Shown in pieces: positions 1-61,434 of a DNA stretch of 61,434 nucleotides. Source of the DNA: Pseudomonadota bacterium (lineage in GTDB: Bacteria; Desulfobacterota; Syntrophorhabdia; Syntrophorhabdales; Syntrophorhabdaceae). The position numbers and the translations under genes were made by a program. The stretch is taken from positions 1 to 61,434 of the forward strand of contig JAPLKA010000100.1 in assembly GCA_026388315.1 (NCBI GenBank). The letters run 5' to 3'. Within the stretch, counting starts at the first letter, position 1; every line of letters begins with the position of its first letter. The notes under the pieces are model-generated. The model was not told the DNA's origin, ran no database searches, and saw only the letters and a list, made by a program, of their open reading frames with translations.

Positions 1-1
1 C

Positions 2-253
2 CTTGCCTATGCGATATCAGTGCACAAATCGCAGGGCAGTGAATACCCTGTTGTCATCATCCCTGTGCTAACCCAGCATTATATGCTTTTGCAGCGGAAC
101 CTTATCTATACGGGCATCACGCGGGGCAAGAAGCTCGTTATTCTCATCGGTACCAAAAAAGCCCTTTCAATCGCGATCAATAACAACAAACCACAGAAAA
201 GATATACCATGCTCAGGGAAAGACTGATGAACAAGTGCAGTGATGAGTTATGA
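2..253 (+). CDS. recD2: RecD2-type helicase, C-terminal fragment
   Basis: Partial gene whose 5' part lies left of the window; the frame is open from base 2. The visible residues carry the UvrD/RecD C-terminal motifs: the [15 protein letters not shown] block (motif V/VI type 'HKSQGSE') and a later '[11 protein letters not shown]' block, the pattern of RecD2/ExoV-alpha superfamily 1 helicases, in which these segments bind ATP and DNA. RecD2 acts as a 5'-3' DNA helicase in repair. The C-terminus is of ordinary length. The stop overlaps the start of a small Cys/His ORF by 11 bp. Family assignment is firm; RecD2 rather than another UvrD_C_2 protein is inference. Confidence 0.85.
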
Positions 254-413
254 GTTGATAGGCGATCTATATTGTTTTATTCCAATATGCGATCAAGATG
301 ATCCTTATATAGAAGGGGAAACTGTTTATTGCAGCGAACATCGAGGACGGGTTGGGTACCCTGCTGATGAGATGAAGTGTGCCTGCGGCCAGGCCGCGGT
401 TAGGCCAATCTGA
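243..413 (+). CDS. small Cys/His protein (56 aa), hypothetical
   Basis: A 56-codon ORF starts at an ATG inside the last codons of the recD2-type gene (11-bp overlap), an arrangement typical of translational coupling. The product begins [14 protein letters not shown] and ends with a possible metal site: YCSEHRG, then KCACGQ about 14 residues later (Cys, His, Cys, Cys). I do not recognise the family. There is no clear Shine-Dalgarno sequence, so expression would depend on coupling. The frame could be fortuitous; the Cys/His pattern and the tight overlap favour a real gene. Confidence 0.45.
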
Positions 414-538
414 TTTGTCCGAAGCCCAGTGGCAAGTTAGAAGATTGAACGGAATCGAATCACTGCAAGGGTAATCCGCCCGGAGTGGAAGCTGAAGAAA
501 TGGTTTCCCATTAAAATCAATTTAATAGCATATTGGAA

Positions 539-2467
539 TTAGTATGCCCTGAAGCCCGGCGTGCTGCTGAATTCTGAAACCAAATTTTCCAGTTTATCCC
601 AGCGATGATAGGCCGCATCCAGCTCCTTTTCAAGGGCTTCCAACCGATCATTGATTGTCCTTAATTTAGCCGCATCGTAGCTTGCATAAAATTCAGAGGA
701 ATTCAGGGTTGCCATGAGGCGCTGTTTTTCTGCCTCCAGAGCTTCTATTGTCTGCGGCAGTGCTTCCAACTCGCGAGTCTCTTTAAAGGATAATTTTTGT
801 TTCTCCTTCGGGCGTTCCCCCCTCTTTTCCTTTTGTTCCTTTGGCGCAGTTGACTTCGGGGGCTCAACCGGTACCTTCCGCTGTCTGAGCCAGTCGTCAT
901 AGCCGCCCACATATTCCTGTAACAGTCCCTCACCCTCAAAGACAATCGTCGAGGTCACCACATTATTGAGAAACTCACGGTCATGACTGACCATCAGGAT
1001 CGTCCCGCTGTATTCAAGCAACCGGTCTTCAAGCAGTTCCAGCGTTTCGGCATCAAGGTCGTTGGTGGGCTCATCCAGGACAAGAACATTGGATGGGATG
1101 ATAAAGAGTTTCGCCAAAAGCAGGCGATTGCGTTCACCACCAGAGAGAGAACTCACAGGCGACATTATCCGCTCAGGCGAAAAGAGAAAGCCCTGAAGGT
1201 AACCTACAACATGCCGCGAGGCGCCGCCCACTATGATCGTGTCGTTGCCTCCGCCAATATTTTCCCTGAGGGTCTTATTTTCGTCGAGCTGTGCACGGAG
1301 CTGATCAAAGTAGGCAATCCCGATCCCGGTACCCAGACGGACCCTTCCCTGCTGGGGCTTGAGATCACCGAGGAGTATCCTGAGAAGGGTGGTCTTGCCG
1401 GAACCGTTAGGTCCGATGATGCCCACCTTGTCGCCGCGGATGATAGTGGTGGAGAAGGCTTCAACAATCTTCTTATCGCCCCAGGCAAAACAGACTTTTT
1501 CGGCATCCACAACCATCCGGCCGCTCCGCTCTGCCTCCTGAATCACAAGTCGTGAAACGCCCGTCTGTTCTTGCCTGCGTGCCCGCTCCTGACGCATCTG
1601 CATCAGTGCCCGAACCCTGCCCTCGTTGCGGGTACGACGGGCCTTGACCCCTTGTCTGATCCAGCTCTCCTCCATGGCCAATTTCTTGTCAAAATCATGC
1701 CGCTGTTTCTCTTCATTTTCCAGCAGGGACTGCCGGCGTTCGAGATAAGTCCTGTAATCGCAGGCGAAGGATACAAGGCGGCCCCGGTCGATTTCAACGA
1801 TACGTGTCGCCAATCGCTGGAGGAACGCCCGGTCATGGGTGACGAACATGAACGTCTTTTCGTACTTCAGCAGGAAATCCTCAAGCCAGAGGATGGTGCT
1901 GACATCAAGATGATTGGTGGGCTCATCCAGCAGCAGGAGGTCCGGATCATTCGCCAGTGCCCTGGCCAGAAAGACCCGGCGTTTCAAGCCCGCAGATAAG
2001 AAGCCGAACCCGGCATTCTCGTCCAGTTCAGTCCTTGCGATCACGGTTTCTACTCGCTGGCGAAAATGCCAGGCACCGGATGTCTCTATCTGGTGCTGAA
2101 CCTGTTCGAGTTTTCTAAGGAGGCCGCCATCGCTGCTCCGGCCTATTTGAAGGGTCAGCTCGTGGTATTTTCTGAGCAGCTCCGCATGTTCCTTACCACC
2201 GGAAGCCACAATGTCATAAACAGTTCCCGTCAGATCGTCGGGTACATCCTGTGGTAGCATGGCGATTCTCACGTTGCCGCTATGAACAATCCTACCTGCA
2301 TCCGGGGTGATTTCGCCTGTCAGCAGTTTCATAAGGGTCGATTTGCCGGAACCGTTCCGTCCCAGCAGGCCGATTCTTTCTCCTGCCTCGATCTGAAGCG
2401 TAACGCAATCCAGCAGGCGCGGTTCGCCGAAGCTTAGCGAAACATCATTGATCCATATCAGTCCCAT
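539..2467 (-). CDS. uup: ABC-F family ATPase, Uup-like
   Basis: Soluble duplicated ABC ATPase of 642 residues, the usual size for Uup. ATPase 1 has Walker A GRNGSGKST (residues 36-44), signature LSAGLKRR and Walker B LLLLDEPTNHLD. ATPase 2 has GPNGSGKTT, signature LSGGERNR and LVLDEPTNDLD. Between them lies the charged ABC-F linker. The C-terminal part of about 90 residues is Lys/Glu-rich and coiled-coil-like, as in the Uup DNA-binding tail. ABC-F proteins act on ribosomes, and Uup also affects transposon excision and branched DNA. There are no membrane segments, so it is not a transporter. The first signature has Ala in place of the usual second Gly. It converges on the recD2-type gene with a 125-bp spacer after the small ORF. 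Confidence 0.9.
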   Translation of the reverse strand: MGLIWINDVSLSFGEPRLLDCVTLQIEAGERIGLLGRNGSGKSTLMKLLTGEITPDAGRIVHSGNVRIAMLPQDVPDDLTGTVYDIVASGGKEHAELLRKYHELTLQIGRSSDGGLLRKLEQVQHQIETSGAWHFRQRVETVIARTELDENAGFGFLSAGLKRRVFLARALANDPDLLLLDEPTNHLDVSTILWLEDFLLKYEKTFMFVTHDRAFLQRLATRIVEIDRGRLVSFACDYRTYLERRQSLLENEEKQRHDFDKKLAMEESWIRQGVKARRTRNEGRVRALMQMRQERARRQEQTGVSRLVIQEAERSGRMVVDAEKVCFAWGDKKIVEAFSTTIIRGDKVGIIGPNGSGKTTLLRILLGDLKPQQGRVRLGTGIGIAYFDQLRAQLDENKTLRENIGGGNDTIIVGGASRHVVGYLQGFLFSPERIMSPVSSLSGGERNRLLLAKLFIIPSNVLVLDEPTNDLDAETLELLEDRLLEYSGTILMVSHDREFLNNVVTSTIVFEGEGLLQEYVGGYDDWLRQRKVPVEPPKSTAPKEQKEKRGERPKEKQKLSFKETRELEALPQTIEALEAEKQRLMATLNSSEFYASYDAAKLRTINDRLEALEKELDAAYHRWDKLENLVSEFSSTPGFRAY

Positions 2468-2475
2468 ATCATCTC

Positions 2476-2600
2476 ATACCAATTCGCCTTCATTCATATA
2501 ACTTTGTTGCCTTCGTCGTCATCTCCTCGACGTACTAAAATGTACGCCTCCGTCGCCTCCTCCTCGTCGCCTCGTTCTATCTTTGAATCCGAATTGGTAT
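2476..2600. repeat. 125-bp palindrome-ended repeat, copy 1
   Basis: The element is bounded by ATACCAATTCG on the left and its exact complement CGAATTGGTAT on the right. The interior is rich in CGTCGTC/CCTCGTCGCC words and contains a TACTAAAATGTA-like core. A related copy lies at 29431-29559 in the opposite orientation, sharing both ends plus internal blocks such as AGAACG and ACAAAGTTA. No ORF is inside. The terminal inverted repeats and small size suggest a MITE- or REP-like element. It sits directly upstream of the uup start, so it may also form part of that leader. Confidence 0.75.
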
Positions 2601-2834
2601 CATGTGTCATAGTATAGCTGACAAAGCCCGGAATTGCCACTCCCGGACTTTGTCAGCTATACAAGTCATGGGGTTTGGACGCCTGAGTGTTCATGGGTGC
2701 ATTACGCGATATGACGACATTTTTGTCGAATAGCACAATGTGATTCGACGATTCTGCATCAAAACAGGTGTTCCCGTAAAGAAGGTTTGCTGAATTAATC
2801 AACTATTACGATTAGATACATATAATTAGCGTTA

Positions 2835-2850
2835 TGGCACGGGTATTGCT
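2835..2850 (+). promoter_or_regulatory. sigma-54 (RpoN) promoter, consensus -24/-12
   Basis: TGGCACG, four bases, then TTGCT matches the RpoN consensus TGGCAYG-N4-TTGCW exactly. The -24 GG (2836-2837) and -12 GC (2848-2849) have the required 12-base phase. Predicted transcription start is near 2861, about 40 bp before the start codon of the small secreted protein, with an AGGTG-type ribosome binding site in between. RpoN promoters need an enhancer-binding activator; none is encoded in the window and no obvious tandem activator site was identified. Confidence 0.75.
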
Positions 2851-2902
2851 CTTATATTTACATGAACAGAGAGAACAATAAGATGAGTCTTGGAGGTGTA
2901 AG

Positions 2903-3328
2903 ATGAAGAAAATCATCGTAATGGTTCTGGTTTTGATGATGGGAAGTATGATTGTGAACCCCTCAGTGGGTTATAGCAATTCTTTTGATCGTGACCGCGG
3001 CTACCGCTACGCCCGGCAACCGGTACGCCCCTATAATAATGTCCGTTATGCAAGATCCCATGATAATAACAATGGCCTGCTTATCGCAGGGGCAGCCCTG
3101 GGCGCCGTTGTACTCGGTGCCGTTATCGTCAGCGCCATGTCGCAGCCGAGATATGCGACGACTCAACAGGTCGTGTACAGTGCTCCTCCTTCCGGATCGA
3201 TTGCCTATGCACAGCCGTCGGGATATGGAATGGATACACCTCCCGGTCAATGGGTCACAGTACAGGGACAATGGGTAAACGGCCAGTGGGTTCCGGCCCA
3301 CAATGCATGGGTGCCCGTTAATCCTTAA
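2903..3328 (+). CDS. small exported Gly/Tyr/Pro-rich protein
   Basis: 141 residues. The N-terminus is a clear Sec signal (MKK followed by a run of Ile/Val/Leu/Met, then small residues near position 24). Residues about 55-75 form a second hydrophobic, Gly/Ala-rich stretch resembling a glycine-zipper segment. The C-terminal third is rich in Gln, Trp and Pro, with repeated QWV units (GQWVTVQGQWVNGQWVP). It is likely periplasmic or outer-membrane associated. I do not recognise a characterised homologue. It stands alone behind a consensus sigma-54 promoter, which suggests environmentally triggered expression. The ribosome binding site is GGAGGTGTAAG ahead of the ATG. Confidence 0.75.
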   Translation: MKKIIVMVLVLMMGSMIVNPSVGYSNSFDRDRGYRYARQPVRPYNNVRYARSHDNNNGLLIAGAALGAVVLGAVIVSAMSQPRYATTQQVVYSAPPSGSIAYAQPSGYGMDTPPGQWVTVQGQWVNGQWVPAHNAWVPVNP

Positions 3329-3369
3329 CGTTAATGGCGGGTTTTTCCGGCCTGTGCCCAGTTTTCATC

Positions 3370-3400
3370 AGTGAATAGTCGTTAGTGAATAGTGAACAGT
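3370..3400. repeat. TAGTGAA heptamer array
   Basis: Three imperfect units of the heptamer GTGAATA/TAGTGAA in a row (GTGAATAGTCGTTAGTGAAT and so on). The same heptamer recurs at 11235-11263, 45841-45905, 60324-60375 and 60465-60565. It looks like a slippage-prone microsatellite family of this genome. Confidence 0.7.
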
Positions 3401-3481
3401 GGAAATCCGTGAAGCGTTAAAAAACAAGATACGGGGAACGAGATACGGTGTTATAGTGAATGGTGAATGAAATCCGATATC

Positions 3482-3521
3482 CGCAATCCGTAAGGTTTAA
3501 TCCTGCCGAAGGCGGGACAAT
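3482..3521 (+). repeat. 40-bp dispersed repeat, copy 1
   Basis: CGCAATCCGTAAGG continues into TTTAATCCTGCCGAAGGC and GGGACAAT. The reverse complement at 60274-60313 differs at one base. The core CCTGCC-GAA-GGCGGG can form a stem-loop. Both copies sit beside TAGTGAA heptamers, so they may be parts of one composite element. Confidence 0.7.
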
Positions 3522-3749
3522 CGCTACCAAATGTGTCATTGCAAGCCCCCTTTTGCTTTTCCAAGAGGAACGTCAAACAATTTACTCCTTTGCGACGGCG
3601 GGTTGGGTGAGACGAAGTCCCGTTTTCATCAATACAATACCATATGCTGTTTTCAAGAATGGTAGAATAAATCAGGCAAATCTCCTGCCCGTTTAAAGGA
3701 AGGCCGGCACATGACTTGCCGCCAGGCATGACCCTGACCACCCTGCAGG

Positions 3750-5597
3750 TTATCCGCCGAACAGGCTTTTTAAGTTAAGCAGAAGCGCTATGTTACCCTC
3801 CACCCTGTACTTCCCGGACATAAAGGCGCTCTGCCCATCCATCTCTCCCCTTGATATGGCAAGCCACACATCTGCCGGTGACTTAATGACCACATCAGGT
3901 CTTTCATGGGGACCTTCCAGGAAGGTGCACTTCCCGTCAGCTATCCTAAGGTGCGCGGTAAATTCTTCAGACCCCGTAATATCAAACTGGTACACCGCGC
4001 TAAGATCTTTACCTGCCTGGCCCTTGAATCCCATGGGCATCATCCTCAGAAGCTCAAGGCAGCTTTTTGCAGATGCCGGACCGGCGACGTGGCCAGGGGA
4101 GACTTCGTCAGGCGCCTCTCTCTCTTTATCTTTATCAACTTCTTCCGTGATGATATTTTTGAGCCATTCCTTTCTCAATGCCGGATCGAATGGCGGTACA
4201 GTAAAACTTTGTCCTGCATAGGCTTCGAAGCCGTCAAGCAAACCCGCCTCCTGCCAGTGCTGATAATCACCGCGCATAAAGTCTTTTTCTCTCGTTACAA
4301 GGTCTCTCATGAAAAGATAGAAAGAGAGCTCTTCTCCGGTAGCCGGGTATTGCCTCTGTTCTTTTATGGCCCTTGCAAGGTCACGACCAAGGTCCGCTGC
4401 CCTTGCCTCCACCAGTTCTTTCCCGAGGAATCCGCCAGGACTTGTTGCAATGGCCACAATCGCCCCTGCTGAAAATGCACCATAGACCCTGAGAACCCCT
4501 TCCAAATATTTGGCCGTTGTACTGTCGCCAAGCCCGGCAGACACGGTAATCGCCAACCCCGGCTTGTAGCTTTTCCGTGGCTTATGACCGAGACTCAGGG
4601 AACGGTCAAAAAAGGTCTTCATCTGTGCGGTGACATGCTTGAAGTAGACCGGTGAAGCCAGGATGATCCCCTGCGCCGTTAACAATTTGTCAACTATCTC
4701 AGCATGATCATCCTGGCGCCAGCACCTCGTTTTTTCCAGGCAGACACCGCAGCCGATACAATACTCGATTCTTTTACCGGACAGAAAAACCTCTTCCACT
4801 GCGATGCCTTCCTGAGACAGGACCGATGCGATCATCTGGATCATCTGGCTTGTATTGCCTATAGCCCCATGGGGTGAACCATTAATGGCCACTACTTTTA
4901 AAGAATCTGTCATATGTTCCTCCTTCCTTGTCGTTTCTTCTGCCCCTATATACGGGGCAGGTTTTTTGATGTTCTCCTTCCCGATCTCATGGACCGGTTC
5001 GATGCCCATTTTACGCTGATAATACAGAGGGTATCTCCTGTTGAGCGGGAGGCCTATCCCCAGCATTATCAGTGCCGGCAGCATCACCTGAAAGACAAGA
5101 CCGGCAAGCAGGCTTGCAGGCATCGAAAACAGCCACGGGACAACCGTAATAAAGGCAGATAAAGCGAATATCCCTGCCCATGCCCAGGTCATATTACGGT
5201 TAATAGTTTTGAAGATGTTCGTCTGCCAGACCGCCTGCGGCGTTGACTTCTTTGCAAAATGTTCAGTAAAGTACCGCCTCATAAACAGGGCCGGAAAGGC
5301 TGTCAGAATAAAGAGAATGGTATAAAGAAGGCCTGTGGGAAAGGCAGCCGCAATATCGGCCAGGTTTTGTGGAAAAACCCAGAAGACAACTGCATTGACA
5401 GTAAAATATACAAAGAATCCTTTGTCGATGGCTGAGAGGCCGTTTTTCTTTCTTCGCAGAAACAGAATAAGGGCCATAAAAATGAGTCCCGAAAGGCTTA
5501 AGGGGCGCACAAACGAGAGACGGAAACCTGTCATGTTTCCTGCCGTGATATAGACCGTAAGGATAATGGCCGGGAAAATTTCCAAAAGTTTCTTCAT
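3750..5597 (-). CDS. membrane / flavodoxin-fold reductase / SCP2 fusion protein
   Basis: 615 residues in one frame with three parts. Residues 1-200 are hydrophobic with about six membrane spans. Residues 233-430 form an NADPH-dependent FMN reductase or flavodoxin-like domain: INGSPHGAIGNTSQM for the phosphate loop, a Cys-rich YCIGCGVCLEKTRC typical of iron-sulfur-flavoprotein relatives, and SPVYFKHVTAQMKTFFDR. Residues 505-615 match an SCP2 sterol-carrier-like lipid-binding domain. The start overlaps the MerR stop by 4 bp. An internal ATG at 4913 (residue 229) has an excellent AAGGAGGAAC ribosome binding site, so a separate soluble reductase-SCP2 product is likely. Substrate unknown; the domain mix suggests redox chemistry on a hydrophobic compound. 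Confidence 0.8.
   Translation of the reverse strand: MKKLLEIFPAIILTVYITAGNMTGFRLSFVRPLSLSGLIFMALILFLRRKKNGLSAIDKGFFVYFTVNAVVFWVFPQNLADIAAAFPTGLLYTILFILTAFPALFMRRYFTEHFAKKSTPQAVWQTNIFKTINRNMTWAWAGIFALSAFITVVPWLFSMPASLLAGLVFQVMLPALIMLGIGLPLNRRYPLYYQRKMGIEPVHEIGKENIKKPAPYIGAEETTRKEEHMTDSLKVVAINGSPHGAIGNTSQMIQMIASVLSQEGIAVEEVFLSGKRIEYCIGCGVCLEKTRCWRQDDHAEIVDKLLTAQGIILASPVYFKHVTAQMKTFFDRSLSLGHKPRKSYKPGLAITVSAGLGDSTTAKYLEGVLRVYGAFSAGAIVAIATSPGGFLGKELVEARAADLGRDLARAIKEQRQYPATGEELSFYLFMRDLVTREKDFMRGDYQHWQEAGLLDGFEAYAGQSFTVPPFDPALRKEWLKNIITEEVDKDKEREAPDEVSPGHVAGPASAKSCLELLRMMPMGFKGQAGKDLSAVYQFDITGSEEFTAHLRIADGKCTFLEGPHERPDVVIKSPADVWLAISRGEMDGQSAFMSGKYRVEGNIALLLNLKSLFGG
4917..4926 (-). promoter_or_regulatory. 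strong internal ribosome binding site
   Basis: Reading leftward, AAGGAGGAAC lies a few bases before the in-frame ATG at 4913-4911, exactly where the reductase domain (MTDSLKVVAINGS) begins. This is the best ribosome binding site in the operon. It implies a second translation start, or that the membrane part and the reductase were once separate genes joined by loss of a stop. Confidence 0.65.
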
Positions 5598-6367
5598 GAG
5601 AGCAATACCTCATCCTTTAAATGGCTGGCCAAGGCGACACGCTGCTGGAAGAACCGTTCAAAAACATAGTTGCGGATCATTCTTGCCGCCTGGACCAGAT
5701 GCCCGGTTAATTCAGCATCCTGAGTCTCGGGCAGATTTCCTGTCAGCCGCTGCCTGAGCCGCATCTCTTTATCGACAACCCCTTTTGCCGTTTCAGCATA
5801 AAAAGCAAGATCGGACGCCTTGATTCCGAGGGCAAAACCCCGGGCATACAATGTGCCGACAGCCACATCCTGCTCGTTAAAAATACCCTTCTCAACAGGC
5901 AGGATAAGGCCGTTGTGCATAAGGTCTTTTACCTGCTCACGGTTCAGGCCTGTAGACGTGCAAAATGCGGCCTCATCAAGAGAAGCGCTACTACCGCTCC
6001 CGAAAATAATCTCATTCAATTCGATGAGGCGATTGACATCCTTTCCCTGATCCCGGGAAGCAAGAATCGTTTTAATCTTGCTCAAAGGAAATGAGTATCT
6101 GTTCTGTAAATCCTTGATGAATCTGATACGTTCAATGCATACCGGATCATAATAGGCCATGTTCCGGCCCTTTCTTATCGGCTCGGGAAGCAATTCCCGG
6201 GCAACATAATGAAGGATGGCAGACTTAGGGAGACCCGTAGCCTCTGCAAGTTCTCTCATGCGAAGGCCCGGGATAGATCGGTCCCCTTTCGTGTATTTTT
6301 TCTTACCCTCTACGGTTGTGATTATCTGTTCTGTATTCTTTTCTCTCAACGTTTCCTTCCTCCGCAC
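5594..6367 (-). CDS. MerR-family transcriptional regulator
   Basis: 257 residues with an N-terminal MerR winged-helix: 'LAEATGLPKSAILHYVAREL' as the recognition region and 'YYDPVCIERIRFIKDLQ' as the wing, at about residues 36-95. A long C-terminal effector/coiled region ends in a helical segment. No clustered cysteines for metal binding are visible, so an organic ligand is more likely than a metal. The open frame begins at a GTG one base after the DUF2141 stop. A TTG at 6349, preceded by GGAGGAAGG, has a much better ribosome binding site and may be the true start. The stop overlaps the fusion gene start by 4 bp. It probably controls its own operon. Confidence 0.85.
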   Translation of the reverse strand: MRRKETLREKNTEQIITTVEGKKKYTKGDRSIPGLRMRELAEATGLPKSAILHYVARELLPEPIRKGRNMAYYDPVCIERIRFIKDLQNRYSFPLSKIKTILASRDQGKDVNRLIELNEIIFGSGSSASLDEAAFCTSTGLNREQVKDLMHNGLILPVEKGIFNEQDVAVGTLYARGFALGIKASDLAFYAETAKGVVDKEMRLRQRLTGNLPETQDAELTGHLVQAARMIRNYVFERFFQQRVALASHLKDEVLLS

Positions 6368-6368
6368 G

Positions 6369-6830
6369 CTATTCTACCGTTATACTGATCGTCATACTCA
6401 TCTTATCCAGGATGAACCTTGCCTTCTCAAAGTCAGGGGGACCGAAAGTGGCCCTTGCGTTATTTGAAAATCCGTATTTTTCTTTAGGAACACCGAACAT
6501 GTTTGTTTCCAGCTTGCCACTGTCGTTTTCATCATGAAAGACCTTTACTGCATAAACACCGAAGGGAAGATCGCCGATTACCCATTCTGCTTTTTTGTTT
6601 TTTATCGGAGCAGCGGTTAACTGCACGGCCTTACCGGTCTTCTTGTTTTTGAAGTCCTCATTTGAGCTGTAAAGGCCGATCCTTGCGGTGCCCCTGTCGT
6701 TACTGAATCCGCCAACCCGAATCGTAAGCATACCGGTCCCGGGCTGTTCCTTCGGGACATCCTGAGCGATTACCAGTCCTGCAAACACCACAGAAATTAA
6801 AGTGAACCATACCATTATAATTGTCTTCAT
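6369..6830 (-). CDS. DUF2141 exported protein
   Basis: 153 residues with a Sec signal peptide (MKTIIMVWFTLISVVFAGLVIAQ region, cleavage near residue 22). The mature part matches DUF2141: 'GTARIGLYSSNEDFKNK', 'DLPFGVYAVKVFHDENDSG' and 'FGVPKEKYGFSNNA'. Members are small periplasmic beta-sandwich proteins of unknown function. It is first in a leftward operon with the MerR regulator and the membrane/flavodoxin/SCP2 fusion, behind a consensus sigma-70 promoter. The domain call is firm; its role is not known. Confidence 0.85.
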   Translation of the reverse strand: MKTIIMVWFTLISVVFAGLVIAQDVPKEQPGTGMLTIRVGGFSNDRGTARIGLYSSNEDFKNKKTGKAVQLTAAPIKNKKAEWVIGDLPFGVYAVKVFHDENDSGKLETNMFGVPKEKYGFSNNARATFGPPDFEKARFILDKMSMTISITVE

Positions 6831-6901
6831 ATAAAACCCCTTATATATTTTTTACACCCTCTTACGCATGGGTTTCCGGACACGACATGCATTGTGCTGC
6901 C

Positions 6902-6930
6902 ATTATAATAAATAATGTATTAAGCGTCAA
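6902..6930 (-). promoter_or_regulatory. sigma-70 promoter for the DUF2141-merR operon
   Basis: On the minus strand, TTGACG (6930-6925), a 17-bp spacer and TATAAT (6907-6902) form a near-perfect promoter about 70 bp before the DUF2141 start. The spacer is the normal 17 bp, not the 19-20 bp typical of promoters that MerR proteins activate by twisting. Regulation by the downstream MerR protein may therefore be repression, or may act elsewhere. Confidence 0.7.
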
Positions 6931-7204
6931 GTGTTACTTTACACAATATAATATTTTTCAGCTTGATTTTTTGCCATTTTTAAAAAGTAGGAAACTGCTT
7001 GATGTTCCTCTGTCGAGATCGTCGGGGTCGGACCAAGCTAAGTTTTATAAGCAGTGTTGAGTTGTCCCTCATCAATCGGGATTAAACCGCATGAGTGTTA
7101 AGTTTTGAGTTGAAAAAACCCGATAATATTCACTTGGGTCGGCGGGGCAAAAAGGTATTTCCCTGAAACTGATCTGGCACGATACAGGCAGAAGTTATAA
7201 CCGA

Positions 7205-7250
7205 AGGCCCGAAGGCCTATCCAAGGAGATTGCAGCAACATTTGCTGCAA
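7205..7250. other. two adjacent stem-loops
   Basis: AGGCC-CGAA-GGCCT (7205-7218) is followed 11 bp later by TTGCAGCAA-CAT-TTGCTGCAA (7230-7250), a perfect 9-bp stem. No T-tract follows, so neither is a standard terminator. They could belong to a structured transcript or a decayed mobile element. Confidence 0.5.
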
Positions 7251-7542
7251 TTGTTGAAATCCATGAAAAGTGAATACGGACGCTGTCTCGCACGTTATTG
7301 CTCTCAAAACTTCCTAAAAGTGGGACAGAGACATCTTGTATTGCTCCCGCCCCCCCGACATATCGATTCTTTCTTGGCAATCCCTTGCGGCCGGTTGTTA
7401 GCCTACATCTTGGGAGCAGGGAGCAAAATAGTTTTTCGGCGTATAAACAGCTTGAGCGACAGGCCGTGGAGATGTGACACTGAATAAGTAACTTGAAAAG
7501 TGATAGCCGGTAATGCAATACTTTATGGAAATATAATGAAGT

Positions 7543-7825
7543 GGTAATGTCAAAAAAGACATGAAAAACTTTTTTTATTTAGCCGCAGACGGACGCAGAC
7601 AAAAGCTGGACAGTATTTTATATCGGCTGCCGACTTGGCACCCGATATACCCCATGCCCTTCGGGCAGAGTGAAAATTTAACATATTCGCCCGTTAGGGC
7701 TGAATATTTGATAGGCGGCAATGTCGCCGGCTATCAAAAAGATTATTCATCAGTATTTGTCCGCTCTCGTCCGCATTTGTCGAGCGCAAGCGGGCGGCAA
7801 AAGAATTATAGAGGTTTTGATAAAA
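7543..7825 (+). repeat. 0.28-kb dispersed repeat, copy 1
   Basis: It runs from GGTAATGTCA to about TTTTGATAAAA and is almost identical to the reverse complement of 18649-18929. Internal landmarks include GCCGCAGACGGACGCAGAC, ATATCGGCTGCCGAC, the hairpin GCCCTTCGGGC and CGAGCGCAAGCGGGCGGC. It carries an open frame of about 92 codons (from ATG 7561) conserved in both copies. Substitutions between the copies often change residues, so it is more likely a non-coding mobile or REP-like element than a gene. It ends just upstream of the GNAT-DUF362 gene. Confidence 0.8.
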
Positions 7826-7852
7826 TAAGGAAGGCATGAAGGAGGCTTTAAA

Positions 7853-9604
7853 ATGATACCGGCAATAACATTGAAGAAGGGGAGATTGTCCCATGTGTTG
7901 CGGAAGAATCTCCATAACTATTATAACGGTGCAGGCATAGATTCTAACTATGCAACAATGAAATGGCATAGGCGGAAAGACAATTCTGGTATAGTCATAT
8001 TCATAGCTAAAAAGGACAATACTGTTGTGGGCTGGATTATTTACAATCCCCGAAAGAGTACGGTGGAAGAGATTCTCATTAAGAAAGAATGGAGAGAAAA
8101 AGACATTGAGCACGAAATGGCCGATGCGTTGGTCGCAAAAGAGAACCTTGTTTCGGCAGAGATTCATAAAGACGACAAGGAGAAATACCAGTGGATGATT
8201 GAATACGGATTCCGGCCTACACGTTCATTTATGGCGGAAGGATTTCCTGTGGTCAGGATGGATTTGAGCACTTCGGTGCTGCTTCAAAAGCTTCACGGAA
8301 TGAAGCCGGCCAAAGCCTACCGGAAAATGGAGAAAGTGACCATTGAAAAAATTCCTGAAACTCAGGCTTACGAAGAGATAAAAGAAGGGGTTAAACATCT
8401 CATCGATACACTCGGTGGACTCAAAAAATTTGTCAAAACAGGCCAGACGGTTGTTATTAAGCCCAATATTGTAAGCGATCACGGGTTAAAGGACGGTGCC
8501 TATAAAGGGGGTATTGTCACGGATATCAGAGTTATCAGGGCGCTGGTGGAGCTCCTTTTGCCTGTAGCGGGGAAAATAATTATCGGAGAAGGGTCTTCAA
8601 TTAACCGCAGCGAGACTGCAAAAATGTTTCAGCATTACGGGTATGACAGTCTTGTTGATCTTGACCCTGTAAAAGTGAGCCTTGTTGACCTGAATACGGA
8701 TAAGCAGGTTGAGAAGCCTGTCCCTGGGGGCAAGAGGATGCTTTCGCGAAAAATCCCCTTAACCATCGAAGAGGCGGATGTGATTATCAGCGTCCCCGTT
8801 CTCAAGATTCATTTTGCCGCTGTGGCATCCTTGAGCATCAAGCACCTCCAGGGGGCAATCCCTCCCCTTGAAAAGTACATGACACACTTCTTTGGCCTTT
8901 GGCAGAATCTTGTGAATATCCACCATCTTATAAAACCAAAACTCATTATCATCGATGGACTCACCGGCCAGGAGGATTTTGGACCTATTTCGGGTACCCC
9001 GAAGAAGATGGATCTTCTGATCGGGGGAACGAATCCTGTGGCAATAGATGCTGTTGCCATGCGGGTGATGGGCATTGACCCTGCCACATCCCCACCGGTT
9101 TTCCTTGCCTATATGCAGGGAATGGGGCCAATTGAGAGCGATAAGATCAATATTATCGGTCCTTCCATCAATGAGGTGACAAGCCCCTTTAAACAGCCGG
9201 AGATTAACGTAAAAAGCGGCAGGGATATTACCATTCACGTTGGTTCTGCCTGTTCCGGATGCACGGGATATCTTCACTTTGTTTTGAATAAATTAAGGAA
9301 ATCTGACCCGAAGGATGAAAGCAGGATGCTGATTGACCGGCCATTTGACCGTAAAGTAAACATATTCCCCGGCCCTGTGAATCAGTACCCAATTAATCCG
9401 GACGAGACGAATATCTTTATGGGCATCTGTCAGCAGCATAACGCAGAAATGGGTACCCACCTGCCGGGGTGTCCTCCCCACGCAGAGGCGATTGTAAACG
9501 GGATATTCGGTTTATTTCCCGACATAGAAAGGCCTCAGTATGCAGACAAGAGTGAAGAGGCGAAATTGGGCGAGATGCTCCAGGAAATCCTGGCGATGAC
9601 ATAA
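7853..9604 (+). CDS. GNAT-like/DUF362 fusion protein
   Basis: 583 residues. Residues 1-110 resemble a degenerate GNAT acetyltransferase fold (VGWIIYNPRKSTVEEILIKKEW); the acetyl-CoA loop is not convincing. Residues about 145-430 are a DUF362 domain: 'TVVIKPNIVSDHG', 'GEGSSINRSETAKMFQHYGY', 'VPVLKIHFAAVASLSIKHLQG' and 'AIDAVAMRVMGIDP'. The C-terminal 120 residues hold Cys residues (SACSGCTGY and LPGCPPHA) that could bind a cofactor, but no ferredoxin CxxCxxC motif. The ATG is preceded by GAAGGAGGC. DUF362 proteins are common in anaerobes and poorly understood. It stands alone between a repeat and a convergent gene. Confidence 0.8.
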   Translation: MIPAITLKKGRLSHVLRKNLHNYYNGAGIDSNYATMKWHRRKDNSGIVIFIAKKDNTVVGWIIYNPRKSTVEEILIKKEWREKDIEHEMADALVAKENLVSAEIHKDDKEKYQWMIEYGFRPTRSFMAEGFPVVRMDLSTSVLLQKLHGMKPAKAYRKMEKVTIEKIPETQAYEEIKEGVKHLIDTLGGLKKFVKTGQTVVIKPNIVSDHGLKDGAYKGGIVTDIRVIRALVELLLPVAGKIIIGEGSSINRSETAKMFQHYGYDSLVDLDPVKVSLVDLNTDKQVEKPVPGGKRMLSRKIPLTIEEADVIISVPVLKIHFAAVASLSIKHLQGAIPPLEKYMTHFFGLWQNLVNIHHLIKPKLIIIDGLTGQEDFGPISGTPKKMDLLIGGTNPVAIDAVAMRVMGIDPATSPPVFLAYMQGMGPIESDKINIIGPSINEVTSPFKQPEINVKSGRDITIHVGSACSGCTGYLHFVLNKLRKSDPKDESRMLIDRPFDRKVNIFPGPVNQYPINPDETNIFMGICQQHNAEMGTHLPGCPPHAEAIVNGIFGLFPDIERPQYADKSEEAKLGEMLQEILAMT

Positions 9605-9618
9605 TTTCAAGCTTAATA

Positions 9619-10023
9619 TCATCCCTCTTTGCGAAAACTGTCCCACTCACCTCTCTCTTTAAGGACTTCCCGGTAAACCTCAAGCGCTTTGTTGACTAAA
9701 GGCATACCGCCATAGGGGGCCAATTGGAAAAACACCTCTGCCAGTTTTTTTGGGTCGCACCCCACATTGAGCGCTGCATTCACATGAAGCCTCAATTCAT
9801 CCGCTGCACCGAGTGCGGCGAGCATGGCGCAGGCTGCCATCTGACGTTCCGGAAGCGTTAAAACAGTGCGGGAATACAGGTTGCCAGTAATGAACATGGA
9901 AAGGTCATTGGCAAGATCTCTGTCGAATTCCTTCCACATAAGGTAAGGGGGGTCCATCTTGATGCCCTTTCCAAAAAGTTTCTTTGCAGTCTCCTGTGTT
10001 CTTTTTTTTATTTCATCATCCAT
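9619..10023 (-). CDS. carboxymuconolactone decarboxylase-family protein
   Basis: 134 residues, all one CMD/AhpD-like helical domain: 'TLPERQMAACAMLAALGAADELRLHVNAALN' (given in part) and 'LAEVFFQLAPYGGMPLVNKALE'. It has the His of the CMD active region (LHVNAAL) but lacks the CxxC of AhpD peroxidase partners, so it belongs to the decarboxylase-like branch. Ribosome binding site GAGGAGGATAT. A probable promoter on the minus strand is TTGACG (10086-10081), 17 bp, TTAAAA. The actual substrate cannot be read from the sequence; many such proteins have nothing to do with muconolactone. Confidence 0.85.
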   Translation of the reverse strand: MDDEIKKRTQETAKKLFGKGIKMDPPYLMWKEFDRDLANDLSMFITGNLYSRTVLTLPERQMAACAMLAALGAADELRLHVNAALNVGCDPKKLAEVFFQLAPYGGMPLVNKALEVYREVLKERGEWDSFRKEG

Positions 10024-10468
10024 AGCGTATATCCTCCTCTTTTGAAATGGTAAAATCTTTTAACACGCATATTTTATAGACGTCAATAACAACTGTGTGT
10101 GAAATGAATAATAACCGGAAGTCTTGTTTTCTGTTTACAATGCATCTCATTTCTTCGTACAATTAGAAACAGGAGCCGAAAGGGACGTATGTTGAATTTC
10201 TGTGATTTAATGTGCAAATATGCTGAGCATCCAAAAGAGACAGCAGTGGACGGGGCAGGGAGTTGCAGGACATTCGTGGCGTTATACTGTAACCTCAAAA
10301 AATCCCTTGTTCACAAAAATATGTCCTGTAAAGAGAAGGCATTACGTAAAGAAGAAAAGAAATGATGGAATAAAGGAAAATTACAATGACCATAACAAAT
10401 TACAAACAAAAATCCCGCTTTGTGTATTGTTATTTGGTCATTGGTTATTTAAAATCTCAGGAGGAACA
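10024..10468. other. intergenic region between the CMD-like gene and lemA
   Basis: 445 bp, divergent. It contains the leftward promoter-like pair TTGACG-17-TTAAAA at 10058-10086 for the CMD-like gene. The frame open from 10220 into lemA is not used, because the true lemA start with CAGGAGG is at 10469. Nothing else was recognised. Confidence 0.55.
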
Positions 10469-11053
10469 ATGAAAAGAGTGTTAATCTATTTAGTATTTAT
10501 TGCTGTAATGGTGAGCATGACCGGTTGCGGCTATAACATGATGCAGAGAAACGAGGAGGCTGTAAAAGCAGCATGGGGGGATGTAGAGGCTTCTTATCAG
10601 AGAAGGAATGACCTCATACCGAATCTCGTAGAGACAGTGAAGGCCTATGCGAAACATGAAAAAGAAACGTTTGAAGCCGTCACGCAGGCACGGTCAAAGG
10701 TTGGAACTATTCAGGTATCAAAGGATATGATTGGTGACCCCAAGGCAATGGCCCAGTTTCAACAGGCTCAGGCATCAATGGGCGGGGCGCTCTCAAGACT
10801 TTTGCTTGTGGCAGAACGGTATCCTGACCTCAAAGCGAACCAGAATTTCAGAGACCTTCAGAATCAGCTTGAGGGTACAGAAAACAGGATAAACGTAGCC
10901 CGGACAAGGTATAACAAGTCAGTGCAGGAATTCAATACTTCCCTGCGTATATTCCCCAATAGCCTTACTAACAGCCTGTTACTTCATCTGACACCGAAAG
11001 AACCTTTTAAGGCCGACCCGGGAGCAGAAAAAGCACCGCAGGTGAAGTTTTAA
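10469..11053 (+). CDS. lemA: LemA-family lipoprotein
   Basis: 194 residues from an ATG with an ideal CAGGAGG site. The N-terminus is a membrane anchor with a lipobox-like SMTGC. The body shows the LemA pattern: 'NMMQRNEEAVKAAWGDVEAS', 'YQRRNDLIPNLVETVKAYA' and 'FRDLQNQLEGTENRINVARTRYN'. LemA proteins form helical bundles exposed outside the cytoplasmic membrane and are usually paired with TPM-domain proteins, as here: two TPM genes follow. The exact function is unsettled. The ORF is open further upstream but has no supporting start there. Confidence 0.92.
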   Translation: MKRVLIYLVFIAVMVSMTGCGYNMMQRNEEAVKAAWGDVEASYQRRNDLIPNLVETVKAYAKHEKETFEAVTQARSKVGTIQVSKDMIGDPKAMAQFQQAQASMGGALSRLLLVAERYPDLKANQNFRDLQNQLEGTENRINVARTRYNKSVQEFNTSLRIFPNSLTNSLLLHLTPKEPFKADPGAEKAPQVKF

Positions 11054-11196
11054 TAATGTGAAAGGTAAAAGGGGAAAGAAAGGCTGGCAAGCGGGCAAGC
11101 TGGAGGGTTGGAGGTTTAGAGGGTTAGCCAAACTTCCGATCATCTAATCATCCGACCCCTTGAACCCTTTTAAAGAGGTAAAACATTAATTGTAAA

Positions 11197-12084
11197 ATGA
11201 AAAATAAACTGTTTTTTTTGTTCTTGTTTTTTTTATTCACTATTCACTATTCACTATTCACTCTTAATTGTGACGCTCTTGATGTTCCCCCTCTTAAGGG
11301 TTATGTAAACGACAACGCCAATATGATGTCCGCTTCAGCGAAGGCAAAAATTGAGTCAGAGTTGATGGCCTTCGAAAAGTCTGATTCAACACAGATCGTT
11401 ATCCTTACCATCCCTTCGCTTCAGGGCGAATCCTTGGAGGACTACTCCATAAAAGTAGTTGAATCGTGGAAGGTTGGCCAGAAAGGAAAGGACAATGGGG
11501 TCCTGTTCCTCGTGGCAAACCAGGAAAAGAAGATGCGGATTGAAGTGGGGCGTGGCCTCGAAGGTAAACTTACCGATTTAACGGCCGGGCGGATCGTCGA
11601 TCTTGTGATAAAACCAAAGTTTAAAAGAGGTGAATTTGATGCAGGTTTTATCGCAGGCATCCACGCCCTCATTGATGCTACACGGGGGGAATTCAAGGCT
11701 GAGCCGAAACGTACTTCACGGGGAAGGGGGAGTTTTTTTCCGGTAATGACCCTTTTGATTTTCGGGGGGATAGCGTTACTGTCAATCGGAAAGGCTTCTC
11801 GTGTTTTAGGCGGAGCGGCAGGGGCGTTAGGTTTGCCTGCTGTTGCATATTTTATTATAGGACCCGTTATCGTTACCCTTATCCTTGTTGCCGTTGCCGG
11901 TTTGCTTATGGGAATTTTTCTGCCCATGTTGTTCTCCGGGCGAGGGTCCGGTGATGGTGGCGGTTTCTGGTTTGGCGGAGGCGGTTGGGGTTCCGGTGGC
12001 GGAGGCGGAGATTCCGGTGGCGGTTTCTTCGATGGAGGCGGTGGCGGTGATTTTGGAGGCGGAGGCTCTTCAGGGGACTGGTAA
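11197..12084 (+). CDS. TPM-domain membrane protein, YgcG type
   Basis: 295 residues. Residues 32-165 are a TPM domain (GYVNDNANMMSASAKAKIES; DNGVLFLVANQEKKMRIEVG; GRIVDLVIKPKFKRGEFDAG), followed by two hydrophobic segments (about 178-240) and a C-terminal tail of about 50 residues that is almost all Gly, Ser and Phe. This layout matches the YgcG group. The signal peptide is odd: it is partly encoded by a TTCACTA heptamer array (11235-11263), giving FTIHYSLFT. It partners LemA and the second TPM protein, whose ATG overlaps the stop by one base. Likely membrane-protein quality control or electron-transport maintenance, by analogy only. Confidence 0.88.
   Translation: MKNKLFFLFLFFLFTIHYSLFTLNCDALDVPPLKGYVNDNANMMSASAKAKIESELMAFEKSDSTQIVILTIPSLQGESLEDYSIKVVESWKVGQKGKDNGVLFLVANQEKKMRIEVGRGLEGKLTDLTAGRIVDLVIKPKFKRGEFDAGFIAGIHALIDATRGEFKAEPKRTSRGRGSFFPVMTLLIFGGIALLSIGKASRVLGGAAGALGLPAVAYFIIGPVIVTLILVAVAGLLMGIFLPMLFSGRGSGDGGGFWFGGGGWGSGGGGGDSGGGFFDGGGGGDFGGGGSSGDW
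11235..11263. repeat. TTCACTA heptamer array inside a signal peptide
   Basis: About four perfect units of TTCACTA lie inside the 5' end of the TPM gene. Seven is not a multiple of three, so a one-unit gain or loss would shift the frame and switch the protein off. The array also encodes part of the hydrophobic core of the signal peptide. Confidence 0.7.
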
Positions 12085-12734
12085 TGAAATATCATACAAA
12101 GTCAGAAAAGTTTTTCACCAAAGAAGAAAGAGAGAAAATTAAAAAAGCAACTGTGGACGCAGAATTGCATACAACGGGCGAGATAGCCGTTGTGATGGTC
12201 AATCATAGCAGTCAGTATATCGAGGCGGAGGTCATAGGCGGCATTTTTCTCGGCAGCCTTATTTCCCTCGTGCTTACTGTTGTGTTTTTCCATTCATCCA
12301 TATGGGTTTATATCCCGCTATCTTTCGTTTTATACTTTCCCTCTCATGTGCTATTCAGGAAAGCACCTGTCCTTAAAGTGGCATTCGTGGGAAAAAGGAA
12401 GATGGAGAGGGCGGTGAAAGAGCGGGCAATCAGGGCTTTCTATGAAAAAGGTTTGTACAGGACGAAAGACCACACAGGGGTAATCTTTTTTCTCTCCCTC
12501 CTTGAAAGAAAGGTTTGGGTGCTTGCCGACAAAGGTATCCACAAAAAGATCACGCAACCTACATTAAACAGGTTTGCCCGCACGGTCTCAAAAGGTGTGC
12601 GTGAAGGACGTGCTTGTGATGCACTCTGCGAGGCGATTCAGGAAATAGGTGGACTTCTTGCGAAATATTACCCCGGCACTGCAGGGGATATCGATGAACT
12701 CACCGATGAAGTCATATACGATTCAGGTGATTAG
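12084..12734 (+). CDS. TPM-domain protein, second copy with internal membrane spans
   Basis: 216 residues. A TPM domain is split around two membrane spans (about residues 52-90): 'DAELHTTGEIAVVMVNHSSQ' before and 'FYEKGLYRTKDHTGVIFFLS', 'VWVLADKGIHKKI' after. This is the DUF477/YgcG-like form without a signal peptide that often sits next to lemA. Its start overlaps the preceding stop by one base (TAATG), so the two are translationally coupled. It ends eight bases before the convergent GNAT gene. Confidence 0.88.
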   Translation: MKYHTKSEKFFTKEEREKIKKATVDAELHTTGEIAVVMVNHSSQYIEAEVIGGIFLGSLISLVLTVVFFHSSIWVYIPLSFVLYFPSHVLFRKAPVLKVAFVGKRKMERAVKERAIRAFYEKGLYRTKDHTGVIFFLSLLERKVWVLADKGIHKKITQPTLNRFARTVSKGVREGRACDALCEAIQEIGGLLAKYYPGTAGDIDELTDEVIYDSGD

Positions 12735-12742
12735 GGTTTTGT

Positions 12743-13186
12743 TTAAATCTTCATTTCCAGGTTGATCATATCGCCCTTATTGAATCCCATTCTGTCAAAG
12801 AACTGAAGCAGGTCCCAATCCTTCCAGTCGACAAAGACATATATCGTATCAACCCCAACCTTTTTAAACATTGAAAACATTTCTTTAAACAGAAGTCGTG
12901 CAATACCCTTTTTCTGATACTCCTTAATAACGCCGAGTGTATCTATCCACGCCACATTTTCAGGTATGCCATATTCCCAGCCACTTGCAGTGCCCAGAAT
13001 AAACCCGATGACCTTTCCGTTCACCTCTGCGGCCAAAGACGGTACCCCGGAAGTCTCGGTATGTTCGAGTCTGTTTTCCCAGTATTCCCTCCTTTTTTTA
13101 CCAAGCAGAACATAATCGATTTCTGCGACCGCATCGAGGTCTTTCATTGTTAATATCCTTAATTTTACCGGTTCCATGAGATCCAT
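12743..13186 (-). CDS. GNAT N-acetyltransferase
   Basis: 147 residues with the complete GNAT fold: 'KLRILTMKDLDAVAEID' (strand 1/helix 1), 'AAEVNGKVIGFILG' (strand 4), 'IDTLGVIKEYQKKGIARLLF' containing the Q-x-x-G-x-A acetyl-CoA pyrophosphate loop, and a late 'FFDRMGFNKGD'. It resembles RimI-type enzymes, but its target cannot be named. It is single-gene, convergent with the TPM gene, and has its own promoter at 13231-13258. A second ATG at codon 4 is also possible. Confidence 0.88.
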   Translation of the reverse strand: MDLMEPVKLRILTMKDLDAVAEIDYVLLGKKRREYWENRLEHTETSGVPSLAAEVNGKVIGFILGTASGWEYGIPENVAWIDTLGVIKEYQKKGIARLLFKEMFSMFKKVGVDTIYVFVDWKDWDLLQFFDRMGFNKGDMINLEMKI

Positions 13187-13230
13187 ATCCCCCGCCTCCG
13201 TTTTTGTTTTAGTATATTTTTCTTATTTCA

Positions 13231-13258
13231 AGTATAGCAGAGGGAAATGTCTTGTCAA
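13231..13258 (-). promoter_or_regulatory. sigma-70 promoter for the GNAT gene
   Basis: On the minus strand TTGACA (13258-13253), a 16-bp spacer and TATACT (13236-13231) make a strong promoter, with a predicted start about 38 bp upstream of the GNAT ATG. The ribosome binding site AACGGAGGCGGGGG lies between. Confidence 0.7.
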
Positions 13259-13310
13259 GGCGTTGGGAATTTTTTCTTAATATTTTTTGTATACAAATTG
13301 TGAGGAGGGT

Positions 13311-14963
13311 TTATCTTCTCAGCTTCTTATATGTGTTTATTAATGCATTTGTGGATGAATCATGTGATGCTGCTTGTGTATCATCAGCCATCCCGGAGAG
13401 TATCTTTTTTGCGAGTTGCTTCCCCAACTCAACACCCCACTGGTCAAAGCTGAAGATGTTCCATATTACACCCTGAACAAAAATTTTATGTTCATACATG
13501 GCTATGAGACTTCCTAACGTTCTTGGCGTCACTTTTGTGAATAATAGTGTGTTGGAAGGCCTGTTGCCCTTGAATGTTCTGAAAGGGGCCATCCGTTTTA
13601 TCTCTTCATCACTTGCTCCTGACTGCCTGAGTTCTTCATACACCTCTTTTTCCGGTTTTCCCTTCATGAGGGCTTCCGTCTGGGCAAAAAAATTTGAGAG
13701 CAGTATCATATGATGTTCACCAATAGGGTTATGACTTATGGCAGGGGCAAGGAAATCACATGGGATCAGTTTTGTGCCCTGGTGAATAAGCTGAAAAAAG
13801 GCATGCTGTCCGTTTGTCCCGGGTTCACCCCAGATGATAGGGCCTGTCTGACAGGTAACTTGATTCCCTGATCTGTCTACGGATTTACCGTTACTTTCCA
13901 TATTTCCCTGCTGAAAATATGCCGGGAATCTTTCGAGGTACTGGTCATAAGGGAGGATCGCCTCGGTCCCGGCGCCAAAAAAATTATTATACCAGACACC
14001 GATCAGCGCCAGGATCACCGGTATATTTTTCTCAAATGGTGTTTCTCTGAAGTGTTTATCCATGGCGTGGGCGCCTTCAAGAAGCTCAACAAAGTGTTTG
14101 AAGCCTATGGTGCATGCGATAGACAACCCTATTGCCGACCAGAGTGAATACCTCCCGCCTACCCAGTCCCAGAACCTGAACATGTTTGCCGGATTTATGC
14201 CGAATTTTATTACCTCTTTTTCGTTTGTTGAAATGGCAACAAAATGATGCTTTATACATTCATCCTTTTTTGCCGAGTCGAGGAACCATTTTCGTGCAGT
14301 ATGCGCATTCGTCATGGTTTCCTGGGTGGTAAATGTCTTTGAAGCTATCATAAAGAGTGTCGTTTCCGGTGATACCTTTTTCAGGGTTTCAGCGATATGT
14401 GTTCCGTCAATATTAGAAACAAAGTGCGCCTGTATGTTCTTTTTCCAGTAAGGCTTCAATGCTTCAGCAACCATGTGGGGCCCCATATCCGAGCCGCCGA
14501 TGCCGATATTCACTATATCGGTGATGGTCTTGCCTGTATAGCCTTTCCACTGTCCTGAGATAACATTTTCTGAAAATTGTTCCATCTGGTTTAATACTGC
14601 ATTGACTTCCGGCATAACATCCTGCGCATCTACATAAATAGGGGTATTTAAACGGTTTCGCAAGGCCACATGGAGGACCGCCCTCTCTTCCGTCTCGTTG
14701 ATGATATCTCCTGTAAACATCTTTTCGATGGCATCGCTTACTTTGCACTCAACAGCAAGCTCCATGAGAAGGTTCACAGTTTCTTGATTGATGATATTTT
14801 TTGAGTAATCCACTGTTATATCTTCGAAACGAAGAGAAAATTTCTGAAATCTTTCCGGGTCATTTTTGAACATATCCACCATGTGTATCCTTTTCATCAC
14901 ATCATAGTGGGCCTCGAGCCCCTTCCATGCGGTTGTTAGGGTCGGATTTATTTTGTTAAGCAT
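13311..14963 (-). CDS. pgi: glucose-6-phosphate isomerase
   Basis: 550 residues, full length for the bacterial/eukaryotic-type PGI. It interconverts glucose-6-phosphate and fructose-6-phosphate in the cytoplasm. Visible motifs are [10 protein letters not shown], '[14 protein letters not shown]', the kinase-like signature region '[16 protein letters not shown]' (PGI signature 1) and the C-terminal '[16 protein letters not shown]' (signature 2, with the catalytic-region Lys). The ATG is preceded by AGGGGG. The 5' end overlaps the 3' end of glgX by 16 bp, so the two are coupled; debranched glycogen products would feed directly into this enzyme. Confidence 0.97.
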
Positions 14964-17065
14964 GATATGTTTTCCCCCTGAATGAATGATTTTTTTTCAA
15001 AAACAACTATACTGTGTGGCGCTGAAGAATAGGCAGGTATAGTAACCTGTAGCTGATATTCGGGTTTTACAATATCTTCAGGCGATGGCAGTGAGGTGTC
15101 CATTGCCCTGTACCATGTATACCCCTGAAACTGTGGCAAGGGCATTTCCATGGTATCATCTGACATGTTCAAAACGATGTGGAGGTCTTCTTCGCTATCT
15201 TCCGTTGCGCTGAGGGTAAAAGCGAGGATTCTCGCTTCCGGATCGTTCCAGGGAGGCTCATTGAGTGTTGCCCCATGCCAGACAATATCCGGCAGGCGAT
15301 CGCCCCTCTTCCCCCCCCCGGTGAGAAACCTTTTTCGCATGAGTGATGGATGCCTTTTACGAAATGCTATCAGTTCCGACACAAAACGCATCATGTCCCG
15401 ATTCTCTTCCACGAGGGCCCAATCAAACCAGCTCAGTTCGTTGTCCTGGCAATAACAGTTATTGTTACCCTGCTGTGTGCGCAAAACCTCATCTCCGGAA
15501 AGCATCATGGGAATTCCCTGACTGAGAAAAAGTATTGCCATAAAATTTTTTACCTGCTGTTTACGGAATGAAAGAATAGCAGGATTATTTATCTTTCCTT
15601 CAAAACCGCAGTTCCAGCTCAGATTATCGTTCATACCGTCCAGGTTATTTTCGCCGTTCGCATCATTATGTTTTTCATCATAGCTTACAAGGTCGTATAA
15701 TGTGAACCCGTCATGACAGGTGATAAAATTGATGCTGTTGGTGGGTAAGCGACCTTCATGTTCATAGAAATCGCTGCTCCCTCCTATGCGGGTGGCAACT
15801 TCGCCGATAAGCCCTTTTTCTCCGCGAACAAAACGACGGATTACATCACGATATCTCCCGTTCCATTCCTTCCAGCGAAACCCCGGAAATTTGCCGACCT
15901 GATAGAGTCCGGCAGCATCCCATGCTTCTGCAATAATATATGCGCGGACCAATACATCTGACAATTCGATATTCCACGCTGCAGGTGCATGTTCGACAGG
16001 CATCCCGCCTTCGCCCCGTATGAGCACGCTGGCAAGGTCAAAACGAAAACCATCTACACGCATTTCCCGAACCCAGTATTCAAGGCAGTCGATGAGGAAC
16101 CTGCACACAAGGGGGTGGTTGCAGTTCAATGTATTTCCGCAACAGGTATAATCACGGTAGATACTCCGATCATCAGGGTCGAGGTGGTACGCAACGTCGT
16201 TGCCAAGGCCTTTGAAATTGATAGTAGGTCCGTCGGCGCCACCTTCGGCTGTGTGATTAAAAACCACATCAAGGATTACGCCGATATCTGCACGGTGTAA
16301 TGCCTTTACCATATCCCGGAACTCCCGGCGGTGAGTCCCATGTTCCGGGGTTATGCAATAACCCGGATGGGGTGAAAAAAAACTGTGTGTATTGTAGCCC
16401 CAGTAATTCTTTAATCCGAGGTTTGCAACATCCTCAGGAACAGCCTGCTCATCAAAGGCCATGACAGGCATAAGCTCAATGTGAGTGATGCCTAAGGCCT
16501 TGAGGTAGGGGATCTTTTCTGCAATACCGTTAAAAGTTCCCGGATATGTTGCATGTGATGAAGGGTGTTTGGTGAAACCCCCGACATGCATCTCATAGAT
16601 GACCATTGTTTGAGAAGGATGATTGACCGGCTTATCTCCTTCCCAGTCATAGTCATCGTCAGGAGGAATCACACATCGCATTGAACACTCAGAGTTATCC
16701 CCTGGCTCGCTCGCACGTTTCCTGTTCCATAATGTGTGGGTTACAGCGCGTGCATAGGGATCGAGGAGAATCTTTTTTCCGTCAAAACGGAAACCGGTTG
16801 TGCGGGTATCGTCAGGTCCGTCAATACGCCACGCATAGTGGATACCGGCAGGCAGTTTTTCCACAAAGACATGCCAGAAGAAAAACGTTCGGTGAATATC
16901 CGGATCAAGCTGAATGACCTCGTAGGGCTCAGGGCTATCGGCATGCTCAAAAAGAAGCAGTTCTGCAGAAGTGGCATAGCCGGTAGCGATGGAAAAATTA
17001 ACCCCGTCAGGGGTTACCGTAGCCCCATGAGGATACCACCAGCCTGGACGGATTGTATGTTTCAT
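14948..17065 (-). CDS. glgX: glycogen debranching enzyme GlgX
   Basis: 705 residues from the ATG at 17065 (12 bp after sppA ends; the frame is open further upstream inside sppA, but homology begins at [14 protein letters not shown]). An N-terminal CBM48 domain (residues 10-110) precedes a GH13 barrel. Catalytic residues are D343 in [12 protein letters not shown]380 in [10 protein letters not shown] and D451 in FITCHDG, so it should be active. It hydrolyses alpha-1,6 branches of phosphorylase-trimmed glycogen. It is coupled to pgi downstream; the matching phosphorylase gene is elsewhere in the window (56336-58870). Confidence 0.96.
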
Positions 17066-17076
17066 GGACACCTGCC

Positions 17077-17934
17077 TCAAGGCGTCATGATGTACTTGAA
17101 TGGCGAAGAAAACTGCTGGGATATAAGTTCCTGGGAGATGGAGGAGATGAGCCATTTAAGGAGGGAAAAAGGCCGTTTGCCGTAAACAAGTACCGGTTTT
17201 CCTTTTATGTTCAGGGTATTTTTCATATCATCCACTGTATCGTAGAATGTGCCTATCTGGTCTATGAGTTTTAAGTCCTTTGCCTGCTGGCCCAGATAAA
17301 TCCTTCCGTCGGACAATTTTTTTGCAGTATCCATCGGTATTTTTCTTTGAGTTGCCACGGTATTAATAAATTGTGTATGAATCGTATTGAGTATTTCCTG
17401 GAAGTATTTCCTTTCTTCCACCTTCATCTTTCTGAAAGGCGATCCCACGTCTTTAAAATCGCCTGCCTTCATGGTATTCGGTTGCAGGCCAACCTTCTTC
17501 ATAAGGTCTTCAATAACCACCTGCTCCATAATTACACCGATGCTGCCGGTAATCGTAGAGGGCATCGCATAAATCTTTTCTCCTGCTGTGGCAATGTAAT
17601 AACCACCGGAGGCACACACTGTACCCATTGAGATGTACACCTTCTTTTTCGCTCTTAGTTTTTTTACCTCTTCAAATATCTCCTGGCTGGGAGGAACTGA
17701 CCCGCCAGGAGAGTTTATCCTGAGGATCACCCCTTTAATGGTCTCATCTTCTTTGAATCTTACGATGTCTTCCATAATATCCTTAGAATCTGCGATAACC
17801 CCTTCTATCTCAACGACACCGATCTTTTCCCCGAACGCCCTGCCTGAAACCCCTATCGCCAGGGATATAAAGAAACTGAGGATAATAATGATGAATATTA
17901 CTAAAAATGCTGTTTTTATTTTTGAACGTGCCAT
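17077..17934 (-). CDS. sppA: signal peptide peptidase SppA, short form
   Basis: 285 residues with one N-terminal membrane anchor (about 8-29) and a single S49 peptidase domain, the short form found in Gram-positives and many deltaproteobacteria. The nucleophile is Ser109 (VCASGGYY) and the likely Lys base is K161 (KAGDFKDVGSPF), 52 residues apart as expected. 'INSPGGSVPPSQEI' and 'TGSIGVIMEQ' are also typical. It degrades cleaved signal peptides at the membrane. It overlaps scpA by 19 bp upstream and is followed closely by glgX. Confidence 0.95.
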   Translation of the reverse strand: MARSKIKTAFLVIFIIIILSFFISLAIGVSGRAFGEKIGVVEIEGVIADSKDIMEDIVRFKEDETIKGVILRINSPGGSVPPSQEIFEEVKKLRAKKKVYISMGTVCASGGYYIATAGEKIYAMPSTITGSIGVIMEQVVIEDLMKKVGLQPNTMKAGDFKDVGSPFRKMKVEERKYFQEILNTIHTQFINTVATQRKIPMDTAKKLSDGRIYLGQQAKDLKLIDQIGTFYDTVDDMKNTLNIKGKPVLVYGKRPFSLLKWLISSISQELISQQFSSPFKYIMTP

Positions 17935-18623
17935 GGTTCACTCCTTTTCTTCAACACTATCTTCCCGAATGGTTTCCTTTGAGAAATTGTTGCAACCTTT
18001 ATCTTGGTCAGTTCGAGCATCCCGAGCACTGTTGCGATTTTTTCAGCGTGCTCTGTTTGTTCTTTTATATTCCACACAAAAAGGCCCGCTGAATCGAGTA
18101 CGGTTTTCAGCATTGCCAATTTTTCTTCCAGTGTGGGTTTAATCTCCCTTATAACTATGAATTTCTCTTCTCTTGTTTTTATCAATTCAAAGAAGATATT
18201 ACAGAGATGGAGTAAATCAAAATCTGTATCGCCGTCGATGGATTTTTGCTCCCTGCAAAAGGTATCCCTGTAGAGCAGAGGAAGACCATCGATCTTTTCT
18301 GCCATACTGCGTATTTTCTCATATTCTATAATTCTTTCAACAAGTTCTTCCCTCGGATCATATTCATTATCTGTCTCATGTGCGGGAAGAAGCATCTTTG
18401 ACTTTATGTAAATGAGGAGCGATGCCATATCAATAAAATCTTCAGCAATTCTCAAATTCATTTTCTGAACAAAGTCCACATATTCAAGAAACCTTTCAGT
18501 GATGAGAGAAAGCGGTATGTCCCAGATGCTTACCTTGTTTTTCTTAATAAGTGTAATTAGGACGGAGAGAGGTCCTTCATAACACTCGATTTTAACTTCC
18601 AGCGAGGGAACCAGAAGACTCAT
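17916..18623 (-). CDS. scpA: segregation and condensation protein A
   Basis: 235 residues, normal for ScpA, the kleisin subunit that bridges SMC heads with ScpB in chromosome condensation. The N-terminal 'FEGPLDLL'-like motif appears as YEGPLSVLITLIKKNKVSI, followed by 'IPLSLITERFLEYV', 'DFIDMASLLIYIKSKMLLP', and a C-terminal winged-helix region 'VATVLGMLELTKIKVAT' (part). scpB is not next to it. Its upstream sequence is the 0.28-kb repeat, so its promoter may lie inside or beyond that repeat. Confidence 0.93.
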   Translation of the reverse strand: MSLLVPSLEVKIECYEGPLSVLITLIKKNKVSIWDIPLSLITERFLEYVDFVQKMNLRIAEDFIDMASLLIYIKSKMLLPAHETDNEYDPREELVERIIEYEKIRSMAEKIDGLPLLYRDTFCREQKSIDGDTDFDLLHLCNIFFELIKTREEKFIVIREIKPTLEEKLAMLKTVLDSAGLFVWNIKEQTEHAEKIATVLGMLELTKIKVATISQRKPFGKIVLKKRSEPWHVQK

Positions 18624-18648
18624 TCCGGCCCCCTGTCCGTTTTTTCGC

Positions 18649-18929
18649 TTTTGTCAAAATCTCTATAATTATTTTGCCGCCCGCTTGCGCTCGACAAGAG
18701 CTGACAAGAGCAGACGAATACTGATGAGCAATCTTTTTGATAGCCGGCGACATTGCCGCCTATCAAATATTCAGCCCTAACGGGCGAATATATTAAATTT
18801 TCACTCTGCCCGAAGGGCATGGAGTATATCGGGTGCCAGGTCGGCAGCCGATATAAAATACCGTCCGGTTTTTGTCTGCGTCCGTCTGCGGCTAATAAAA
18901 AGTTTTTCATATGTTTTCTGACATTACCG
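18649..18929 (-). repeat. 0.28-kb dispersed repeat, copy 2
   Basis: Reverse complement of the element at 7543-7825, with roughly nine in ten bases matching by eye. It fills the whole gap between scpA and the DHH-CBS-CCA gene. Its outer edge (AATGTCAGAAAACATATGA in the leftward direction) supplies the last codons VMSENI and the stop of that gene. The element therefore appears to have inserted at, and re-written, the gene's 3' end. Confidence 0.8.
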
Positions 18930-21597
18930 TTTTTTCAGGGCTATGACTTTTCTCAATAATAATGCCATGTTTTGTAATGTAATCTTTAATAAAGCCTGCC
19001 TCATCATCTTTTGTTTTTAAGTTCAAATCTATTTTTGCCTCTTTCAAATGGTCCAGAATCTCTTTATATACGGGGCCCTCCTTAATATCCATATGCTTGA
19101 GATCGATCCCCGTGAGGAGGGGCTTACAGGAATCTTTATAGGTAATATAGTTCGATATGGATTTTTTTATCTCTTCCGATCTTGTTTTTGACATGATGAA
19201 AAGTTTTGCCTCTAAGGAAAGGGGTTCAAGCTGTTTGTAAATTTCGCTCTTTTTCATCATCTGCAGACCGATGGCAAATTTGAGCATTGTTTCTCCTATA
19301 TGTTTTACATTTTCAACGAGCTGTTTTTTGAAAGTCTCCGTCGTTTCTGTTTTTCTGCAAAACTCAAGGACATCCTCTTCTTTCACGTGGTCTACGAGTC
19401 CCAGGATATAGAACTGGATACTGTCGCACGGTTTTCCGCTATAGAGCAATTCATACCATTTCAGCACATTGTGCATATTAATGAACAACCTTTCCTTCTC
19501 TTTATCGAATGCGAGGGTAGGGTATATGAACCGGAGCAGGTCAAGTTCCTGCAATCTTTTAAGAATTTTTTCAGGGCTGTCTTCCATAAGGGTGAGGGTA
19601 AGCTCGGTCCAGATCCTTTTACCCTTTATCTTTGAGAGAAAGTTCATCTTTATCGCATTCTTTATGAGATTAAGCGTATGTTTTCCGATGTGAAAACCGA
19701 ATCTGTGTTCAAACCTTATCGCCCTGAAAACCCTTGTAGGGTCTTCAACAAAGCTCAGACTGTGCAGTACTCTGATAGCCCTCTCCTTTATGTCTCTCTG
19801 AGCACCGAAGAAGTCGATTAACTGTCCGAAGGTATTTTTGTTGAGGGCTATAGCAAGGGTGTTTATGGTAAAGTCCCTCCGGTGCAAATCAAGTTTGAGT
19901 GAGCTGTGTTCCACTGTCGGGAGCGCTGCCGGCGCTTTATAATATTCGAGCCGGGCCGTTGCAATATCAATCTTGAAGCCGTCCGGATAGATTACCTTTG
20001 CCGTTGCGAACTCTTTGTGCGGTCTCACTTTCACCTTGAATATCTCTGACATCTTTTCGGCAAATATGATTCCATCACCTTCGATGACAATATCGATATC
20101 ATTATTCTCATTACGTAAAAGGAGGTCTCTTACAAACCCCCCCACAAGGTAGGCATGATACCCCATCTTATCGGCGAGGCTCCCGATTTCAATGAGTTTT
20201 TTCAATGTTTCCCTGTCTAACCTTTCTTCCATGAGTTTCTTTACGCTTTTCCGTTTTTTATACATATCGTGAAACTCAAGCTTGCCAACGACTGCCTTGG
20301 TGATTTCATCCTCTAATATTCTCAGGAGGTCTGTTCTGGTAATTGCGCCTACCAGCTTCCCTTCTCTTGTAACAGGCAGGAATCTCTGATTATTCCCGAT
20401 AAGAAATTCCTTTACCTTTTCGATAGAGTCCTCCGGTTTGACCGTTGAAGACTCGGTAGACATGTATTCCCGCACAGGTATGTTTTCCAGTTTGTGGAAC
20501 GCTGCCTTTTCAACAATCTGTTTTGTAATCACGCCCACAACCTTTTCATTTGACACGACGGGCAGGGCGTTTATGTTGTATTTGACCATAATGCTCTTTG
20601 CTTCAGCGATGGGGCATTCGGCATCAATTGATTTCACAGGGAAGAACATGATGTCCCTTGCCTTCCAGGGAGGTGTGATATTGTATTTAAGAAGCCGTAT
20701 AAGCTTATCCTTAGCTTCGATGATGGTCATGTCCTTCACTGTAGAAGAGGCAGCCTCCTTGTGGCCCCCGCCTCCGAATAAAGAAAGGATATGCCCTACA
20801 TCAACTTCTGTTATTCTGCTTCTCCCGATCATATATACCCTGTCTTCCATCCTGAAAAGGGCAAAGACGACATTGATGTTTTCCATATCCCTGAATTTAT
20901 GAACCACCACCGCAAGGTCACCTACATATTCTTCTGTTGAGCCCTCAGTGATCACTATGTCTATGCCGTTTATATTATAGATGGAGGCGTTGCTGATGAG
21001 GTCATTCAGAAGGAATACCTGTTCCGGTGTCAATTCTTTTACGAGCATATCTGAAACGATATTTACGTTTGCACCCTTTGAGAGCAGGAAGGATGCGGCT
21101 GCGAAATCTTCGATTGTGGTGGAAGGGAAAAGAAAGCTTCCCGTTTCTTCATATATGCCGAGCATAATCACCGTTGCTTCTTCCGGGGATATGGTAAGAT
21201 TACGCTCCTTAATTATGGATATGAGAATTGATACTGTTGCACCTGCATGTCTTATAAATTCTACATCCCCTTTGATATCGTCACTGGTCGAGGGATGATG
21301 GTCATATATGTGGATTTTGGCCTTTCCTGCCTCCACAACCTTTGCGAATTCCCCGATCCTTCTCTTTTGCCTGGTATCGACAAGTATAAGCGTATCAATT
21401 GCGTTATAATCTATGCGCTTCGTTTTTTCGATATCAAATATATAGAGGGTGGAGTGAATGAGAAATTCTCTCAGGGTTTTTTCCTGTGAGCCGGGAAATG
21501 CAAGGATCGCATCCGGGTATAGTTTCTTCGCAGCAACCATGGAGGAGAGGGAATCGAAGTCAGCGTTGTTGTGGGAGGTGATAACCTTCATGACCAA
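18907..21597 (-). CDS. DHH phosphoesterase / CBS / tRNA nucleotidyltransferase fusion
   Basis: 896 residues. Residues 1-300 are a DHH/DHHA1 phosphoesterase (HNNADFDSLSSM, 'IYDHHPSTSDD', 'LFGGGGHKEAASSTV'). About 310-440 are two CBS domains that usually bind adenylates ('ALPVVSNEKVVGVITKQ', 'RFLPVTREGKLVGAITRTDL'). About 470-880 are a class II poly(A) polymerase/CCA-enzyme (AYLVGGFVRDLLLRNENND with the catalytic DID, then 'RRDFTINTLAIALN' and 'VEDPTRVFRAIRFEHRFG'). Such fusions in Aquifex and deltaproteobacteria include A-adding tRNA nucleotidyltransferases. It probably completes or repairs tRNA 3' ends, with adenylate sensing by the CBS pair. The last codons come from repeat sequence. Confidence 0.93.
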   Translation of the reverse strand: MVMKVITSHNNADFDSLSSMVAAKKLYPDAILAFPGSQEKTLREFLIHSTLYIFDIEKTKRIDYNAIDTLILVDTRQKRRIGEFAKVVEAGKAKIHIYDHHPSTSDDIKGDVEFIRHAGATVSILISIIKERNLTISPEEATVIMLGIYEETGSFLFPSTTIEDFAAASFLLSKGANVNIVSDMLVKELTPEQVFLLNDLISNASIYNINGIDIVITEGSTEEYVGDLAVVVHKFRDMENINVVFALFRMEDRVYMIGRSRITEVDVGHILSLFGGGGHKEAASSTVKDMTIIEAKDKLIRLLKYNITPPWKARDIMFFPVKSIDAECPIAEAKSIMVKYNINALPVVSNEKVVGVITKQIVEKAAFHKLENIPVREYMSTESSTVKPEDSIEKVKEFLIGNNQRFLPVTREGKLVGAITRTDLLRILEDEITKAVVGKLEFHDMYKKRKSVKKLMEERLDRETLKKLIEIGSLADKMGYHAYLVGGFVRDLLLRNENNDIDIVIEGDGIIFAEKMSEIFKVKVRPHKEFATAKVIYPDGFKIDIATARLEYYKAPAALPTVEHSSLKLDLHRRDFTINTLAIALNKNTFGQLIDFFGAQRDIKERAIRVLHSLSFVEDPTRVFRAIRFEHRFGFHIGKHTLNLIKNAIKMNFLSKIKGKRIWTELTLTLMEDSPEKILKRLQELDLLRFIYPTLAFDKEKERLFINMHNVLKWYELLYSGKPCDSIQFYILGLVDHVKEEDVLEFCRKTETTETFKKQLVENVKHIGETMLKFAIGLQMMKKSEIYKQLEPLSLEAKLFIMSKTRSEEIKKSISNYITYKDSCKPLLTGIDLKHMDIKEGPVYKEILDHLKEAKIDLNLKTKDDEAGFIKDYITKHGIIIEKSHSPEKTVMSENI

Positions 21598-22469
21598 TAT
21601 TATTAGTTATTGGCGTCGATTATGCAAGAACGAAATTTAATATAACGCATACCGGTCAACCATCAAACCATCATGGTGCCGTGCTACTCTATTTCACTGG
21701 GGTTTGGTCCGACCCCAACCGGATACCGGATGTAAGGAAATGTTCCCTTCCACTCATCAGCTCCACATTTTTGACCCGTTCTACCGGCTCAATTCGCTTG
21801 ATGTGCAAGGGCGGAGGCTACCCGAAGATGTTCATACCTGCACATCACCCCTTTCGGGGACGCTCGTTTTCGCCAAGACGGGTGGCCCCCCAAAAAATGT
21901 TCCGATATTCGTTCCAGGGATACATTTCCTTAACAACAACCACCAAGACTGGGGAATTGCGAATATCGGATTGCGTAACCTAAGTTACAAATTGCCCCCA
22001 ATACAGCACTTTAAGCCCAAAAAGTGGATTAAGTATTGATGGATTAAGGGGTAAGGGTTAGAAGATAATCCATAATCCCTACTCCATAATCCAGTATCCT
22101 CAAGAGTGCGGGTTTTTCCTGTCTAATGTCAAGAATAAAGATTTGACCCCAGCCAGTTTCTCTGAAAAAGTGAAATCTCGTAAAATGGTTCCTATATTGA
22201 CTTTACGAAGATTTTAGAAGTGGTCGCAACTGTTGCGGCAAATCTCTCCGTGGCGGTGACGGAAACCGTTTCCGTCTGAGTAATTCAGGTAAATAAGTGA
22301 TTGAGTAATTAAGTGATTAAGTGATTAACTGCTTTCGGGTCACCCCGGTTCTCAATCGGACGTCCCACGATCACCCTCTCCGCTATTCGCTCTACGTTGT
22401 ATATCTTTACTTTCGCAATTGCTTTATTTAGATGTGAGGAAAGAAAATGCTTGCAATATCTCGATTAAA
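21598..22469. other. gene-free region left of the defence cassette
   Basis: About 0.9 kb without a convincing gene. It holds the leftward promoter-like pair at 21639-21666, small stem-loops around 21850-21890 (CCCCTTTCGGGG), runs of AAGTGATTAAGTGATT at about 22298-22325, and a hairpin GACGGAAA-CCG-TTTCCGTC at 22258-22276. Open frames over 21681-22039 look random. It resembles decayed mobile DNA at an island boundary. Confidence 0.5.
21639..21666 (-). promoter_or_regulatory. possible promoter for the DHH-CBS-CCA gene
   Basis: On the minus strand TTGATG (21666-21661), 16 bp, TATATT (21644-21639), giving a leader of about 35 nt. The match is moderate and no clear ribosome binding site follows. 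Confidence 0.4.
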
Positions 22470-22607
22470 TTAGGAAAATAAAGTATTCAATTCATCATGC
22501 CAGGTCAGAAAGGCGCATAATGCGCAATGTGTGTAAGGGGGGCAACGATCTATCAAGTTATCAAGCGTATAATTTCCAATCGGAGGCAAAGAGATATTGA
22601 AGGACAT
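22470..22607 (-). CDS. possible 45-aa Cys-containing ORF downstream of the receiver gene
   Basis: A short minus-strand frame starts with MSFNISLPPIGNYTLDN and continues with CPPYTHCALCAFLTWHDELN. Three cysteines and a histidine are close together, as in a small metal site. Its frame is open upstream into the receiver gene. I do not recognise a family, and no strong ribosome binding site is seen. It could be the remnant of a longer gene or chance. Confidence 0.25.
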   Translation of the reverse strand: MSFNISLPPIGNYTLDNLIDRCPPYTHCALCAFLTWHDELNTLFS

Positions 22608-22635
22608 GCCCGTCCCATGGGCTATTCCCATAAAA

Positions 22636-24315
22636 TTACGTTGACTCTGATCCTTTAAATTCATGTAAATTGGCAATTGTTATTCCTACCCTGCCGGCAT
22701 TGCCGAATGCGAAATTTGCTACTCTTTGTGTATAATTTTCTTTCTGAGTACACAGAAAATCTATCTGAATATTTTGCTGTTTGTATTTAACCTTTAAAGG
22801 TTTCTTAAGATTTAATCTTGCAGAATCAATATGTAAACTGAAAGGCTTGCCTTCCCATTCTATGCACAAAACGCCATCGTTGGGGCCATTAATGAAAGAT
22901 TGAAAACCGTCTTCACCTGTCAAAAGTCCGCTCTTTAAATTCTTTTCTTTACCAGCAACGAAAAGAAAATGATTTTTGATCTTCTCGGGACGAAAGCAAT
23001 CACAATGGGAGGTAATACAGAGCAAATAGGGAATATCAAGACACGATGTCTTAAAAATATCTCCAAAACGTAAAGAAGACGGCGGTTTCGGTTCCCAATT
23101 GAGAATTGAATATCGTTTGTTTAAACGCGCCAAATCATTCTTAATATTATTACCTTTATCTTCTTTGATTTTATTAAGTTGTTGCTCAAAATTAATTTTT
23201 GTTTTATAACTTTCGATAACTTTCAGTGTTTCGGGAGTATGCGCATGCCAATCCCCGACAACCTGAGAATTCCAAATATCTTTCATAAAAAATGAAAATT
23301 GCTCACCAGAATCGCCATTCCCTTCCACGCAAGTTTGGTGATAAAAAAAGGCATCCTCATTGATAGCATTAAGTTCGCGACCTAGATTTTTTGCTTTATC
23401 TCTAAAATGATTTCTAAACTCAAGCCCCAATAGCGATACGAAATTATTGGGCCTATTATAAATGGCCTTCGATAAGATGGAATATAGTTGGTCAGGTTTA
23501 ACGGGGGCGGTCCCTGTTTTCTGAAAAATATGGACCAGTGCGTTGTTTATAAGGAAAGAATAAGGACACTCAGAGCTTTGTACGGGTAAAATACGATTAT
23601 CTTGTTTTTTCTTTCCAGATTTAAGATATTTCTGATTTCCAAGTACAAAGTAAGTCAATATATCTTTCAATTCAGGTCGTTTAAAAAACTCATTGCCAGC
23701 ACTTTCAATGGCAGACTTTGCATTTTGACCGAATTTTTCGTGGATGCCTCTCTTAATCTCTTTTAATAGTTCCTTTTCCTTGAGCGGCTGTTTGATCAAT
23801 TCAAGAATTTTCTCGGCTATTTTAACAAAAACATTTTCGTCGAAGTCCTCGATCCTTTCTTCAAGCGTATCAATAAAACTATCGATCGCCTCTTTTATAA
23901 TGTTTTGTTGAGCCTGAGAATACCAAAAATAAGAGAATACGTTTTGAGCTACTTCATCAAGATTTGGAACATGAGTATAAATACAAATGAATGGCAATCC
24001 TGACTCTTGGACTGCCTGATCAAGAATACGAAGGGCGCTTTTAAATTTAATCCCCCCTTTGTTGAGTTCCCAATCGAGGATCAACAGGTCTTTTTTCCCT
24101 AAGTTTAGTTTTTGTTCCTTTTCCCATTTTCTTTTGTTTGAAAATCTGGCAAGCTCCAGAGAACAGCCAGCTTTCCTGAAGGAGGAAAAAAGCTCTTTTG
24201 AAATTTCTTTGTTCCCTCTTTGCTTTGTATAGGGTTCAACGAATTCGTCATCGATCGCATAAGCTGTCCTAATAGAGTTCCTTACAATTTTTTCCGCAAC
24301 AAGTTCAAAGCTCAT
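22636..24315 (-). CDS. receiver-domain-like protein of a methylation-linked conflict system
   Basis: 559 residues. The first 130 read as a CheY-like receiver: 'TAYAIDDEF' with D22/D23 for the acidic pocket, 'KKDLLILDWELN' with D81 in the phospho-acceptor position, and 'LPFICIYTHVP' with T114. The usual switch Lys is not evident. The remaining 430 residues match nothing I can name; they contain a 'YLLCITSHCDCFRPEKI' block and end in a mixed region. There are no membrane spans or DNA-binding motif. The start overlaps the GHKL gene by 11 bp, so it is coupled to a kinase-like partner. Likely an output or effector protein. AT-rich codon use differs from neighbouring core genes. Confidence 0.8.
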   Translation of the reverse strand: MSFELVAEKIVRNSIRTAYAIDDEFVEPYTKQRGNKEISKELFSSFRKAGCSLELARFSNKRKWEKEQKLNLGKKDLLILDWELNKGGIKFKSALRILDQAVQESGLPFICIYTHVPNLDEVAQNVFSYFWYSQAQQNIIKEAIDSFIDTLEERIEDFDENVFVKIAEKILELIKQPLKEKELLKEIKRGIHEKFGQNAKSAIESAGNEFFKRPELKDILTYFVLGNQKYLKSGKKKQDNRILPVQSSECPYSFLINNALVHIFQKTGTAPVKPDQLYSILSKAIYNRPNNFVSLLGLEFRNHFRDKAKNLGRELNAINEDAFFYHQTCVEGNGDSGEQFSFFMKDIWNSQVVGDWHAHTPETLKVIESYKTKINFEQQLNKIKEDKGNNIKNDLARLNKRYSILNWEPKPPSSLRFGDIFKTSCLDIPYLLCITSHCDCFRPEKIKNHFLFVAGKEKNLKSGLLTGEDGFQSFINGPNDGVLCIEWEGKPFSLHIDSARLNLKKPLKVKYKQQNIQIDFLCTQKENYTQRVANFAFGNAGRVGITIANLHEFKGSEST

Positions 24316-27205
24316 TATCGGTCTCCTCGTATGGTTCGATTATAAAACAGGCCCCCCCAAGTTTATTTAAGGTCCTATCATTTGTTGCATATATTTCATA
24401 TCCGATCGTATGTAAGTTTGTTTTGGCCAAATACAGTCCGATTCCTCGACCTCCCGGGCGTCTTGAAAAAAACAACGTGAAAATGTCTTCGAGGTATACG
24501 TCCTCTATTTTGGCACCCGAATTAAGAATAAGTATTTTTCCATCCTTCATACGTATTTCTATTTTTCTTTCTTTTACAGGAAGAAGCCAATACAGGGCAT
24601 TATTAATTACATTAATAAATACGGGCTTGATCACCGATTCGAATGTAAAGAATTTGTACTCATTAAATGCGTTATCAGTAGAAAAATTTATTCTATGCCT
24701 TCTAAACCGTGCGCTGAAAAACTTTTTTAGATAATCGCTGATTTCGGAACCCATTATTTCGGTTCTCGTTCTTCGTGAGGTTCTATAAAGTGGTGTGAGC
24801 AACTGGTGATTGGTTTCAAGATGATCAAATGCTTGCCTTAGCTGATTATAGTTATATTTAACATCTGGATTCCTATCCGAAAATTGCTTGAAGAATTTAA
24901 TGGCCTGATCCACTTCTGCATATAACACATTGAATTGATGATCAATTATTTCAATTGCCATACCCAATTGAGACAGCTCATGCATGGCTTCGACTTTCTT
25001 CTCTATCTTTTCATATTCTTCTTTGTACCAACCGACCAATGCATCATCATCTATTTCAGTGTCCAACCCTTCTAAATGATCCGTTAAGTTCCCGTACTTA
25101 TTCTGGATATCGTTTAGATACTCGTTGTAAAGGCTATCCAAACGAGATAGCAACGCATTGTAGTCAGTATCCTCATTATCATCACTACTGAATTTTCCTG
25201 AATCATATGAAAACGCCCCGGATACGTCGTTGATATCAAACTTTATTTTATCAATAAGCGGTTCAATCGAATTTTCGATGCGCTTTTTATAGCGCAGTAA
25301 AGTGCTTGTAAGGTCGGATTGATAGCTTTTCAACCTTCGTGTAAACTCGCTTTCCAAATTATCCTGTGAAAAATTCTTCTGTAATTCAGCTATGAGTTCA
25401 TCACATTTATCGACCAACCCCATTGCCGAAGCAAACTTTTCCCTATAGTCGGCATATCGTTCCTTGAGCGAATCGGTAAGGGAAATTCTGGCAGGCTTGC
25501 TCAATCTTAACTTCCCGATCAACATTTTATTGTTTCTAATTTCGGCAACAAGTCTCGCTGCATCGCTATACGCTATTCTCGGTTGATGCATATCCGTCTT
25601 CAAGCGCTCGTACAAGCTTTCCGTCTGTGTCTTCAACTGTACTACATTGGCTGAATATTCCCTAAGTTCCCTTTTAAATTTCGTAATGCTTTGTTTGCTT
25701 TTCTTTTTTTCGGCGGCAAGAATTCTTGCATTTATCTTTTTGATCTCTTCAAGTTGCTCCTCGCGAGAAGTGGGAAGCTCACCCGGATTAACGGTGCGAA
25801 AGTAACGAACTGACAAATCGGTAAAGAATTCCTTCAGATCCCTTCTAAATTCTCGATCGGCTCTGTTTGCAATGAATCCTTCTCGCCCTGCCTTATCTAT
25901 GAGGTCAGGATTTCTTTCTCGCGATATTTCGATATAGCCGAATAAACGCCTATGGCTGAATTGATAATAGGTTGCACTACGCGATCTACGTTCTTCGAAT
26001 TCCAGAAAATCATACTCCGTCCTTCCGTAGGGCAGAACTCTGAATCCGTCACGATAGATATATATACCACCGAATTGCATGCCCTTACGAGTAAGTATGT
26101 CAAATTGTTCTCTTGGTAGCTTAGTATTTTTTGCATCTCCTTCTATGAATCCGAACTCGATTGTAAGCGGACCATACGGTGTTTTGCCGGGAGGTCTGTT
26201 AGGACGAAAAAATACTTCGAAATTCTGATTAAATACCTGAAGTCTGCCTTTAAATTCTCCTTCCGAATTAAAGTTACCGGAGAGCCAATGATCGGCCGCA
26301 AACATATCATCGTGAGTAAAAAACAATGATTTCGAAATTAGATCATATGACCCCGTATCCGAGTGGATATTAAAAGATGCTTGAAAAAGCTGTTGTTCTC
26401 CCTTGAAGGCATTTGTGATACCGTTCAGCGAGGAACGCAGGTATTTAACGGTGCCGTCGACATCGCTAGACCAGGCTCCTTCGATGCTCAATTCCAGAAG
26501 CTGTGGATGAGGATCGAATATGATGAACATCGTACCGTGAAAATCATCATCAAAAAAACCGAAGAGTCGATCTTCCAGAATAAATTCAGGAAACCGGACT
26601 GTTTTTAGAGTCCTTCTGATAGTCAAGGCGAGATCGGTATGTTCTTCCCACGTATCCGAATTCAAATTTTCTTCAAAATCACTTAATAGTGCATTCAAGG
26701 AATCCTTTATGGGAGCATTTCGATTGAGGGTTCTTATCGGAATATCCAGATCTTCAAGGTATAAATTATAATTACTCAAAATGCGCCAATCTACGAAGAG
26801 CATCATGCAAGGATGGCTTTTCTTTTTTGTCAACATCAGCATCGGTGATCCGAGATAGGCTACTGATAAACGACCAATTCCTTTCTCGCCGAGTGGGATT
26901 CTGGGTGGCTTACCGAGCCGGTCGTTTTCAGTTAATTCTTGGGCTCCTCGGGCTTTCGACTCGGTTCCCAGAACAATCCATTTATCAAGGAGATCTTCTT
27001 TGGACATACCGGTACCATCATCGGAAAGCGTAAAGATTGGAGACCCCAGTCCTTTGTAACCTTCCCTGTATAAATCGCATGACAGAGTGTCGGCATATGC
27101 ATCATAGCCGTTTTTCCAAAGTTCCGTTATGGCGGTAGGCAGATCGGCTATTTGACCCTGACCCAAATGATCTACCGCTCGCGCTTTGGTTCTAAATTTT
27201 GCCAT
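24305..27205 (-). CDS. MORC-like GHKL ATPase with C-terminal histidine-kinase-like module
   Basis: 966 residues. The N-terminal GHKL ATPase has an intact N box (TELWKNGYDAYA, E28/N32/D35), G1 (LSDDGTGMSKED, D63) and G2 (LGEKGIGRLS), with 'KWIVLGTESK' between, as in MutL/MORC/Hsp90-type ATPases. Residues about 450-740 are charged coiled coil. Then comes an H-box-like helix 'MAIEIIDHQFNVLYAEV' (H756) and a second HATPase (VINNALYWL, N869; LNSGAKIED in place of DxGxGI; GGRGIGLYLAK, 918-928). Prokaryotic MORC-type ATPases are known from restriction-modification loci. It overlaps dcm by 14 bp and the receiver gene by 11 bp. It probably senses DNA and signals to the receiver protein; that is inference. 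Confidence 0.85.
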   Translation of the reverse strand: MAKFRTKARAVDHLGQGQIADLPTAITELWKNGYDAYADTLSCDLYREGYKGLGSPIFTLSDDGTGMSKEDLLDKWIVLGTESKARGAQELTENDRLGKPPRIPLGEKGIGRLSVAYLGSPMLMLTKKKSHPCMMLFVDWRILSNYNLYLEDLDIPIRTLNRNAPIKDSLNALLSDFEENLNSDTWEEHTDLALTIRRTLKTVRFPEFILEDRLFGFFDDDFHGTMFIIFDPHPQLLELSIEGAWSSDVDGTVKYLRSSLNGITNAFKGEQQLFQASFNIHSDTGSYDLISKSLFFTHDDMFAADHWLSGNFNSEGEFKGRLQVFNQNFEVFFRPNRPPGKTPYGPLTIEFGFIEGDAKNTKLPREQFDILTRKGMQFGGIYIYRDGFRVLPYGRTEYDFLEFEERRSRSATYYQFSHRRLFGYIEISRERNPDLIDKAGREGFIANRADREFRRDLKEFFTDLSVRYFRTVNPGELPTSREEQLEEIKKINARILAAEKKKSKQSITKFKRELREYSANVVQLKTQTESLYERLKTDMHQPRIAYSDAARLVAEIRNNKMLIGKLRLSKPARISLTDSLKERYADYREKFASAMGLVDKCDELIAELQKNFSQDNLESEFTRRLKSYQSDLTSTLLRYKKRIENSIEPLIDKIKFDINDVSGAFSYDSGKFSSDDNEDTDYNALLSRLDSLYNEYLNDIQNKYGNLTDHLEGLDTEIDDDALVGWYKEEYEKIEKKVEAMHELSQLGMAIEIIDHQFNVLYAEVDQAIKFFKQFSDRNPDVKYNYNQLRQAFDHLETNHQLLTPLYRTSRRTRTEIMGSEISDYLKKFFSARFRRHRINFSTDNAFNEYKFFTFESVIKPVFINVINNALYWLLPVKERKIEIRMKDGKILILNSGAKIEDVYLEDIFTLFFSRRPGGRGIGLYLAKTNLHTIGYEIYATNDRTLNKLGGACFIIEPYEETDNEL

Positions 27206-28313
27206 TTTTGTGCTCCACGGTTTTGACGTGTTTTACGAAATGCTTGCCGAACGCCTTTGCTACCGGCACAGGAACCGCATTACCAATCTGACGAGCCATG
27301 GAATTGAGAGAACCAGTAAAAACAAAGCTATTCGGGAAACCCTGGAGCCTTGCAGCTTCTCTAACCGTGATTGCGCGGTCTTGCTCTGGGTGCCCGAACC
27401 TCCCGTTTGAATAACTGATGCAGCGAGTTGTAAGCCCTGGTGCGGGCTCATTCCATGCAAGCCGTGTATAGCAATCCGAATGTCCCTCGTACCGTTCTCC
27501 GTTCTCTTTCTTCGCATAGCATCTTGGCAAAAGCCTATCAGGCCAGTCTCGTCGCCCCTGAGGACCTGTATGTTCGATGCGCTCTAAATTTAATGCTGAT
27601 AGCTTTGCCGCACGGTGGTTGGGGTACTTCCGCTTGTCTGGATGCTCAGCGCCATGTGCCACTGGAGGAAAGCTTCCGATGGCATCTCGGACTGTGATAT
27701 ATGCCTTGGAAGTTTTCGGACCGTGTGTAAGCTCAGGCAAAGTTATCTCGCCCAACCTGCTCGCCATCAGCACCAAGCGTCTGCGAACCTGAGCCGCCCC
27801 GTAGTCTTGTGCTGTTATGACATCAAAAGCAACCGAGTATTTGTCTTTATTGAGTTGATCTACAAAAGCGGTGAAGGGTCCACCATCCTCAAGGGAAACA
27901 TTTTGTATACCTGGCACATTCTCAATAAAAATTAATTCGGGTAGACATGAATGAACAACGTCAGCAAAATAATTCAGCAGTCCACGTCTCTCATCCAAAG
28001 AAACTGCTTTTTTTGTATTAGTTTTCTGCTTGGTAAATGGTTGACACGGGGCACAACCACAGAAGAGTTTTATCTCTGTCTGGTTGCTGTAGCAAGCCTC
28101 TATCTGTTGAATATCTATCACTTCGATGGGTTCATTAATAACAGGGACCCCTGGGAAATTCTTTTGAAAAGTGCGTATGGCATCAGGGCACGAATCAACC
28201 GCCAATGCGTGCTGAATACCGGCCTGCCGGAACCCGACGCTCGTCCCACCACAACCGGAGAAGAAGTCGTAAACCCGGATGGGTGGTATTGTCGAATTAT
28301 GTTGTTTCTTCAC
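27192..28313 (-). CDS. dcm: DNA (cytosine-5) methyltransferase
   Basis: 373 residues from the GTG at 28313, chosen because AGGTGG lies just upstream. The frame is open to 28364, inside vsr. C5-methyltransferase motifs occur in order: I (VYDFFSGCGGTSVGF), IV (GCAPCQPF, catalytic C90), VI (FIENVPG, E131), VIII (QVRRRLVLMA), IX and X (RQIGNAVPVPVAKAFG). All catalytic residues are present. The target-recognition region lies at about residues 190-300 (motif VIII ends near 195), and its specificity cannot be read. It overlaps vsr by 17 bp and the ATPase gene by 14 bp, so it belongs to the same transcript. It marks host DNA and may be sensed by the GHKL protein. Confidence 0.96.
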   Translation of the reverse strand: MKKQHNSTIPPIRVYDFFSGCGGTSVGFRQAGIQHALAVDSCPDAIRTFQKNFPGVPVINEPIEVIDIQQIEACYSNQTEIKLFCGCAPCQPFTKQKTNTKKAVSLDERRGLLNYFADVVHSCLPELIFIENVPGIQNVSLEDGGPFTAFVDQLNKDKYSVAFDVITAQDYGAAQVRRRLVLMASRLGEITLPELTHGPKTSKAYITVRDAIGSFPPVAHGAEHPDKRKYPNHRAAKLSALNLERIEHTGPQGRRDWPDRLLPRCYAKKENGERYEGHSDCYTRLAWNEPAPGLTTRCISYSNGRFGHPEQDRAITVREAARLQGFPNSFVFTGSLNSMARQIGNAVPVPVAKAFGKHFVKHVKTVEHKNGKI

Positions 28314-28806
28314 AATCCACCTGTCTTTCCGGCTTAACTTTATGCAGCGGACCCGAAATCTCAAGGAAGCTTCTTTCTGATCTCAGGAACTTTCCTACAC
28401 GTATGCACACACTGTCAAGCGCTTTCTCGCGGTCAAGCCCAGGTCTACGCACGGAGCATTCCCACACAACCAGAACGCGCCAACCGTCATTGCAAAGCTC
28501 TATCAAAGCCTTAGCATCCCTGATTTTGTTGTTCTGAAGTTTTTCTTGCCACCACTCCATGCGATTTTCAGGAATGGTGGATCGAGCGCACCCATGATAG
28601 TGCCAGAAACATCCGTGAACAAAAATGATGGCTGAGTACTTGGGGAATACCATGTCAGGCTTTCCGGGCAAATGGCGGGCATGAAGACGATAACGGAAGC
28701 CCCGGGCAAAGAGGTTTCGACGGATCTCGGTTTCCAGCTTGGTATTTTTTCCCCGAACCGCCGACATCATGTTGCTTCGCGTCTGTTTGTCTACCGTATC
28801 AGTCAT
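28297..28806 (-). CDS. vsr: Vsr-type mismatch endonuclease
   Basis: 169 residues from the ATG at 28806 (MTDTVDKQTRSNMMSAVRG). Vsr hallmarks are all present: the N-terminal 'DKQTRSNMMSAVRGKNTK', E25, 'LPGKPDMVF' with catalytic D51, and 'FVHGCFWHYHGC' with H65 and H69 plus zinc-binding cysteines. Vsr nicks 5' of T:G mismatches that arise by deamination of 5-methylcytosine, so it normally pairs with a C5-methyltransferase, as here. Some relatives are the cutting subunit of a restriction system; with no other nuclease in this cassette that role is open. Upstream ATG codons at 28842 and 28887 lack support. Confidence 0.95.
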   Translation of the reverse strand: MTDTVDKQTRSNMMSAVRGKNTKLETEIRRNLFARGFRYRLHARHLPGKPDMVFPKYSAIIFVHGCFWHYHGCARSTIPENRMEWWQEKLQNNKIRDAKALIELCNDGWRVLVVWECSVRRPGLDREKALDSVCIRVGKFLRSERSFLEISGPLHKVKPERQVDCEETT

Positions 28807-28816
28807 TTTTTTTGCT

Positions 28817-28966
28817 CTACCTCGTCCGCTTGATATAACCATGGCGTTTGGCTTCCAGATAACCAAATTGGGATGGATTAAAATCATAAGAAAGTAGTTG
28901 CATCAATATTTCTCTCTCGATGATCGAAGGTCTTCTTCCTGATATTACAATAAACCAATACGCCAT
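28817..28966 (-). CDS. 49-aa protein heading the vsr-dcm cassette
   Basis: An ATG at 28966 follows a near-ideal AGGAGGGGTAGCA ribosome binding site. The 49-codon frame (MAYWFIVISGRRPSIIEREI..., ending YLEAKRHGYIKRTR) stops 10 bp before the vsr start. The product is mixed hydrophobic/basic with an Arg/Lys-rich C-terminus. I do not recognise it. Its ribosome binding site is stronger than that of vsr itself, so vsr may rely on translation through this ORF. It may be a leader peptide or a small component of the system. Confidence 0.55.
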   Translation of the reverse strand: MAYWFIVISGRRPSIIEREILMQLLSYDFNPSQFGYLEAKRHGYIKRTR

Positions 28967-29090
28967 TGCTACCCCTCCTGCACGATTGATTGCGCCCGAC
29001 GCATCTTCCTATCCTGAAACGTTGTTGGATAAATCATTTTCCTACTTTTGTAGACTGTTTGTAAATCATTTTTTGACAGAAAATTGAGGG

Positions 29091-29279
29091 TCATCCATTA
29101 GAGGGCATCCTGTCAAGAAATAAATCTTCTTTTGCTGCAAAAACCTGACGGTTTGCAGGAAGTCTGGAAAAATCAAAGAGATGTTCTTCGCTCATTTCAC
29201 TTGTCATTCTCCTCTCCGAAAGAGATGGGACACCCTTTACTATTTCAATAACTTTTCCCATTTCAGTTTTTTTAAGCAT
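29091..29279 (-). CDS. doubtful 62-aa ORF
   Basis: The minus-strand frame from ATG 29279 reads MLKKTEMGKVIEIVKG and ends FLDRMPSNG. Composition looks protein-like (Lys/Glu-rich, few rare codons), but there is no ribosome binding site and no family I recognise. It may be a gene remnant near the island edge. Confidence 0.25.
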   Translation of the reverse strand: MLKKTEMGKVIEIVKGVPSLSERRMTSEMSEEHLFDFSRLPANRQVFAAKEDLFLDRMPSNG

Positions 29280-29430
29280 TTCTGGCCGAAGGGATTTTTT
29301 GATGCATGGCGGACCACCGTGGGACGTGGGACGTCCGCTCCGCTCGGAAGTAGGACGTTCATTCGCCTTGTTCATCAGGGCATGGAGCGCCAAAAGCAGC
29401 AACTCCCCAAACCAACCATGTCATGCAGTA

Positions 29431-29559
29431 ATACCAATTCGGATTCGCTTAGAGAACGCGAAGACGAAGGGTTGCCAACCGGAGGTGTAGCAGCGCTACA
29501 TTGAGGATTGTGCGGCCCCGATGACGACAAAGTTACACTGAGTGAAAACGAATTGGTTT
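29431..29559. repeat. palindrome-ended repeat, copy 2
   Basis: It begins ATACCAATTCGGATTC and ends CGAATTGGTTT. It matches the reverse complement of 2476-2600 at both ends and in internal blocks (AGAACG, GATGACGAC, ACAAAGTTA), with a more diverged centre. It has no coding capacity and lies beside the 3' end of the DUF4143 ATPase gene. Confidence 0.65.
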
Positions 29560-29582
29560 TGAACCTGAAAGGATATTGCATG

Positions 29583-30716
29583 TTATAAAACAAAATCCAA
29601 ATAATTTTCCTGATTTATTATCGAAAATGTCGCATCCTTGTATTCGTTGAGCCAGGATTTTGGCTTTTTATGCTTCTTCAGTTGAGACCACTTGAACTCG
29701 TAGCCGAAGAGCTTACCATCCCGTTCTTCCAGGAAGTCCAGCTCCTGGCCATCGTAGGTACGCCAGAAATAAAACGAACCGTATAGGGACTGATAGGCAT
29801 ATTTTTTCATCCGCTCGGCAACGAGAAAGTTTTCCCAGAGCTGCCCTACATCGTTCCGGCTGTCAAGGGGATTAAACATGGCAATAATTGCATTGCGGAT
29901 CCCATTGTCCAGAAAATAGTATTTTGCTTTTGTAACAACCTCTTTGCGCAGATTCCTGCTAAACCCGCCGATACGCTTGATTACGAAAGCCTTTTCAAAT
30001 ATATCGAGATAGCGGCCTACAGTCTTTACATCGAGCTTCACCTGCGTGGCAATTTCATTGAGAGATACCTGGCTTCCTACCTGAAAAGCAATCAGCTTGA
30101 GCATGTCAAGGAGCACCCTGGACGCCTTGACTCTATCAAGGGCAAGTACATCTTTCAGGAGGTACGAGTTTACGAGTTCATCAAGGATATCTATTTTATC
30201 TTTCCGGTTTTTTGCCGTAATAACTTCAGGATAGGACCCATATACAAGATACTCTTCGAGCCGTTCTTTTAATTCATGACGGTTGTAGAGCGAGACGAGT
30301 TCCTGTTGTGCAATCGGATAAAGAACCACCGTATTTTTTCTTCCGGTTAAGGGTTCACCCACAGCACCGGCAAGATCAAAAGAGGACGAACCTGTGGCAA
30401 TAATGGAAATGTCGGGAACGTTATCGATAATGATTTTTAAACCCTTACCGACATTAGGGATGTTTTGTGCCTCATCAATCGCAATGAGATTGTAACCGGT
30501 GGCATATTCAAGAATCCGATTAAAATCCTGAGAGCCGAGAACCTGCTGCACCCTGATGTTATCACCGGAATCAACTTTAAACTTCAGGTTGGTTGTAGAC
30601 AAATAAGCATTCAAGAGAGTTGTTTTTCCAACTCGCCGCGGGCCATAAATAATAAGAGCCTTGCCTGGTCTTAACAAGTCGTTTATGCTGTATGAACGAG
30701 CTATCATAGAACTCAT
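29583..30716 (-). CDS. AAA ATPase with DUF4143 domain
   Basis: 377 residues. AAA_14 ATPase: Walker A GPRRVGKTTLL (residues 25-35), Walker B 'YNLIAIDEAQNI', sensor 'ISIIATGSSSFDLAG'. The C-terminal half is DUF4143 with a small winged-helix ('VSLNEIATQVKLDVKTVGRYL') and a PD-(D/E)xK-like end (DGQELDFLEERDGKLFGYEFKW), which resembles a restriction-nuclease fold. Such ATPases are widespread, mobile and of unclear function. A TATAAT box overlaps the first ATG, so the real start may be the ATG at 30707 (codon 4) on a leaderless mRNA. A 12-bp direct repeat upstream could be an operator. Confidence 0.88.
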   Translation of the reverse strand: MSSMIARSYSINDLLRPGKALIIYGPRRVGKTTLLNAYLSTTNLKFKVDSGDNIRVQQVLGSQDFNRILEYATGYNLIAIDEAQNIPNVGKGLKIIIDNVPDISIIATGSSSFDLAGAVGEPLTGRKNTVVLYPIAQQELVSLYNRHELKERLEEYLVYGSYPEVITAKNRKDKIDILDELVNSYLLKDVLALDRVKASRVLLDMLKLIAFQVGSQVSLNEIATQVKLDVKTVGRYLDIFEKAFVIKRIGGFSRNLRKEVVTKAKYYFLDNGIRNAIIAMFNPLDSRNDVGQLWENFLVAERMKKYAYQSLYGSFYFWRTYDGQELDFLEERDGKLFGYEFKWSQLKKHKKPKSWLNEYKDATFSIINQENYLDFVL

Positions 30717-30772
30717 TATAACTTAAATCCATAAATTAAACAAATTATTTGGAATGACACTCCATAAATTAA
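30715..30772 (-). promoter_or_regulatory. promoter and direct-repeat operator of the AAA ATPase gene
   Basis: On the minus strand: TTGTTT, 17 bp, TATAAT (30720-30715), then seven bases and ATG (30707), which fits a leaderless transcript. Two copies of TTAATTTATGGA (30772-30761 and 30739-30728), spaced 33 bp centre to centre (about three helical turns), flank and overlap the promoter. No ribosome binding site precedes either ATG. The repeats look like a binding site for a repressor, possibly the ATPase's own winged-helix domain. Confidence 0.5.
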
Positions 30773-31126
30773 TATTATTTCTCCACATTTTCCGTTAAAA
30801 AATAGCGATTTTTGATGAATGGCGCGAAGATAAGAACGAGGGCAGCGGAGCAGGGAGCGTAAGGTTTAAACCCAAATATGTTGTTAGGAAGGTGTCGGGG
30901 TATCCCGGAGCAAACCGTCGAGAGGCGAGGAAGCTTGGTCTTTTGCATAAGCAAAAGTTCCGAAGCCGAACGCGAGCGATTGAAGCCGCTGGAGCGGAAT
31001 GAGCGTGTTTGAGAGGGATGGTCCGACACCTATATGATTCTAATGATAAATCCGGGTTTAATTGCGAACACGGTGAGCAACAACAGCGTTCCGGCCATAC
31101 CTTTTCACATTTCGCAATTTCTTGCC
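30773..31126. other. intergenic region between the ATPase gene and xerD
   Basis: About 350 bp with moderate GC, including short inverted words (GTCTTTTGCATAAGCAAAAG near 30930) and no convincing frame. It probably contains the terminator of the housekeeping operon. A typical hairpin with T-tract was not found. Confidence 0.45.
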
Positions 31127-31987
31127 TTACCCTCTTGGATGAAATTTTTTATGAACCTCTTTAAGCCGTTTCTTGTCCACATGGGTATATATCTGCGTTG
31201 TTGAGATATCTTCATGTCCGAGCAGGATCTGAACTGACCTGAGATCTGCCCCCCCCTCAAGGATGTGTGTTGCAAAAGTATGCCTTATGGTGTGAGGAGA
31301 AACATGGAACTTCTCTATCATGAAGCTGTATTTTTTTATGAGCTTCCATATAGCCTGCCTCGTGAGCTTACCGCCTCTTCTGTTGGGGAATAAAAAAAGA
31401 CCTTTCGGTTTTTCTTTCTCCAGATATGCCATAATTGCCAGTTTCGAATATTCGCCGATGGGTACAACCCTTTCCTTTGACCTCTTGCCTGATGCAATGA
31501 GGAAGCCGCCTTCCAAGTTTACATCGCTCTTTTTAAGTTGGTTGAGTTCAGAGACCCTTAATCCTGTAGCATAGAGCAGTTCAAGTATCGTTTTATCTCT
31601 CAGGGAGGTTTTTGAACCTTCAGGCTGCTGGATAAGATCGACCATTTCCTGTTCACTCAAAACATCAGGTATGGGCGATTGATATTTCGGAATTTCAATA
31701 TCCTGGAGGGGATTGTGGGTGATTTTGCCATCGGCAACGAGGAAGTTGAAGAAACTCCTGATTGCCGAGAATGCCCTGACGATGCTCCGTGTTTTCTTGC
31801 CGGCTTCTTTTAAATGACCCATATATCTTTCAGCATTTTCTCGCTGGAACACATCAAGAGAGCTATCTTCAAGAAATTTTATAAAGTGGAGAATATCCCT
31901 GTTGTATGCTTCTATGGTATGTGGTGAGGCGCCGCGCTCAGCGGTTAGATAGCTTATGAAATTATCAAGGCAGGCATAAAGGTTCAT
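31127..31987 (-). CDS. xerD: XerD/XerC-type tyrosine recombinase
   Basis: 286 residues with an N-terminal SAM-like core-binding domain (residues 5-90) and a C-terminal catalytic domain. All catalytic residues are visible: R144 (TGLRVSEL), K168 (SGKRSKER), H232 and R235 (PHTIRHTFATHIL), H258 (LLGHEDISTTQIY) and nucleophile Y267. Length and motifs fit the chromosome-dimer resolvases. It closes the housekeeping operon, overlapping dut by 4 bp. XerD rather than XerC is inference from similarity of the C-terminal motif. Confidence 0.92.
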   Translation of the reverse strand: MNLYACLDNFISYLTAERGASPHTIEAYNRDILHFIKFLEDSSLDVFQRENAERYMGHLKEAGKKTRSIVRAFSAIRSFFNFLVADGKITHNPLQDIEIPKYQSPIPDVLSEQEMVDLIQQPEGSKTSLRDKTILELLYATGLRVSELNQLKKSDVNLEGGFLIASGKRSKERVVPIGEYSKLAIMAYLEKEKPKGLFLFPNRRGGKLTRQAIWKLIKKYSFMIEKFHVSPHTIRHTFATHILEGGADLRSVQILLGHEDISTTQIYTHVDKKRLKEVHKKFHPRG

Positions 31988-32475
31988 CGCATCCGGTTGA
32001 CTTCTTGCTTTCTTGCTTTCTTGCTTTCTGTATTATTCACCCCTGTTGACCCGAATCCCCCTTTTCCTCTCTCTGTCTCGGGCAGGGTTTCCACGGCCTC
32101 CCATATGCCCCTTACGATATTCTTGAATACCATCTGGGCAATTCTATCACCGTTTTTTACGATAAACTGTTCGTTTCCGAGGTTGATGAGGATTACCTTT
32201 ACTTCGCCCCTGTAATCACTGTCGATTGTCCCGGGCGTATTGAGGATTGTCACGCCATGTCTGAATGCAAGACCGCTCCTTGGTCTTATTTCCGCCTCAA
32301 ATCCATCGGGTATGCCAATATAAATACCTGTAGGAATCAGCGCCCTATCGCGGGGGCTCAATACAACGGGTTCATCCAGAAAAGCGACAAGGTCCATGCC
32401 GGCCGATGCAATGGTCTCATATGCAGGAAGCTGTGCCCCTTCCTTTTTTGAAATTAAAACCTTCAGTCTTTCCAT
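31984..32475 (-). CDS. dut: dUTP diphosphatase
   Basis: 163 residues, a standard trimeric dUTPase that hydrolyses dUTP to dUMP and pyrophosphate. The five motifs are present: 'AGMDLVA', 'PRSGLAFRHG', 'NTPGTIDSDYRGEVKVILIN' (substrate pocket, catalytic Asp), 'GDRIAQMVF' and the C-terminal 'GKGGFGSTG' that closes over the site. An extra 15-residue tail rich in Lys, Glu and Arg follows. The start overlaps the M16 protease gene by 13 bp and the stop overlaps xerD by 4 bp. Confidence 0.97.
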   Translation of the reverse strand: MERLKVLISKKEGAQLPAYETIASAGMDLVAFLDEPVVLSPRDRALIPTGIYIGIPDGFEAEIRPRSGLAFRHGVTILNTPGTIDSDYRGEVKVILINLGNEQFIVKNGDRIAQMVFKNIVRGIWEAVETLPETERGKGGFGSTGVNNTESKKARKQEVNRMR

Positions 32476-33722
32476 ATTTTTGAGACGTGTTCTTTATCTG
32501 TTTTGCCGAGAATCGTAAGCGGGATATCGCCGGGGTTTTTAAAAATTTCATTACTTATTTTATCAACATCGGATTTCTTTATATTATCTATTTCGTGTAA
32601 TGTTTCTTTCAGGGCTATGTAACCTCCAAAGTAAATCTCATTCTTTGCAAGCCTGCCCATCCTGGCCTCTGAGCTTTCCAGGGATATAAACAGATTTCCC
32701 TTAATATGCTCCTTTGAGAAGGCGATCTCGGCATCACTTATACCATGATCCCGTAACCTTACGATCTCTGCTTTGACAAGACCAAGGACTTCTTCGATAA
32801 ATTTCTCAGAGGTGGAAGTGGAGATTCCGAAGGTGCCTGTGTCATGGTAGCAATTCACATAGGAATATATGTTATATACAAGGCCCCTGTTTTCCCTTAT
32901 TTCCTGAAAGAGGTGTGAACTCATGCTTCCGCCGATAATGGCATTGAGTGCGTAGAGGCAATACCTCTTTCTATCCATCTGGCTTACACCGTCCGTGCCA
33001 AGGCAAAGATAGGTATGTTCAAGGTCTCTTTCGAAGACATCCAGGCTCTTATGGGGAACAGGTTTATCTAACAATTGTTTCTGTGCGCCAGGAGTTTTTA
33101 AATCGTGGAATAAGCCAATAATTTTATTAACGAAAGCATCATGATTAATCCTGCCTGTTGCAGTGATAATCATGCAGTCCGGAGAATAATAGGAATAAAA
33201 ATGTCCCAAAAGCCTGTCTTTTGTAAATTGTTCAATGTTTTCTTCTTTCCCGAGAATCGTCATGCCCAGCGAGTGATCTTTATAATACGATGCATTGAAC
33301 ATATCGTAAATATATTCCTCCGGATTATCCTCTACCATCTTGATTTCCTGGGCAATCACATCTTTTTCCTTCTCTATGTCTTCTTCATTGAAGAGCGAGT
33401 ATTTATACATGTCAGAGAGAACATCAAGGGCAAGGTCCGTATCCTTTCTCAGTACCCTTGCATATAAACAGGTGTATTCTTTTCCGGTGAAGGCATTTAT
33501 GGCGCCGCCAACGGCATCGATCTCCTTCGCAATATCAAATGCGGTTCTCTTCCGGGTTCCCTTGAAGAGCATATGCTCTATGAAATGTGATATGCCGTTA
33601 TTCGAGGGACTCTCGTACCTGCCGCCTGTTTTCCACCACAAGCCCAGTGATACGGTTGAAAAGTACGAGATAGATTCGGTTACAACAGTAATTCCGTTAT
33701 CAAGAACAGTTTTATTGTACAT
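32463..33722 (-). CDS. M16 family zinc peptidase
   Basis: 419 residues with an N-terminal M16 catalytic domain and C-terminal inactive half. The inverted zinc motif HFIEH (H46, E49, H50) and the distal Glu in 'EKDVIAQEIKMVEDNPEEY' are intact, so it should be active. This is the mitochondrial-processing-peptidase-like protease usually found between pnp and dut in this operon type (called pqqL/ymxG-like in annotations). No signal peptide, so it is cytoplasmic. It overlaps dut by 13 bp. Confidence 0.93.
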   Translation of the reverse strand: MYNKTVLDNGITVVTESISYFSTVSLGLWWKTGGRYESPSNNGISHFIEHMLFKGTRKRTAFDIAKEIDAVGGAINAFTGKEYTCLYARVLRKDTDLALDVLSDMYKYSLFNEEDIEKEKDVIAQEIKMVEDNPEEYIYDMFNASYYKDHSLGMTILGKEENIEQFTKDRLLGHFYSYYSPDCMIITATGRINHDAFVNKIIGLFHDLKTPGAQKQLLDKPVPHKSLDVFERDLEHTYLCLGTDGVSQMDRKRYCLYALNAIIGGSMSSHLFQEIRENRGLVYNIYSYVNCYHDTGTFGISTSTSEKFIEEVLGLVKAEIVRLRDHGISDAEIAFSKEHIKGNLFISLESSEARMGRLAKNEIYFGGYIALKETLHEIDNIKKSDVDKISNEIFKNPGDIPLTILGKTDKEHVSKIWKD

Positions 33723-33775
33723 TAACGATTATCATCCTTTTAAAGTAGCTTGAACTATGACACCGAAGAATACGC

Positions 33776-35863
33776 TTACGTTTCCTGTCCTTTTTGTTCC
33801 ATGAGTACCGCTTTTCGCGATAGCTTAATCCTTCCGTTCTGTTCGATGTCGATTACCTTTACCATAAACTCATCGCCTTCTTTCGCAACGTCGGAAGTCT
33901 TCTTGATATACCCGTCTGAAAGTTGACTTATGTGGACAAAGCCGTCAGCTCCCGGCAGTATTTCTACAATAACCCCGGCATCGAGTACCTTTTTCACCTT
34001 CCCGAGATAGATTGCACCCAGTTCAGCCTCTTTTGTAAGTTTCTGGATAATCTCGATTGCATTATTAGCAGAGTCTACATCGGGTGAGACAATTCTCACG
34101 ATGCCCGAGTCTTCAATGTCTATCTTGACGCCGGTCTGTTCAATGATGCCCCTTATAATCTTACCGCCCGGGCCTATTACATCGCGTATTTTTTCAGGCC
34201 TTATTTTTATCGTGTACATTCTCGGTGCATAAAGGGATAAGGTATCTCTCGGCGTGCTCAGGGTTTCAGTCATAATGTTGAGGATTTTTTCTATTCCCTG
34301 CTGCCCCTGGATGACTGCCTTTGACATAGTTTCTTTTGTTATGCCCTTGATCTTTATATCCATCTGGATTGCGGTAATACCATTTTTTGAACCGGCAATC
34401 TTGAAATCCATATCACCGAGATGGTCTTCGTCGCCAAGGATATCGGAAAGAACGATTTCCGTGTCATTCTCTTTTACAAGACCCATGGCAATGCCTGCCA
34501 CCGGCTCCTTGATTGGTACCCCTGCATCCATGAGAGAAAGGCAACCACCGCATACTGTAGCCATTGATGAAGAGCCATTTGATTCAAGTATCTCAGAGAC
34601 TATCCGTATTGTGTAAGGAAAATCATCTTTAGGGGGGAGAATAGGGGTAAGAGCTCTTTCGGCAAGATTGCCATGACCAATTTCTCTTCTTGATGGTCCA
34701 CGAAGCATTTTTGCTTCACCAGTCGAAAAAGGAAGGAAGTTATAGTGAAGCATGAATGATTTCGAAGATTCCCCTCCCTGTAGAGGTTCGATCCTCTGTT
34801 CATCTTCCGAAGTGCCGAAGGTTGTTACGGCAAGTGCCTGTGTTTCACCTCTCGTAAAGAGAGCCGAACCGTGTGTTCTTGGGAGTATACCCACGTCGCA
34901 CGTAATTTTGCGTATCTCGTCAGGCGCCCTCCCGTCTATCCTTTTCCCTGTTGTGATTAATTGTTGTCTTGAAAGGTCTTTTGTAATGCCTTCAAAGGCC
35001 TCAAGTAAAAGGGAACCCTCGATATGTGTATAATCCGCCGCGAGTTTTTCGAAGATATCATTTTCTCTTTCATTTCTCGTTCTTTTAGCAGGTATGGCAA
35101 AGGCTTCAAGAAGTTCTTTTTCGATTTTCCCTTTCAGTTCTTCCTTCAATCCGTCAAGGTTTTCCTCAACCTTTACGAGCCATTTTTCTTTCCCCTGCCT
35201 TTCCCTTAGTTGCTCCTGGCATTCAATTAAGGGCAAAATACTCTGGTGACCAAAATGGATTGCCTCAATGAGGTCATTTCTGTTTACGAACTTTGTTGCG
35301 CCTTCTACCATGAGTATTGCTTCTTTTTTTGCTGCTATGATTATGTCAATATCGCTTTCTTCCATATCTTCAATGGTGGGGTTTACAATAAACGAACCGT
35401 TCTTTCGCCCTACTTTAATACCTGCAAGGGGTCCATCAAAGGGTATCTGTGATATTGTGAGGGCGCATGAGGCTCCCAACATGCCGAGTAACGAAGGGTC
35501 GTTTTCCTGATCAGCCGAATACACTGTTGCAATAACTTGCGTTTCATGCCTGAAATTTTTCGGGAATAACGGCCGTATTGACCTATCTATGAGGCGGGAC
35601 ATGAGCACTTCCCTGTCCGATGGCCTGCCTTCCCTTTTGAAGAATCCACCGGGGAATTTTCCCGCTGCGTAAAACATTTCCTGGTAGTTCACTGTGAGGG
35701 GCAGAAAGTCTCTGTCAGACTCTTTTTTATCAGACACAACCGTGACGAGGACCACGGTATCGCCGTATTGTACCAGCACGCTGCCATCTGCCTGTTTTGC
35801 GAGCCCGCCTGTGCTTATTGTCAGCGGTCTCCCTGAGTAATCAATCGTAATACTGTCTTTCAT
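33776..35863 (-). CDS. pnp: polyribonucleotide nucleotidyltransferase
   Basis: 695 residues: two RNase PH domains, then KH (IKIRPEKIRDVIGPGGKIIR) and S1 (GAIYLGKVKKVLDAGVIVEI) domains. The core domain 2 has the catalytic pattern 'SDILGDEDHLGDMDFKIAGS' with metal-binding aspartates. It phosphorolytically degrades RNA 3' to 5' and can polymerise. It directly follows rpsO in the operon, the conserved rpsO-pnp arrangement. No long pnp leader stem is visible in the 25-bp gap. Confidence 0.98.
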   Translation of the reverse strand: MKDSITIDYSGRPLTISTGGLAKQADGSVLVQYGDTVVLVTVVSDKKESDRDFLPLTVNYQEMFYAAGKFPGGFFKREGRPSDREVLMSRLIDRSIRPLFPKNFRHETQVIATVYSADQENDPSLLGMLGASCALTISQIPFDGPLAGIKVGRKNGSFIVNPTIEDMEESDIDIIIAAKKEAILMVEGATKFVNRNDLIEAIHFGHQSILPLIECQEQLRERQGKEKWLVKVEENLDGLKEELKGKIEKELLEAFAIPAKRTRNERENDIFEKLAADYTHIEGSLLLEAFEGITKDLSRQQLITTGKRIDGRAPDEIRKITCDVGILPRTHGSALFTRGETQALAVTTFGTSEDEQRIEPLQGGESSKSFMLHYNFLPFSTGEAKMLRGPSRREIGHGNLAERALTPILPPKDDFPYTIRIVSEILESNGSSSMATVCGGCLSLMDAGVPIKEPVAGIAMGLVKENDTEIVLSDILGDEDHLGDMDFKIAGSKNGITAIQMDIKIKGITKETMSKAVIQGQQGIEKILNIMTETLSTPRDTLSLYAPRMYTIKIRPEKIRDVIGPGGKIIRGIIEQTGVKIDIEDSGIVRIVSPDVDSANNAIEIIQKLTKEAELGAIYLGKVKKVLDAGVIVEILPGADGFVHISQLSDGYIKKTSDVAKEGDEFMVKVIDIEQNGRIKLSRKAVLMEQKGQET

Positions 35864-35888
35864 GAATTTTCCTTTAATTTAGTTAAAT

Positions 35889-36158
35889 TTATTTTCTTAA
35901 GCCAAGCCTTTCAATAACCTTTTTATACCTGTCAACATTTTTTGCCTTTAAGTAATTGAGCAGCCTTCTCCTGGTGCCAACAATAATAAGCAGCCCTCTT
36001 CTCGAATTGTGATCATTAGAGAACTTTTTGAAATGTTCAGTAAGCGATTTTATCCTTTCAGTAAGAAGTGCGATCTGAACCTCAGGAGAGCCGGTATCCT
36101 TTTCGTGAACCCTGAATCCTTCAACAATCGTTTTTTTCTCAGTACTGCGTAAAGACAT
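35889..36158 (-). CDS. rpsO: 30S ribosomal protein S15
   Basis: 89 residues, exact S15 length. Typical blocks: '[19 protein letters not shown]', '[19 protein letters not shown]' and '[15 protein letters not shown]'. It binds 16S rRNA at the platform early in 30S assembly. It lies between truB and pnp with an AAGGAGGATTTAC ribosome binding site. Confidence 0.98.
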
Positions 36159-36169
36159 GTAAATCCTCC

Positions 36170-37054
36170 TTAATTTTTGATCAATCTTTTTATTTTAATT
36201 GTTTTTGAAGCCGTATCAACCATGCCGATCCCGATCAGTTTACCCTTTTTATTCAACATTTTTGCAAATTGCCCATTCTTCCATTCCCTCGCATTGTTAA
36301 GCAGAGGTACCGGCATTCCATTTTTTAGAAATCTTTCCAGCGCCTCTTCCACAAAAATTTCCTTGAAAGATTGTAAAACATTTTCTAAGGATATTAAACA
36401 CTTTAATAAATCTTCTTTATTATTAATGTTTTCTATGTCGACGCCCATCTTGTCGTTAAACTCCCCGTGAAGGGTTCTCTTCAGGGAATAGAGGGTAGCG
36501 CCACACCCCAGTTCAGTCCCGAAATCATTAGCAAGTGATCGTATATAGGTACCCTTGGAGCACGTAACATGGATATCCAAATAGGGGTGAGAGTAATCAA
36601 GCAGCTCTATGCTGAATATCTCAACTTCCTTTTCAGGCGCCTCTACCTGAATCCCCTGTCTTACCAGCTTGTAGAGGGGTTTTCTGTGAATCTTTTTTGA
36701 TGAATAGAGGGGCACCTGCTGTGTTATTTTCCCGGTATATTTATTCAATATATTTTCTATAGTAGAGTATTCATATTTTTCCGGATTAACCTCTGTAAGC
36801 ACTTTCCCTTCAATATCATATGTGTCTGTAGTGACGCCTAAAAGGAATCGTGCCCTGTAGGCCTTTTCTACGTTTTCAAAAAACGGTATCAGTTTTACCC
36901 CTTCATTGATGGCCACCGGCAGCACCCCGGTGGCATTCCTGTCAAGTGTCCCTATATAGCCGATCTTTTTAAATGAGGAGATTCGTTTCAGTCTCCTGAT
37001 CACATCGTAGGATGACATACCTGTTTTTTTATCCACTATGAGAAAACCGTTCAT
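36170..37054 (-). CDS. truB: tRNA pseudouridine-55 synthase
   Basis: 294 residues from the ATG at 37054 (a TTG four codons upstream is also in frame). It makes pseudouridine 55 in the T loop of tRNAs. The catalytic block reads [16 protein letters not shown] with D38; the Pro that usually follows the Asp is Arg here, a small deviation. '[21 protein letters not shown]' and '[15 protein letters not shown]' are typical. A C-terminal PUA-like segment is present. It sits in the standard place between nrnA and rpsO. Confidence 0.95.
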
Positions 37055-37118
37055 CAATAATCCCAAATCTTAAATTTCAAATTCCAATTTTCAAAATATA
37101 ACGGGTTTACTTTATATT

Positions 37119-38066
37119 TCATTTTATTGCAAGCACCTCTTTGATTTTTCCCTTCACTTCTTCGATGTTCCCGTCAATTGTGCAGCCTGCAGCGCTTTTG
37201 TGGCCACCGCCACCTAAAATACTGCAGACACGGGCGACATCCACATTTCCTTTTGCCCTCATGCTCGCTTTATATTTATTCCCGTCAACTTCTCTTAAGA
37301 GCACTGCTACTTCGATATCTTTAATTTCCCTCAGGGTTTCAACAAATCCGTCCGAATGTTCCCTTGATGTCCCCGTCTTTTTGAACATCTCCTGTGTGAC
37401 ACATGCTATTGCAATCCTGTCCTCGTCGTATGTCTCCAGTGTTGTGAGGATCAGGCCGAATAAGCGGAACCTCTCTTTTGGATGATTTTCATGTACCATC
37501 TGCGATACATAAGAAGGACTTACACCGAGTCGCAACATCTCTTCGCAAATGAGAAATGCGCTTGAATTTGTGTTTTCATATCTGAAAGAGCCTGTATCGG
37601 TAAAGATTGCAGTATATATATTTATTGCCATTTTGTAACTTAATGGAACATGTAATGAATGAAAAAGCCTGTACATGACTTCAGCCGTTGAACATGTCCC
37701 CGCGGTGATTAAATTTATCTCACCAAAGGTTTCATTTGTATCATGGTGGTCAATATTAATGATTGTTCCCAGTTCTCTCAACTTTTCATATCCATCTCCA
37801 ACCCTGGAGAGGTTTCCGCAATCGAGAACGAAGATGGCGTCAAACCGGTCCTTTGGTAACTCGTGGGTTATCGAGGAGGGCGCAGGGAGAAATTTATAGC
37901 GGTACGGTATTTGATCTTTTAAGTATACAACAGACTTTTTGCCAAGTGATTCCAGTACCCAATGCATCGATAATGCAGAGCCAAGCGCATCACCATCAGG
38001 GTCCATATGAGTTGTAATTAAGAACTTTTTTCCATTGTCAATAATGTGTTTAATCTTCTGGAACAT
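37119..38066 (-). CDS. nrnA: DHH-DHHA1 phosphoesterase, NrnA-type
   Basis: 315 residues with all DHH motifs: 'HMDPDGDALGSALSM', 'AIFVLDCGNLSRVG', 'INIDHHDTNETFG', and DHHA1 'GGGGHKSAAGCTI'. NrnA enzymes degrade nano-RNAs and dephosphorylate pAp. Position between rbfA and truB is conserved. It overlaps rbfA by 17 bp. In a genome of this type it would substitute for oligoribonuclease (Orn). Confidence 0.94.
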   Translation of the reverse strand: MFQKIKHIIDNGKKFLITTHMDPDGDALGSALSMHWVLESLGKKSVVYLKDQIPYRYKFLPAPSSITHELPKDRFDAIFVLDCGNLSRVGDGYEKLRELGTIINIDHHDTNETFGEINLITAGTCSTAEVMYRLFHSLHVPLSYKMAINIYTAIFTDTGSFRYENTNSSAFLICEEMLRLGVSPSYVSQMVHENHPKERFRLFGLILTTLETYDEDRIAIACVTQEMFKKTGTSREHSDGFVETLREIKDIEVAVLLREVDGNKYKASMRAKGNVDVARVCSILGGGGHKSAAGCTIDGNIEEVKGKIKEVLAIK

Positions 38067-38400
38067 GCGAAACCCTTTTAAAAATTTCTTCTATCCTTTC
38101 CATATGTTCATATGTGTCGTCAATGACAAAATGAATATCCGGCATAAATTTTAATTTTAACCGTTGTCCAAGGAGAAACTTTATATAGCCTCTCGATCTC
38201 TTGAGCGCCTCATTCGTTTTTTCTTTTTCTGTTTTATCGCCATATATCGAATATAATATCTTTGCTGTCCGTAAATCTTCTGTTACCCTCACGTCCACAA
38301 TAGTGATCAACCCGAATCCAGGATCTTTTAAATCCCTCCGGATTATTGAAGAAATTTCCTCCCTGAGAAGGTCCTGTAGTCGGAGCCGTCTATATCTCAT
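38050..38400 (-). CDS. rbfA: 30S ribosome-binding factor RbfA
   Basis: 116 residues with the type II KH-fold pattern: 'RRLRLQDLLREEISSIIRR', 'DPGFGLITIVDVRVTEDLRTAKI' (shown in part) and 'LKFMPDIHFVIDDTYEHMERI'. It helps late 30S maturation and cold adaptation. It overlaps ylxP by 11 bp and nrnA by 17 bp, indicating strict co-translation. Confidence 0.94.
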   Translation of the reverse strand: MRYRRLRLQDLLREEISSIIRRDLKDPGFGLITIVDVRVTEDLRTAKILYSIYGDKTEKEKTNEALKRSRGYIKFLLGQRLKLKFMPDIHFVIDDTYEHMERIEEIFKRVSHVPED

Positions 38401-38689
38401 TGCCCATTATAATGATTTCTGTCCTTGTATTGATGATCGTACCGATATACAAAGACTCAATATATTCACAAACATTTTCAATTGCAGAGTTTACATGATC
38501 CTGTTTTACTCCGACAATCGAAAATCCGATAAGCGCCCTTTGCCAGAGGTTGTTTTGAGATATGTCCGCAATAGATATATAAAATTTTGCCCTTGTCTTT
38601 TCTACTATCTTCTTAATGGCCTGCCTTTTATCTTTTAAGGAGTGGCTCTCAGGTAAAAAGATTTCTATGCTTGAAACACCAACTACCAT
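38390..38689 (-). CDS. ylxP: YlxP/DUF503 family protein
   Basis: 99 residues matching DUF503: 'VVGVSSIEIFLPESHSLKDK', 'RQAIKKIVEKTRAKF' and 'WQRALIGFSIVGVKQDHVNS'. The family is a small ferredoxin-like fold almost always found between infB and rbfA; a link to ribosome maturation is likely but unproven. It starts 5 bp after infB. Confidence 0.92.
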   Translation of the reverse strand: MVVGVSSIEIFLPESHSLKDKRQAIKKIVEKTRAKFYISIADISQNNLWQRALIGFSIVGVKQDHVNSAIENVCEYIESLYIGTIINTRTEIIIMGNEI

Positions 38690-38694
38690 ATTTT

Positions 38695-41262
38695 TTAACC
38701 ATCAAGGTATTGTTTTTCTTTTTCCTCTATAAAGAATTCAAACGTATCGCCTTCTTTAATATCATTAAAACCGTCTACTGCAATACCGCACTCATAACCG
38801 CTTTGAACCTCTTTGACATCATCCTTGAATCGTTTCAGTGATGATAACTTTCCGGTGTACATGATGTTACCATTTCTCACAACCTTAACAAGGGCATTTC
38901 TTGTTGCCTTTCCTTCAGTGAGATAAGACCCTGCGATGGTACCTATCTTGGATACGCTGAATACCTTTCTGACTTCTGCCTTGCCAATGACCGTCTCGAC
39001 AATTTTTGGCGCTAACATGCCCTCCATAGCCTTCTTTATATCATCTATCATATCATATATGACAGAGTATGCTCTGATCTCAACCTTTTCATGCTCTGCC
39101 AGTGCTTGAGCCTTGCCAATCGGTTTTGTATTAAAGCCGATAATTATGGCACCCGAAGCCATGGCGAGGTTCACGTCTGTTTCGGTAATAGCGCCTACAC
39201 CACTGTGGATAATTTGAATCTCTACAAACTGGTTGGACATTTTCTTTAATGTTTCTGTAATAGCATCAATTGTGCCTCTTACATCACCTTTGACTATTAC
39301 ATTCAATACTGTTTTTTCTGATTCCCCGATCTTTGAATAGAGGTCTTCAAGGGTGGTTCGTGAGCTCTTTGCCATCTCTTGCTGCTTCAACTTTTCCTGT
39401 CTGAATTTTGAAAGCTCCCTTGCATACCTCTCTTCTGTGGTTACTATAAAACGGTCACCTGCATGGGGGACATCCTGGAAACCTACTACGAGAACAGGTG
39501 TGGATGGAGGCGCCTTCTGTATCCTGTGGCCTTTGTCGTCGACCATGGCCCTGACCCTGCCGAACATTGTCCCTGCAATGAAAGGGTCCTGGATTTTCAA
39601 CGTGCCTTCCTGAATGATTACGGTACCCACAGGTCCCTGTCCTTTGTCGAGCTCTGATTCGATTATAATACCCTTTGCAATTTTGTCAGAGTTTGCCTTA
39701 AGCTCGAGCATTTCAGACTGCAGTATAATTAACTCAAGAAGTTCCTTGATACCTACCTTCTTTTTTGCCGAGATCTTTGCATATAATGTGGTGCCGCCCC
39801 ACTCCTCCGGGACAAGACCTGAATCAGCAAGCTCCTTTGTTACCTTATCGGGGTTTGCGTTTTGTTTATCTATCTTGTTTATTGCTACGATAATCGGGAC
39901 GTTTGCTGCCTTTGCGTGATTCATTGCTTCTATGGTCTGTGGCATGACCCCGTCATCTGCTGCCACAACAAGAACAACAATGTCTGTGACCCTGGCGCCC
40001 CTTGCTCTCATTGCAGTAAATGCTTCGTGGCCCGGGGTGTCGATAAAGACGATTTCTTTCCCGTGTGCATTTACTTTATATGCCCCTATGTGCTGTGTAA
40101 TTCCACCGGCCTCACGCTCGGCGACTTTTGTATGCCTTATTGTGTCGAGGAGGAGGGTCTTGCCGTGGTCTACATGTCCCATAATGGTTACCACCGGGGA
40201 TCTTGGTTTGAGATTCTCGAGATGTTCTGTCTGTCCGTCTTCCTGGGCCTGGAATTCCTGCTCTATGGAACGGGACCTTTCAACTTCGTAGCCCAGTTCA
40301 GTTGCAACGAGGTAAGCAGTGTCAAAATCTATACTTTTATTGACAGTTGCTACAATTCCGAGAGGCATCAGTTTACGGATTATATCTTGGGCCTTAATGC
40401 CCATCCCTTTTGCCAGTGTATCGACCTGGATCTCATCTCCAATCTTGATACTCTTTTTGGCCGGTTTTATTTCTATTTTCTTTTCTTCTTCAATCCTTTT
40501 CTCGACGCCCCTTTCTCTTCTGCCTTTTCTGAATTGAGCGCCTTTTGGTTTTTGCCTCTTGTAAGAGTAAAGGTCTTCTTCTTTAATAACAACTTTCTTT
40601 TTAACGACACCTTTCTTTTTTAGTTTTTGTTCTTCAAATTCCTGTTCTTCTATCTTTTTAAGAAGTTTTTCTGTCTTCTTTCTTTTACGCTCTTCTTCTT
40701 CTTTTTCCTTGTCACCCAGGACTATATTTTTCTCAAGGTCTTGCTTGTACGCCTCTTCAAGAACTTTTGTTATCTCTATCTTCTTTGCCTCTGCAATGAG
40801 TTCTATATCACCCTTTGTTTTTTCTTCATGGGGTACTTCTATTTCCTTTTTCATGGAAATTTCCGGTTTTACAGCTTCTGCTTTCGCAGCCCCTGTTTTT
40901 TGGACCTCTGCAGTTAAAAACTCTTCTTTGATGGGGGCTTTTTTGACTTCCGGTTCTTTTTTGATTCCTTTTAGCTCTGCTGGGGGTGTTTCTTTGGTCT
41001 TCGGGGGTTTTTCTCCCTTTTTTTCCTTAAGTTCTACCTTCTCCTGAACGGGAGGTGGTTGTACTCTTCTCCGTATGATTGTAGATGCAACCCTCTTCTC
41101 AACAATGGTCTCGCCCGAAGGCGTGGCCTTTTCTTCACTCTTTTCCTGGGGTGTCGCTTCTTCCCCCACCTCTTTTATCTTAACCCCCATGCTCTTTAAT
41201 TTTGAGAGAATTTCATCGTCACTTATTTTATCGGTGAGAGTTGTAAGCTTTATCTTTGACAT
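38695..41262 (-). CDS. infB: translation initiation factor IF-2
   Basis: 855 residues. The N-terminal 290 are low-complexity Lys/Glu with a short IF2_N helix at the very start ([17 protein letters not shown]) and a second near residue 275 ([18 protein letters not shown]). The GTPase has G1 'GHVDHGKT', G3 'DTPGHEAF' and G4 'NKID'; domains II-IV follow, with C-terminal IF2 signature '[18 protein letters not shown]'. It delivers initiator tRNA to the ribosome. Only 3 bp separate it from nusA: ylxR (rnpM) and the small L7Ae-like gene often found here are missing. Confidence 0.98.
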
Positions 41263-41265
41263 ATA

Positions 41266-42525
41266 TTAAACCGTTATTTCCTCGTTTTTGATTTTATTTA
41301 TCATATCTCTGGCCCTTTCAATAATCCTTGTGCAGTCTTCAATAGAGATACTTGTTATTTTATTCAATTCTTCCGGTGAAAGCTTTGCTATGTCCTGTGC
41401 ATCTCGCAGATATTCGTCATGGAGAACCCTTGCAAGGATTTCACTTACCTCCAAACCCTCCATAAGGTCGTCGATAATCTTTTTTGAGGTCTTTTCCAGT
41501 TCTGACTCGCTGCTGATATCAATCTTCCATCCTGTCAGTTTTGATGCGAGTCTCACATTTTGACCTTTCCTCCCGATTGCGAGGGACAGTTGGTCATCAT
41601 TCACGATGATTTCCATGGCATGTTCCTCTTCGTTTAAGTAGACTTTTGATACCCTTGCAGGGGCAAGGGCGCTACATACAAACTTGGCCGGATCCTTATT
41701 CCATGGAATAATATCTATCTTCTCGCCCCTCAATTCCTGTACGACGGCCTGCACCCTGGAGCCTTTCACGCCAACACAGGCGCCAATAGGATCGACATCG
41801 GAATCTTCGCTATATACAGAGATTTTTGCTCTCTCCCCGGGTTCTCTCGCTGCGATAAGAATTTTAATGATACCTTCCTGAATCTCGGGCACCTCCAGTT
41901 CGAAAAGCTTCATGAGAAAACCCGGGTGGGTTCTTGATAAGAGGATTGTACATCCCTTTTGATTTTTTTCAACGTCAAGCACATACCCCTTTATCCTGTC
42001 TCTCTGACGATAATTTTCGCTTGGTATTGTTTCTTTAAAGGGGAGAATGGCATCTGTTTTGCCAAGGTTAACCACGTAATGGTTCTTTTCTATCCTCTGA
42101 ATAACACCCGTTACGATATCTCCCAATTTGCTTTTATATTCATTGTATATAACGTCGCTCTCAGCATTTCTGACCTTTTGAAGGATTACCTGTTTTGCAG
42201 TCTGAGCCGCGATTCTTCCCAGCGACGAGGTATCCATTTTTATCCCTATACTGTCTCCTATCATACATTCGGGGTCGTGCTGCTTTGCATTTTCGAGAGA
42301 TATCTCAGAATCTGACTCATTCACCTCTTCTACAACTGTCTTAAATTGGAAAACCTCAATCTCTCCGAGTTCTACGTTATATTTTGCTTCAAGGTCGAGG
42401 TGGTTCCCGAATTTCTTCTTTGATGCGGAGAGTATTGCTTCTTCTAAGGCCTCAACGAGCGTTTCCTTGGGGATACCCTTTTCCTTTCCTACCTGTTCGA
42501 TGACATAGCTCAAGTCAAAATACAT
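41266..42525 (-). CDS. nusA: transcription termination/antitermination factor NusA
   Basis: 419 residues: N-terminal RNA polymerase-binding domain (1-130), S1 (about 135-200; 'GDIVTGVIQRIEKNHYVVNL'), two KH domains (about 200-350; 'DPIGACVGVKGSRVQAVVQE', 'LSLAIGRKGQNVRLASKLTG') and a short C-terminal helix-hairpin-helix piece ('LSPEELNKITSISIEDCTRI'). It lacks the long acidic repeats of E. coli NusA. Second gene of the operon, 10 bp after rimP. Confidence 0.97.
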   Translation of the reverse strand: MYFDLSYVIEQVGKEKGIPKETLVEALEEAILSASKKKFGNHLDLEAKYNVELGEIEVFQFKTVVEEVNESDSEISLENAKQHDPECMIGDSIGIKMDTSSLGRIAAQTAKQVILQKVRNAESDVIYNEYKSKLGDIVTGVIQRIEKNHYVVNLGKTDAILPFKETIPSENYRQRDRIKGYVLDVEKNQKGCTILLSRTHPGFLMKLFELEVPEIQEGIIKILIAAREPGERAKISVYSEDSDVDPIGACVGVKGSRVQAVVQELRGEKIDIIPWNKDPAKFVCSALAPARVSKVYLNEEEHAMEIIVNDDQLSLAIGRKGQNVRLASKLTGWKIDISSESELEKTSKKIIDDLMEGLEVSEILARVLHDEYLRDAQDIAKLSPEELNKITSISIEDCTRIIERARDMINKIKNEEITV

Positions 42526-42534
42526 TGTTACTCC

Positions 42535-42996
42535 TCAAAAGTGGAACTGTAAATGCGCCTTTTTTATAGCATATATCGGGATTGTAAATACATCAATTTT
42601 TCCTTTTATGTCCACTTTATCTTCATAGGTTTTTATAATTTCTCCTTCAAAATCATTCTTTCCATATAGCTGTTCTTTTGTAATGATTTTGCAGAGTTTT
42701 CCTTTATATTTTTCAAAATCTTCCATTTTCTTTAAAGGTCTTGTAATACCCGGCGATGAGACTTCAAGGGTATATGTATATTCAATGAAGTCTTCCACAT
42801 CAAGTATCCTCCCAAGCTCCCGGCTGACTGTTTCACAATCGGCAATCGTGACCCCGCCTTCCTTATCAATATAGACCCTCAATAGCCATCTTTTCCCTAT
42901 GGGGTGAAATTCAATATCGATGAGCTCTAAACGGTCTTCAAGCAGGATAGGCATTAAAACATCTTCAATCTTTTTGATTGTTTCCTGCTCCGGCAT
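42535..42996 (-). CDS. rimP: ribosome maturation factor RimP
   Basis: 153 residues with the two-domain RimP pattern: 'RLELIDIEFHPIGKRWLLRV', 'DKEGGVTIADCETVSRELG' and 'YTLEVSSPGITRPLKKMEDF'. It assists 30S assembly. First gene of the 12-gene operon; its leader has a terminator-like hairpin between promoter and start. Confidence 0.95.
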   Translation of the reverse strand: MPEQETIKKIEDVLMPILLEDRLELIDIEFHPIGKRWLLRVYIDKEGGVTIADCETVSRELGRILDVEDFIEYTYTLEVSSPGITRPLKKMEDFEKYKGKLCKIITKEQLYGKNDFEGEIIKTYEDKVDIKGKIDVFTIPIYAIKKAHLQFHF

Positions 42997-43012
42997 TCCC
43001 GACCCTTAAATT

Positions 43013-43045
43013 AAAAAAGCGGGCTAAACCCACTTGAAGTGTTTA
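43013..43045 (-). promoter_or_regulatory. terminator-like hairpin in the rimP leader
   Basis: Reading leftward, GTGGG-TTTAG-CCCGC followed by TTTTTT lies about 17 nt before the rimP start and downstream of the mapped promoter. Just upstream, CACT-TCA-AGTG shares its GTG with the terminator stem, so the two structures exclude each other. This is the layout of an attenuator controlling the whole translation operon. The stems are short, so strength is uncertain. Confidence 0.5.
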
Positions 43046-43052
43046 ATTTAAC

Positions 43053-43080
43053 ATAATATTGTTTGCTATTGCAATGTAAA
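43053..43080 (-). promoter_or_regulatory. sigma-70 promoter of the rimP-xerD operon
   Basis: On the minus strand TTTACA (43080-43075), 16 bp, TATTAT (43058-43053); each hexamer matches five of six consensus bases. Predicted start near 43046 gives a 50-nt leader that contains the hairpin. It is the only good promoter seen ahead of the twelve tightly packed genes. Confidence 0.6.
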
Positions 43081-43162
43081 TCACAATAACCCTCGAACCC
43101 TGCATTTATTATTGACTTTCAGAGGTATTGCAGGGTAAAAGATAAAAAAAACAGGAGGTTCC

Positions 43163-44500
43163 ATGCGTATATCTGTTATTGGTGTTGGTTATGTCGGCCT
43201 TGTCACAGGCGCCTGTTTTGCAGAAACAGGAAATGATGTGATCTGTATGGATATTGATGAAAAGAAGATAGAGAATCTGAAACAGGGGATCATCCCCATT
43301 TATGAGCCGCACCTGGAAGAACTGGTAAAGAACAACCTGAAAGAGGGGAGACTCTGCTTTACCACAGACATTAAAGAGGCTGTTAATCATGGACTCATCG
43401 TATTCATCTCTGTTAATACGCCACAGGATGAAGATGGTTCTGCTGATCTTCAGTACGTGAAACGGGTGGCTGGTGATATCGGCAGGATTATTGAGAAGTA
43501 TCGAATTGTGATAGTCAAATCTACCGTACCCGTAGGAACCTGTGAAATGGTGAAGGATACAATTACAGAAGAACTTACAAGAAGGGGGGTTGACATTCCC
43601 TTTGACATTGCCTCGAATCCCGAATTTCTCAAAGAAGGTGTGGCCGTTGATGATTGCATGAAGCCGGAAAGGGTTGTCGTCGGGGTCGAACACGGGAGGG
43701 TAGAGGAGATCTTGCGGGAACTGTATGCGCCCTTTACCCGTACGGGTGCACCCTTCCTTGTCATGGATGTTCGCTCCAGTGAGATGACGAAGTATACTGC
43801 TAATTCGATGCTTGCAACGAGGATATCCTTTATGAACCAGATTGCAACGATATGTGAGAAGCTTGGTGCTGATGTGATGATGGTCATGCGGGGTATTGGA
43901 AGCGACTCACGGATTGGCCCCAAGTTCCTTTTTCCCGGTGTGGGGTTTGGAGGTTCCTGCTTTCCCAAGGATGTCCGTGCCCTGATTAAGACGGCTCAAA
44001 ACTATGGGTATGATCCTTCAATACTCGAGAAGGTAATGGAAATAAATGAAGAACAACGGATAGCCTTCACCGGGAGAATCGAGGCATACTACGACAATGA
44101 TGTAAAGGGGAAGACCTTTGCCATATGGGGGCTTGCCTTCAAACCCAATACGGACGATATGCGGGAGGCCCCTTCCGTATACATAGTCGACAAGCTTACC
44201 CGGGGCGGTGCATTCTGCAACCTCTTTGACCCCAAGGCTGCGGAGGTTGCATCGAAGATTTTTGAAGGGAACCCGAATATCAAATTCGGGAAAAACCAGT
44301 ACGAAGTCCTGGAAGACGTCGATGGATTAATTCTTGTCACCGAATGGCTTTCCTTCAGGGAACCGGATTTTGAAAGGATGAAGGGCCTCATGAAAGAGCA
44401 TGTTATCTTTGACGGGAGAAACCAGTATAACCCGAAGACCATTGCACGACAGGGATTCAAGTATGTATGTATTGGAAGACCGATGGCTGAACTGAGGTGA
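43163..44500 (+). CDS. ugd: UDP-glucose 6-dehydrogenase
   Basis: 445 residues. NAD-binding '[19 protein letters not shown]', '[10 protein letters not shown]', and the active-site Cys266 in '[18 protein letters not shown]'. It oxidises UDP-glucose twice to UDP-glucuronate. Ribosome binding site CAGGAGG. The next gene, a UDP-glucuronate decarboxylase-like enzyme, follows in the same direction and would take its product to UDP-xylose, a two-step nucleotide-sugar module for polysaccharide or lipid glycosylation. Confidence 0.96.
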
Positions 44501-44547
44501 TTGAGAGCCCCCTTGCATACCTTAACCACTATGAGGTTAACACAATT

Positions 44548-45567
44548 ATGAAAAAAAACTACATCTACCATACCTACCATATTCCGAAAAAAATCCTCGT
44601 CACCGGTGGCGCGGGGTTCATCGGATCTCACCTCTGTGAGAGGCTTATCCATGATGGACATGAGGTGCTCTGTCTCGATAACTATTTTACCGGTGATAAA
44701 GCGAATATCACCCACCTGATGAATCGCCCCGGGTTTGAAGTGATACGGCACGATGTTACAGAGCCGGTTCTCTTGGAGGTAGACTGGGTATTCAACCTTG
44801 CATGCCCTGCAAGTCCCATCCATTACCAGTATAACCCTGTGAAGACCATAAAGGTAAATGTCCTTGGCGCCCTTAACATGCTTGGCCTTGCAAAGCGGGT
44901 AAAAGCTCGAATCCTGCAGGCATCAACCAGTGAGGTGTATGGTGACCCCGATGTCCATCCCCAGGAGGAGGCATACTGGGGGAACGTAAACCCCATAGGG
45001 AAAAGGAGCTGCTATGATGAGGGAAAAAGAGTGGCAGAAACCCTCTTTTTCGACTATCTGAGGCAGAACAAGGTAGACATTAAGGTAGTTCGTATATTCA
45101 ACACCTATGGCCCCAGGATGAGACCCGACGATGGCCGTGTGGTAAGTAACTTTATCGTTCAGGCACTAAACAATGAACCCATTACAATATACGGTGATGG
45201 CTCCCAGACACGTTCGTTCTGCTATATCGATGACATGATAGATGGGATGATACGGATGATGGACTACGAAACAGAGGAGCATACCCGCGAACATGCTTAT
45301 ACGAAACAGTGCCTTTCCGGGTTCCCTGGTCCTGTAAATCTCGGCAACCCATATGAGGTTTCTATTTTGTCCATTGCCCGGAGGGTTGTTGAAATGTCTG
45401 ATTCCAGGTCTGAAATTGTTTTCCACCCTCTCCCGGAAGATGACCCGAAGAGAAGGTGCCCTGATATCGCCAGGGCAAAGACCTTTTTGGAATGGGAACC
45501 CTTTGTGTCACTTGATAAAGGTTTGCAAAAAACAATAGAATATTTCCGCGAGAAGGGCAAAAGCTAA
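44548..45567 (+). CDS. uxs: UDP-glucuronate decarboxylase-like SDR epimerase
   Basis: 339 residues from the ATG at 44548 (an in-frame GTG at 44497 overlaps the ugd stop and could give 17 more residues). Extended SDR fold: '[20 protein letters not shown]', catalytic Y156/K160 in '[13 protein letters not shown]', '[20 protein letters not shown]'. The '[20 protein letters not shown]' block is typical of UXS enzymes that turn UDP-glucuronate into UDP-xylose. Pairing with ugd supports this. A UDP-glucuronate 4-epimerase is less likely. Confidence 0.92.
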
Positions 45568-45604
45568 ACAATGGAAAAAGACTGAAGGTGTGGGGTGATC
45601 GCTT

Positions 45605-45841
45605 ATAACAAAGAGAGAGGATGAATTAATACAGGCCGGATGGGAAAAGCGCTTTGTTGCCTCTGAGCCAAGGCTTACCGAGATGGTTGAAATGTATAAG
45701 GAGATTGGTTTTGAAGTTCATCTTGAGCCCTTACCTCCAAAAGAGGAGATGGATGCGCAAAGCTGTGAAGAGAGCGGATGCACAGCCTGTTTTGATGTTG
45801 ACAGGGAACGGTACAGGATCATATTTACCAAACAAACTTGA
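45605..45841 (+). CDS. conserved-looking 78-aa protein with no canonical start codon
   Basis: A frame open from 45599 to the TGA at 45841 encodes ITKREDELIQAGWEKRFVAS, then EPRLTEMVEMYKEIGFEVHL, and ends CTACFDVDRERYRIIFTK. It has the feel of a small conserved cytoplasmic protein found in deltaproteobacteria (from memory, not checked). There is no ATG, GTG or TTG before codon 27; the first ATG (45683) would remove a third of the protein. Either ATA (45605) is used, with GGGGTG upstream, or a one-base change separates it from the GTG at 45595. It follows the UXS gene closely. Confidence 0.55.
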   Translation: MTKREDELIQAGWEKRFVASEPRLTEMVEMYKEIGFEVHLEPLPPKEEMDAQSCEESGCTACFDVDRERYRIIFTKQT

Positions 45842-45905
45842 AGTCAGTGAACAGTAAGCAGTAAGCAGTGAATAGTAAGCAGTGAATAGTGAATAGTGAA
45901 TAGCA
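45841..45905. repeat. GTGAATAGT/GCAGTAA heptamer array
   Basis: About nine heptamers, mixing AGTGAAT and AGTAAGC forms (AGTGAACAGTAAGCAGTAAG and on). It separates the small start-less gene from the methyltransferase gene. Frames through it are chance. Confidence 0.75.
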
Positions 45906-45956
45906 AGAAACAAGAATCGTATCCTTGCCGAACCGGGGATAAATTAAAGGTCAGAG

Positions 45957-46661
45957 ATGAATATTTTGAAATTATTCAGGAAGAAAAAAAAGAGAGCCGA
46001 TGATGACCCCAGGATTCGCGTAACAGAGGACATTGCACCGGAAGATTTTGTTCTCGTGAATGATCAGTCTTATATGTACAGGCAAAAGGTGCTCCCGGCA
46101 GCTTCAACCGTCGAATTCTGGGAGGAGAGCGGGCTTGTTGCCTTCCTGTCGGACAACCGTTTACTGAAAAGTGAAATTCTGGATGTCGGCTGCGGGAGCG
46201 GGGAAATAGACATCATTATCGCCACGAAGGGGTACGCTATTACAGCCGTTGACATATCACCCCTTGCAATCAACATGGCACAGGAGTATATGGGAAAATT
46301 TCCCGAATGCAAGGGGAGGATACATTTTTTAGCGGGTGATATTGAAAAAATGACATTCGAGAAAAGATTTTCCACCGCCATCATTTCACATACCCTTGAG
46401 CATGTTATCAACCCCGAAAAAATGATGGAAAAGGTTCTTACAATTCTTGAGCCGGGTTCGTATATTTTAGTGGCAGTCCCAAACAGGAAGGCATGGAATG
46501 ACAGGACGCACCTGAGATACTATAGCGAACGAAGTTTAAAAAAATTTCTTTCTCAATACTCTCTTGAATTGGAAACCAGGATTGATAAGGTTGAAAAAAT
46601 GATTTACTGTGTACTGAAAAAACCCGTTACGAACAGCACGTCACACATCACGCCTTCTTGA
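45957..46661 (+). CDS. class I SAM-dependent methyltransferase
   Basis: 234 residues. Motif I 'ILDVGCGSGEIDIIIATKG', acidic 'AVDISPLAINMAQEY' end of strand 2, 'LAGDIEKMTFEKRF', and 'ISHTLEHVINPEKMMEKVL' form a complete Methyltransf_11-type fold. The first 45 residues are basic and lack homology. Similar proteins methylate small molecules, quinones or sugars; the nearby nucleotide-sugar genes make a polysaccharide-linked role possible, but this is not shown. It converges on the zinc-ribbon gene with 14 bp overlap. Confidence 0.88.
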   Translation: MNILKLFRKKKKRADDDPRIRVTEDIAPEDFVLVNDQSYMYRQKVLPAASTVEFWEESGLVAFLSDNRLLKSEILDVGCGSGEIDIIIATKGYAITAVDISPLAINMAQEYMGKFPECKGRIHFLAGDIEKMTFEKRFSTAIISHTLEHVINPEKMMEKVLTILEPGSYILVAVPNRKAWNDRTHLRYYSERSLKKFLSQYSLELETRIDKVEKMIYCVLKKPVTNSTSHITPS

Positions 46662-46926
46662 ACAGGTCTTTCCATAATCCTTCTGCTGCTTCTTTTTCCG
46701 ATTTCTTTGCTTCAGCATTATTAAACCTGAAATAATCGCAGTAATTTGCACGGTCTCTATCCTTCACATAATCTGCCTGAGATTCCCTGCATTTATTGGC
46801 CTTGCCTTCGTCATAAAACACGCAGTTCAGACACACGTGGAGATCAAATCTGCAGTGAGGACATTCGTCCTTGAAAAATATCGATTCTGCCTCAATGATG
46901 TTCTTGCACTTGTGGCACCTTTTCAT
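46648..46926 (-). CDS. Cys-rich zinc-ribbon protein
   Basis: 92 residues: CHKCKN...CPHCRFDLHVCLNC, then C..., C near residues 50 and 65 (NKCRESQADY, NYCDYFRF). Two CxxC pairs form a zinc ribbon, and the later Cys set resembles a second site. This is a conserved hypothetical of unknown job. Its ATG overlaps the HAD phosphatase stop by 4 bp, so the two are coupled. Confidence 0.8.
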   Translation of the reverse strand: MKRCHKCKNIIEAESIFFKDECPHCRFDLHVCLNCVFYDEGKANKCRESQADYVKDRDRANYCDYFRFNNAEAKKSEKEAAEGLWKDLFKKA

Positions 46927-47579
46927 ACTTTATCAAGGAGTTCCTTCAAATTGTATATTACATGGCCATTGTTTTTTACCGGTCCCCGATACCTGACACC
47001 GGATCCCTGACTATCCAGGTAATATGCCTCAATTCCCAGACTCAACGGAGCGTCGAAATCAAAGACAGGATGGTCGCCCACATGGACAATCTCCGAAGGC
47101 GATATGTTTAATGTCCCGCATAACCTTTTATAAAATTCCGCTCCTTTTTTAACCATTCCATAATCTGTTGTAGCAGAAACAACATGAGTGAAAAAGTGTG
47201 TCAGGTCAGCATAGTGAAGTTCTTTTTCCACAAATATCCGTGCAGCATTGGAAGCCACAATTAATGTGTATTTTTTGCTCAGGGTATTGAGCACATCCCT
47301 TGCGTGGGGTAATAGTTCGATATGCGATTCGAACCTTTTGAGAAGTTCATGTGTGGATACGGGGAGATCAAATTTTTCCAACCAGTATTGAATTTCATAC
47401 CAGAGTATATTGCCATCCCCAATTCCCCTGTATTTATTGATGATAAACTCCTTTGCTTCATTGAGGGGCACCGAATATTTTTTAGCATACTCTTCCGGGA
47501 TGCCCTGGTTCCACACTGCATCACCATATCTTGCATCCACGAGCGTTCCGTCGAGGTCAAAAGAGATTACTTTCTTCAT
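46923..47579 (-). CDS. HAD-superfamily phosphatase
   Basis: 218 residues from the ATG at 47579 (the longer open frame upstream runs through the divergent kinase gene and is not used). HAD motif I is 'ISFDLDGTLVD' (D8, D10), motif II 'LIVASNAARIF' (Ser/Asn), motif III Lys in 'MVKKGAEFYKRL' and motif IV 'EIVHVGDHPVFDFDAP'. A helical cap lies between motifs I and II, as in subfamily IA. Substrate unknown. It is divergent from the PAS histidine kinase with about 100 bp between. Confidence 0.9.
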   Translation of the reverse strand: MKKVISFDLDGTLVDARYGDAVWNQGIPEEYAKKYSVPLNEAKEFIINKYRGIGDGNILWYEIQYWLEKFDLPVSTHELLKRFESHIELLPHARDVLNTLSKKYTLIVASNAARIFVEKELHYADLTHFFTHVVSATTDYGMVKKGAEFYKRLCGTLNISPSEIVHVGDHPVFDFDAPLSLGIEAYYLDSQGSGVRYRGPVKNNGHVIYNLKELLDKV

Positions 47580-47685
47580 GGCGACTATTATAACACCGAT
47601 TGAAGCAATTTTCGATTCCCAATTTTCAATTTGCGATTTATAATCCTTTGCGTTAATGTATAAGAATGATTGAGAGGTTAAAGAA

Positions 47686-48873
47686 TTGGAAGAAGAAAAG
47701 ATAAAGAGCGAATTGAATTCAACCTGCGATGTCTCTGTTGTATGTGCACCGGTGGAAGATGCGTTGAAATCATCGGAAACGCTGTACCAGACCATTTTTG
47801 AAAATACCGGTACGGCCACTATTATCGGTGAAGACGATACCACTATTTCTCTGGCAAATACCACCTTTGAGAGGCTTTCCGGATACTCGAAGGAAGAACT
47901 GGAAGGCAAGAAAAGCTGGACAGAATTCATAGAGAAACATGACCTTGAAAAAATGCTCAACTATCATCATATTCGGAGGATCAAACCCGATGCTGTACCA
48001 AAGAACTACGAGCTGAAGTTTATAAACAGGAGAGGGGAGATACATGACATTTACATAACGGTAGACGTTATTCCCGGAACGTATAAAAGTGTTCTGTCCT
48101 TTATGGATATAACAGATCTTAAAAATGCCGGGAGGGAGGTTCGTAGGCTCAACGAAGGACTCGAAAAACGGGTGTTGGAAAGAACGGCCCAGCTTGAGGC
48201 TGCAAACAGAGAGCTTGAAGCCTTTTCCTATTCTGTGTCCCACGACTTGAGGACGCCGCTCATCACCATTGAAGGCTTTATCCGCCTGCTCCTTAAAAGA
48301 TATTCACCGCAGCTTGATGAGAAGGGACAACAGTTTCTCAATGCTATTCAAAAAAGCACGAAGCAGATGGGGCAACTCATTAATGATCTCCTTGCCCTGT
48401 CACGCCTCAAGCGTCAGGAATGCAATGTGGCGCCGATAGATATGGGAGAGCTCTCTAAGACAGTATTCTCAGAGCTCAAAATGATTAATCCCGGAAGGAA
48501 ATTGAAATTTATCGCTGAGGAGTTCCCCCGTACTCATGGAGATGCCTCGCTCATGCATCAGGTATTTATGAATCTTCTCTCAAATGCTATTAAATTCAGC
48601 CGGAAACGTGACGTTGCCATCATAAAGGTTGGCGGATTCGAGGGAAAAGACGAAAACACATACTTTGTCAAAGATAATGGTGTTGGATTTGACATGCAGG
48701 AAGCCGACAAACTTTTCGGTGTTTTTCAGAGGTTTCACAGTGCCGACGAATACGAGGGGACAGGCATCGGCCTTGCCATTGTTCAGCGGATAATTACCCG
48801 CCATGGTGGAAGGGTGTGGGCTGAAGGAAAGGTGGACGAAGGGGCGACCTTTTATTTCACACTGCCAAGGTAA
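47686..48873 (+). CDS. PAS-domain sensor histidine kinase
   Basis: 395 residues, starting at TTG with GAGAGGTT upstream. PAS domain at about residues 30-145, a coiled linker, HisKA with H186 in 'SVSHDLRTPLITIEGF', and HATPase_c with N box 'HQVFMNLLSNAIKFS', G1 'VKDNGVGFDM' and G2 'GTGIGLAIVQRIITRHGG'. No membrane segments, so it is a cytoplasmic sensor; no response regulator is adjacent. This form is close to bacteriophytochrome-like and KaiC-interacting kinases in its kinase core. Signal unknown. Confidence 0.93.
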   Translation: MEEEKIKSELNSTCDVSVVCAPVEDALKSSETLYQTIFENTGTATIIGEDDTTISLANTTFERLSGYSKEELEGKKSWTEFIEKHDLEKMLNYHHIRRIKPDAVPKNYELKFINRRGEIHDIYITVDVIPGTYKSVLSFMDITDLKNAGREVRRLNEGLEKRVLERTAQLEAANRELEAFSYSVSHDLRTPLITIEGFIRLLLKRYSPQLDEKGQQFLNAIQKSTKQMGQLINDLLALSRLKRQECNVAPIDMGELSKTVFSELKMINPGRKLKFIAEEFPRTHGDASLMHQVFMNLLSNAIKFSRKRDVAIIKVGGFEGKDENTYFVKDNGVGFDMQEADKLFGVFQRFHSADEYEGTGIGLAIVQRIITRHGGRVWAEGKVDEGATFYFTLPR

Positions 48874-49000
48874 GGGGTCAAGGGGTCGAGGGTTCAAGGG
48901 GAAGGGCCGAAACAATGGTGATAAACATGTGAAAACGTTTGGTGTTCGGTGCTGGGCATGGAAACGGTGTCTGGCGACAAAGAGCCGAAAACCCGGTAGC

Positions 49001-49018
49001 CGCAGGCTTTAGCCTGCG
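49001..49018. terminator. hairpin after the histidine kinase gene
   Basis: CGCAGGCT-TT-AGCCTGCG, a perfect 8-bp inverted repeat, followed by a T-rich stretch (TTAGTTATTTTAT). It could serve as a terminator for the kinase transcript. The motif GCAGGCTTTAGCCTGC is also a common intergenic palindrome in related genomes, so it may be a repeat. Confidence 0.5.
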
Positions 49019-49109
49019 TGTTAGTTATTTTATCGATGATTTTTTTAACTTAATCTGCTAAAATCAAACAAGTACTGACGTAGAATAAATACTCTAAGGG
49101 GAGGTATGT

Positions 49110-49211
49110 ATGGCAGGAAAGGAAAAACCAAAAGGTGAAGTTAAAAAGGCTCCTGCAAAATCGCTGAAGGAGAAGAGAAAAGAGAAAAAAGAGAAGGCAA
49201 AAAACAAATAG
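49110..49211 (+). CDS. 33-aa Lys-rich basic peptide
   Basis: ATG at 49110 follows GGGGAGGTATGT, an excellent ribosome binding site. The product (MAGKEKPKGEVKKAPAKSLK then EKRKEKKEKAKNK) is about half Lys, with Glu and Ala: unstructured, nucleic-acid- or ribosome-binding in character. Small proteins of this kind occur next to core genes in deltaproteobacteria (memory, unchecked). It lies 77 bp ahead of adk in the same direction. Function unknown. Confidence 0.65.
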   Translation: MAGKEKPKGEVKKAPAKSLKEKRKEKKEKAKNK

Positions 49212-49288
49212 GCAATAATTTTAAGGAAGCCTGAAAACTTTTTAGTGCAGCACCATTCAAAAAGAATTTCTCAAAAGGAGGATATGCG

Positions 49289-49933
49289 ATGAGAATTGTT
49301 TTATTGGGCGCCCCTGGTGCCGGAAAAGGCACAGTGGCTAAACAACTGACGGATTATGATGGCTCAGTACAGATTTCGACCGGTGATATTTTACGGAATG
49401 CCGTTAAGGCCGGGACAGAACTCGGCAAAACAGCAAAGGGTTTTATGGAACGGGGCGAACTTGTTCCTGATCAACTTATCATGGATATTATGGAGGCAAG
49501 GCTGAAAGACCCTGATTGTCAGAAGGGATTCCTGCTTGATGGCTTTCCGAGAACAATTCCGCAGGCAGAGGCTTTGAAGAAATTGCTCGCCAAACTGAAC
49601 ATAAAACTGGACCGGGTCATTAATCTCGATGTTCCGAAAGATGTTATTCTCGACAGGCTTACCACAAGAAGAACCTGTTCAAATGCTGATTGTCAGGAGA
49701 TATACAATATCAAAAGCAAACCGCCAAAGACAGATGGAACCTGCTTCAAATGCGGTTCACAGGCGATACAGCGTGCAGATGAAACGGAAGAGGCCATTAC
49801 AAAAAGGCTCGAAACTTACAATGAAAAGACATCCCCTCTCACCAATTTCTATGAGAAAGAGGGACTTCTCAAATCTATCAGCTCATTAAGCAGCGAAGAA
49901 ATTGTTGCTCAGGTCAAAGCAGCGCTAAGATAA
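49289..49933 (+). CDS. adk: adenylate kinase
   Basis: 214 residues. P-loop 'LLGAPGAGKGT' (7-15), 'ISTGDILRNAVKAGTELG', 'GFLLDGFPRTIPQAEAL' and a long LID that carries a zinc site (TCSNADC ... CFKCG). It interconverts ATP+AMP and 2 ADP. Ribosome binding site AAAGGAGGATATGCG. A long hairpin follows the gene. No secY/map neighbours are present, so it is away from the ribosomal cluster. Confidence 0.97.
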   Translation: MRIVLLGAPGAGKGTVAKQLTDYDGSVQISTGDILRNAVKAGTELGKTAKGFMERGELVPDQLIMDIMEARLKDPDCQKGFLLDGFPRTIPQAEALKKLLAKLNIKLDRVINLDVPKDVILDRLTTRRTCSNADCQEIYNIKSKPPKTDGTCFKCGSQAIQRADETEEAITKRLETYNEKTSPLTNFYEKEGLLKSISSLSSEEIVAQVKAALR

Positions 49934-49943
49934 AATCCAGCCC

Positions 49944-50009
49944 TTAGCTCTCAGCAGTCAGCATTCAGCTTTTTTAAAAAAGGTAGAGAGGCTGATTGCT
50001 GAAAGCTAA
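49944..50009 (+). terminator. long hairpin after adk
   Basis: Arms 49944-49962 (TTAGCTCTCAGCAGTCAGC) and 49991-50009 pair at 17 of 19 positions; the loop holds TTTTTTAAAAAA. It starts 10 bp after the adk stop and is likely part of its termination region. No clean T-run follows the right arm, so it may also be a dispersed inverted repeat. Confidence 0.5.
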
Positions 50010-50099
50010 TCCTTAGTACGCCATCCACATCCACTGTAGCCTTTTCTCTATTCTCCACTGTTTGAATCTCAGGAAGATTTTTTAGTATTAAGCCGACTT

Positions 50100-50338
50100 C
50101 CTCTTATTTTTGACCGCACCTCAAAAACTGTACAGGCCACTATGTTAGTCTTCCGGCTTTCAAGGCAAGCCTATACCCTAAGGAACTGTGCGGTCTGATC
50201 GTGTTGTATTCCATTCTCCAATTTTCTATCAATACCTTTGCCACAAGAAGTGTGGTAAATATCTCACCATCCAGAAGCTCATCTCTCAGTTTCCCGTTGA
50301 ATGATTCGACGTAGCCGTCTTGGTCTGTTTTTCTGCTT
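50100..50338 (-). mobile_element. IS3-family remnant, transposase C-terminus only
   Basis: The frame at 50140-50338 encodes the end of an IS3-type OrfB integrase core: 'DQDGYVESFNGKLRDE' (with the last Glu of the DDE triad), then 'IENWRMEYNTIRPHSSLGYR'. The first two Asp residues and everything 5' are missing. The right end of the element may extend to about 50100 (CTGTACAGGCCAC). It overlaps the 3' end of the efflux channel gene in another frame, so the IS landed there and then decayed. Confidence 0.8.
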
Positions 50339-51719
50339 CCGTAACCCATCCGCCCCCCATTGCCTTATAGATATTCACGAGGGCCACCAGGTTGCCTCCC
50401 CGTGTCTGCACTACACTCAATTCAGAGGGGAAGAGCTGCGCCTCTGCATAAAGAACATTAAGGTAGGGCGCATATCCCCCCGTATACTGAAGCCGGGCGA
50501 GACGGGCATATTCCTTGTATGAGGCAACCTTCTTCTGCTCTGCCGAAAGCTGTTCCCCCAGTTTCTGACTCGAAATCAGGGCATTCTCAACATCGGCAAA
50601 GGCCTTCTGGATCGTCTGTTCATAGGTGATGATCGCTGCCCTCTGGCCTGCCTCCGCCCCTCTCACCTGACCTTCGATATTGCTTGCTGTAAAGATGGGA
50701 CCAATGAAGGAGCCGCCGTAATTCCAGGTGTTGCTTGGCCCTCTGAAGAGGTCGGAAAGATTGGTGCTTGATCCGCCGTAGGCGCCGGTCAGGGATATGG
50801 ACGGAAAGTAGAGGGCCTTTGCTGCCCCTATCTGGGCATTGGCAGCAATCAGATTCTGTTCCGCCTGGAGGATATCAGGACGACGTTCGAGCAGTTCCGA
50901 GGGAAGCCCCGCAGGGATTGCCGGCATGGCAAGCTCATGAAGCTGCTTACCCCGGGGCATAGGGCCCGGGTTGCGACCGAGAAGAACCGAAAGGGCATTC
51001 TCTGTAGTCACGATCTGGCTCTCAATCTGGGGTATTGTCGCTGCAGCGGTTTCATATTGGGTGCGGGCCTGTTCAACTACCATAAGAGAGACCTGGCCGT
51101 ATTTATATTGCAGTTCGAAAAGTTTTACCGATTCGGAGTAGGTGGCAAGGGTCCGTTTTGCGATTACAAGCTGTTCATCAAGGGCACGGAGATTAATATA
51201 GGATGAAGCGACCTCGGCGACAAGGGACAGGACGATGCCCCTCCTTGCCTCCTCGCTTGCCAGCACATTGGCCCGTGCCGCCTCGGTCAATCTCCTGATC
51301 TTACCCCAGAGATCAATCTCCCAGGTGGCGCCCCCGAGTATCTGGAGGCTGGCAGAGGGATTATTGTACAGCACAGGTTGCGAGTTGGTCCCTGAAAGGC
51401 GTTGGTTGGAACCGGTCCCGTTGTAATTGAGCTGGGGGAAAAGGCTCGACCTGGTGGTCATGAGGATGCCTGCAGCCTGTTCAACCCGGGCAGCGGCAAT
51501 CTTCACATCCTTGTTGTTGAGAAGGGCCTCGGTGATGAGCTGGTCAAGGACCGGATCGCGAAACTGTTTCCACCACTCTGTATTGGCAGTCCGGGCAGTC
51601 TCGGCCGGTTCGTATCTGAAGGCCGTCGGCGTGTCAATGCGGGGCCGAAGATAGTCAGGGCCGATTGCGCAGCCGACGAAAGACAGGGCAATTATAGAAA
51701 CGATCAGTATTCGGTTCAT
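50286..51719 (-). CDS. RND efflux outer-membrane channel (OprM/NodT type)
   Basis: 477 residues from the ATG at 51719 with GGAGGGC upstream. Signal peptide with lipobox (LSFVGC, lipid-anchored Cys near residue 16), then the duplicated TolC-like helix/strand pattern ('NTEWWKQFRDPVLDQLITEA', 'RRPDILQAEQNLIAANAQIG', 'ALVNIYKAMGGGW'). It completes the tripartite pump with the two upstream genes, 1 bp after the pump stop. Past MGGGW the last residues (TEAEKQTKTATSNHSTGN) are read partly through IS3 sequence in another frame, so the native C-terminus has been replaced. Confidence 0.93.
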   Translation of the reverse strand: MNRILIVSIIALSFVGCAIGPDYLRPRIDTPTAFRYEPAETARTANTEWWKQFRDPVLDQLITEALLNNKDVKIAAARVEQAAGILMTTRSSLFPQLNYNGTGSNQRLSGTNSQPVLYNNPSASLQILGGATWEIDLWGKIRRLTEAARANVLASEEARRGIVLSLVAEVASSYINLRALDEQLVIAKRTLATYSESVKLFELQYKYGQVSLMVVEQARTQYETAAATIPQIESQIVTTENALSVLLGRNPGPMPRGKQLHELAMPAIPAGLPSELLERRPDILQAEQNLIAANAQIGAAKALYFPSISLTGAYGGSSTNLSDLFRGPSNTWNYGGSFIGPIFTASNIEGQVRGAEAGQRAAIITYEQTIQKAFADVENALISSQKLGEQLSAEQKKVASYKEYARLARLQYTGGYAPYLNVLYAEAQLFPSELSVVQTRGGNLVALVNIYKAMGGGWVTEAEKQTKTATSNHSTGN

Positions 51720-51720
51720 A

Positions 51721-54700
51721 TTATTTGCCCTCCTCGGTTGTGTATGGTTTAGGAGCCGGAGGTTCCCCTTCGGAAATTGCCTTCTTCTTCTTTTCAGAAC
51801 CTTCAGCGAGCCGGTCAAAGAGGTAGAAGAAGAGGGGCACATAGAGCATGGCCAGAGTTGCCTCGCCGATCATGCCGCCCATGATGCCGGTGCCTATGGA
51901 GTGACGGGCATTCGCGCCGGCCCCCGTTGCCAGGGCCAGAGGCAGCACACCCAGAATAAAGGCCAGGGATGTCATAATAATAGGCCGGAGCCGCTCCTCG
52001 CCTGCCTTTATGGTGGCATCCATGATCGAGAGTCCCTGCTTGCGGAGCTCGACCGCAAAGGTTACCCGCAAGACCGCGTTCTTGGCCCCAAGTCCAATCA
52101 ACACGAGGAGTCCGATCTGAAAATAGACATCGTTTTCAAGACCCCGCAGCCAGTTAAACATGAGAGCGCCGAGAATGCCGAAAGGCACCGCGGTCATGAC
52201 GGAACCGGGAAGAGTCCACGACTCGAACTGGGCGGCCAGTATAAGAAAAACGATGATGAGACCGAATGCAAAAGCTGCTGTAGAGGTTCCACCCGATTTC
52301 TTTTCCTCGTAGGCCATACCTGACCACGCAAAGTCATAGCCTTTGGGAAGCACCTCCTTCGCCACCTCCTCTATTGCCTTGATTGCACTTCCGGAGCTAT
52401 GCCCCGGCGCAGCGCCGCCCGTGATCTGGGCAGCAGGAAAACCATTGAAATGAGGAAGGAAGTCGGGGCCTGTGATATAACGGGTTGTCACAAGGGCCGA
52501 CAGGGGTACCATCTGGCCATTACTCGACCTCGTGTAAAGCCTTGTGATATCGGAAGGTTTACGCCGGAAAGGGGCGTCCGATTGTAGGACCACGTTCCAT
52601 ACCCTGCTGTATTGGTTGAACTGACTGACCTGGATCGATCCGAACTGGGCCTGAACGGCATTGTACACATCCTCCACGGGCACGCCAAGGAGTACTGCTT
52701 TGGAACGGTCAACTTCGGCTTTCAACTGTTGCGATGCAGCGCGGAAGGTCGTATTGAGGTGAGCGAGTTCCGGCCTCGTCCGGGCTTTGGCGATAAACTG
52801 CTGGGTAATATCATCAAGCCGTTTGGGATCTCCCGCACCTTTGTCCTGAATCCAGAACTCGAATCCCCCTGTAGTGCCGATCCCGGGGATACTCGGCGGT
52901 TCGATGGGGATAACCACTCCCGTATCTATCGCCCGCGCCTTGGCGGCAATATCCCGCACTACTGCGCCGGCGCTCTCTTTTTGAGCCCGTTCTTTTGTAG
53001 AATACCGTTTCTTGAAGTCTTTAAAGGTCACAAAAAAGGTCGCCACGTTCGGTTTGTATTGACCGTCAATGATACTGAAGCCGTTGAGGATGGTTCGATG
53101 GGCCACTGCCGGATTCTTTGCAAGCAGCTCATCCACCTTGGCTGTCGTCTGAGACGTTCGTTGCATGCTTGCCGCGTCGGGCATCATCACCTGGATAAAC
53201 ATGTAACCTTGGTCCTCATTAGGCACAAAACTGGTCGGGATGCTCATGAAAAGATGAACCAGCCCCCAGATCATGAATGCGAGAAGCACAAAGGCGATGG
53301 TCATCCGTTTGATCATGAGCACCACCGCATCGCCGAACATTACGGTAAAACGGTCGAACCCCCGGTTAAACCATGCGAAGAAACGGCTGAAATATTTAAA
53401 AATGCCCCGCTCGGAGGGGACCGTATGTTTCAACATGAATCCGCACATGGCAGGACTCAGGGTAAGGGCCGTAAAACCTGAGAGAGTCACGGAGATTACG
53501 ATGGTAATAGCGAACTGCTTGTAGAGCTGTCCTGTGGTACCGGGAAGAAAGGCTGCGGGAATAAAGACCGACGCCATGACGAGCACAACCGCGATGAGGG
53601 ATGACCCGATCTCCCCCATGGCCTTGATGGTAGCTTCCTTGGGAGGAAGCCCCAGCTTGACCATGTTTCGTTCCACGTTCTCCACAACCACGATGGCATC
53701 GTCCACAACCATACCGATGGCGAGAATAATACCGAAAAGGGTGAGAAGGTTTATGGAGAATCCGAGGGCCAGCATACCGGCAAAAGTACCGATCAGAGAG
53801 ACAAAAATTGCAACGATACAGATGATGGTGGAGCGAAAACTCTGAAGAAAGAGGTAGACCACCAGAATCACGAGCAGAATGGCTTCGAACAGGGTGTGAA
53901 TAACCTCCTCGATAGAGATCTGTACGAAGTCGGTGGTATCCATGGAGACGACATATTCAATGCCGTCAGGCATAGTTGATTTCAGGTCCGCCATCACTTT
54001 TCTTACTGCCTTGGAAACCTCGATGCCGTTTGCCCCGGGCTGCTGATAGACAATGATGGGAGTGGAGGGCATTCCGTTCAGCTTATTGTCATCAATATAC
54101 TGCCTGCGGCCCACCTCGGCACGGGCAACATCCTTGACGCGGACTATGGCGGTTCCGTCAGCATCCGCCCGGAGGATAATGTTTTCGTACTCGGCAGACT
54201 GCATAAAGGGAGCCTGGGTCACCACGGGGAAGGTCAACTGCGTCTTGTCATCGCTCGGCTCCTGACCCACCTGGCCTGCCCCGAAAAGGGCATTTTGATT
54301 CGCCACAGCCCGCTGGATATCGGAAGTCGTAATGCCCAAGGAGGCCATCTTGTCCGGATTCATCCAGATGCGCATGGCCTGGTCCGGTACGCCGGGGATC
54401 GCCGCCTGTCCAGCCCCGTTCACCCTCTTAATTGCGTCGAGGACGTAGACGTTGGTATAGTTCGTCACATACTCTGGACTGTAGCGGCCATCCTTATTGT
54501 AGAGAGAGACAACCATCAGAGGGCTGGCAGATTTTTTCTGAACCGAGACCCCGTACTGAGTCACCGTCTGGGGGAGCTGCGGCGTGGCAAGAGCGACTCG
54601 GTTCTGCACCAGCACCTGAGCCATATCCGGGTCGGTGTCCAGAGTAAAATAGACCGTAATCGTCATTTGACCGGTATTGGAACTGACAGAGGTCATGTAA

Positions 54701-54930
54701 ATCATGTTGTCCACACCGTTGATCTGGGTCTCGATGGGCGCGGCCACGGAATCGCCGACAGTCTTCGAATCGGCCCCGGGATAGGTGGTCGTCACCTGAA
54801 TCTGTACCGGAGTGATCGTCGGGTATTGAGCCACCGGCAGGAGCTTCATCGCCACCAATCCGGCAATCACGATAATGAGGGAGATGACCGTTGCAAAGAT
54901 GGGACGTTCTATAAAAAATTTGGAGAACAT
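51721..54930 (-). CDS. RND multidrug efflux transporter, AcrB/HAE1 type
   Basis: 1069 residues with 12 predicted membrane spans in two repeats and two large periplasmic loops, the HAE1 size. The proton-relay region 'GIILAIGMVVDDAIVVVENVER' (adjacent Asp pair) is intact; the TM10 Lys region is also present. 'PTSFVPNEDQGYMFIQVMMP' and 'FAWSGMAYEEKKSGGTSTAA' are typical. It exports drugs, bile-type or aromatic toxicants from the periplasm and inner leaflet. Encoded between the adaptor (6 bp upstream) and the channel. Confidence 0.97.
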   Translation of the reverse strand: MFSKFFIERPIFATVISLIIVIAGLVAMKLLPVAQYPTITPVQIQVTTTYPGADSKTVGDSVAAPIETQINGVDNMIYMTSVSSNTGQMTITVYFTLDTDPDMAQVLVQNRVALATPQLPQTVTQYGVSVQKKSASPLMVVSLYNKDGRYSPEYVTNYTNVYVLDAIKRVNGAGQAAIPGVPDQAMRIWMNPDKMASLGITTSDIQRAVANQNALFGAGQVGQEPSDDKTQLTFPVVTQAPFMQSAEYENIILRADADGTAIVRVKDVARAEVGRRQYIDDNKLNGMPSTPIIVYQQPGANGIEVSKAVRKVMADLKSTMPDGIEYVVSMDTTDFVQISIEEVIHTLFEAILLVILVVYLFLQSFRSTIICIVAIFVSLIGTFAGMLALGFSINLLTLFGIILAIGMVVDDAIVVVENVERNMVKLGLPPKEATIKAMGEIGSSLIAVVLVMASVFIPAAFLPGTTGQLYKQFAITIVISVTLSGFTALTLSPAMCGFMLKHTVPSERGIFKYFSRFFAWFNRGFDRFTVMFGDAVVLMIKRMTIAFVLLAFMIWGLVHLFMSIPTSFVPNEDQGYMFIQVMMPDAASMQRTSQTTAKVDELLAKNPAVAHRTILNGFSIIDGQYKPNVATFFVTFKDFKKRYSTKERAQKESAGAVVRDIAAKARAIDTGVVIPIEPPSIPGIGTTGGFEFWIQDKGAGDPKRLDDITQQFIAKARTRPELAHLNTTFRAASQQLKAEVDRSKAVLLGVPVEDVYNAVQAQFGSIQVSQFNQYSRVWNVVLQSDAPFRRKPSDITRLYTRSSNGQMVPLSALVTTRYITGPDFLPHFNGFPAAQITGGAAPGHSSGSAIKAIEEVAKEVLPKGYDFAWSGMAYEEKKSGGTSTAAFAFGLIIVFLILAAQFESWTLPGSVMTAVPFGILGALMFNWLRGLENDVYFQIGLLVLIGLGAKNAVLRVTFAVELRKQGLSIMDATIKAGEERLRPIIMTSLAFILGVLPLALATGAGANARHSIGTGIMGGMIGEATLAMLYVPLFFYLFDRLAEGSEKKKKAISEGEPPAPKPYTTEEGK

Positions 54931-54936
54931 AGCCCG

Positions 54937-56181
54937 TTACCTCCCCTGAATACCGCTTTTGGCGGAAACAGGCTTTTCTGCGGCGGTCTTTGGAGCAACG
55001 GCAGCAGAGGCAGGGGTCGGGGTATAAGGCTTCACGACAACAACCGCTCCCGGTGAAAGCGTGAGGGCACCATCGACAATCACCTGCTCACCCGCGCGGA
55101 GGCCCTCTTCAACGAACACGTCGTTCCCTATCCAGTCGCCAATCACCACAGGGCGGGCCTCAACCTTGTTCTCTTTCCCTACCACCCAGATAAAATGGCC
55201 CTTGGCCCCCTGCTGTACTGCCCTCTGGGGCACTGCAACGGCATTGGGTCTAACCGCTCCGAGGAGATGGACCGTAACGAACTGGCCGGGTCTCAACATG
55301 TCTTTCGGGTTCGAGAGGGTACTTCGAACGAGAAACGTCCCTGTCTGCTGGTTATACTCCGCATCGGAGAATGAGATGACGCCCTTTCTCGGATACACGA
55401 AACCGTCGGCAAGGATGATTTCCACCTGGTAGTGTTCTCCCTTGGGCACCTTGATCAAGCCGGCCATCGCCTGACGGCGGAATTTGAGTATGTCATTTTC
55501 CGATATGCTGAAGTTGACCCAAATGGGATCTGTCTGGGCCACGTACGTGAGAAGGCTATTCTGCTGGTTCACATAGGCTCCTTCCTGGACCCGGGCATAG
55601 CTTGAAAGTCCTGCCAAAGGGGCAGTGATGGTGCAATAGCCAAGATTGAGCTTCGCCTGCTCCACCTCGGCTTTAGCCGCCTCCACCGCTGCCGCTGCAG
55701 TCTGTTCCTGTCCCGTAGCGTCGTCCAAATCCTTCTGGGAGAGGGCATTCTGTTCGGTCAGGGGTATTACCCGTGCAAGGTTTAATTGGGCAGTCCTCAG
55801 ACGGGCCTGCTGCTGGACAAGGGCGGCCTGAGCCGCATCAAGCTGTGCCTGGAAAGGTTTGGGGTCCATTTTAAACATCACTTCGCCCGTTTTTACAACA
55901 GCCCCTTCGGTATAGATACGTTTATCAAGAAAACCGTTTACCCGTGCCCTGATTTCCACCTGGTGTGAGCTTTTGGTCTGACCCACAAACTCAAAAACCA
56001 CCGGGGTATCCTTCGGTTCCACCTTGATTACCGTCACCTGAGCAGGGGGAAGGGTACCGGTCTTAGCCTCCTTTTTGCAGCCGCCCGTAAAAACGAGGGT
56101 CGAAGTTATGGCGATCAATACAATGAGCGAGAGAGGAAAAGGGTTTGTAAACCGGGACCGGAAAAATTCTGCATGGTTCAT
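54937..56181 (-). CDS. RND efflux periplasmic adaptor, AcrA type
   Basis: 414 residues, lipoprotein signal (FTGGCKKEAK, Cys near residue 35), split lipoyl domain (SHQVEIRARVNGFL ... LSSYARVQEGAYVN), alpha-helical hairpin (about 105-170) and beta-barrel. C-terminus is Ala/Pro-rich. It bridges pump and outer-membrane channel. First gene of the efflux operon with ribosome binding site ATGGAGG; no TetR repressor is adjacent, so regulation is not evident from context. Confidence 0.95.
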   Translation of the reverse strand: MNHAEFFRSRFTNPFPLSLIVLIAITSTLVFTGGCKKEAKTGTLPPAQVTVIKVEPKDTPVVFEFVGQTKSSHQVEIRARVNGFLDKRIYTEGAVVKTGEVMFKMDPKPFQAQLDAAQAALVQQQARLRTAQLNLARVIPLTEQNALSQKDLDDATGQEQTAAAAVEAAKAEVEQAKLNLGYCTITAPLAGLSSYARVQEGAYVNQQNSLLTYVAQTDPIWVNFSISENDILKFRRQAMAGLIKVPKGEHYQVEIILADGFVYPRKGVISFSDAEYNQQTGTFLVRSTLSNPKDMLRPGQFVTVHLLGAVRPNAVAVPQRAVQQGAKGHFIWVVGKENKVEARPVVIGDWIGNDVFVEEGLRAGEQVIVDGALTLSPGAVVVVKPYTPTPASAAVAPKTAAEKPVSAKSGIQGR

Positions 56182-56335
56182 GGATTTGCCTCCATACTTA
56201 AAAGTAACTCAACGGTGATGCCCTTGCCGTGAGGGAATAAGAAAATCATATCATTCCCTCAAAGGGATTGCCATTACCTTTCAACAAGGTCTTACAGGCA
56301 GGGTGTTTATTGTGTGGTTCATATCCAGCCTCTTT

Positions 56336-58870
56336 TCAAGGGATCGGGCATGGTGCGACATGCCAGATCTCGGAGGCGTATTCGGCGATGGTGCGGTCGC
56401 TCGAGAACCTGCCGGAACTGCCTATATTCAGGACGACTTTGCGCGCCCATCCCTGTCGGTCCCCATAGAGCTTGCAGATCCGCCAGTCTGCCTCCAGATA
56501 AGACTTCAAATCTGCAAGGTGCATGTAGTGGTCTCCGTTACGGAGGAGTGTATCACAGAGGGGGGCAAAAACACCGGGTTCATAACGGCTGAAGTGGTCC
56601 CCAGAAATTAGGTCAAGGGCCGCCCGGGTCTCTGGTTCATTGTTATAGTGCCAGTAAGGATTATACCAGCTTCGGCTGTCCACCACCTGCTCTGCCGTAA
56701 GGCCGAAGAGGAAAAAGTTCTCCTCTCCCGCCTCCTCTGCCATCTCAATGGTGGCGCCGTCACGGGTCCCTATGGTCAAGGCGCCGTTCATCATGAATTT
56801 CATATTGCTCGTGCCGCTTGCTTCAAATCCGGCGGTTGAAATCTGGTTTGACACATCACTTGCAGGAATAAGCCTCTCTGCGAGGGAGACACAGTAGTCG
56901 GGCAGAAACAGCACCTTGAGGCGGTTGCGCATCAAGGGATCACCTTCGATGGTTCCTGCGAGGTTGTTAATGAACTTTATTATCAGCTTGGCCAGGTTGT
57001 ACGCAGGGGCTGCCTTGCCCGCAAAAAAGAAGGTCCGGGGTGTGATGTCGAGATCGGGGTTTTCCCTAAGGCGGTTGTACAGCACGACAATGCGAAGGGC
57101 ATTGAGCATCTGCCGCTTGTATTCATGGATACGTTTTATCTGGCAGTCAAAAATCGTATCCGGATCGACTGTCAGTCCCGTTGCCGATTTGAGCCAGTCG
57201 GCAAATCGCCTCTTTGCGTTTCCTTTTGCCTCCATGATTTTGTTACAAAAACCCTTGTCATCAGCGAGGGGGACAAGCATTTTTAGTTGACTAAGGTCAG
57301 TGATCCAGCTATCACCGATGGCTTCGGTAATCGTTCCGGTGAGCTCAGGGTTTGCGAGCAGCAGCCACCGTCGAGGCGTGACGCCGTTCGTCTTGTTGTT
57401 GAAACGCTCCGGGAACATATCCGCCAGATCCTTGACCGTCTGGGTGCGGAGAAGCTCCGAATGGATGGCGGCAACACCATTGGTGCTATGGGTGCCCACA
57501 ATCGCCAGGTTGGCCATGCGAATTTTCTGTTCCGGTCCTTCCTCAACGATACTGACCCGTTGAATCAGACCATCATTTCCAGGAAAGCGGACCTTGGCCT
57601 CATCAAGGAGGCGATGGTTGATTTCATGGATAATCTCCAGAAGGCGAGGCTGCATAATGTCAAACCATTCGTGGGGCCATTTTTCGAGGGCTTCAGGCAA
57701 CAGGGTGTGGTTTGTATATGCCAAAGTCCGTTTGGTGATATCCCACGCCTCGTCCCATCCAAGGCAGGCATCGTCGAGGAGTATGCGCATCAGCTCAGGG
57801 ACAGCCATGGATGGGTGGGTATCATTGAGCTGGATGGCAACCTTTTCAGGCAGGGCGGTCCAATCTGTGTTAGTGCGCCGGAACCGTCGTATGAGGTCTG
57901 CAAGGGAGCATGCTACGAGGAAATATTCCTGTACAAAGCGCAGTCCCTGTCCCATACTGGTGGAATCGTCAGGATAAAGCACCCGGGTAAGGGATTCGCT
58001 CGCAAGGGTGCCAGCCAAAGCAGCAACAAAATCGCCGCTGCTGAATGCCTGAAAATCAAAGTAATCAGGCGCTGCGGCGGCCCAGAGTCGCAGCGTATTT
58101 ACAGTCTTACCGCCGTAACCAACTACAGGGCGGTCAAAGGGCATACCAAGGAGAGTGGCTGGACGGCCTACGACTGCCCGCAGACTCCCCCCGCTTATTT
58201 CGAAGGAGGAATTGAGCTTAACTTCCACCACCCACTCCGGGCGCGCCACCTCCCAGGGGTCCGGGCTGCGGAGCCAGTTGTCGGGCTGCTCACGCTGCCA
58301 ACCATTCTCAATAGTCTGCCTGAAGATACCATACTCGTAACGGAGTCCGTAGCCCATGGCAGGAAGATGCATAGAGGCCATGGAGTCGAGGAAACATGCT
58401 GCCAGCCGTCCGAGTCCGCCGTTACCCAGGCCCGCGTCCGGCTCCTGTTCGAGCAGGTCAATCCAGCCGATCTTACCATCATCGGGGTTCTGCTCCACAA
58501 GGGAACTGAGGAGCATATTGGTCACGTTGTTCGCCAGGGAACGGCCCATAAGAAACTCCATGGACAAATAATAGATCCGTTTCACATTATGCTGCTCATA
58601 CATACCCCCTGTAGCAATCCAGCGCTGCGAGAGTATGTCCCGGACGGAGCGTGCCGCTGCCTCAAAACGTTCACGGGGACCGGTAGCAGACTCTTTGATG
58701 ACATTGTCGAAGATGAGGTGCCGCTCATAAAGCCCGTCCCTGCCGGTAAACTGTACCGGACCACATCCGTACTGTTTTATAAGCTCCGCCATTAGGGTAT
58801 TTTCGCCTGGGCTCCGGGATTTCAGGGTACCTTTTCCGTTAACCATGTTTTTTCCTTTCTTTGCTGTCAT
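56336..58870 (-). CDS. glgP: glycogen phosphorylase
   Basis: 844 residues, full GT35 length. 'EPDAGLGNGGLGRLAACFLD' near the N-terminus, 'IQLNDTHPSMAVPELMRILL', and the pyridoxal-phosphate site 'EASGTSNMKFMMNGALTIGT' in the last fifth. It releases glucose-1-phosphate from glycogen or maltodextrin. The C-terminus is complete (EYASEIWHVAPCPIP). It is monocistronic here and would supply limit dextrin to GlgX, encoded 40 kb to the left. Ribosome binding site AAAGGATGATGAT; an in-frame ATG at codon 9 is an alternative. Confidence 0.97.
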   Translation of the reverse strand: MTAKKGKNMVNGKGTLKSRSPGENTLMAELIKQYGCGPVQFTGRDGLYERHLIFDNVIKESATGPRERFEAAARSVRDILSQRWIATGGMYEQHNVKRIYYLSMEFLMGRSLANNVTNMLLSSLVEQNPDDGKIGWIDLLEQEPDAGLGNGGLGRLAACFLDSMASMHLPAMGYGLRYEYGIFRQTIENGWQREQPDNWLRSPDPWEVARPEWVVEVKLNSSFEISGGSLRAVVGRPATLLGMPFDRPVVGYGGKTVNTLRLWAAAAPDYFDFQAFSSGDFVAALAGTLASESLTRVLYPDDSTSMGQGLRFVQEYFLVACSLADLIRRFRRTNTDWTALPEKVAIQLNDTHPSMAVPELMRILLDDACLGWDEAWDITKRTLAYTNHTLLPEALEKWPHEWFDIMQPRLLEIIHEINHRLLDEAKVRFPGNDGLIQRVSIVEEGPEQKIRMANLAIVGTHSTNGVAAIHSELLRTQTVKDLADMFPERFNNKTNGVTPRRWLLLANPELTGTITEAIGDSWITDLSQLKMLVPLADDKGFCNKIMEAKGNAKRRFADWLKSATGLTVDPDTIFDCQIKRIHEYKRQMLNALRIVVLYNRLRENPDLDITPRTFFFAGKAAPAYNLAKLIIKFINNLAGTIEGDPLMRNRLKVLFLPDYCVSLAERLIPASDVSNQISTAGFEASGTSNMKFMMNGALTIGTRDGATIEMAEEAGEENFFLFGLTAEQVVDSRSWYNPYWHYNNEPETRAALDLISGDHFSRYEPGVFAPLCDTLLRNGDHYMHLADLKSYLEADWRICKLYGDRQGWARKVVLNIGSSGRFSSDRTIAEYASEIWHVAPCPIP

Positions 58871-59471
58871 ATCATCATCCTTTCCCAGTCGGGTTTCTCT
58901 TAATGAATCATATTATGCTGCGGTAAACCATAAAATCATCAATCTTGCATAAAAAATCCTAATTAATCCTTCTAAATATCGCCATATCGCCTGACGAAGT
59001 TTTTCCCCGTCTTTTCTCCTCTAATCCGAGCGATACCAACCGTGCCATGAGGATCGCGGGGTAAAGCTGTCCGATGAGGGCCTTAACCATGGCAAAGGAC
59101 GGGCTATGGGGGTATGTCTCCAAAACCGACGGCGGTCAACGTCACGATGTTGAAATATGGTTTTCATGCCAACACGATGCTCTTCATACAAGCGTTCTAT
59201 TTATCCGTTCCAGAATGTATGACTGATTGGTGCAACAAAACTTTGATTACCCTTATTGACCGCTTTATTCTTTTTATATCGGTTTGTCATTACACCCTTA
59301 AAAGGATTTTCCTATATTCTCAATTTTATTTCAAATAGAAAAACCTCCACAACCTTTATCAATTACCATTTGCAATGGAGTATCATGTGTGAAAGCGGCA
59401 AACCCACGCTTTTAGGAAGTTGTCGATTACGTATAGCAGGAAGACATGAGGGCCAAGCAATCGAGAGGCAC
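58871..59471. other. gene-free region between glgP and the B3/B4 gene
   Basis: 601 bp. I see no gene: short frames at 59114-59338 and 59256-59501 have no ribosome binding site and no family. The left 100 bp is the leader region of glgP. Confidence 0.5.
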
Positions 59472-60146
59472 TCATATACTTCCTGTGACGAATATGTCTA
59501 AACCCTTGATGTTCCCCCCGCCCAACTGGGCCATGGTTTGTGCGGCAACGGTCAATCCTTCTTTGAGATATATCCCGTCAATACCCGGAACAGCGTAGGA
59601 ATAGAAAAGAACATTGCGCGTATTATCCCTCACTTTTGTTTTTTCATCTGCCCCCTGGCAAAGTACGCAGATGATGTCCTTTTCGTCCCGTAGCACTATT
59701 TCTCCTTCTGTCATTATGAATTGGCGACCTCCCATTCCAACACTCGTCTCCACTCCCCGGGCTACATCGAGCATGAACCTGCCTTCGATCCGATCAAAAT
59801 CAGTGACTGCCACGAGGATACCGGCACACATCTCGGCCATAAAGTGAGCATCGACCATGAGGTTGTATCTCGGAAACCCGCTCTGGATTGTTCTCTTAAG
59901 ATGCTGGGGCAAGGGACATTCGAATCCGAAGCTCTGAAAAAACTGATCGTAGATATCGATACGCTGAGAGATACCAGCAAGTGTTTCCCGCTTTCTCATT
60001 CTTCGCAGGAGATTTCGCTTGTATTGATCAAATCCTGTGCTGTCGCTTAAGGGCCGGCAGTCCGAAATGAGCGTCAACCCAAACGCCACACCCGGGTACT
60101 TAACTTCATAGGCAGACGAGATTGAAAAATCTATCCATGTTGTCAT
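59472..60146 (-). CDS. stand-alone B3/B4 tRNA-binding-domain protein
   Basis: 224 residues from the ATG at 60146 (GGAAGAAAAGAAG upstream; the frame is open to 60185). The sequence 'RYNLMVDAHFMAEMCAGILV', 'AVTDFDRIEGRFMLDVARGV', 'DEKDIICVLCQGADEKTKV' and 'NVLFYSYAVPGID' fits the B3_4 domain of phenylalanyl-tRNA synthetase beta, here encoded alone. Such free-standing proteins are thought to be editing-like or substrate-binding factors; the true substrate is unknown. The N-terminal 'VKYPGVAFGLTLISDCRPL' is also typical. Confidence 0.85.
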   Translation of the reverse strand: MTTWIDFSISSAYEVKYPGVAFGLTLISDCRPLSDSTGFDQYKRNLLRRMRKRETLAGISQRIDIYDQFFQSFGFECPLPQHLKRTIQSGFPRYNLMVDAHFMAEMCAGILVAVTDFDRIEGRFMLDVARGVETSVGMGGRQFIMTEGEIVLRDEKDIICVLCQGADEKTKVRDNTRNVLFYSYAVPGIDGIYLKEGLTVAAQTMAQLGGGNIKGLDIFVTGSI

Positions 60147-60556
60147 CTTCTTTTCTTCCACATCAGACCTCGTAGTCAAAAACACTTTTCATGCAATTTT
60201 AGCACAAGATTGCAAATACGTCTCCAACCATTTCAGGAAGCAAGCGACTGCGGATGTCACCTTCCACCATCCCATTGTCCCGCCTTCGGCAGGATTAAAC
60301 CGTACGGATTGCGACGGTGATTCAGTGAATAGTAGTCTAAAATCAGTCGTTAGTCGTTAGTGAATAGTGAACAGTTAAAAGCATTTTGTCAAGCTCATTG
60401 TCATTCTCCCGTTCGGGGACAGGACTCTTTTGCCATATTTTAAACCCCCGTTACTCGTATCTTAACTGCAGTGAATAGTGGTTAGTCAAAAAACCATTCA
60501 CCATTCACAGCATTTCATCTTTTCTGCCTTTTTAACTATTCACTATCTACTATCTA
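60147..60556. other. intergenic region with heptamer arrays and 40-bp repeat copy 2
   Basis: 410 bp containing the 40-bp repeat (60274-60313), TAGTGAA arrays (60324-60375) and a second array in the opposite reading sense (60465-60565). No gene seen. An ATG-less leader for the B3/B4 gene lies at the left edge. Confidence 0.65.
60274..60313 (-). repeat. 40-bp dispersed repeat, copy 2
   Basis: Reverse complement of 3482-3521 with one mismatch. It can form the CCCGCC-TTC-GGCAGG stem. It lies next to heptamer arrays, as does copy 1. Confidence 0.7.
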
Positions 60557-60565
60557 CTATTCACT
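60324..60565. repeat. TAGTGAA/TTCACTA heptamer clusters
   Basis: Two clusters: 60324-60375 (CAGTGAATAGT, CGTTAGTCGTTAGTGAATAG) and about 60465-60565 (AGTGAATAGTGGTTAGTC; CACCATTCAC; CTATTCACTATCTACTATC). The right cluster reads as the complement of the left, so the pair could fold back on itself. The second cluster reaches into the last codons of the ParB-like gene region. Confidence 0.65.
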
Positions 60566-61390
60566 GCCTCTTTTACACCTGAGGGGGTTTTTCTTCTCCG
60601 GCGGAGGTTCCGGGGCAATCGGTATCCGCAGTTCCACTAAAGCACAGAAGACCCGCAGCTCATCAAGAAGCGCCTGAAGGTCAGGCCTTGTGTATTTTTT
60701 GGCGCCCATCTCAATAAATGACTCTACTGATCGTAAGACGGCAACATGTTTTGTTATGGACGGGAGCTTTGTGATGCCCGGGTCCGGTTTGGGTTTCTTC
60801 CATGCTGTAAGCAATTTCTCAAGTGCGAGATAGGTTACGGGCGTTTTCATAATGGCCTCAAAAATCTTATCGCGATCCGGACAATCGAGATTCGCGGCGA
60901 AGATATACCCTTGCGAAATAGACAGTGTTCCATCGGAAACCACCGTCCGAATCGTGTCAGGAAGCTTTAAAAGCGATAGCCCGTTAAACAGCGTCCTTGT
61001 TGTCTTTCCGACGATTTGAACAATCTCCGAAAATGTTTCGGAGAATCCATCTGCGACATATTCAGACCCCCGATCGTAACTAACCAGTTCCCTCATGATG
61101 TCATCCACATCATAGTTTTTATCAGGGAGTTTTGCCTGAATATATGCCAATATCCCTTTTGCCTGATCAATGGGATTTAAGTCTTCTCTATGAAGGTTTT
61201 CTGTCAATTGAAGGGCGATAGTCTCACCTGATTCCTTGCCTGCTTCTATGACCCGCACCGGTACTAATTCATGTCCAAGTTGCCGGGCTGCCTCCAGACG
61301 TCTCTCCCCGCAGATGAGGGTATATGAGTCACCGTCTCCTTTTGTTACAAGGAGAGGCTCTAAGATGCCTTTGTCTTTGATCGATTGCAC
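60557..61390 (-). CDS. ParB/RepB-like protein, N-terminus uncertain
   Basis: 277 residues as counted from the GTG at 61390. ParB-N fold: 'QSIKDKGILEPLLVTK', 'LICGERRLEAARQLGHELVP' (CTPase/DNA-clamp box GERR) and 'IALQLTENLHREDLNPIDQA'. A helix-turn-helix region lies at about 110-160. The frame continues upstream with residues that also look ParB-like (NTESDSFKSL), but a TAG occurs at 61429-61427, five bases from the window edge. The start may be an ATT/GTG codon or the gene may be frameshifted. Chromosomal ParB or a plasmid/phage type cannot be told apart here; the Pro-rich C-terminus is unusual. Confidence 0.8.
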   Translation of the reverse strand: MQSIKDKGILEPLLVTKGDGDSYTLICGERRLEAARQLGHELVPVRVIEAGKESGETIALQLTENLHREDLNPIDQAKGILAYIQAKLPDKNYDVDDIMRELVSYDRGSEYVADGFSETFSEIVQIVGKTTRTLFNGLSLLKLPDTIRTVVSDGTLSISQGYIFAANLDCPDRDKIFEAIMKTPVTYLALEKLLTAWKKPKPDPGITKLPSITKHVAVLRSVESFIEMGAKKYTRPDLQALLDELRVFCALVELRIPIAPEPPPEKKNPLRCKRGSE

Positions 61391-61434
61391 GAGTGACTTG
61401 AATGAGTCCGATTCTGTATTAATATTCTATCGTA

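Follow-up and report, generated by a model that had tools for sequence, protein, structure and literature searches.

Cassettes associated with restriction-modification, in which the gene for a HEF_HK protein lies beside one for a Response_reg_2 protein, have been described by Bellieny-Rabelo et al. 2021 (PMC8011034), and in the passages of that work drawn on here, the most frequent place of vsr is after the Response_reg_2 gene, an arrangement that is not obligatory. A leader open reading frame (ORF) is not mentioned in these passages, and the word 'small' is absent from the main text of the paper.

A cassette of this published kind, made of vsr, a C5-methyltransferase gene, a gene for a HEF_HK ATPase of the paraMORC type and a Response_reg_2 gene, occupies the minus strand of part of the 61,434-nucleotide stretch of DNA analysed here (hereafter the window). 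It is headed by a 49-codon ORF, which is probably an ordinary lineage-specific leader ORF in front of a known kind of cassette. The features are given below in the order in which the strand is read:

29036..29065, minus strand: weak promoter-like pair TTTACA-18-GAAAAT, upstream of the ORF
28972..28979, minus strand: Shine-Dalgarno-like AGGAGGGG, 5 nt before the ATG of the ORF
28817..28966, minus strand: 49-codon ORF (P0001), a frame without family match (PHROGs best E 0.44)
28297..28806, minus strand: vsr, very short patch repair endonuclease, probable start 28806 (PF03852, E=1.8e-29; TIGR00632 from residue 28 of P0002)
27192..28313, minus strand: C5-cytosine DNA methyltransferase (PF00145, E=1.3e-54), overlapping the end of vsr
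24305..27205, minus strand: HATPase_c_3 + HEF_HK + HATPase_c protein, paraMORC-type and histidine-kinase-like (PF13589, E=2.3e-11; PF19191, E=1.9e-24; PF02518)
22636..24315, minus strand: Response_reg_2 protein (PF19192, E=2.2e-19)

As in the same passages of PMC8011034, the gene for the HEF_HK ATPase (966 residues) is the neighbour of the Response_reg_2 gene, which it overlaps by 11 nt, a C5 methyltransferase gene lies upstream, the HEF_HK protein carries HATPase_c_3, and vsr is nearby; the difference is that vsr is the first gene here, whereas it mostly follows Response_reg_2 there. The methyltransferase is taken to start at GTG 28313, and not at TTG 28364, judging by the start contexts. Several gene orders are found among relatives: methyltransferase, HEF_HK-like, Response_reg_2 and vsr in two genomes of the same family (G011 and G019), where the N-terminal piece of the ATPase is 48-49% identical (full-length relatives are 27-32% identical); methyltransferase (54% identical), ATPase, Response_reg_2, HNH_2 and vsr in G172; methyltransferase, vsr, HEF_HK and Response_reg_2 in G335; and vsr, methyltransferase and HATPase protein in the window's own order in G020, the next gene there having no Pfam match. 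The four cassette proteins of the window show no recognised restriction nuclease domain, HNH or other, and the HNH_2 gene is a feature of the G172 relative. Relatives of the ATPase also occur in three plasmid records, and the HEF_HK protein has no match in viral contigs.

The ORF and the cassette lie in an insert, since in two other genomes of the family (G007 and G010; L233 and L234) the CCA-adding-enzyme gene starts right at the xerC stop, and here about 9.5 kb (about 21592-31126) lie between the two. In a genome of the same genus (G002), other DNA follows xerC. Much of positions 29083-29540, upstream of the ORF, is a mosaic of short repeats that recur in the same genome and in the family; 29435-29508, for instance, shares 92% identity with a copy in G000:C10. 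A pair of 23-nt inverted repeats (29430-29452 and 29538-29560) suggests a MITE-like element. Further upstream, on the same strand, lies a gene for an AAA_14/DUF4143 ATPase (29583-30716) that matches the PADLOC candidate defence model PDC-S01 with E=1.6e-145.

A sequence-only reading of the window had drawn attention to the ORF on the grounds of its strong, well-spaced ribosome site and of a stop 10 bp from vsr, and this anatomy is borne out. Read from 28966 down to 28817, the frame translates into 49 residues followed by TAG; AGGAGGGG precedes the ATG by 5 nt, or by 7 nt if measured from AGGAGG; and 10 nt separate the stop from the vsr ATG at 28806. The region from -30 to +30 around the ORF start is predicted to fold with -10.3 kcal/mol, and predicted folds leave the stretch from the Shine-Dalgarno sequence to the ATG partly paired, with a mean unpaired probability of 0.19-0.39. 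The promoter-like pair listed above is not evidence by itself, because two such sites were found for 1.6 expected; a palindrome noticed by eye, CTACAAAAGTAG, sits in its spacer, directly before the second hexamer.

Our preferred reading, with a probability of about 0.4, is that the ORF is a lineage-specific leader cistron that acts in cis by bringing ribosomes to vsr. Ribosomes would load at the strong AGGAGG site, the 49 codons would be translated (the step that is probable in itself), and termination 10 nt before the vsr ATG would be followed by reinitiation at that ATG, so that the ORF may supply ribosomes to a weakly sited vsr and thereby affect the level of Vsr. The amino acid sequence of the peptide is probably not under selection. 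Next in rank comes a neutral ORF, that is, an AGGAGG and an open frame that both arose by chance in the 5' leader and that, whether translated or not, have no effect on vsr, an explanation that we regard as possible, though on the unlikely side.

The neutral ORF draws support from the fact that the ORF alone is not rare, because Markov models of the window, taken on both strands, expect 0.45-0.87 ORFs of at least 49 codons with AGGAGG and ATG per window. For AGGAGG-(4-10 nt)-ATG pairs of any length the models expect 4.0-5.3 per window, and the real window holds nine on its two strands. The eight pairs other than that of the ORF all start Pfam-matched genes (DUF362, LemA, UDP-glucose dehydrogenase, adenylate kinase, an outer membrane efflux protein, ribosomal S15, a member of the carboxymuconolactone decarboxylase family, and FMN reductase/SCP2), a small sample limited to ATG starts; six further AGGAGG pairs with GTG or TTG fall outside this eight-of-eight comparison. 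These eight genes argue for the leader cistron and against the neutral ORF, as does, against the latter, the reversed-sequence control, which yields one AGGAGG-ATG pair, of 10 codons. If the site is relaxed to five bases (GGAGG or AGGAG), other parts of the window also offer such ORFs, of 51 and 57 codons.

Less ordinary than the ORF itself is its position, which is unlikely by chance: 0.015-0.02 AGGAGG ORFs of 40-99 codons abutting a gene start are expected per window, under a criterion (40-99 codons, AGGAGG, stop next to a gene start) that was defined after the ORF had been seen. When the window is combined with a host sample of 479,119 bases of the same genome (12.6% of 3.8 Mb), there are 24 strong-site ORFs of 30-99 codons, and four of them end next to an ORF downstream, namely ribosomal S15, the 49-codon ORF and two others. 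The rarity of such a position, together with the 10-nt gap between stop and start, favours the leader cistron and tells against a neutral frame. The AGGAGG-ATG signature is a good sign, but for a short ORF it proves nothing by itself, because in the host it also precedes short ORFs that look accidental, and this counts against the leader cistron. The pairs of the host sample open 52 ORFs of at least 100 codons, four open-ended frames and 49 shorter rows, of which 30 lie within longer ORFs and 19 are free (with a few ORFs counted twice); 11 of the free ORFs have at least 40 codons, and among the 10 of these compared to Pfam, four match at E<=0.01, two of them above the curated cut-off. The start signal of the 49-codon ORF may well be genuine.

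The vsr frame has no stop upstream as far as an ATG at 28887, which lies within the ORF, so that the two frames overlap. A long vsr from this ATG was rejected on the Vsr profiles, which begin only at residue 28-29 of the longer frame, that is, at 28806, and position 28806 is therefore the natural start. No good ribosome site stands 4-11 nt before it, the vsr site being a GAGG at 13 nt, with A at the last seven of these 13 positions, as suits a gene fed by a leader. The sequence-only reading had invoked this weak site in support of a translated leader or a small system component, and its weakness is confirmed, but it carries little weight as an argument: 13 of 20 inspected relatives (15 with dcm downstream and five others, with script-set starts of which some may be wrong) have no Shine-Dalgarno sequence of at least four bases 4-11 nt before vsr, and the start here is predicted to be unstructured and is A-rich (-2.7 kcal/mol for -30..+30, z +2.21). 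A weak ribosome site is ordinary for vsr. Since its start is open in this way, vsr may not need help, and this, like the partial pairing and the more stable predicted fold at the start of the ORF, weighs against the leader cistron.

The ORF was also compared with what precedes vsr at other loci. The loci were drawn from the family (11 of 39 genomes with a match, the window's own included), from viral contigs (best 80 of 219) and from species genomes (best 80 of at least 593), giving 170 with enough upstream sequence, of which three are copies of the window and some overlap as pieces of a single place. Among the 167 others, seven have an ORF of 20-95 codons with an AGGAGG, GGAGG or AGGAG site that ends close to where vsr starts. 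Four of these ORFs (L041, L165, L068 and L082) are no more than the in-frame tails of frames exceeding 400 codons, a fifth (L090) is likewise the tail of a frame, one of 130 codons, and the sixth is a 22-codon stretch (L031) overlapping a second vsr-like gene of the window's own genome (G000:C8:16913-17305), which is divergent, with 32% identity. The seventh, in a Thiobacillus MAG (L147), is the sole free-standing-looking case among the 167, a 93-codon ORF with an AGGAG site that ends at the vsr start; it is unlike the ORF of the window and is perhaps a real small gene. In 15 of the other loci vsr is followed by a methyltransferase gene; a free-standing leader with a strong site is absent from all 15, and 12 of them are also without an ORF of at least 130 codons ending at most 40 nt before vsr (three have one), which speaks against the leader cistron. 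Among the matches listed, the closest Vsr (66% identical, Deltaproteobacteria MAG, L113) comes directly after a 790-codon ORF, and the closest one in the viral contigs (59%, L033, among the best 80 of 219) has no upstream ORF listed. When the ORF was compared by phmmer with 63 short upstream ORFs, nothing but the window's own copies scored an E below 1.6. Upstream of vsr homologues, where the original observation proposed to look for conservation, no relative of the frame is present at the loci compared, and no close relative of the ORF/vsr locus was found in the genome sets searched.

Codon statistics are weak either way and indecisive. After correction for composition, the codon z of the ORF is 2.05, for a mean of 1.88 in the cassette genes (leave-one-out, 41 pieces) and 1.10 in 63 spurious island ORFs, and a score trained on the island is equalled by 5% of spurious ORFs; codon usage resembles that of the four cassette genes, with which it is weakly compatible, and vsr and dcm also score low on genome codons. 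This lends some support to the leader cistron, against which stand the 20.6% of spurious island ORFs with a codon z as high as that of the ORF. Measured against the codon usage of the window or of the genome, the ORF resembles non-coding sequence and falls within the spurious range, as a neutral ORF would: with training on the window, 3.5% of 228 real 48-codon pieces fall below it and 36% of 277 spurious ORFs above it, and with training on its own genome, 35% of 242 spurious ORFs score as high. An AlphaFold model (pLDDT 65.9, pTM 0.35), in which 32 of the 49 residues are helical with low confidence, was rejected as a sign of a real fold, being no better than that of a control ORF in antisense (28672-28833, plus strand; pLDDT 63.9, pTM 0.36), and this again suits the neutral ORF. 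All in all, the translated leader of the sequence-only reading is plausible, with a strong start signal, a position unlikely by chance and weakly compatible codon usage behind it.

A less probable explanation, and an improbable one in our view, is that of a functional orphan small protein acting in trans, for example as an inhibitor or adaptor of Vsr, the methyltransferase or the ATPase. The strong start signal, the position in the operon, the cassette-like codon usage and the basic composition of the peptide (pI 9.98, GRAVY -0.30) would suit it, and fast-evolving small proteins can escape homology searches. Against it stand the lack of a confident fold, the absence of the ORF from the eight cassette loci compared (best E 0.21), and the lack of relatives in the libraries and genome sets searched. 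The peptide has no Pfam, NCBIfam or PADLOC match and no helix-turn-helix, and no relative in PDB, in plasmids (best E 3), in phages, in 60 nearer genomes or in 395 genomes of the phylum (its own genome included in each set); the best outside match in these two genome sets has an E of 0.007 over 25 residues. Scans of viral contigs and of 84,980 species, with one genome each, returned no relative either, both with exact octapeptide seeds, which would miss distant relatives. A tblastn-type match (L003; 59% over 17 residues) was dismissed, its E being 0.07, with an internal stop and no matching ORF at that place, and the other outside matches (E 0.007-0.9, short stretches) were set aside on length and E. 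The L003 stretch lies near genes that resemble, by eye, toxin-antitoxin pairs. The suggestion that the ORF encodes a small component of the system, such as an inhibitor or adaptor, is thus unsupported, with no relative in the collections searched and none in the cassette and vsr loci compared. These same negative results fit a neutral ORF, and they suit a role in cis better than a conserved peptide.

Decidedly improbable is a narrower version of the protein hypothesis, a dedicated, fast-evolving, small basic regulator or inhibitor of the Vsr/methyltransferase/paraMORC machinery, elsewhere replaced by unrelated small proteins or lost. A functional peptide would add a new part to a signalling cassette associated with restriction-modification that is poorly understood, but the start signal and the position are the only arguments for such a function. 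Equally improbable is that the ORF is a fragment, the start of a gene cut off at the insertion of the cassette or at a rearrangement, leaving a Shine-Dalgarno sequence and first codons: the insert and the patchwork of short repeats upstream would agree with such an origin, but the peptide is without similarity to anything found, with no homologous protein of greater length in the collections searched, and so is the DNA, for which 28790-29090 has no match in plasmids or phages and 28800-29082 matches only itself at E<=0.001 among the scored candidates (at most 13 per genome) in the 39 genomes of the family.

Three known systems offer themselves for comparison with the leader cistron that we favour. 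Restriction-modification controller (C) proteins are small helix-turn-helix proteins encoded at the head of a cassette; the ORF is likewise a small reading frame heading a modification cassette, but it is without a helix-turn-helix or any other family match. Attenuator leader peptides are encoded by short ORFs before operons, as is the case here, but attenuation is not supported, given the lack of a terminator-like site, an ordinary fold (z +0.53) and the absence of an Rfam match. With translationally coupled leader cistrons, and with the dcm-vsr overlap of E. coli, the locus shares a stop close to the next start and a strong upstream site followed by a weak downstream one, which here stands before an open, A-rich start. 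It differs from them in that the vsr start is not blocked by any predicted structure and that no conserved leader was found. If the ORF is indeed a leader cistron, it would add to the examples in which a strong start upstream feeds a gene that is weakly initiated, and would bear mainly on how vsr is expressed when it heads an operon.
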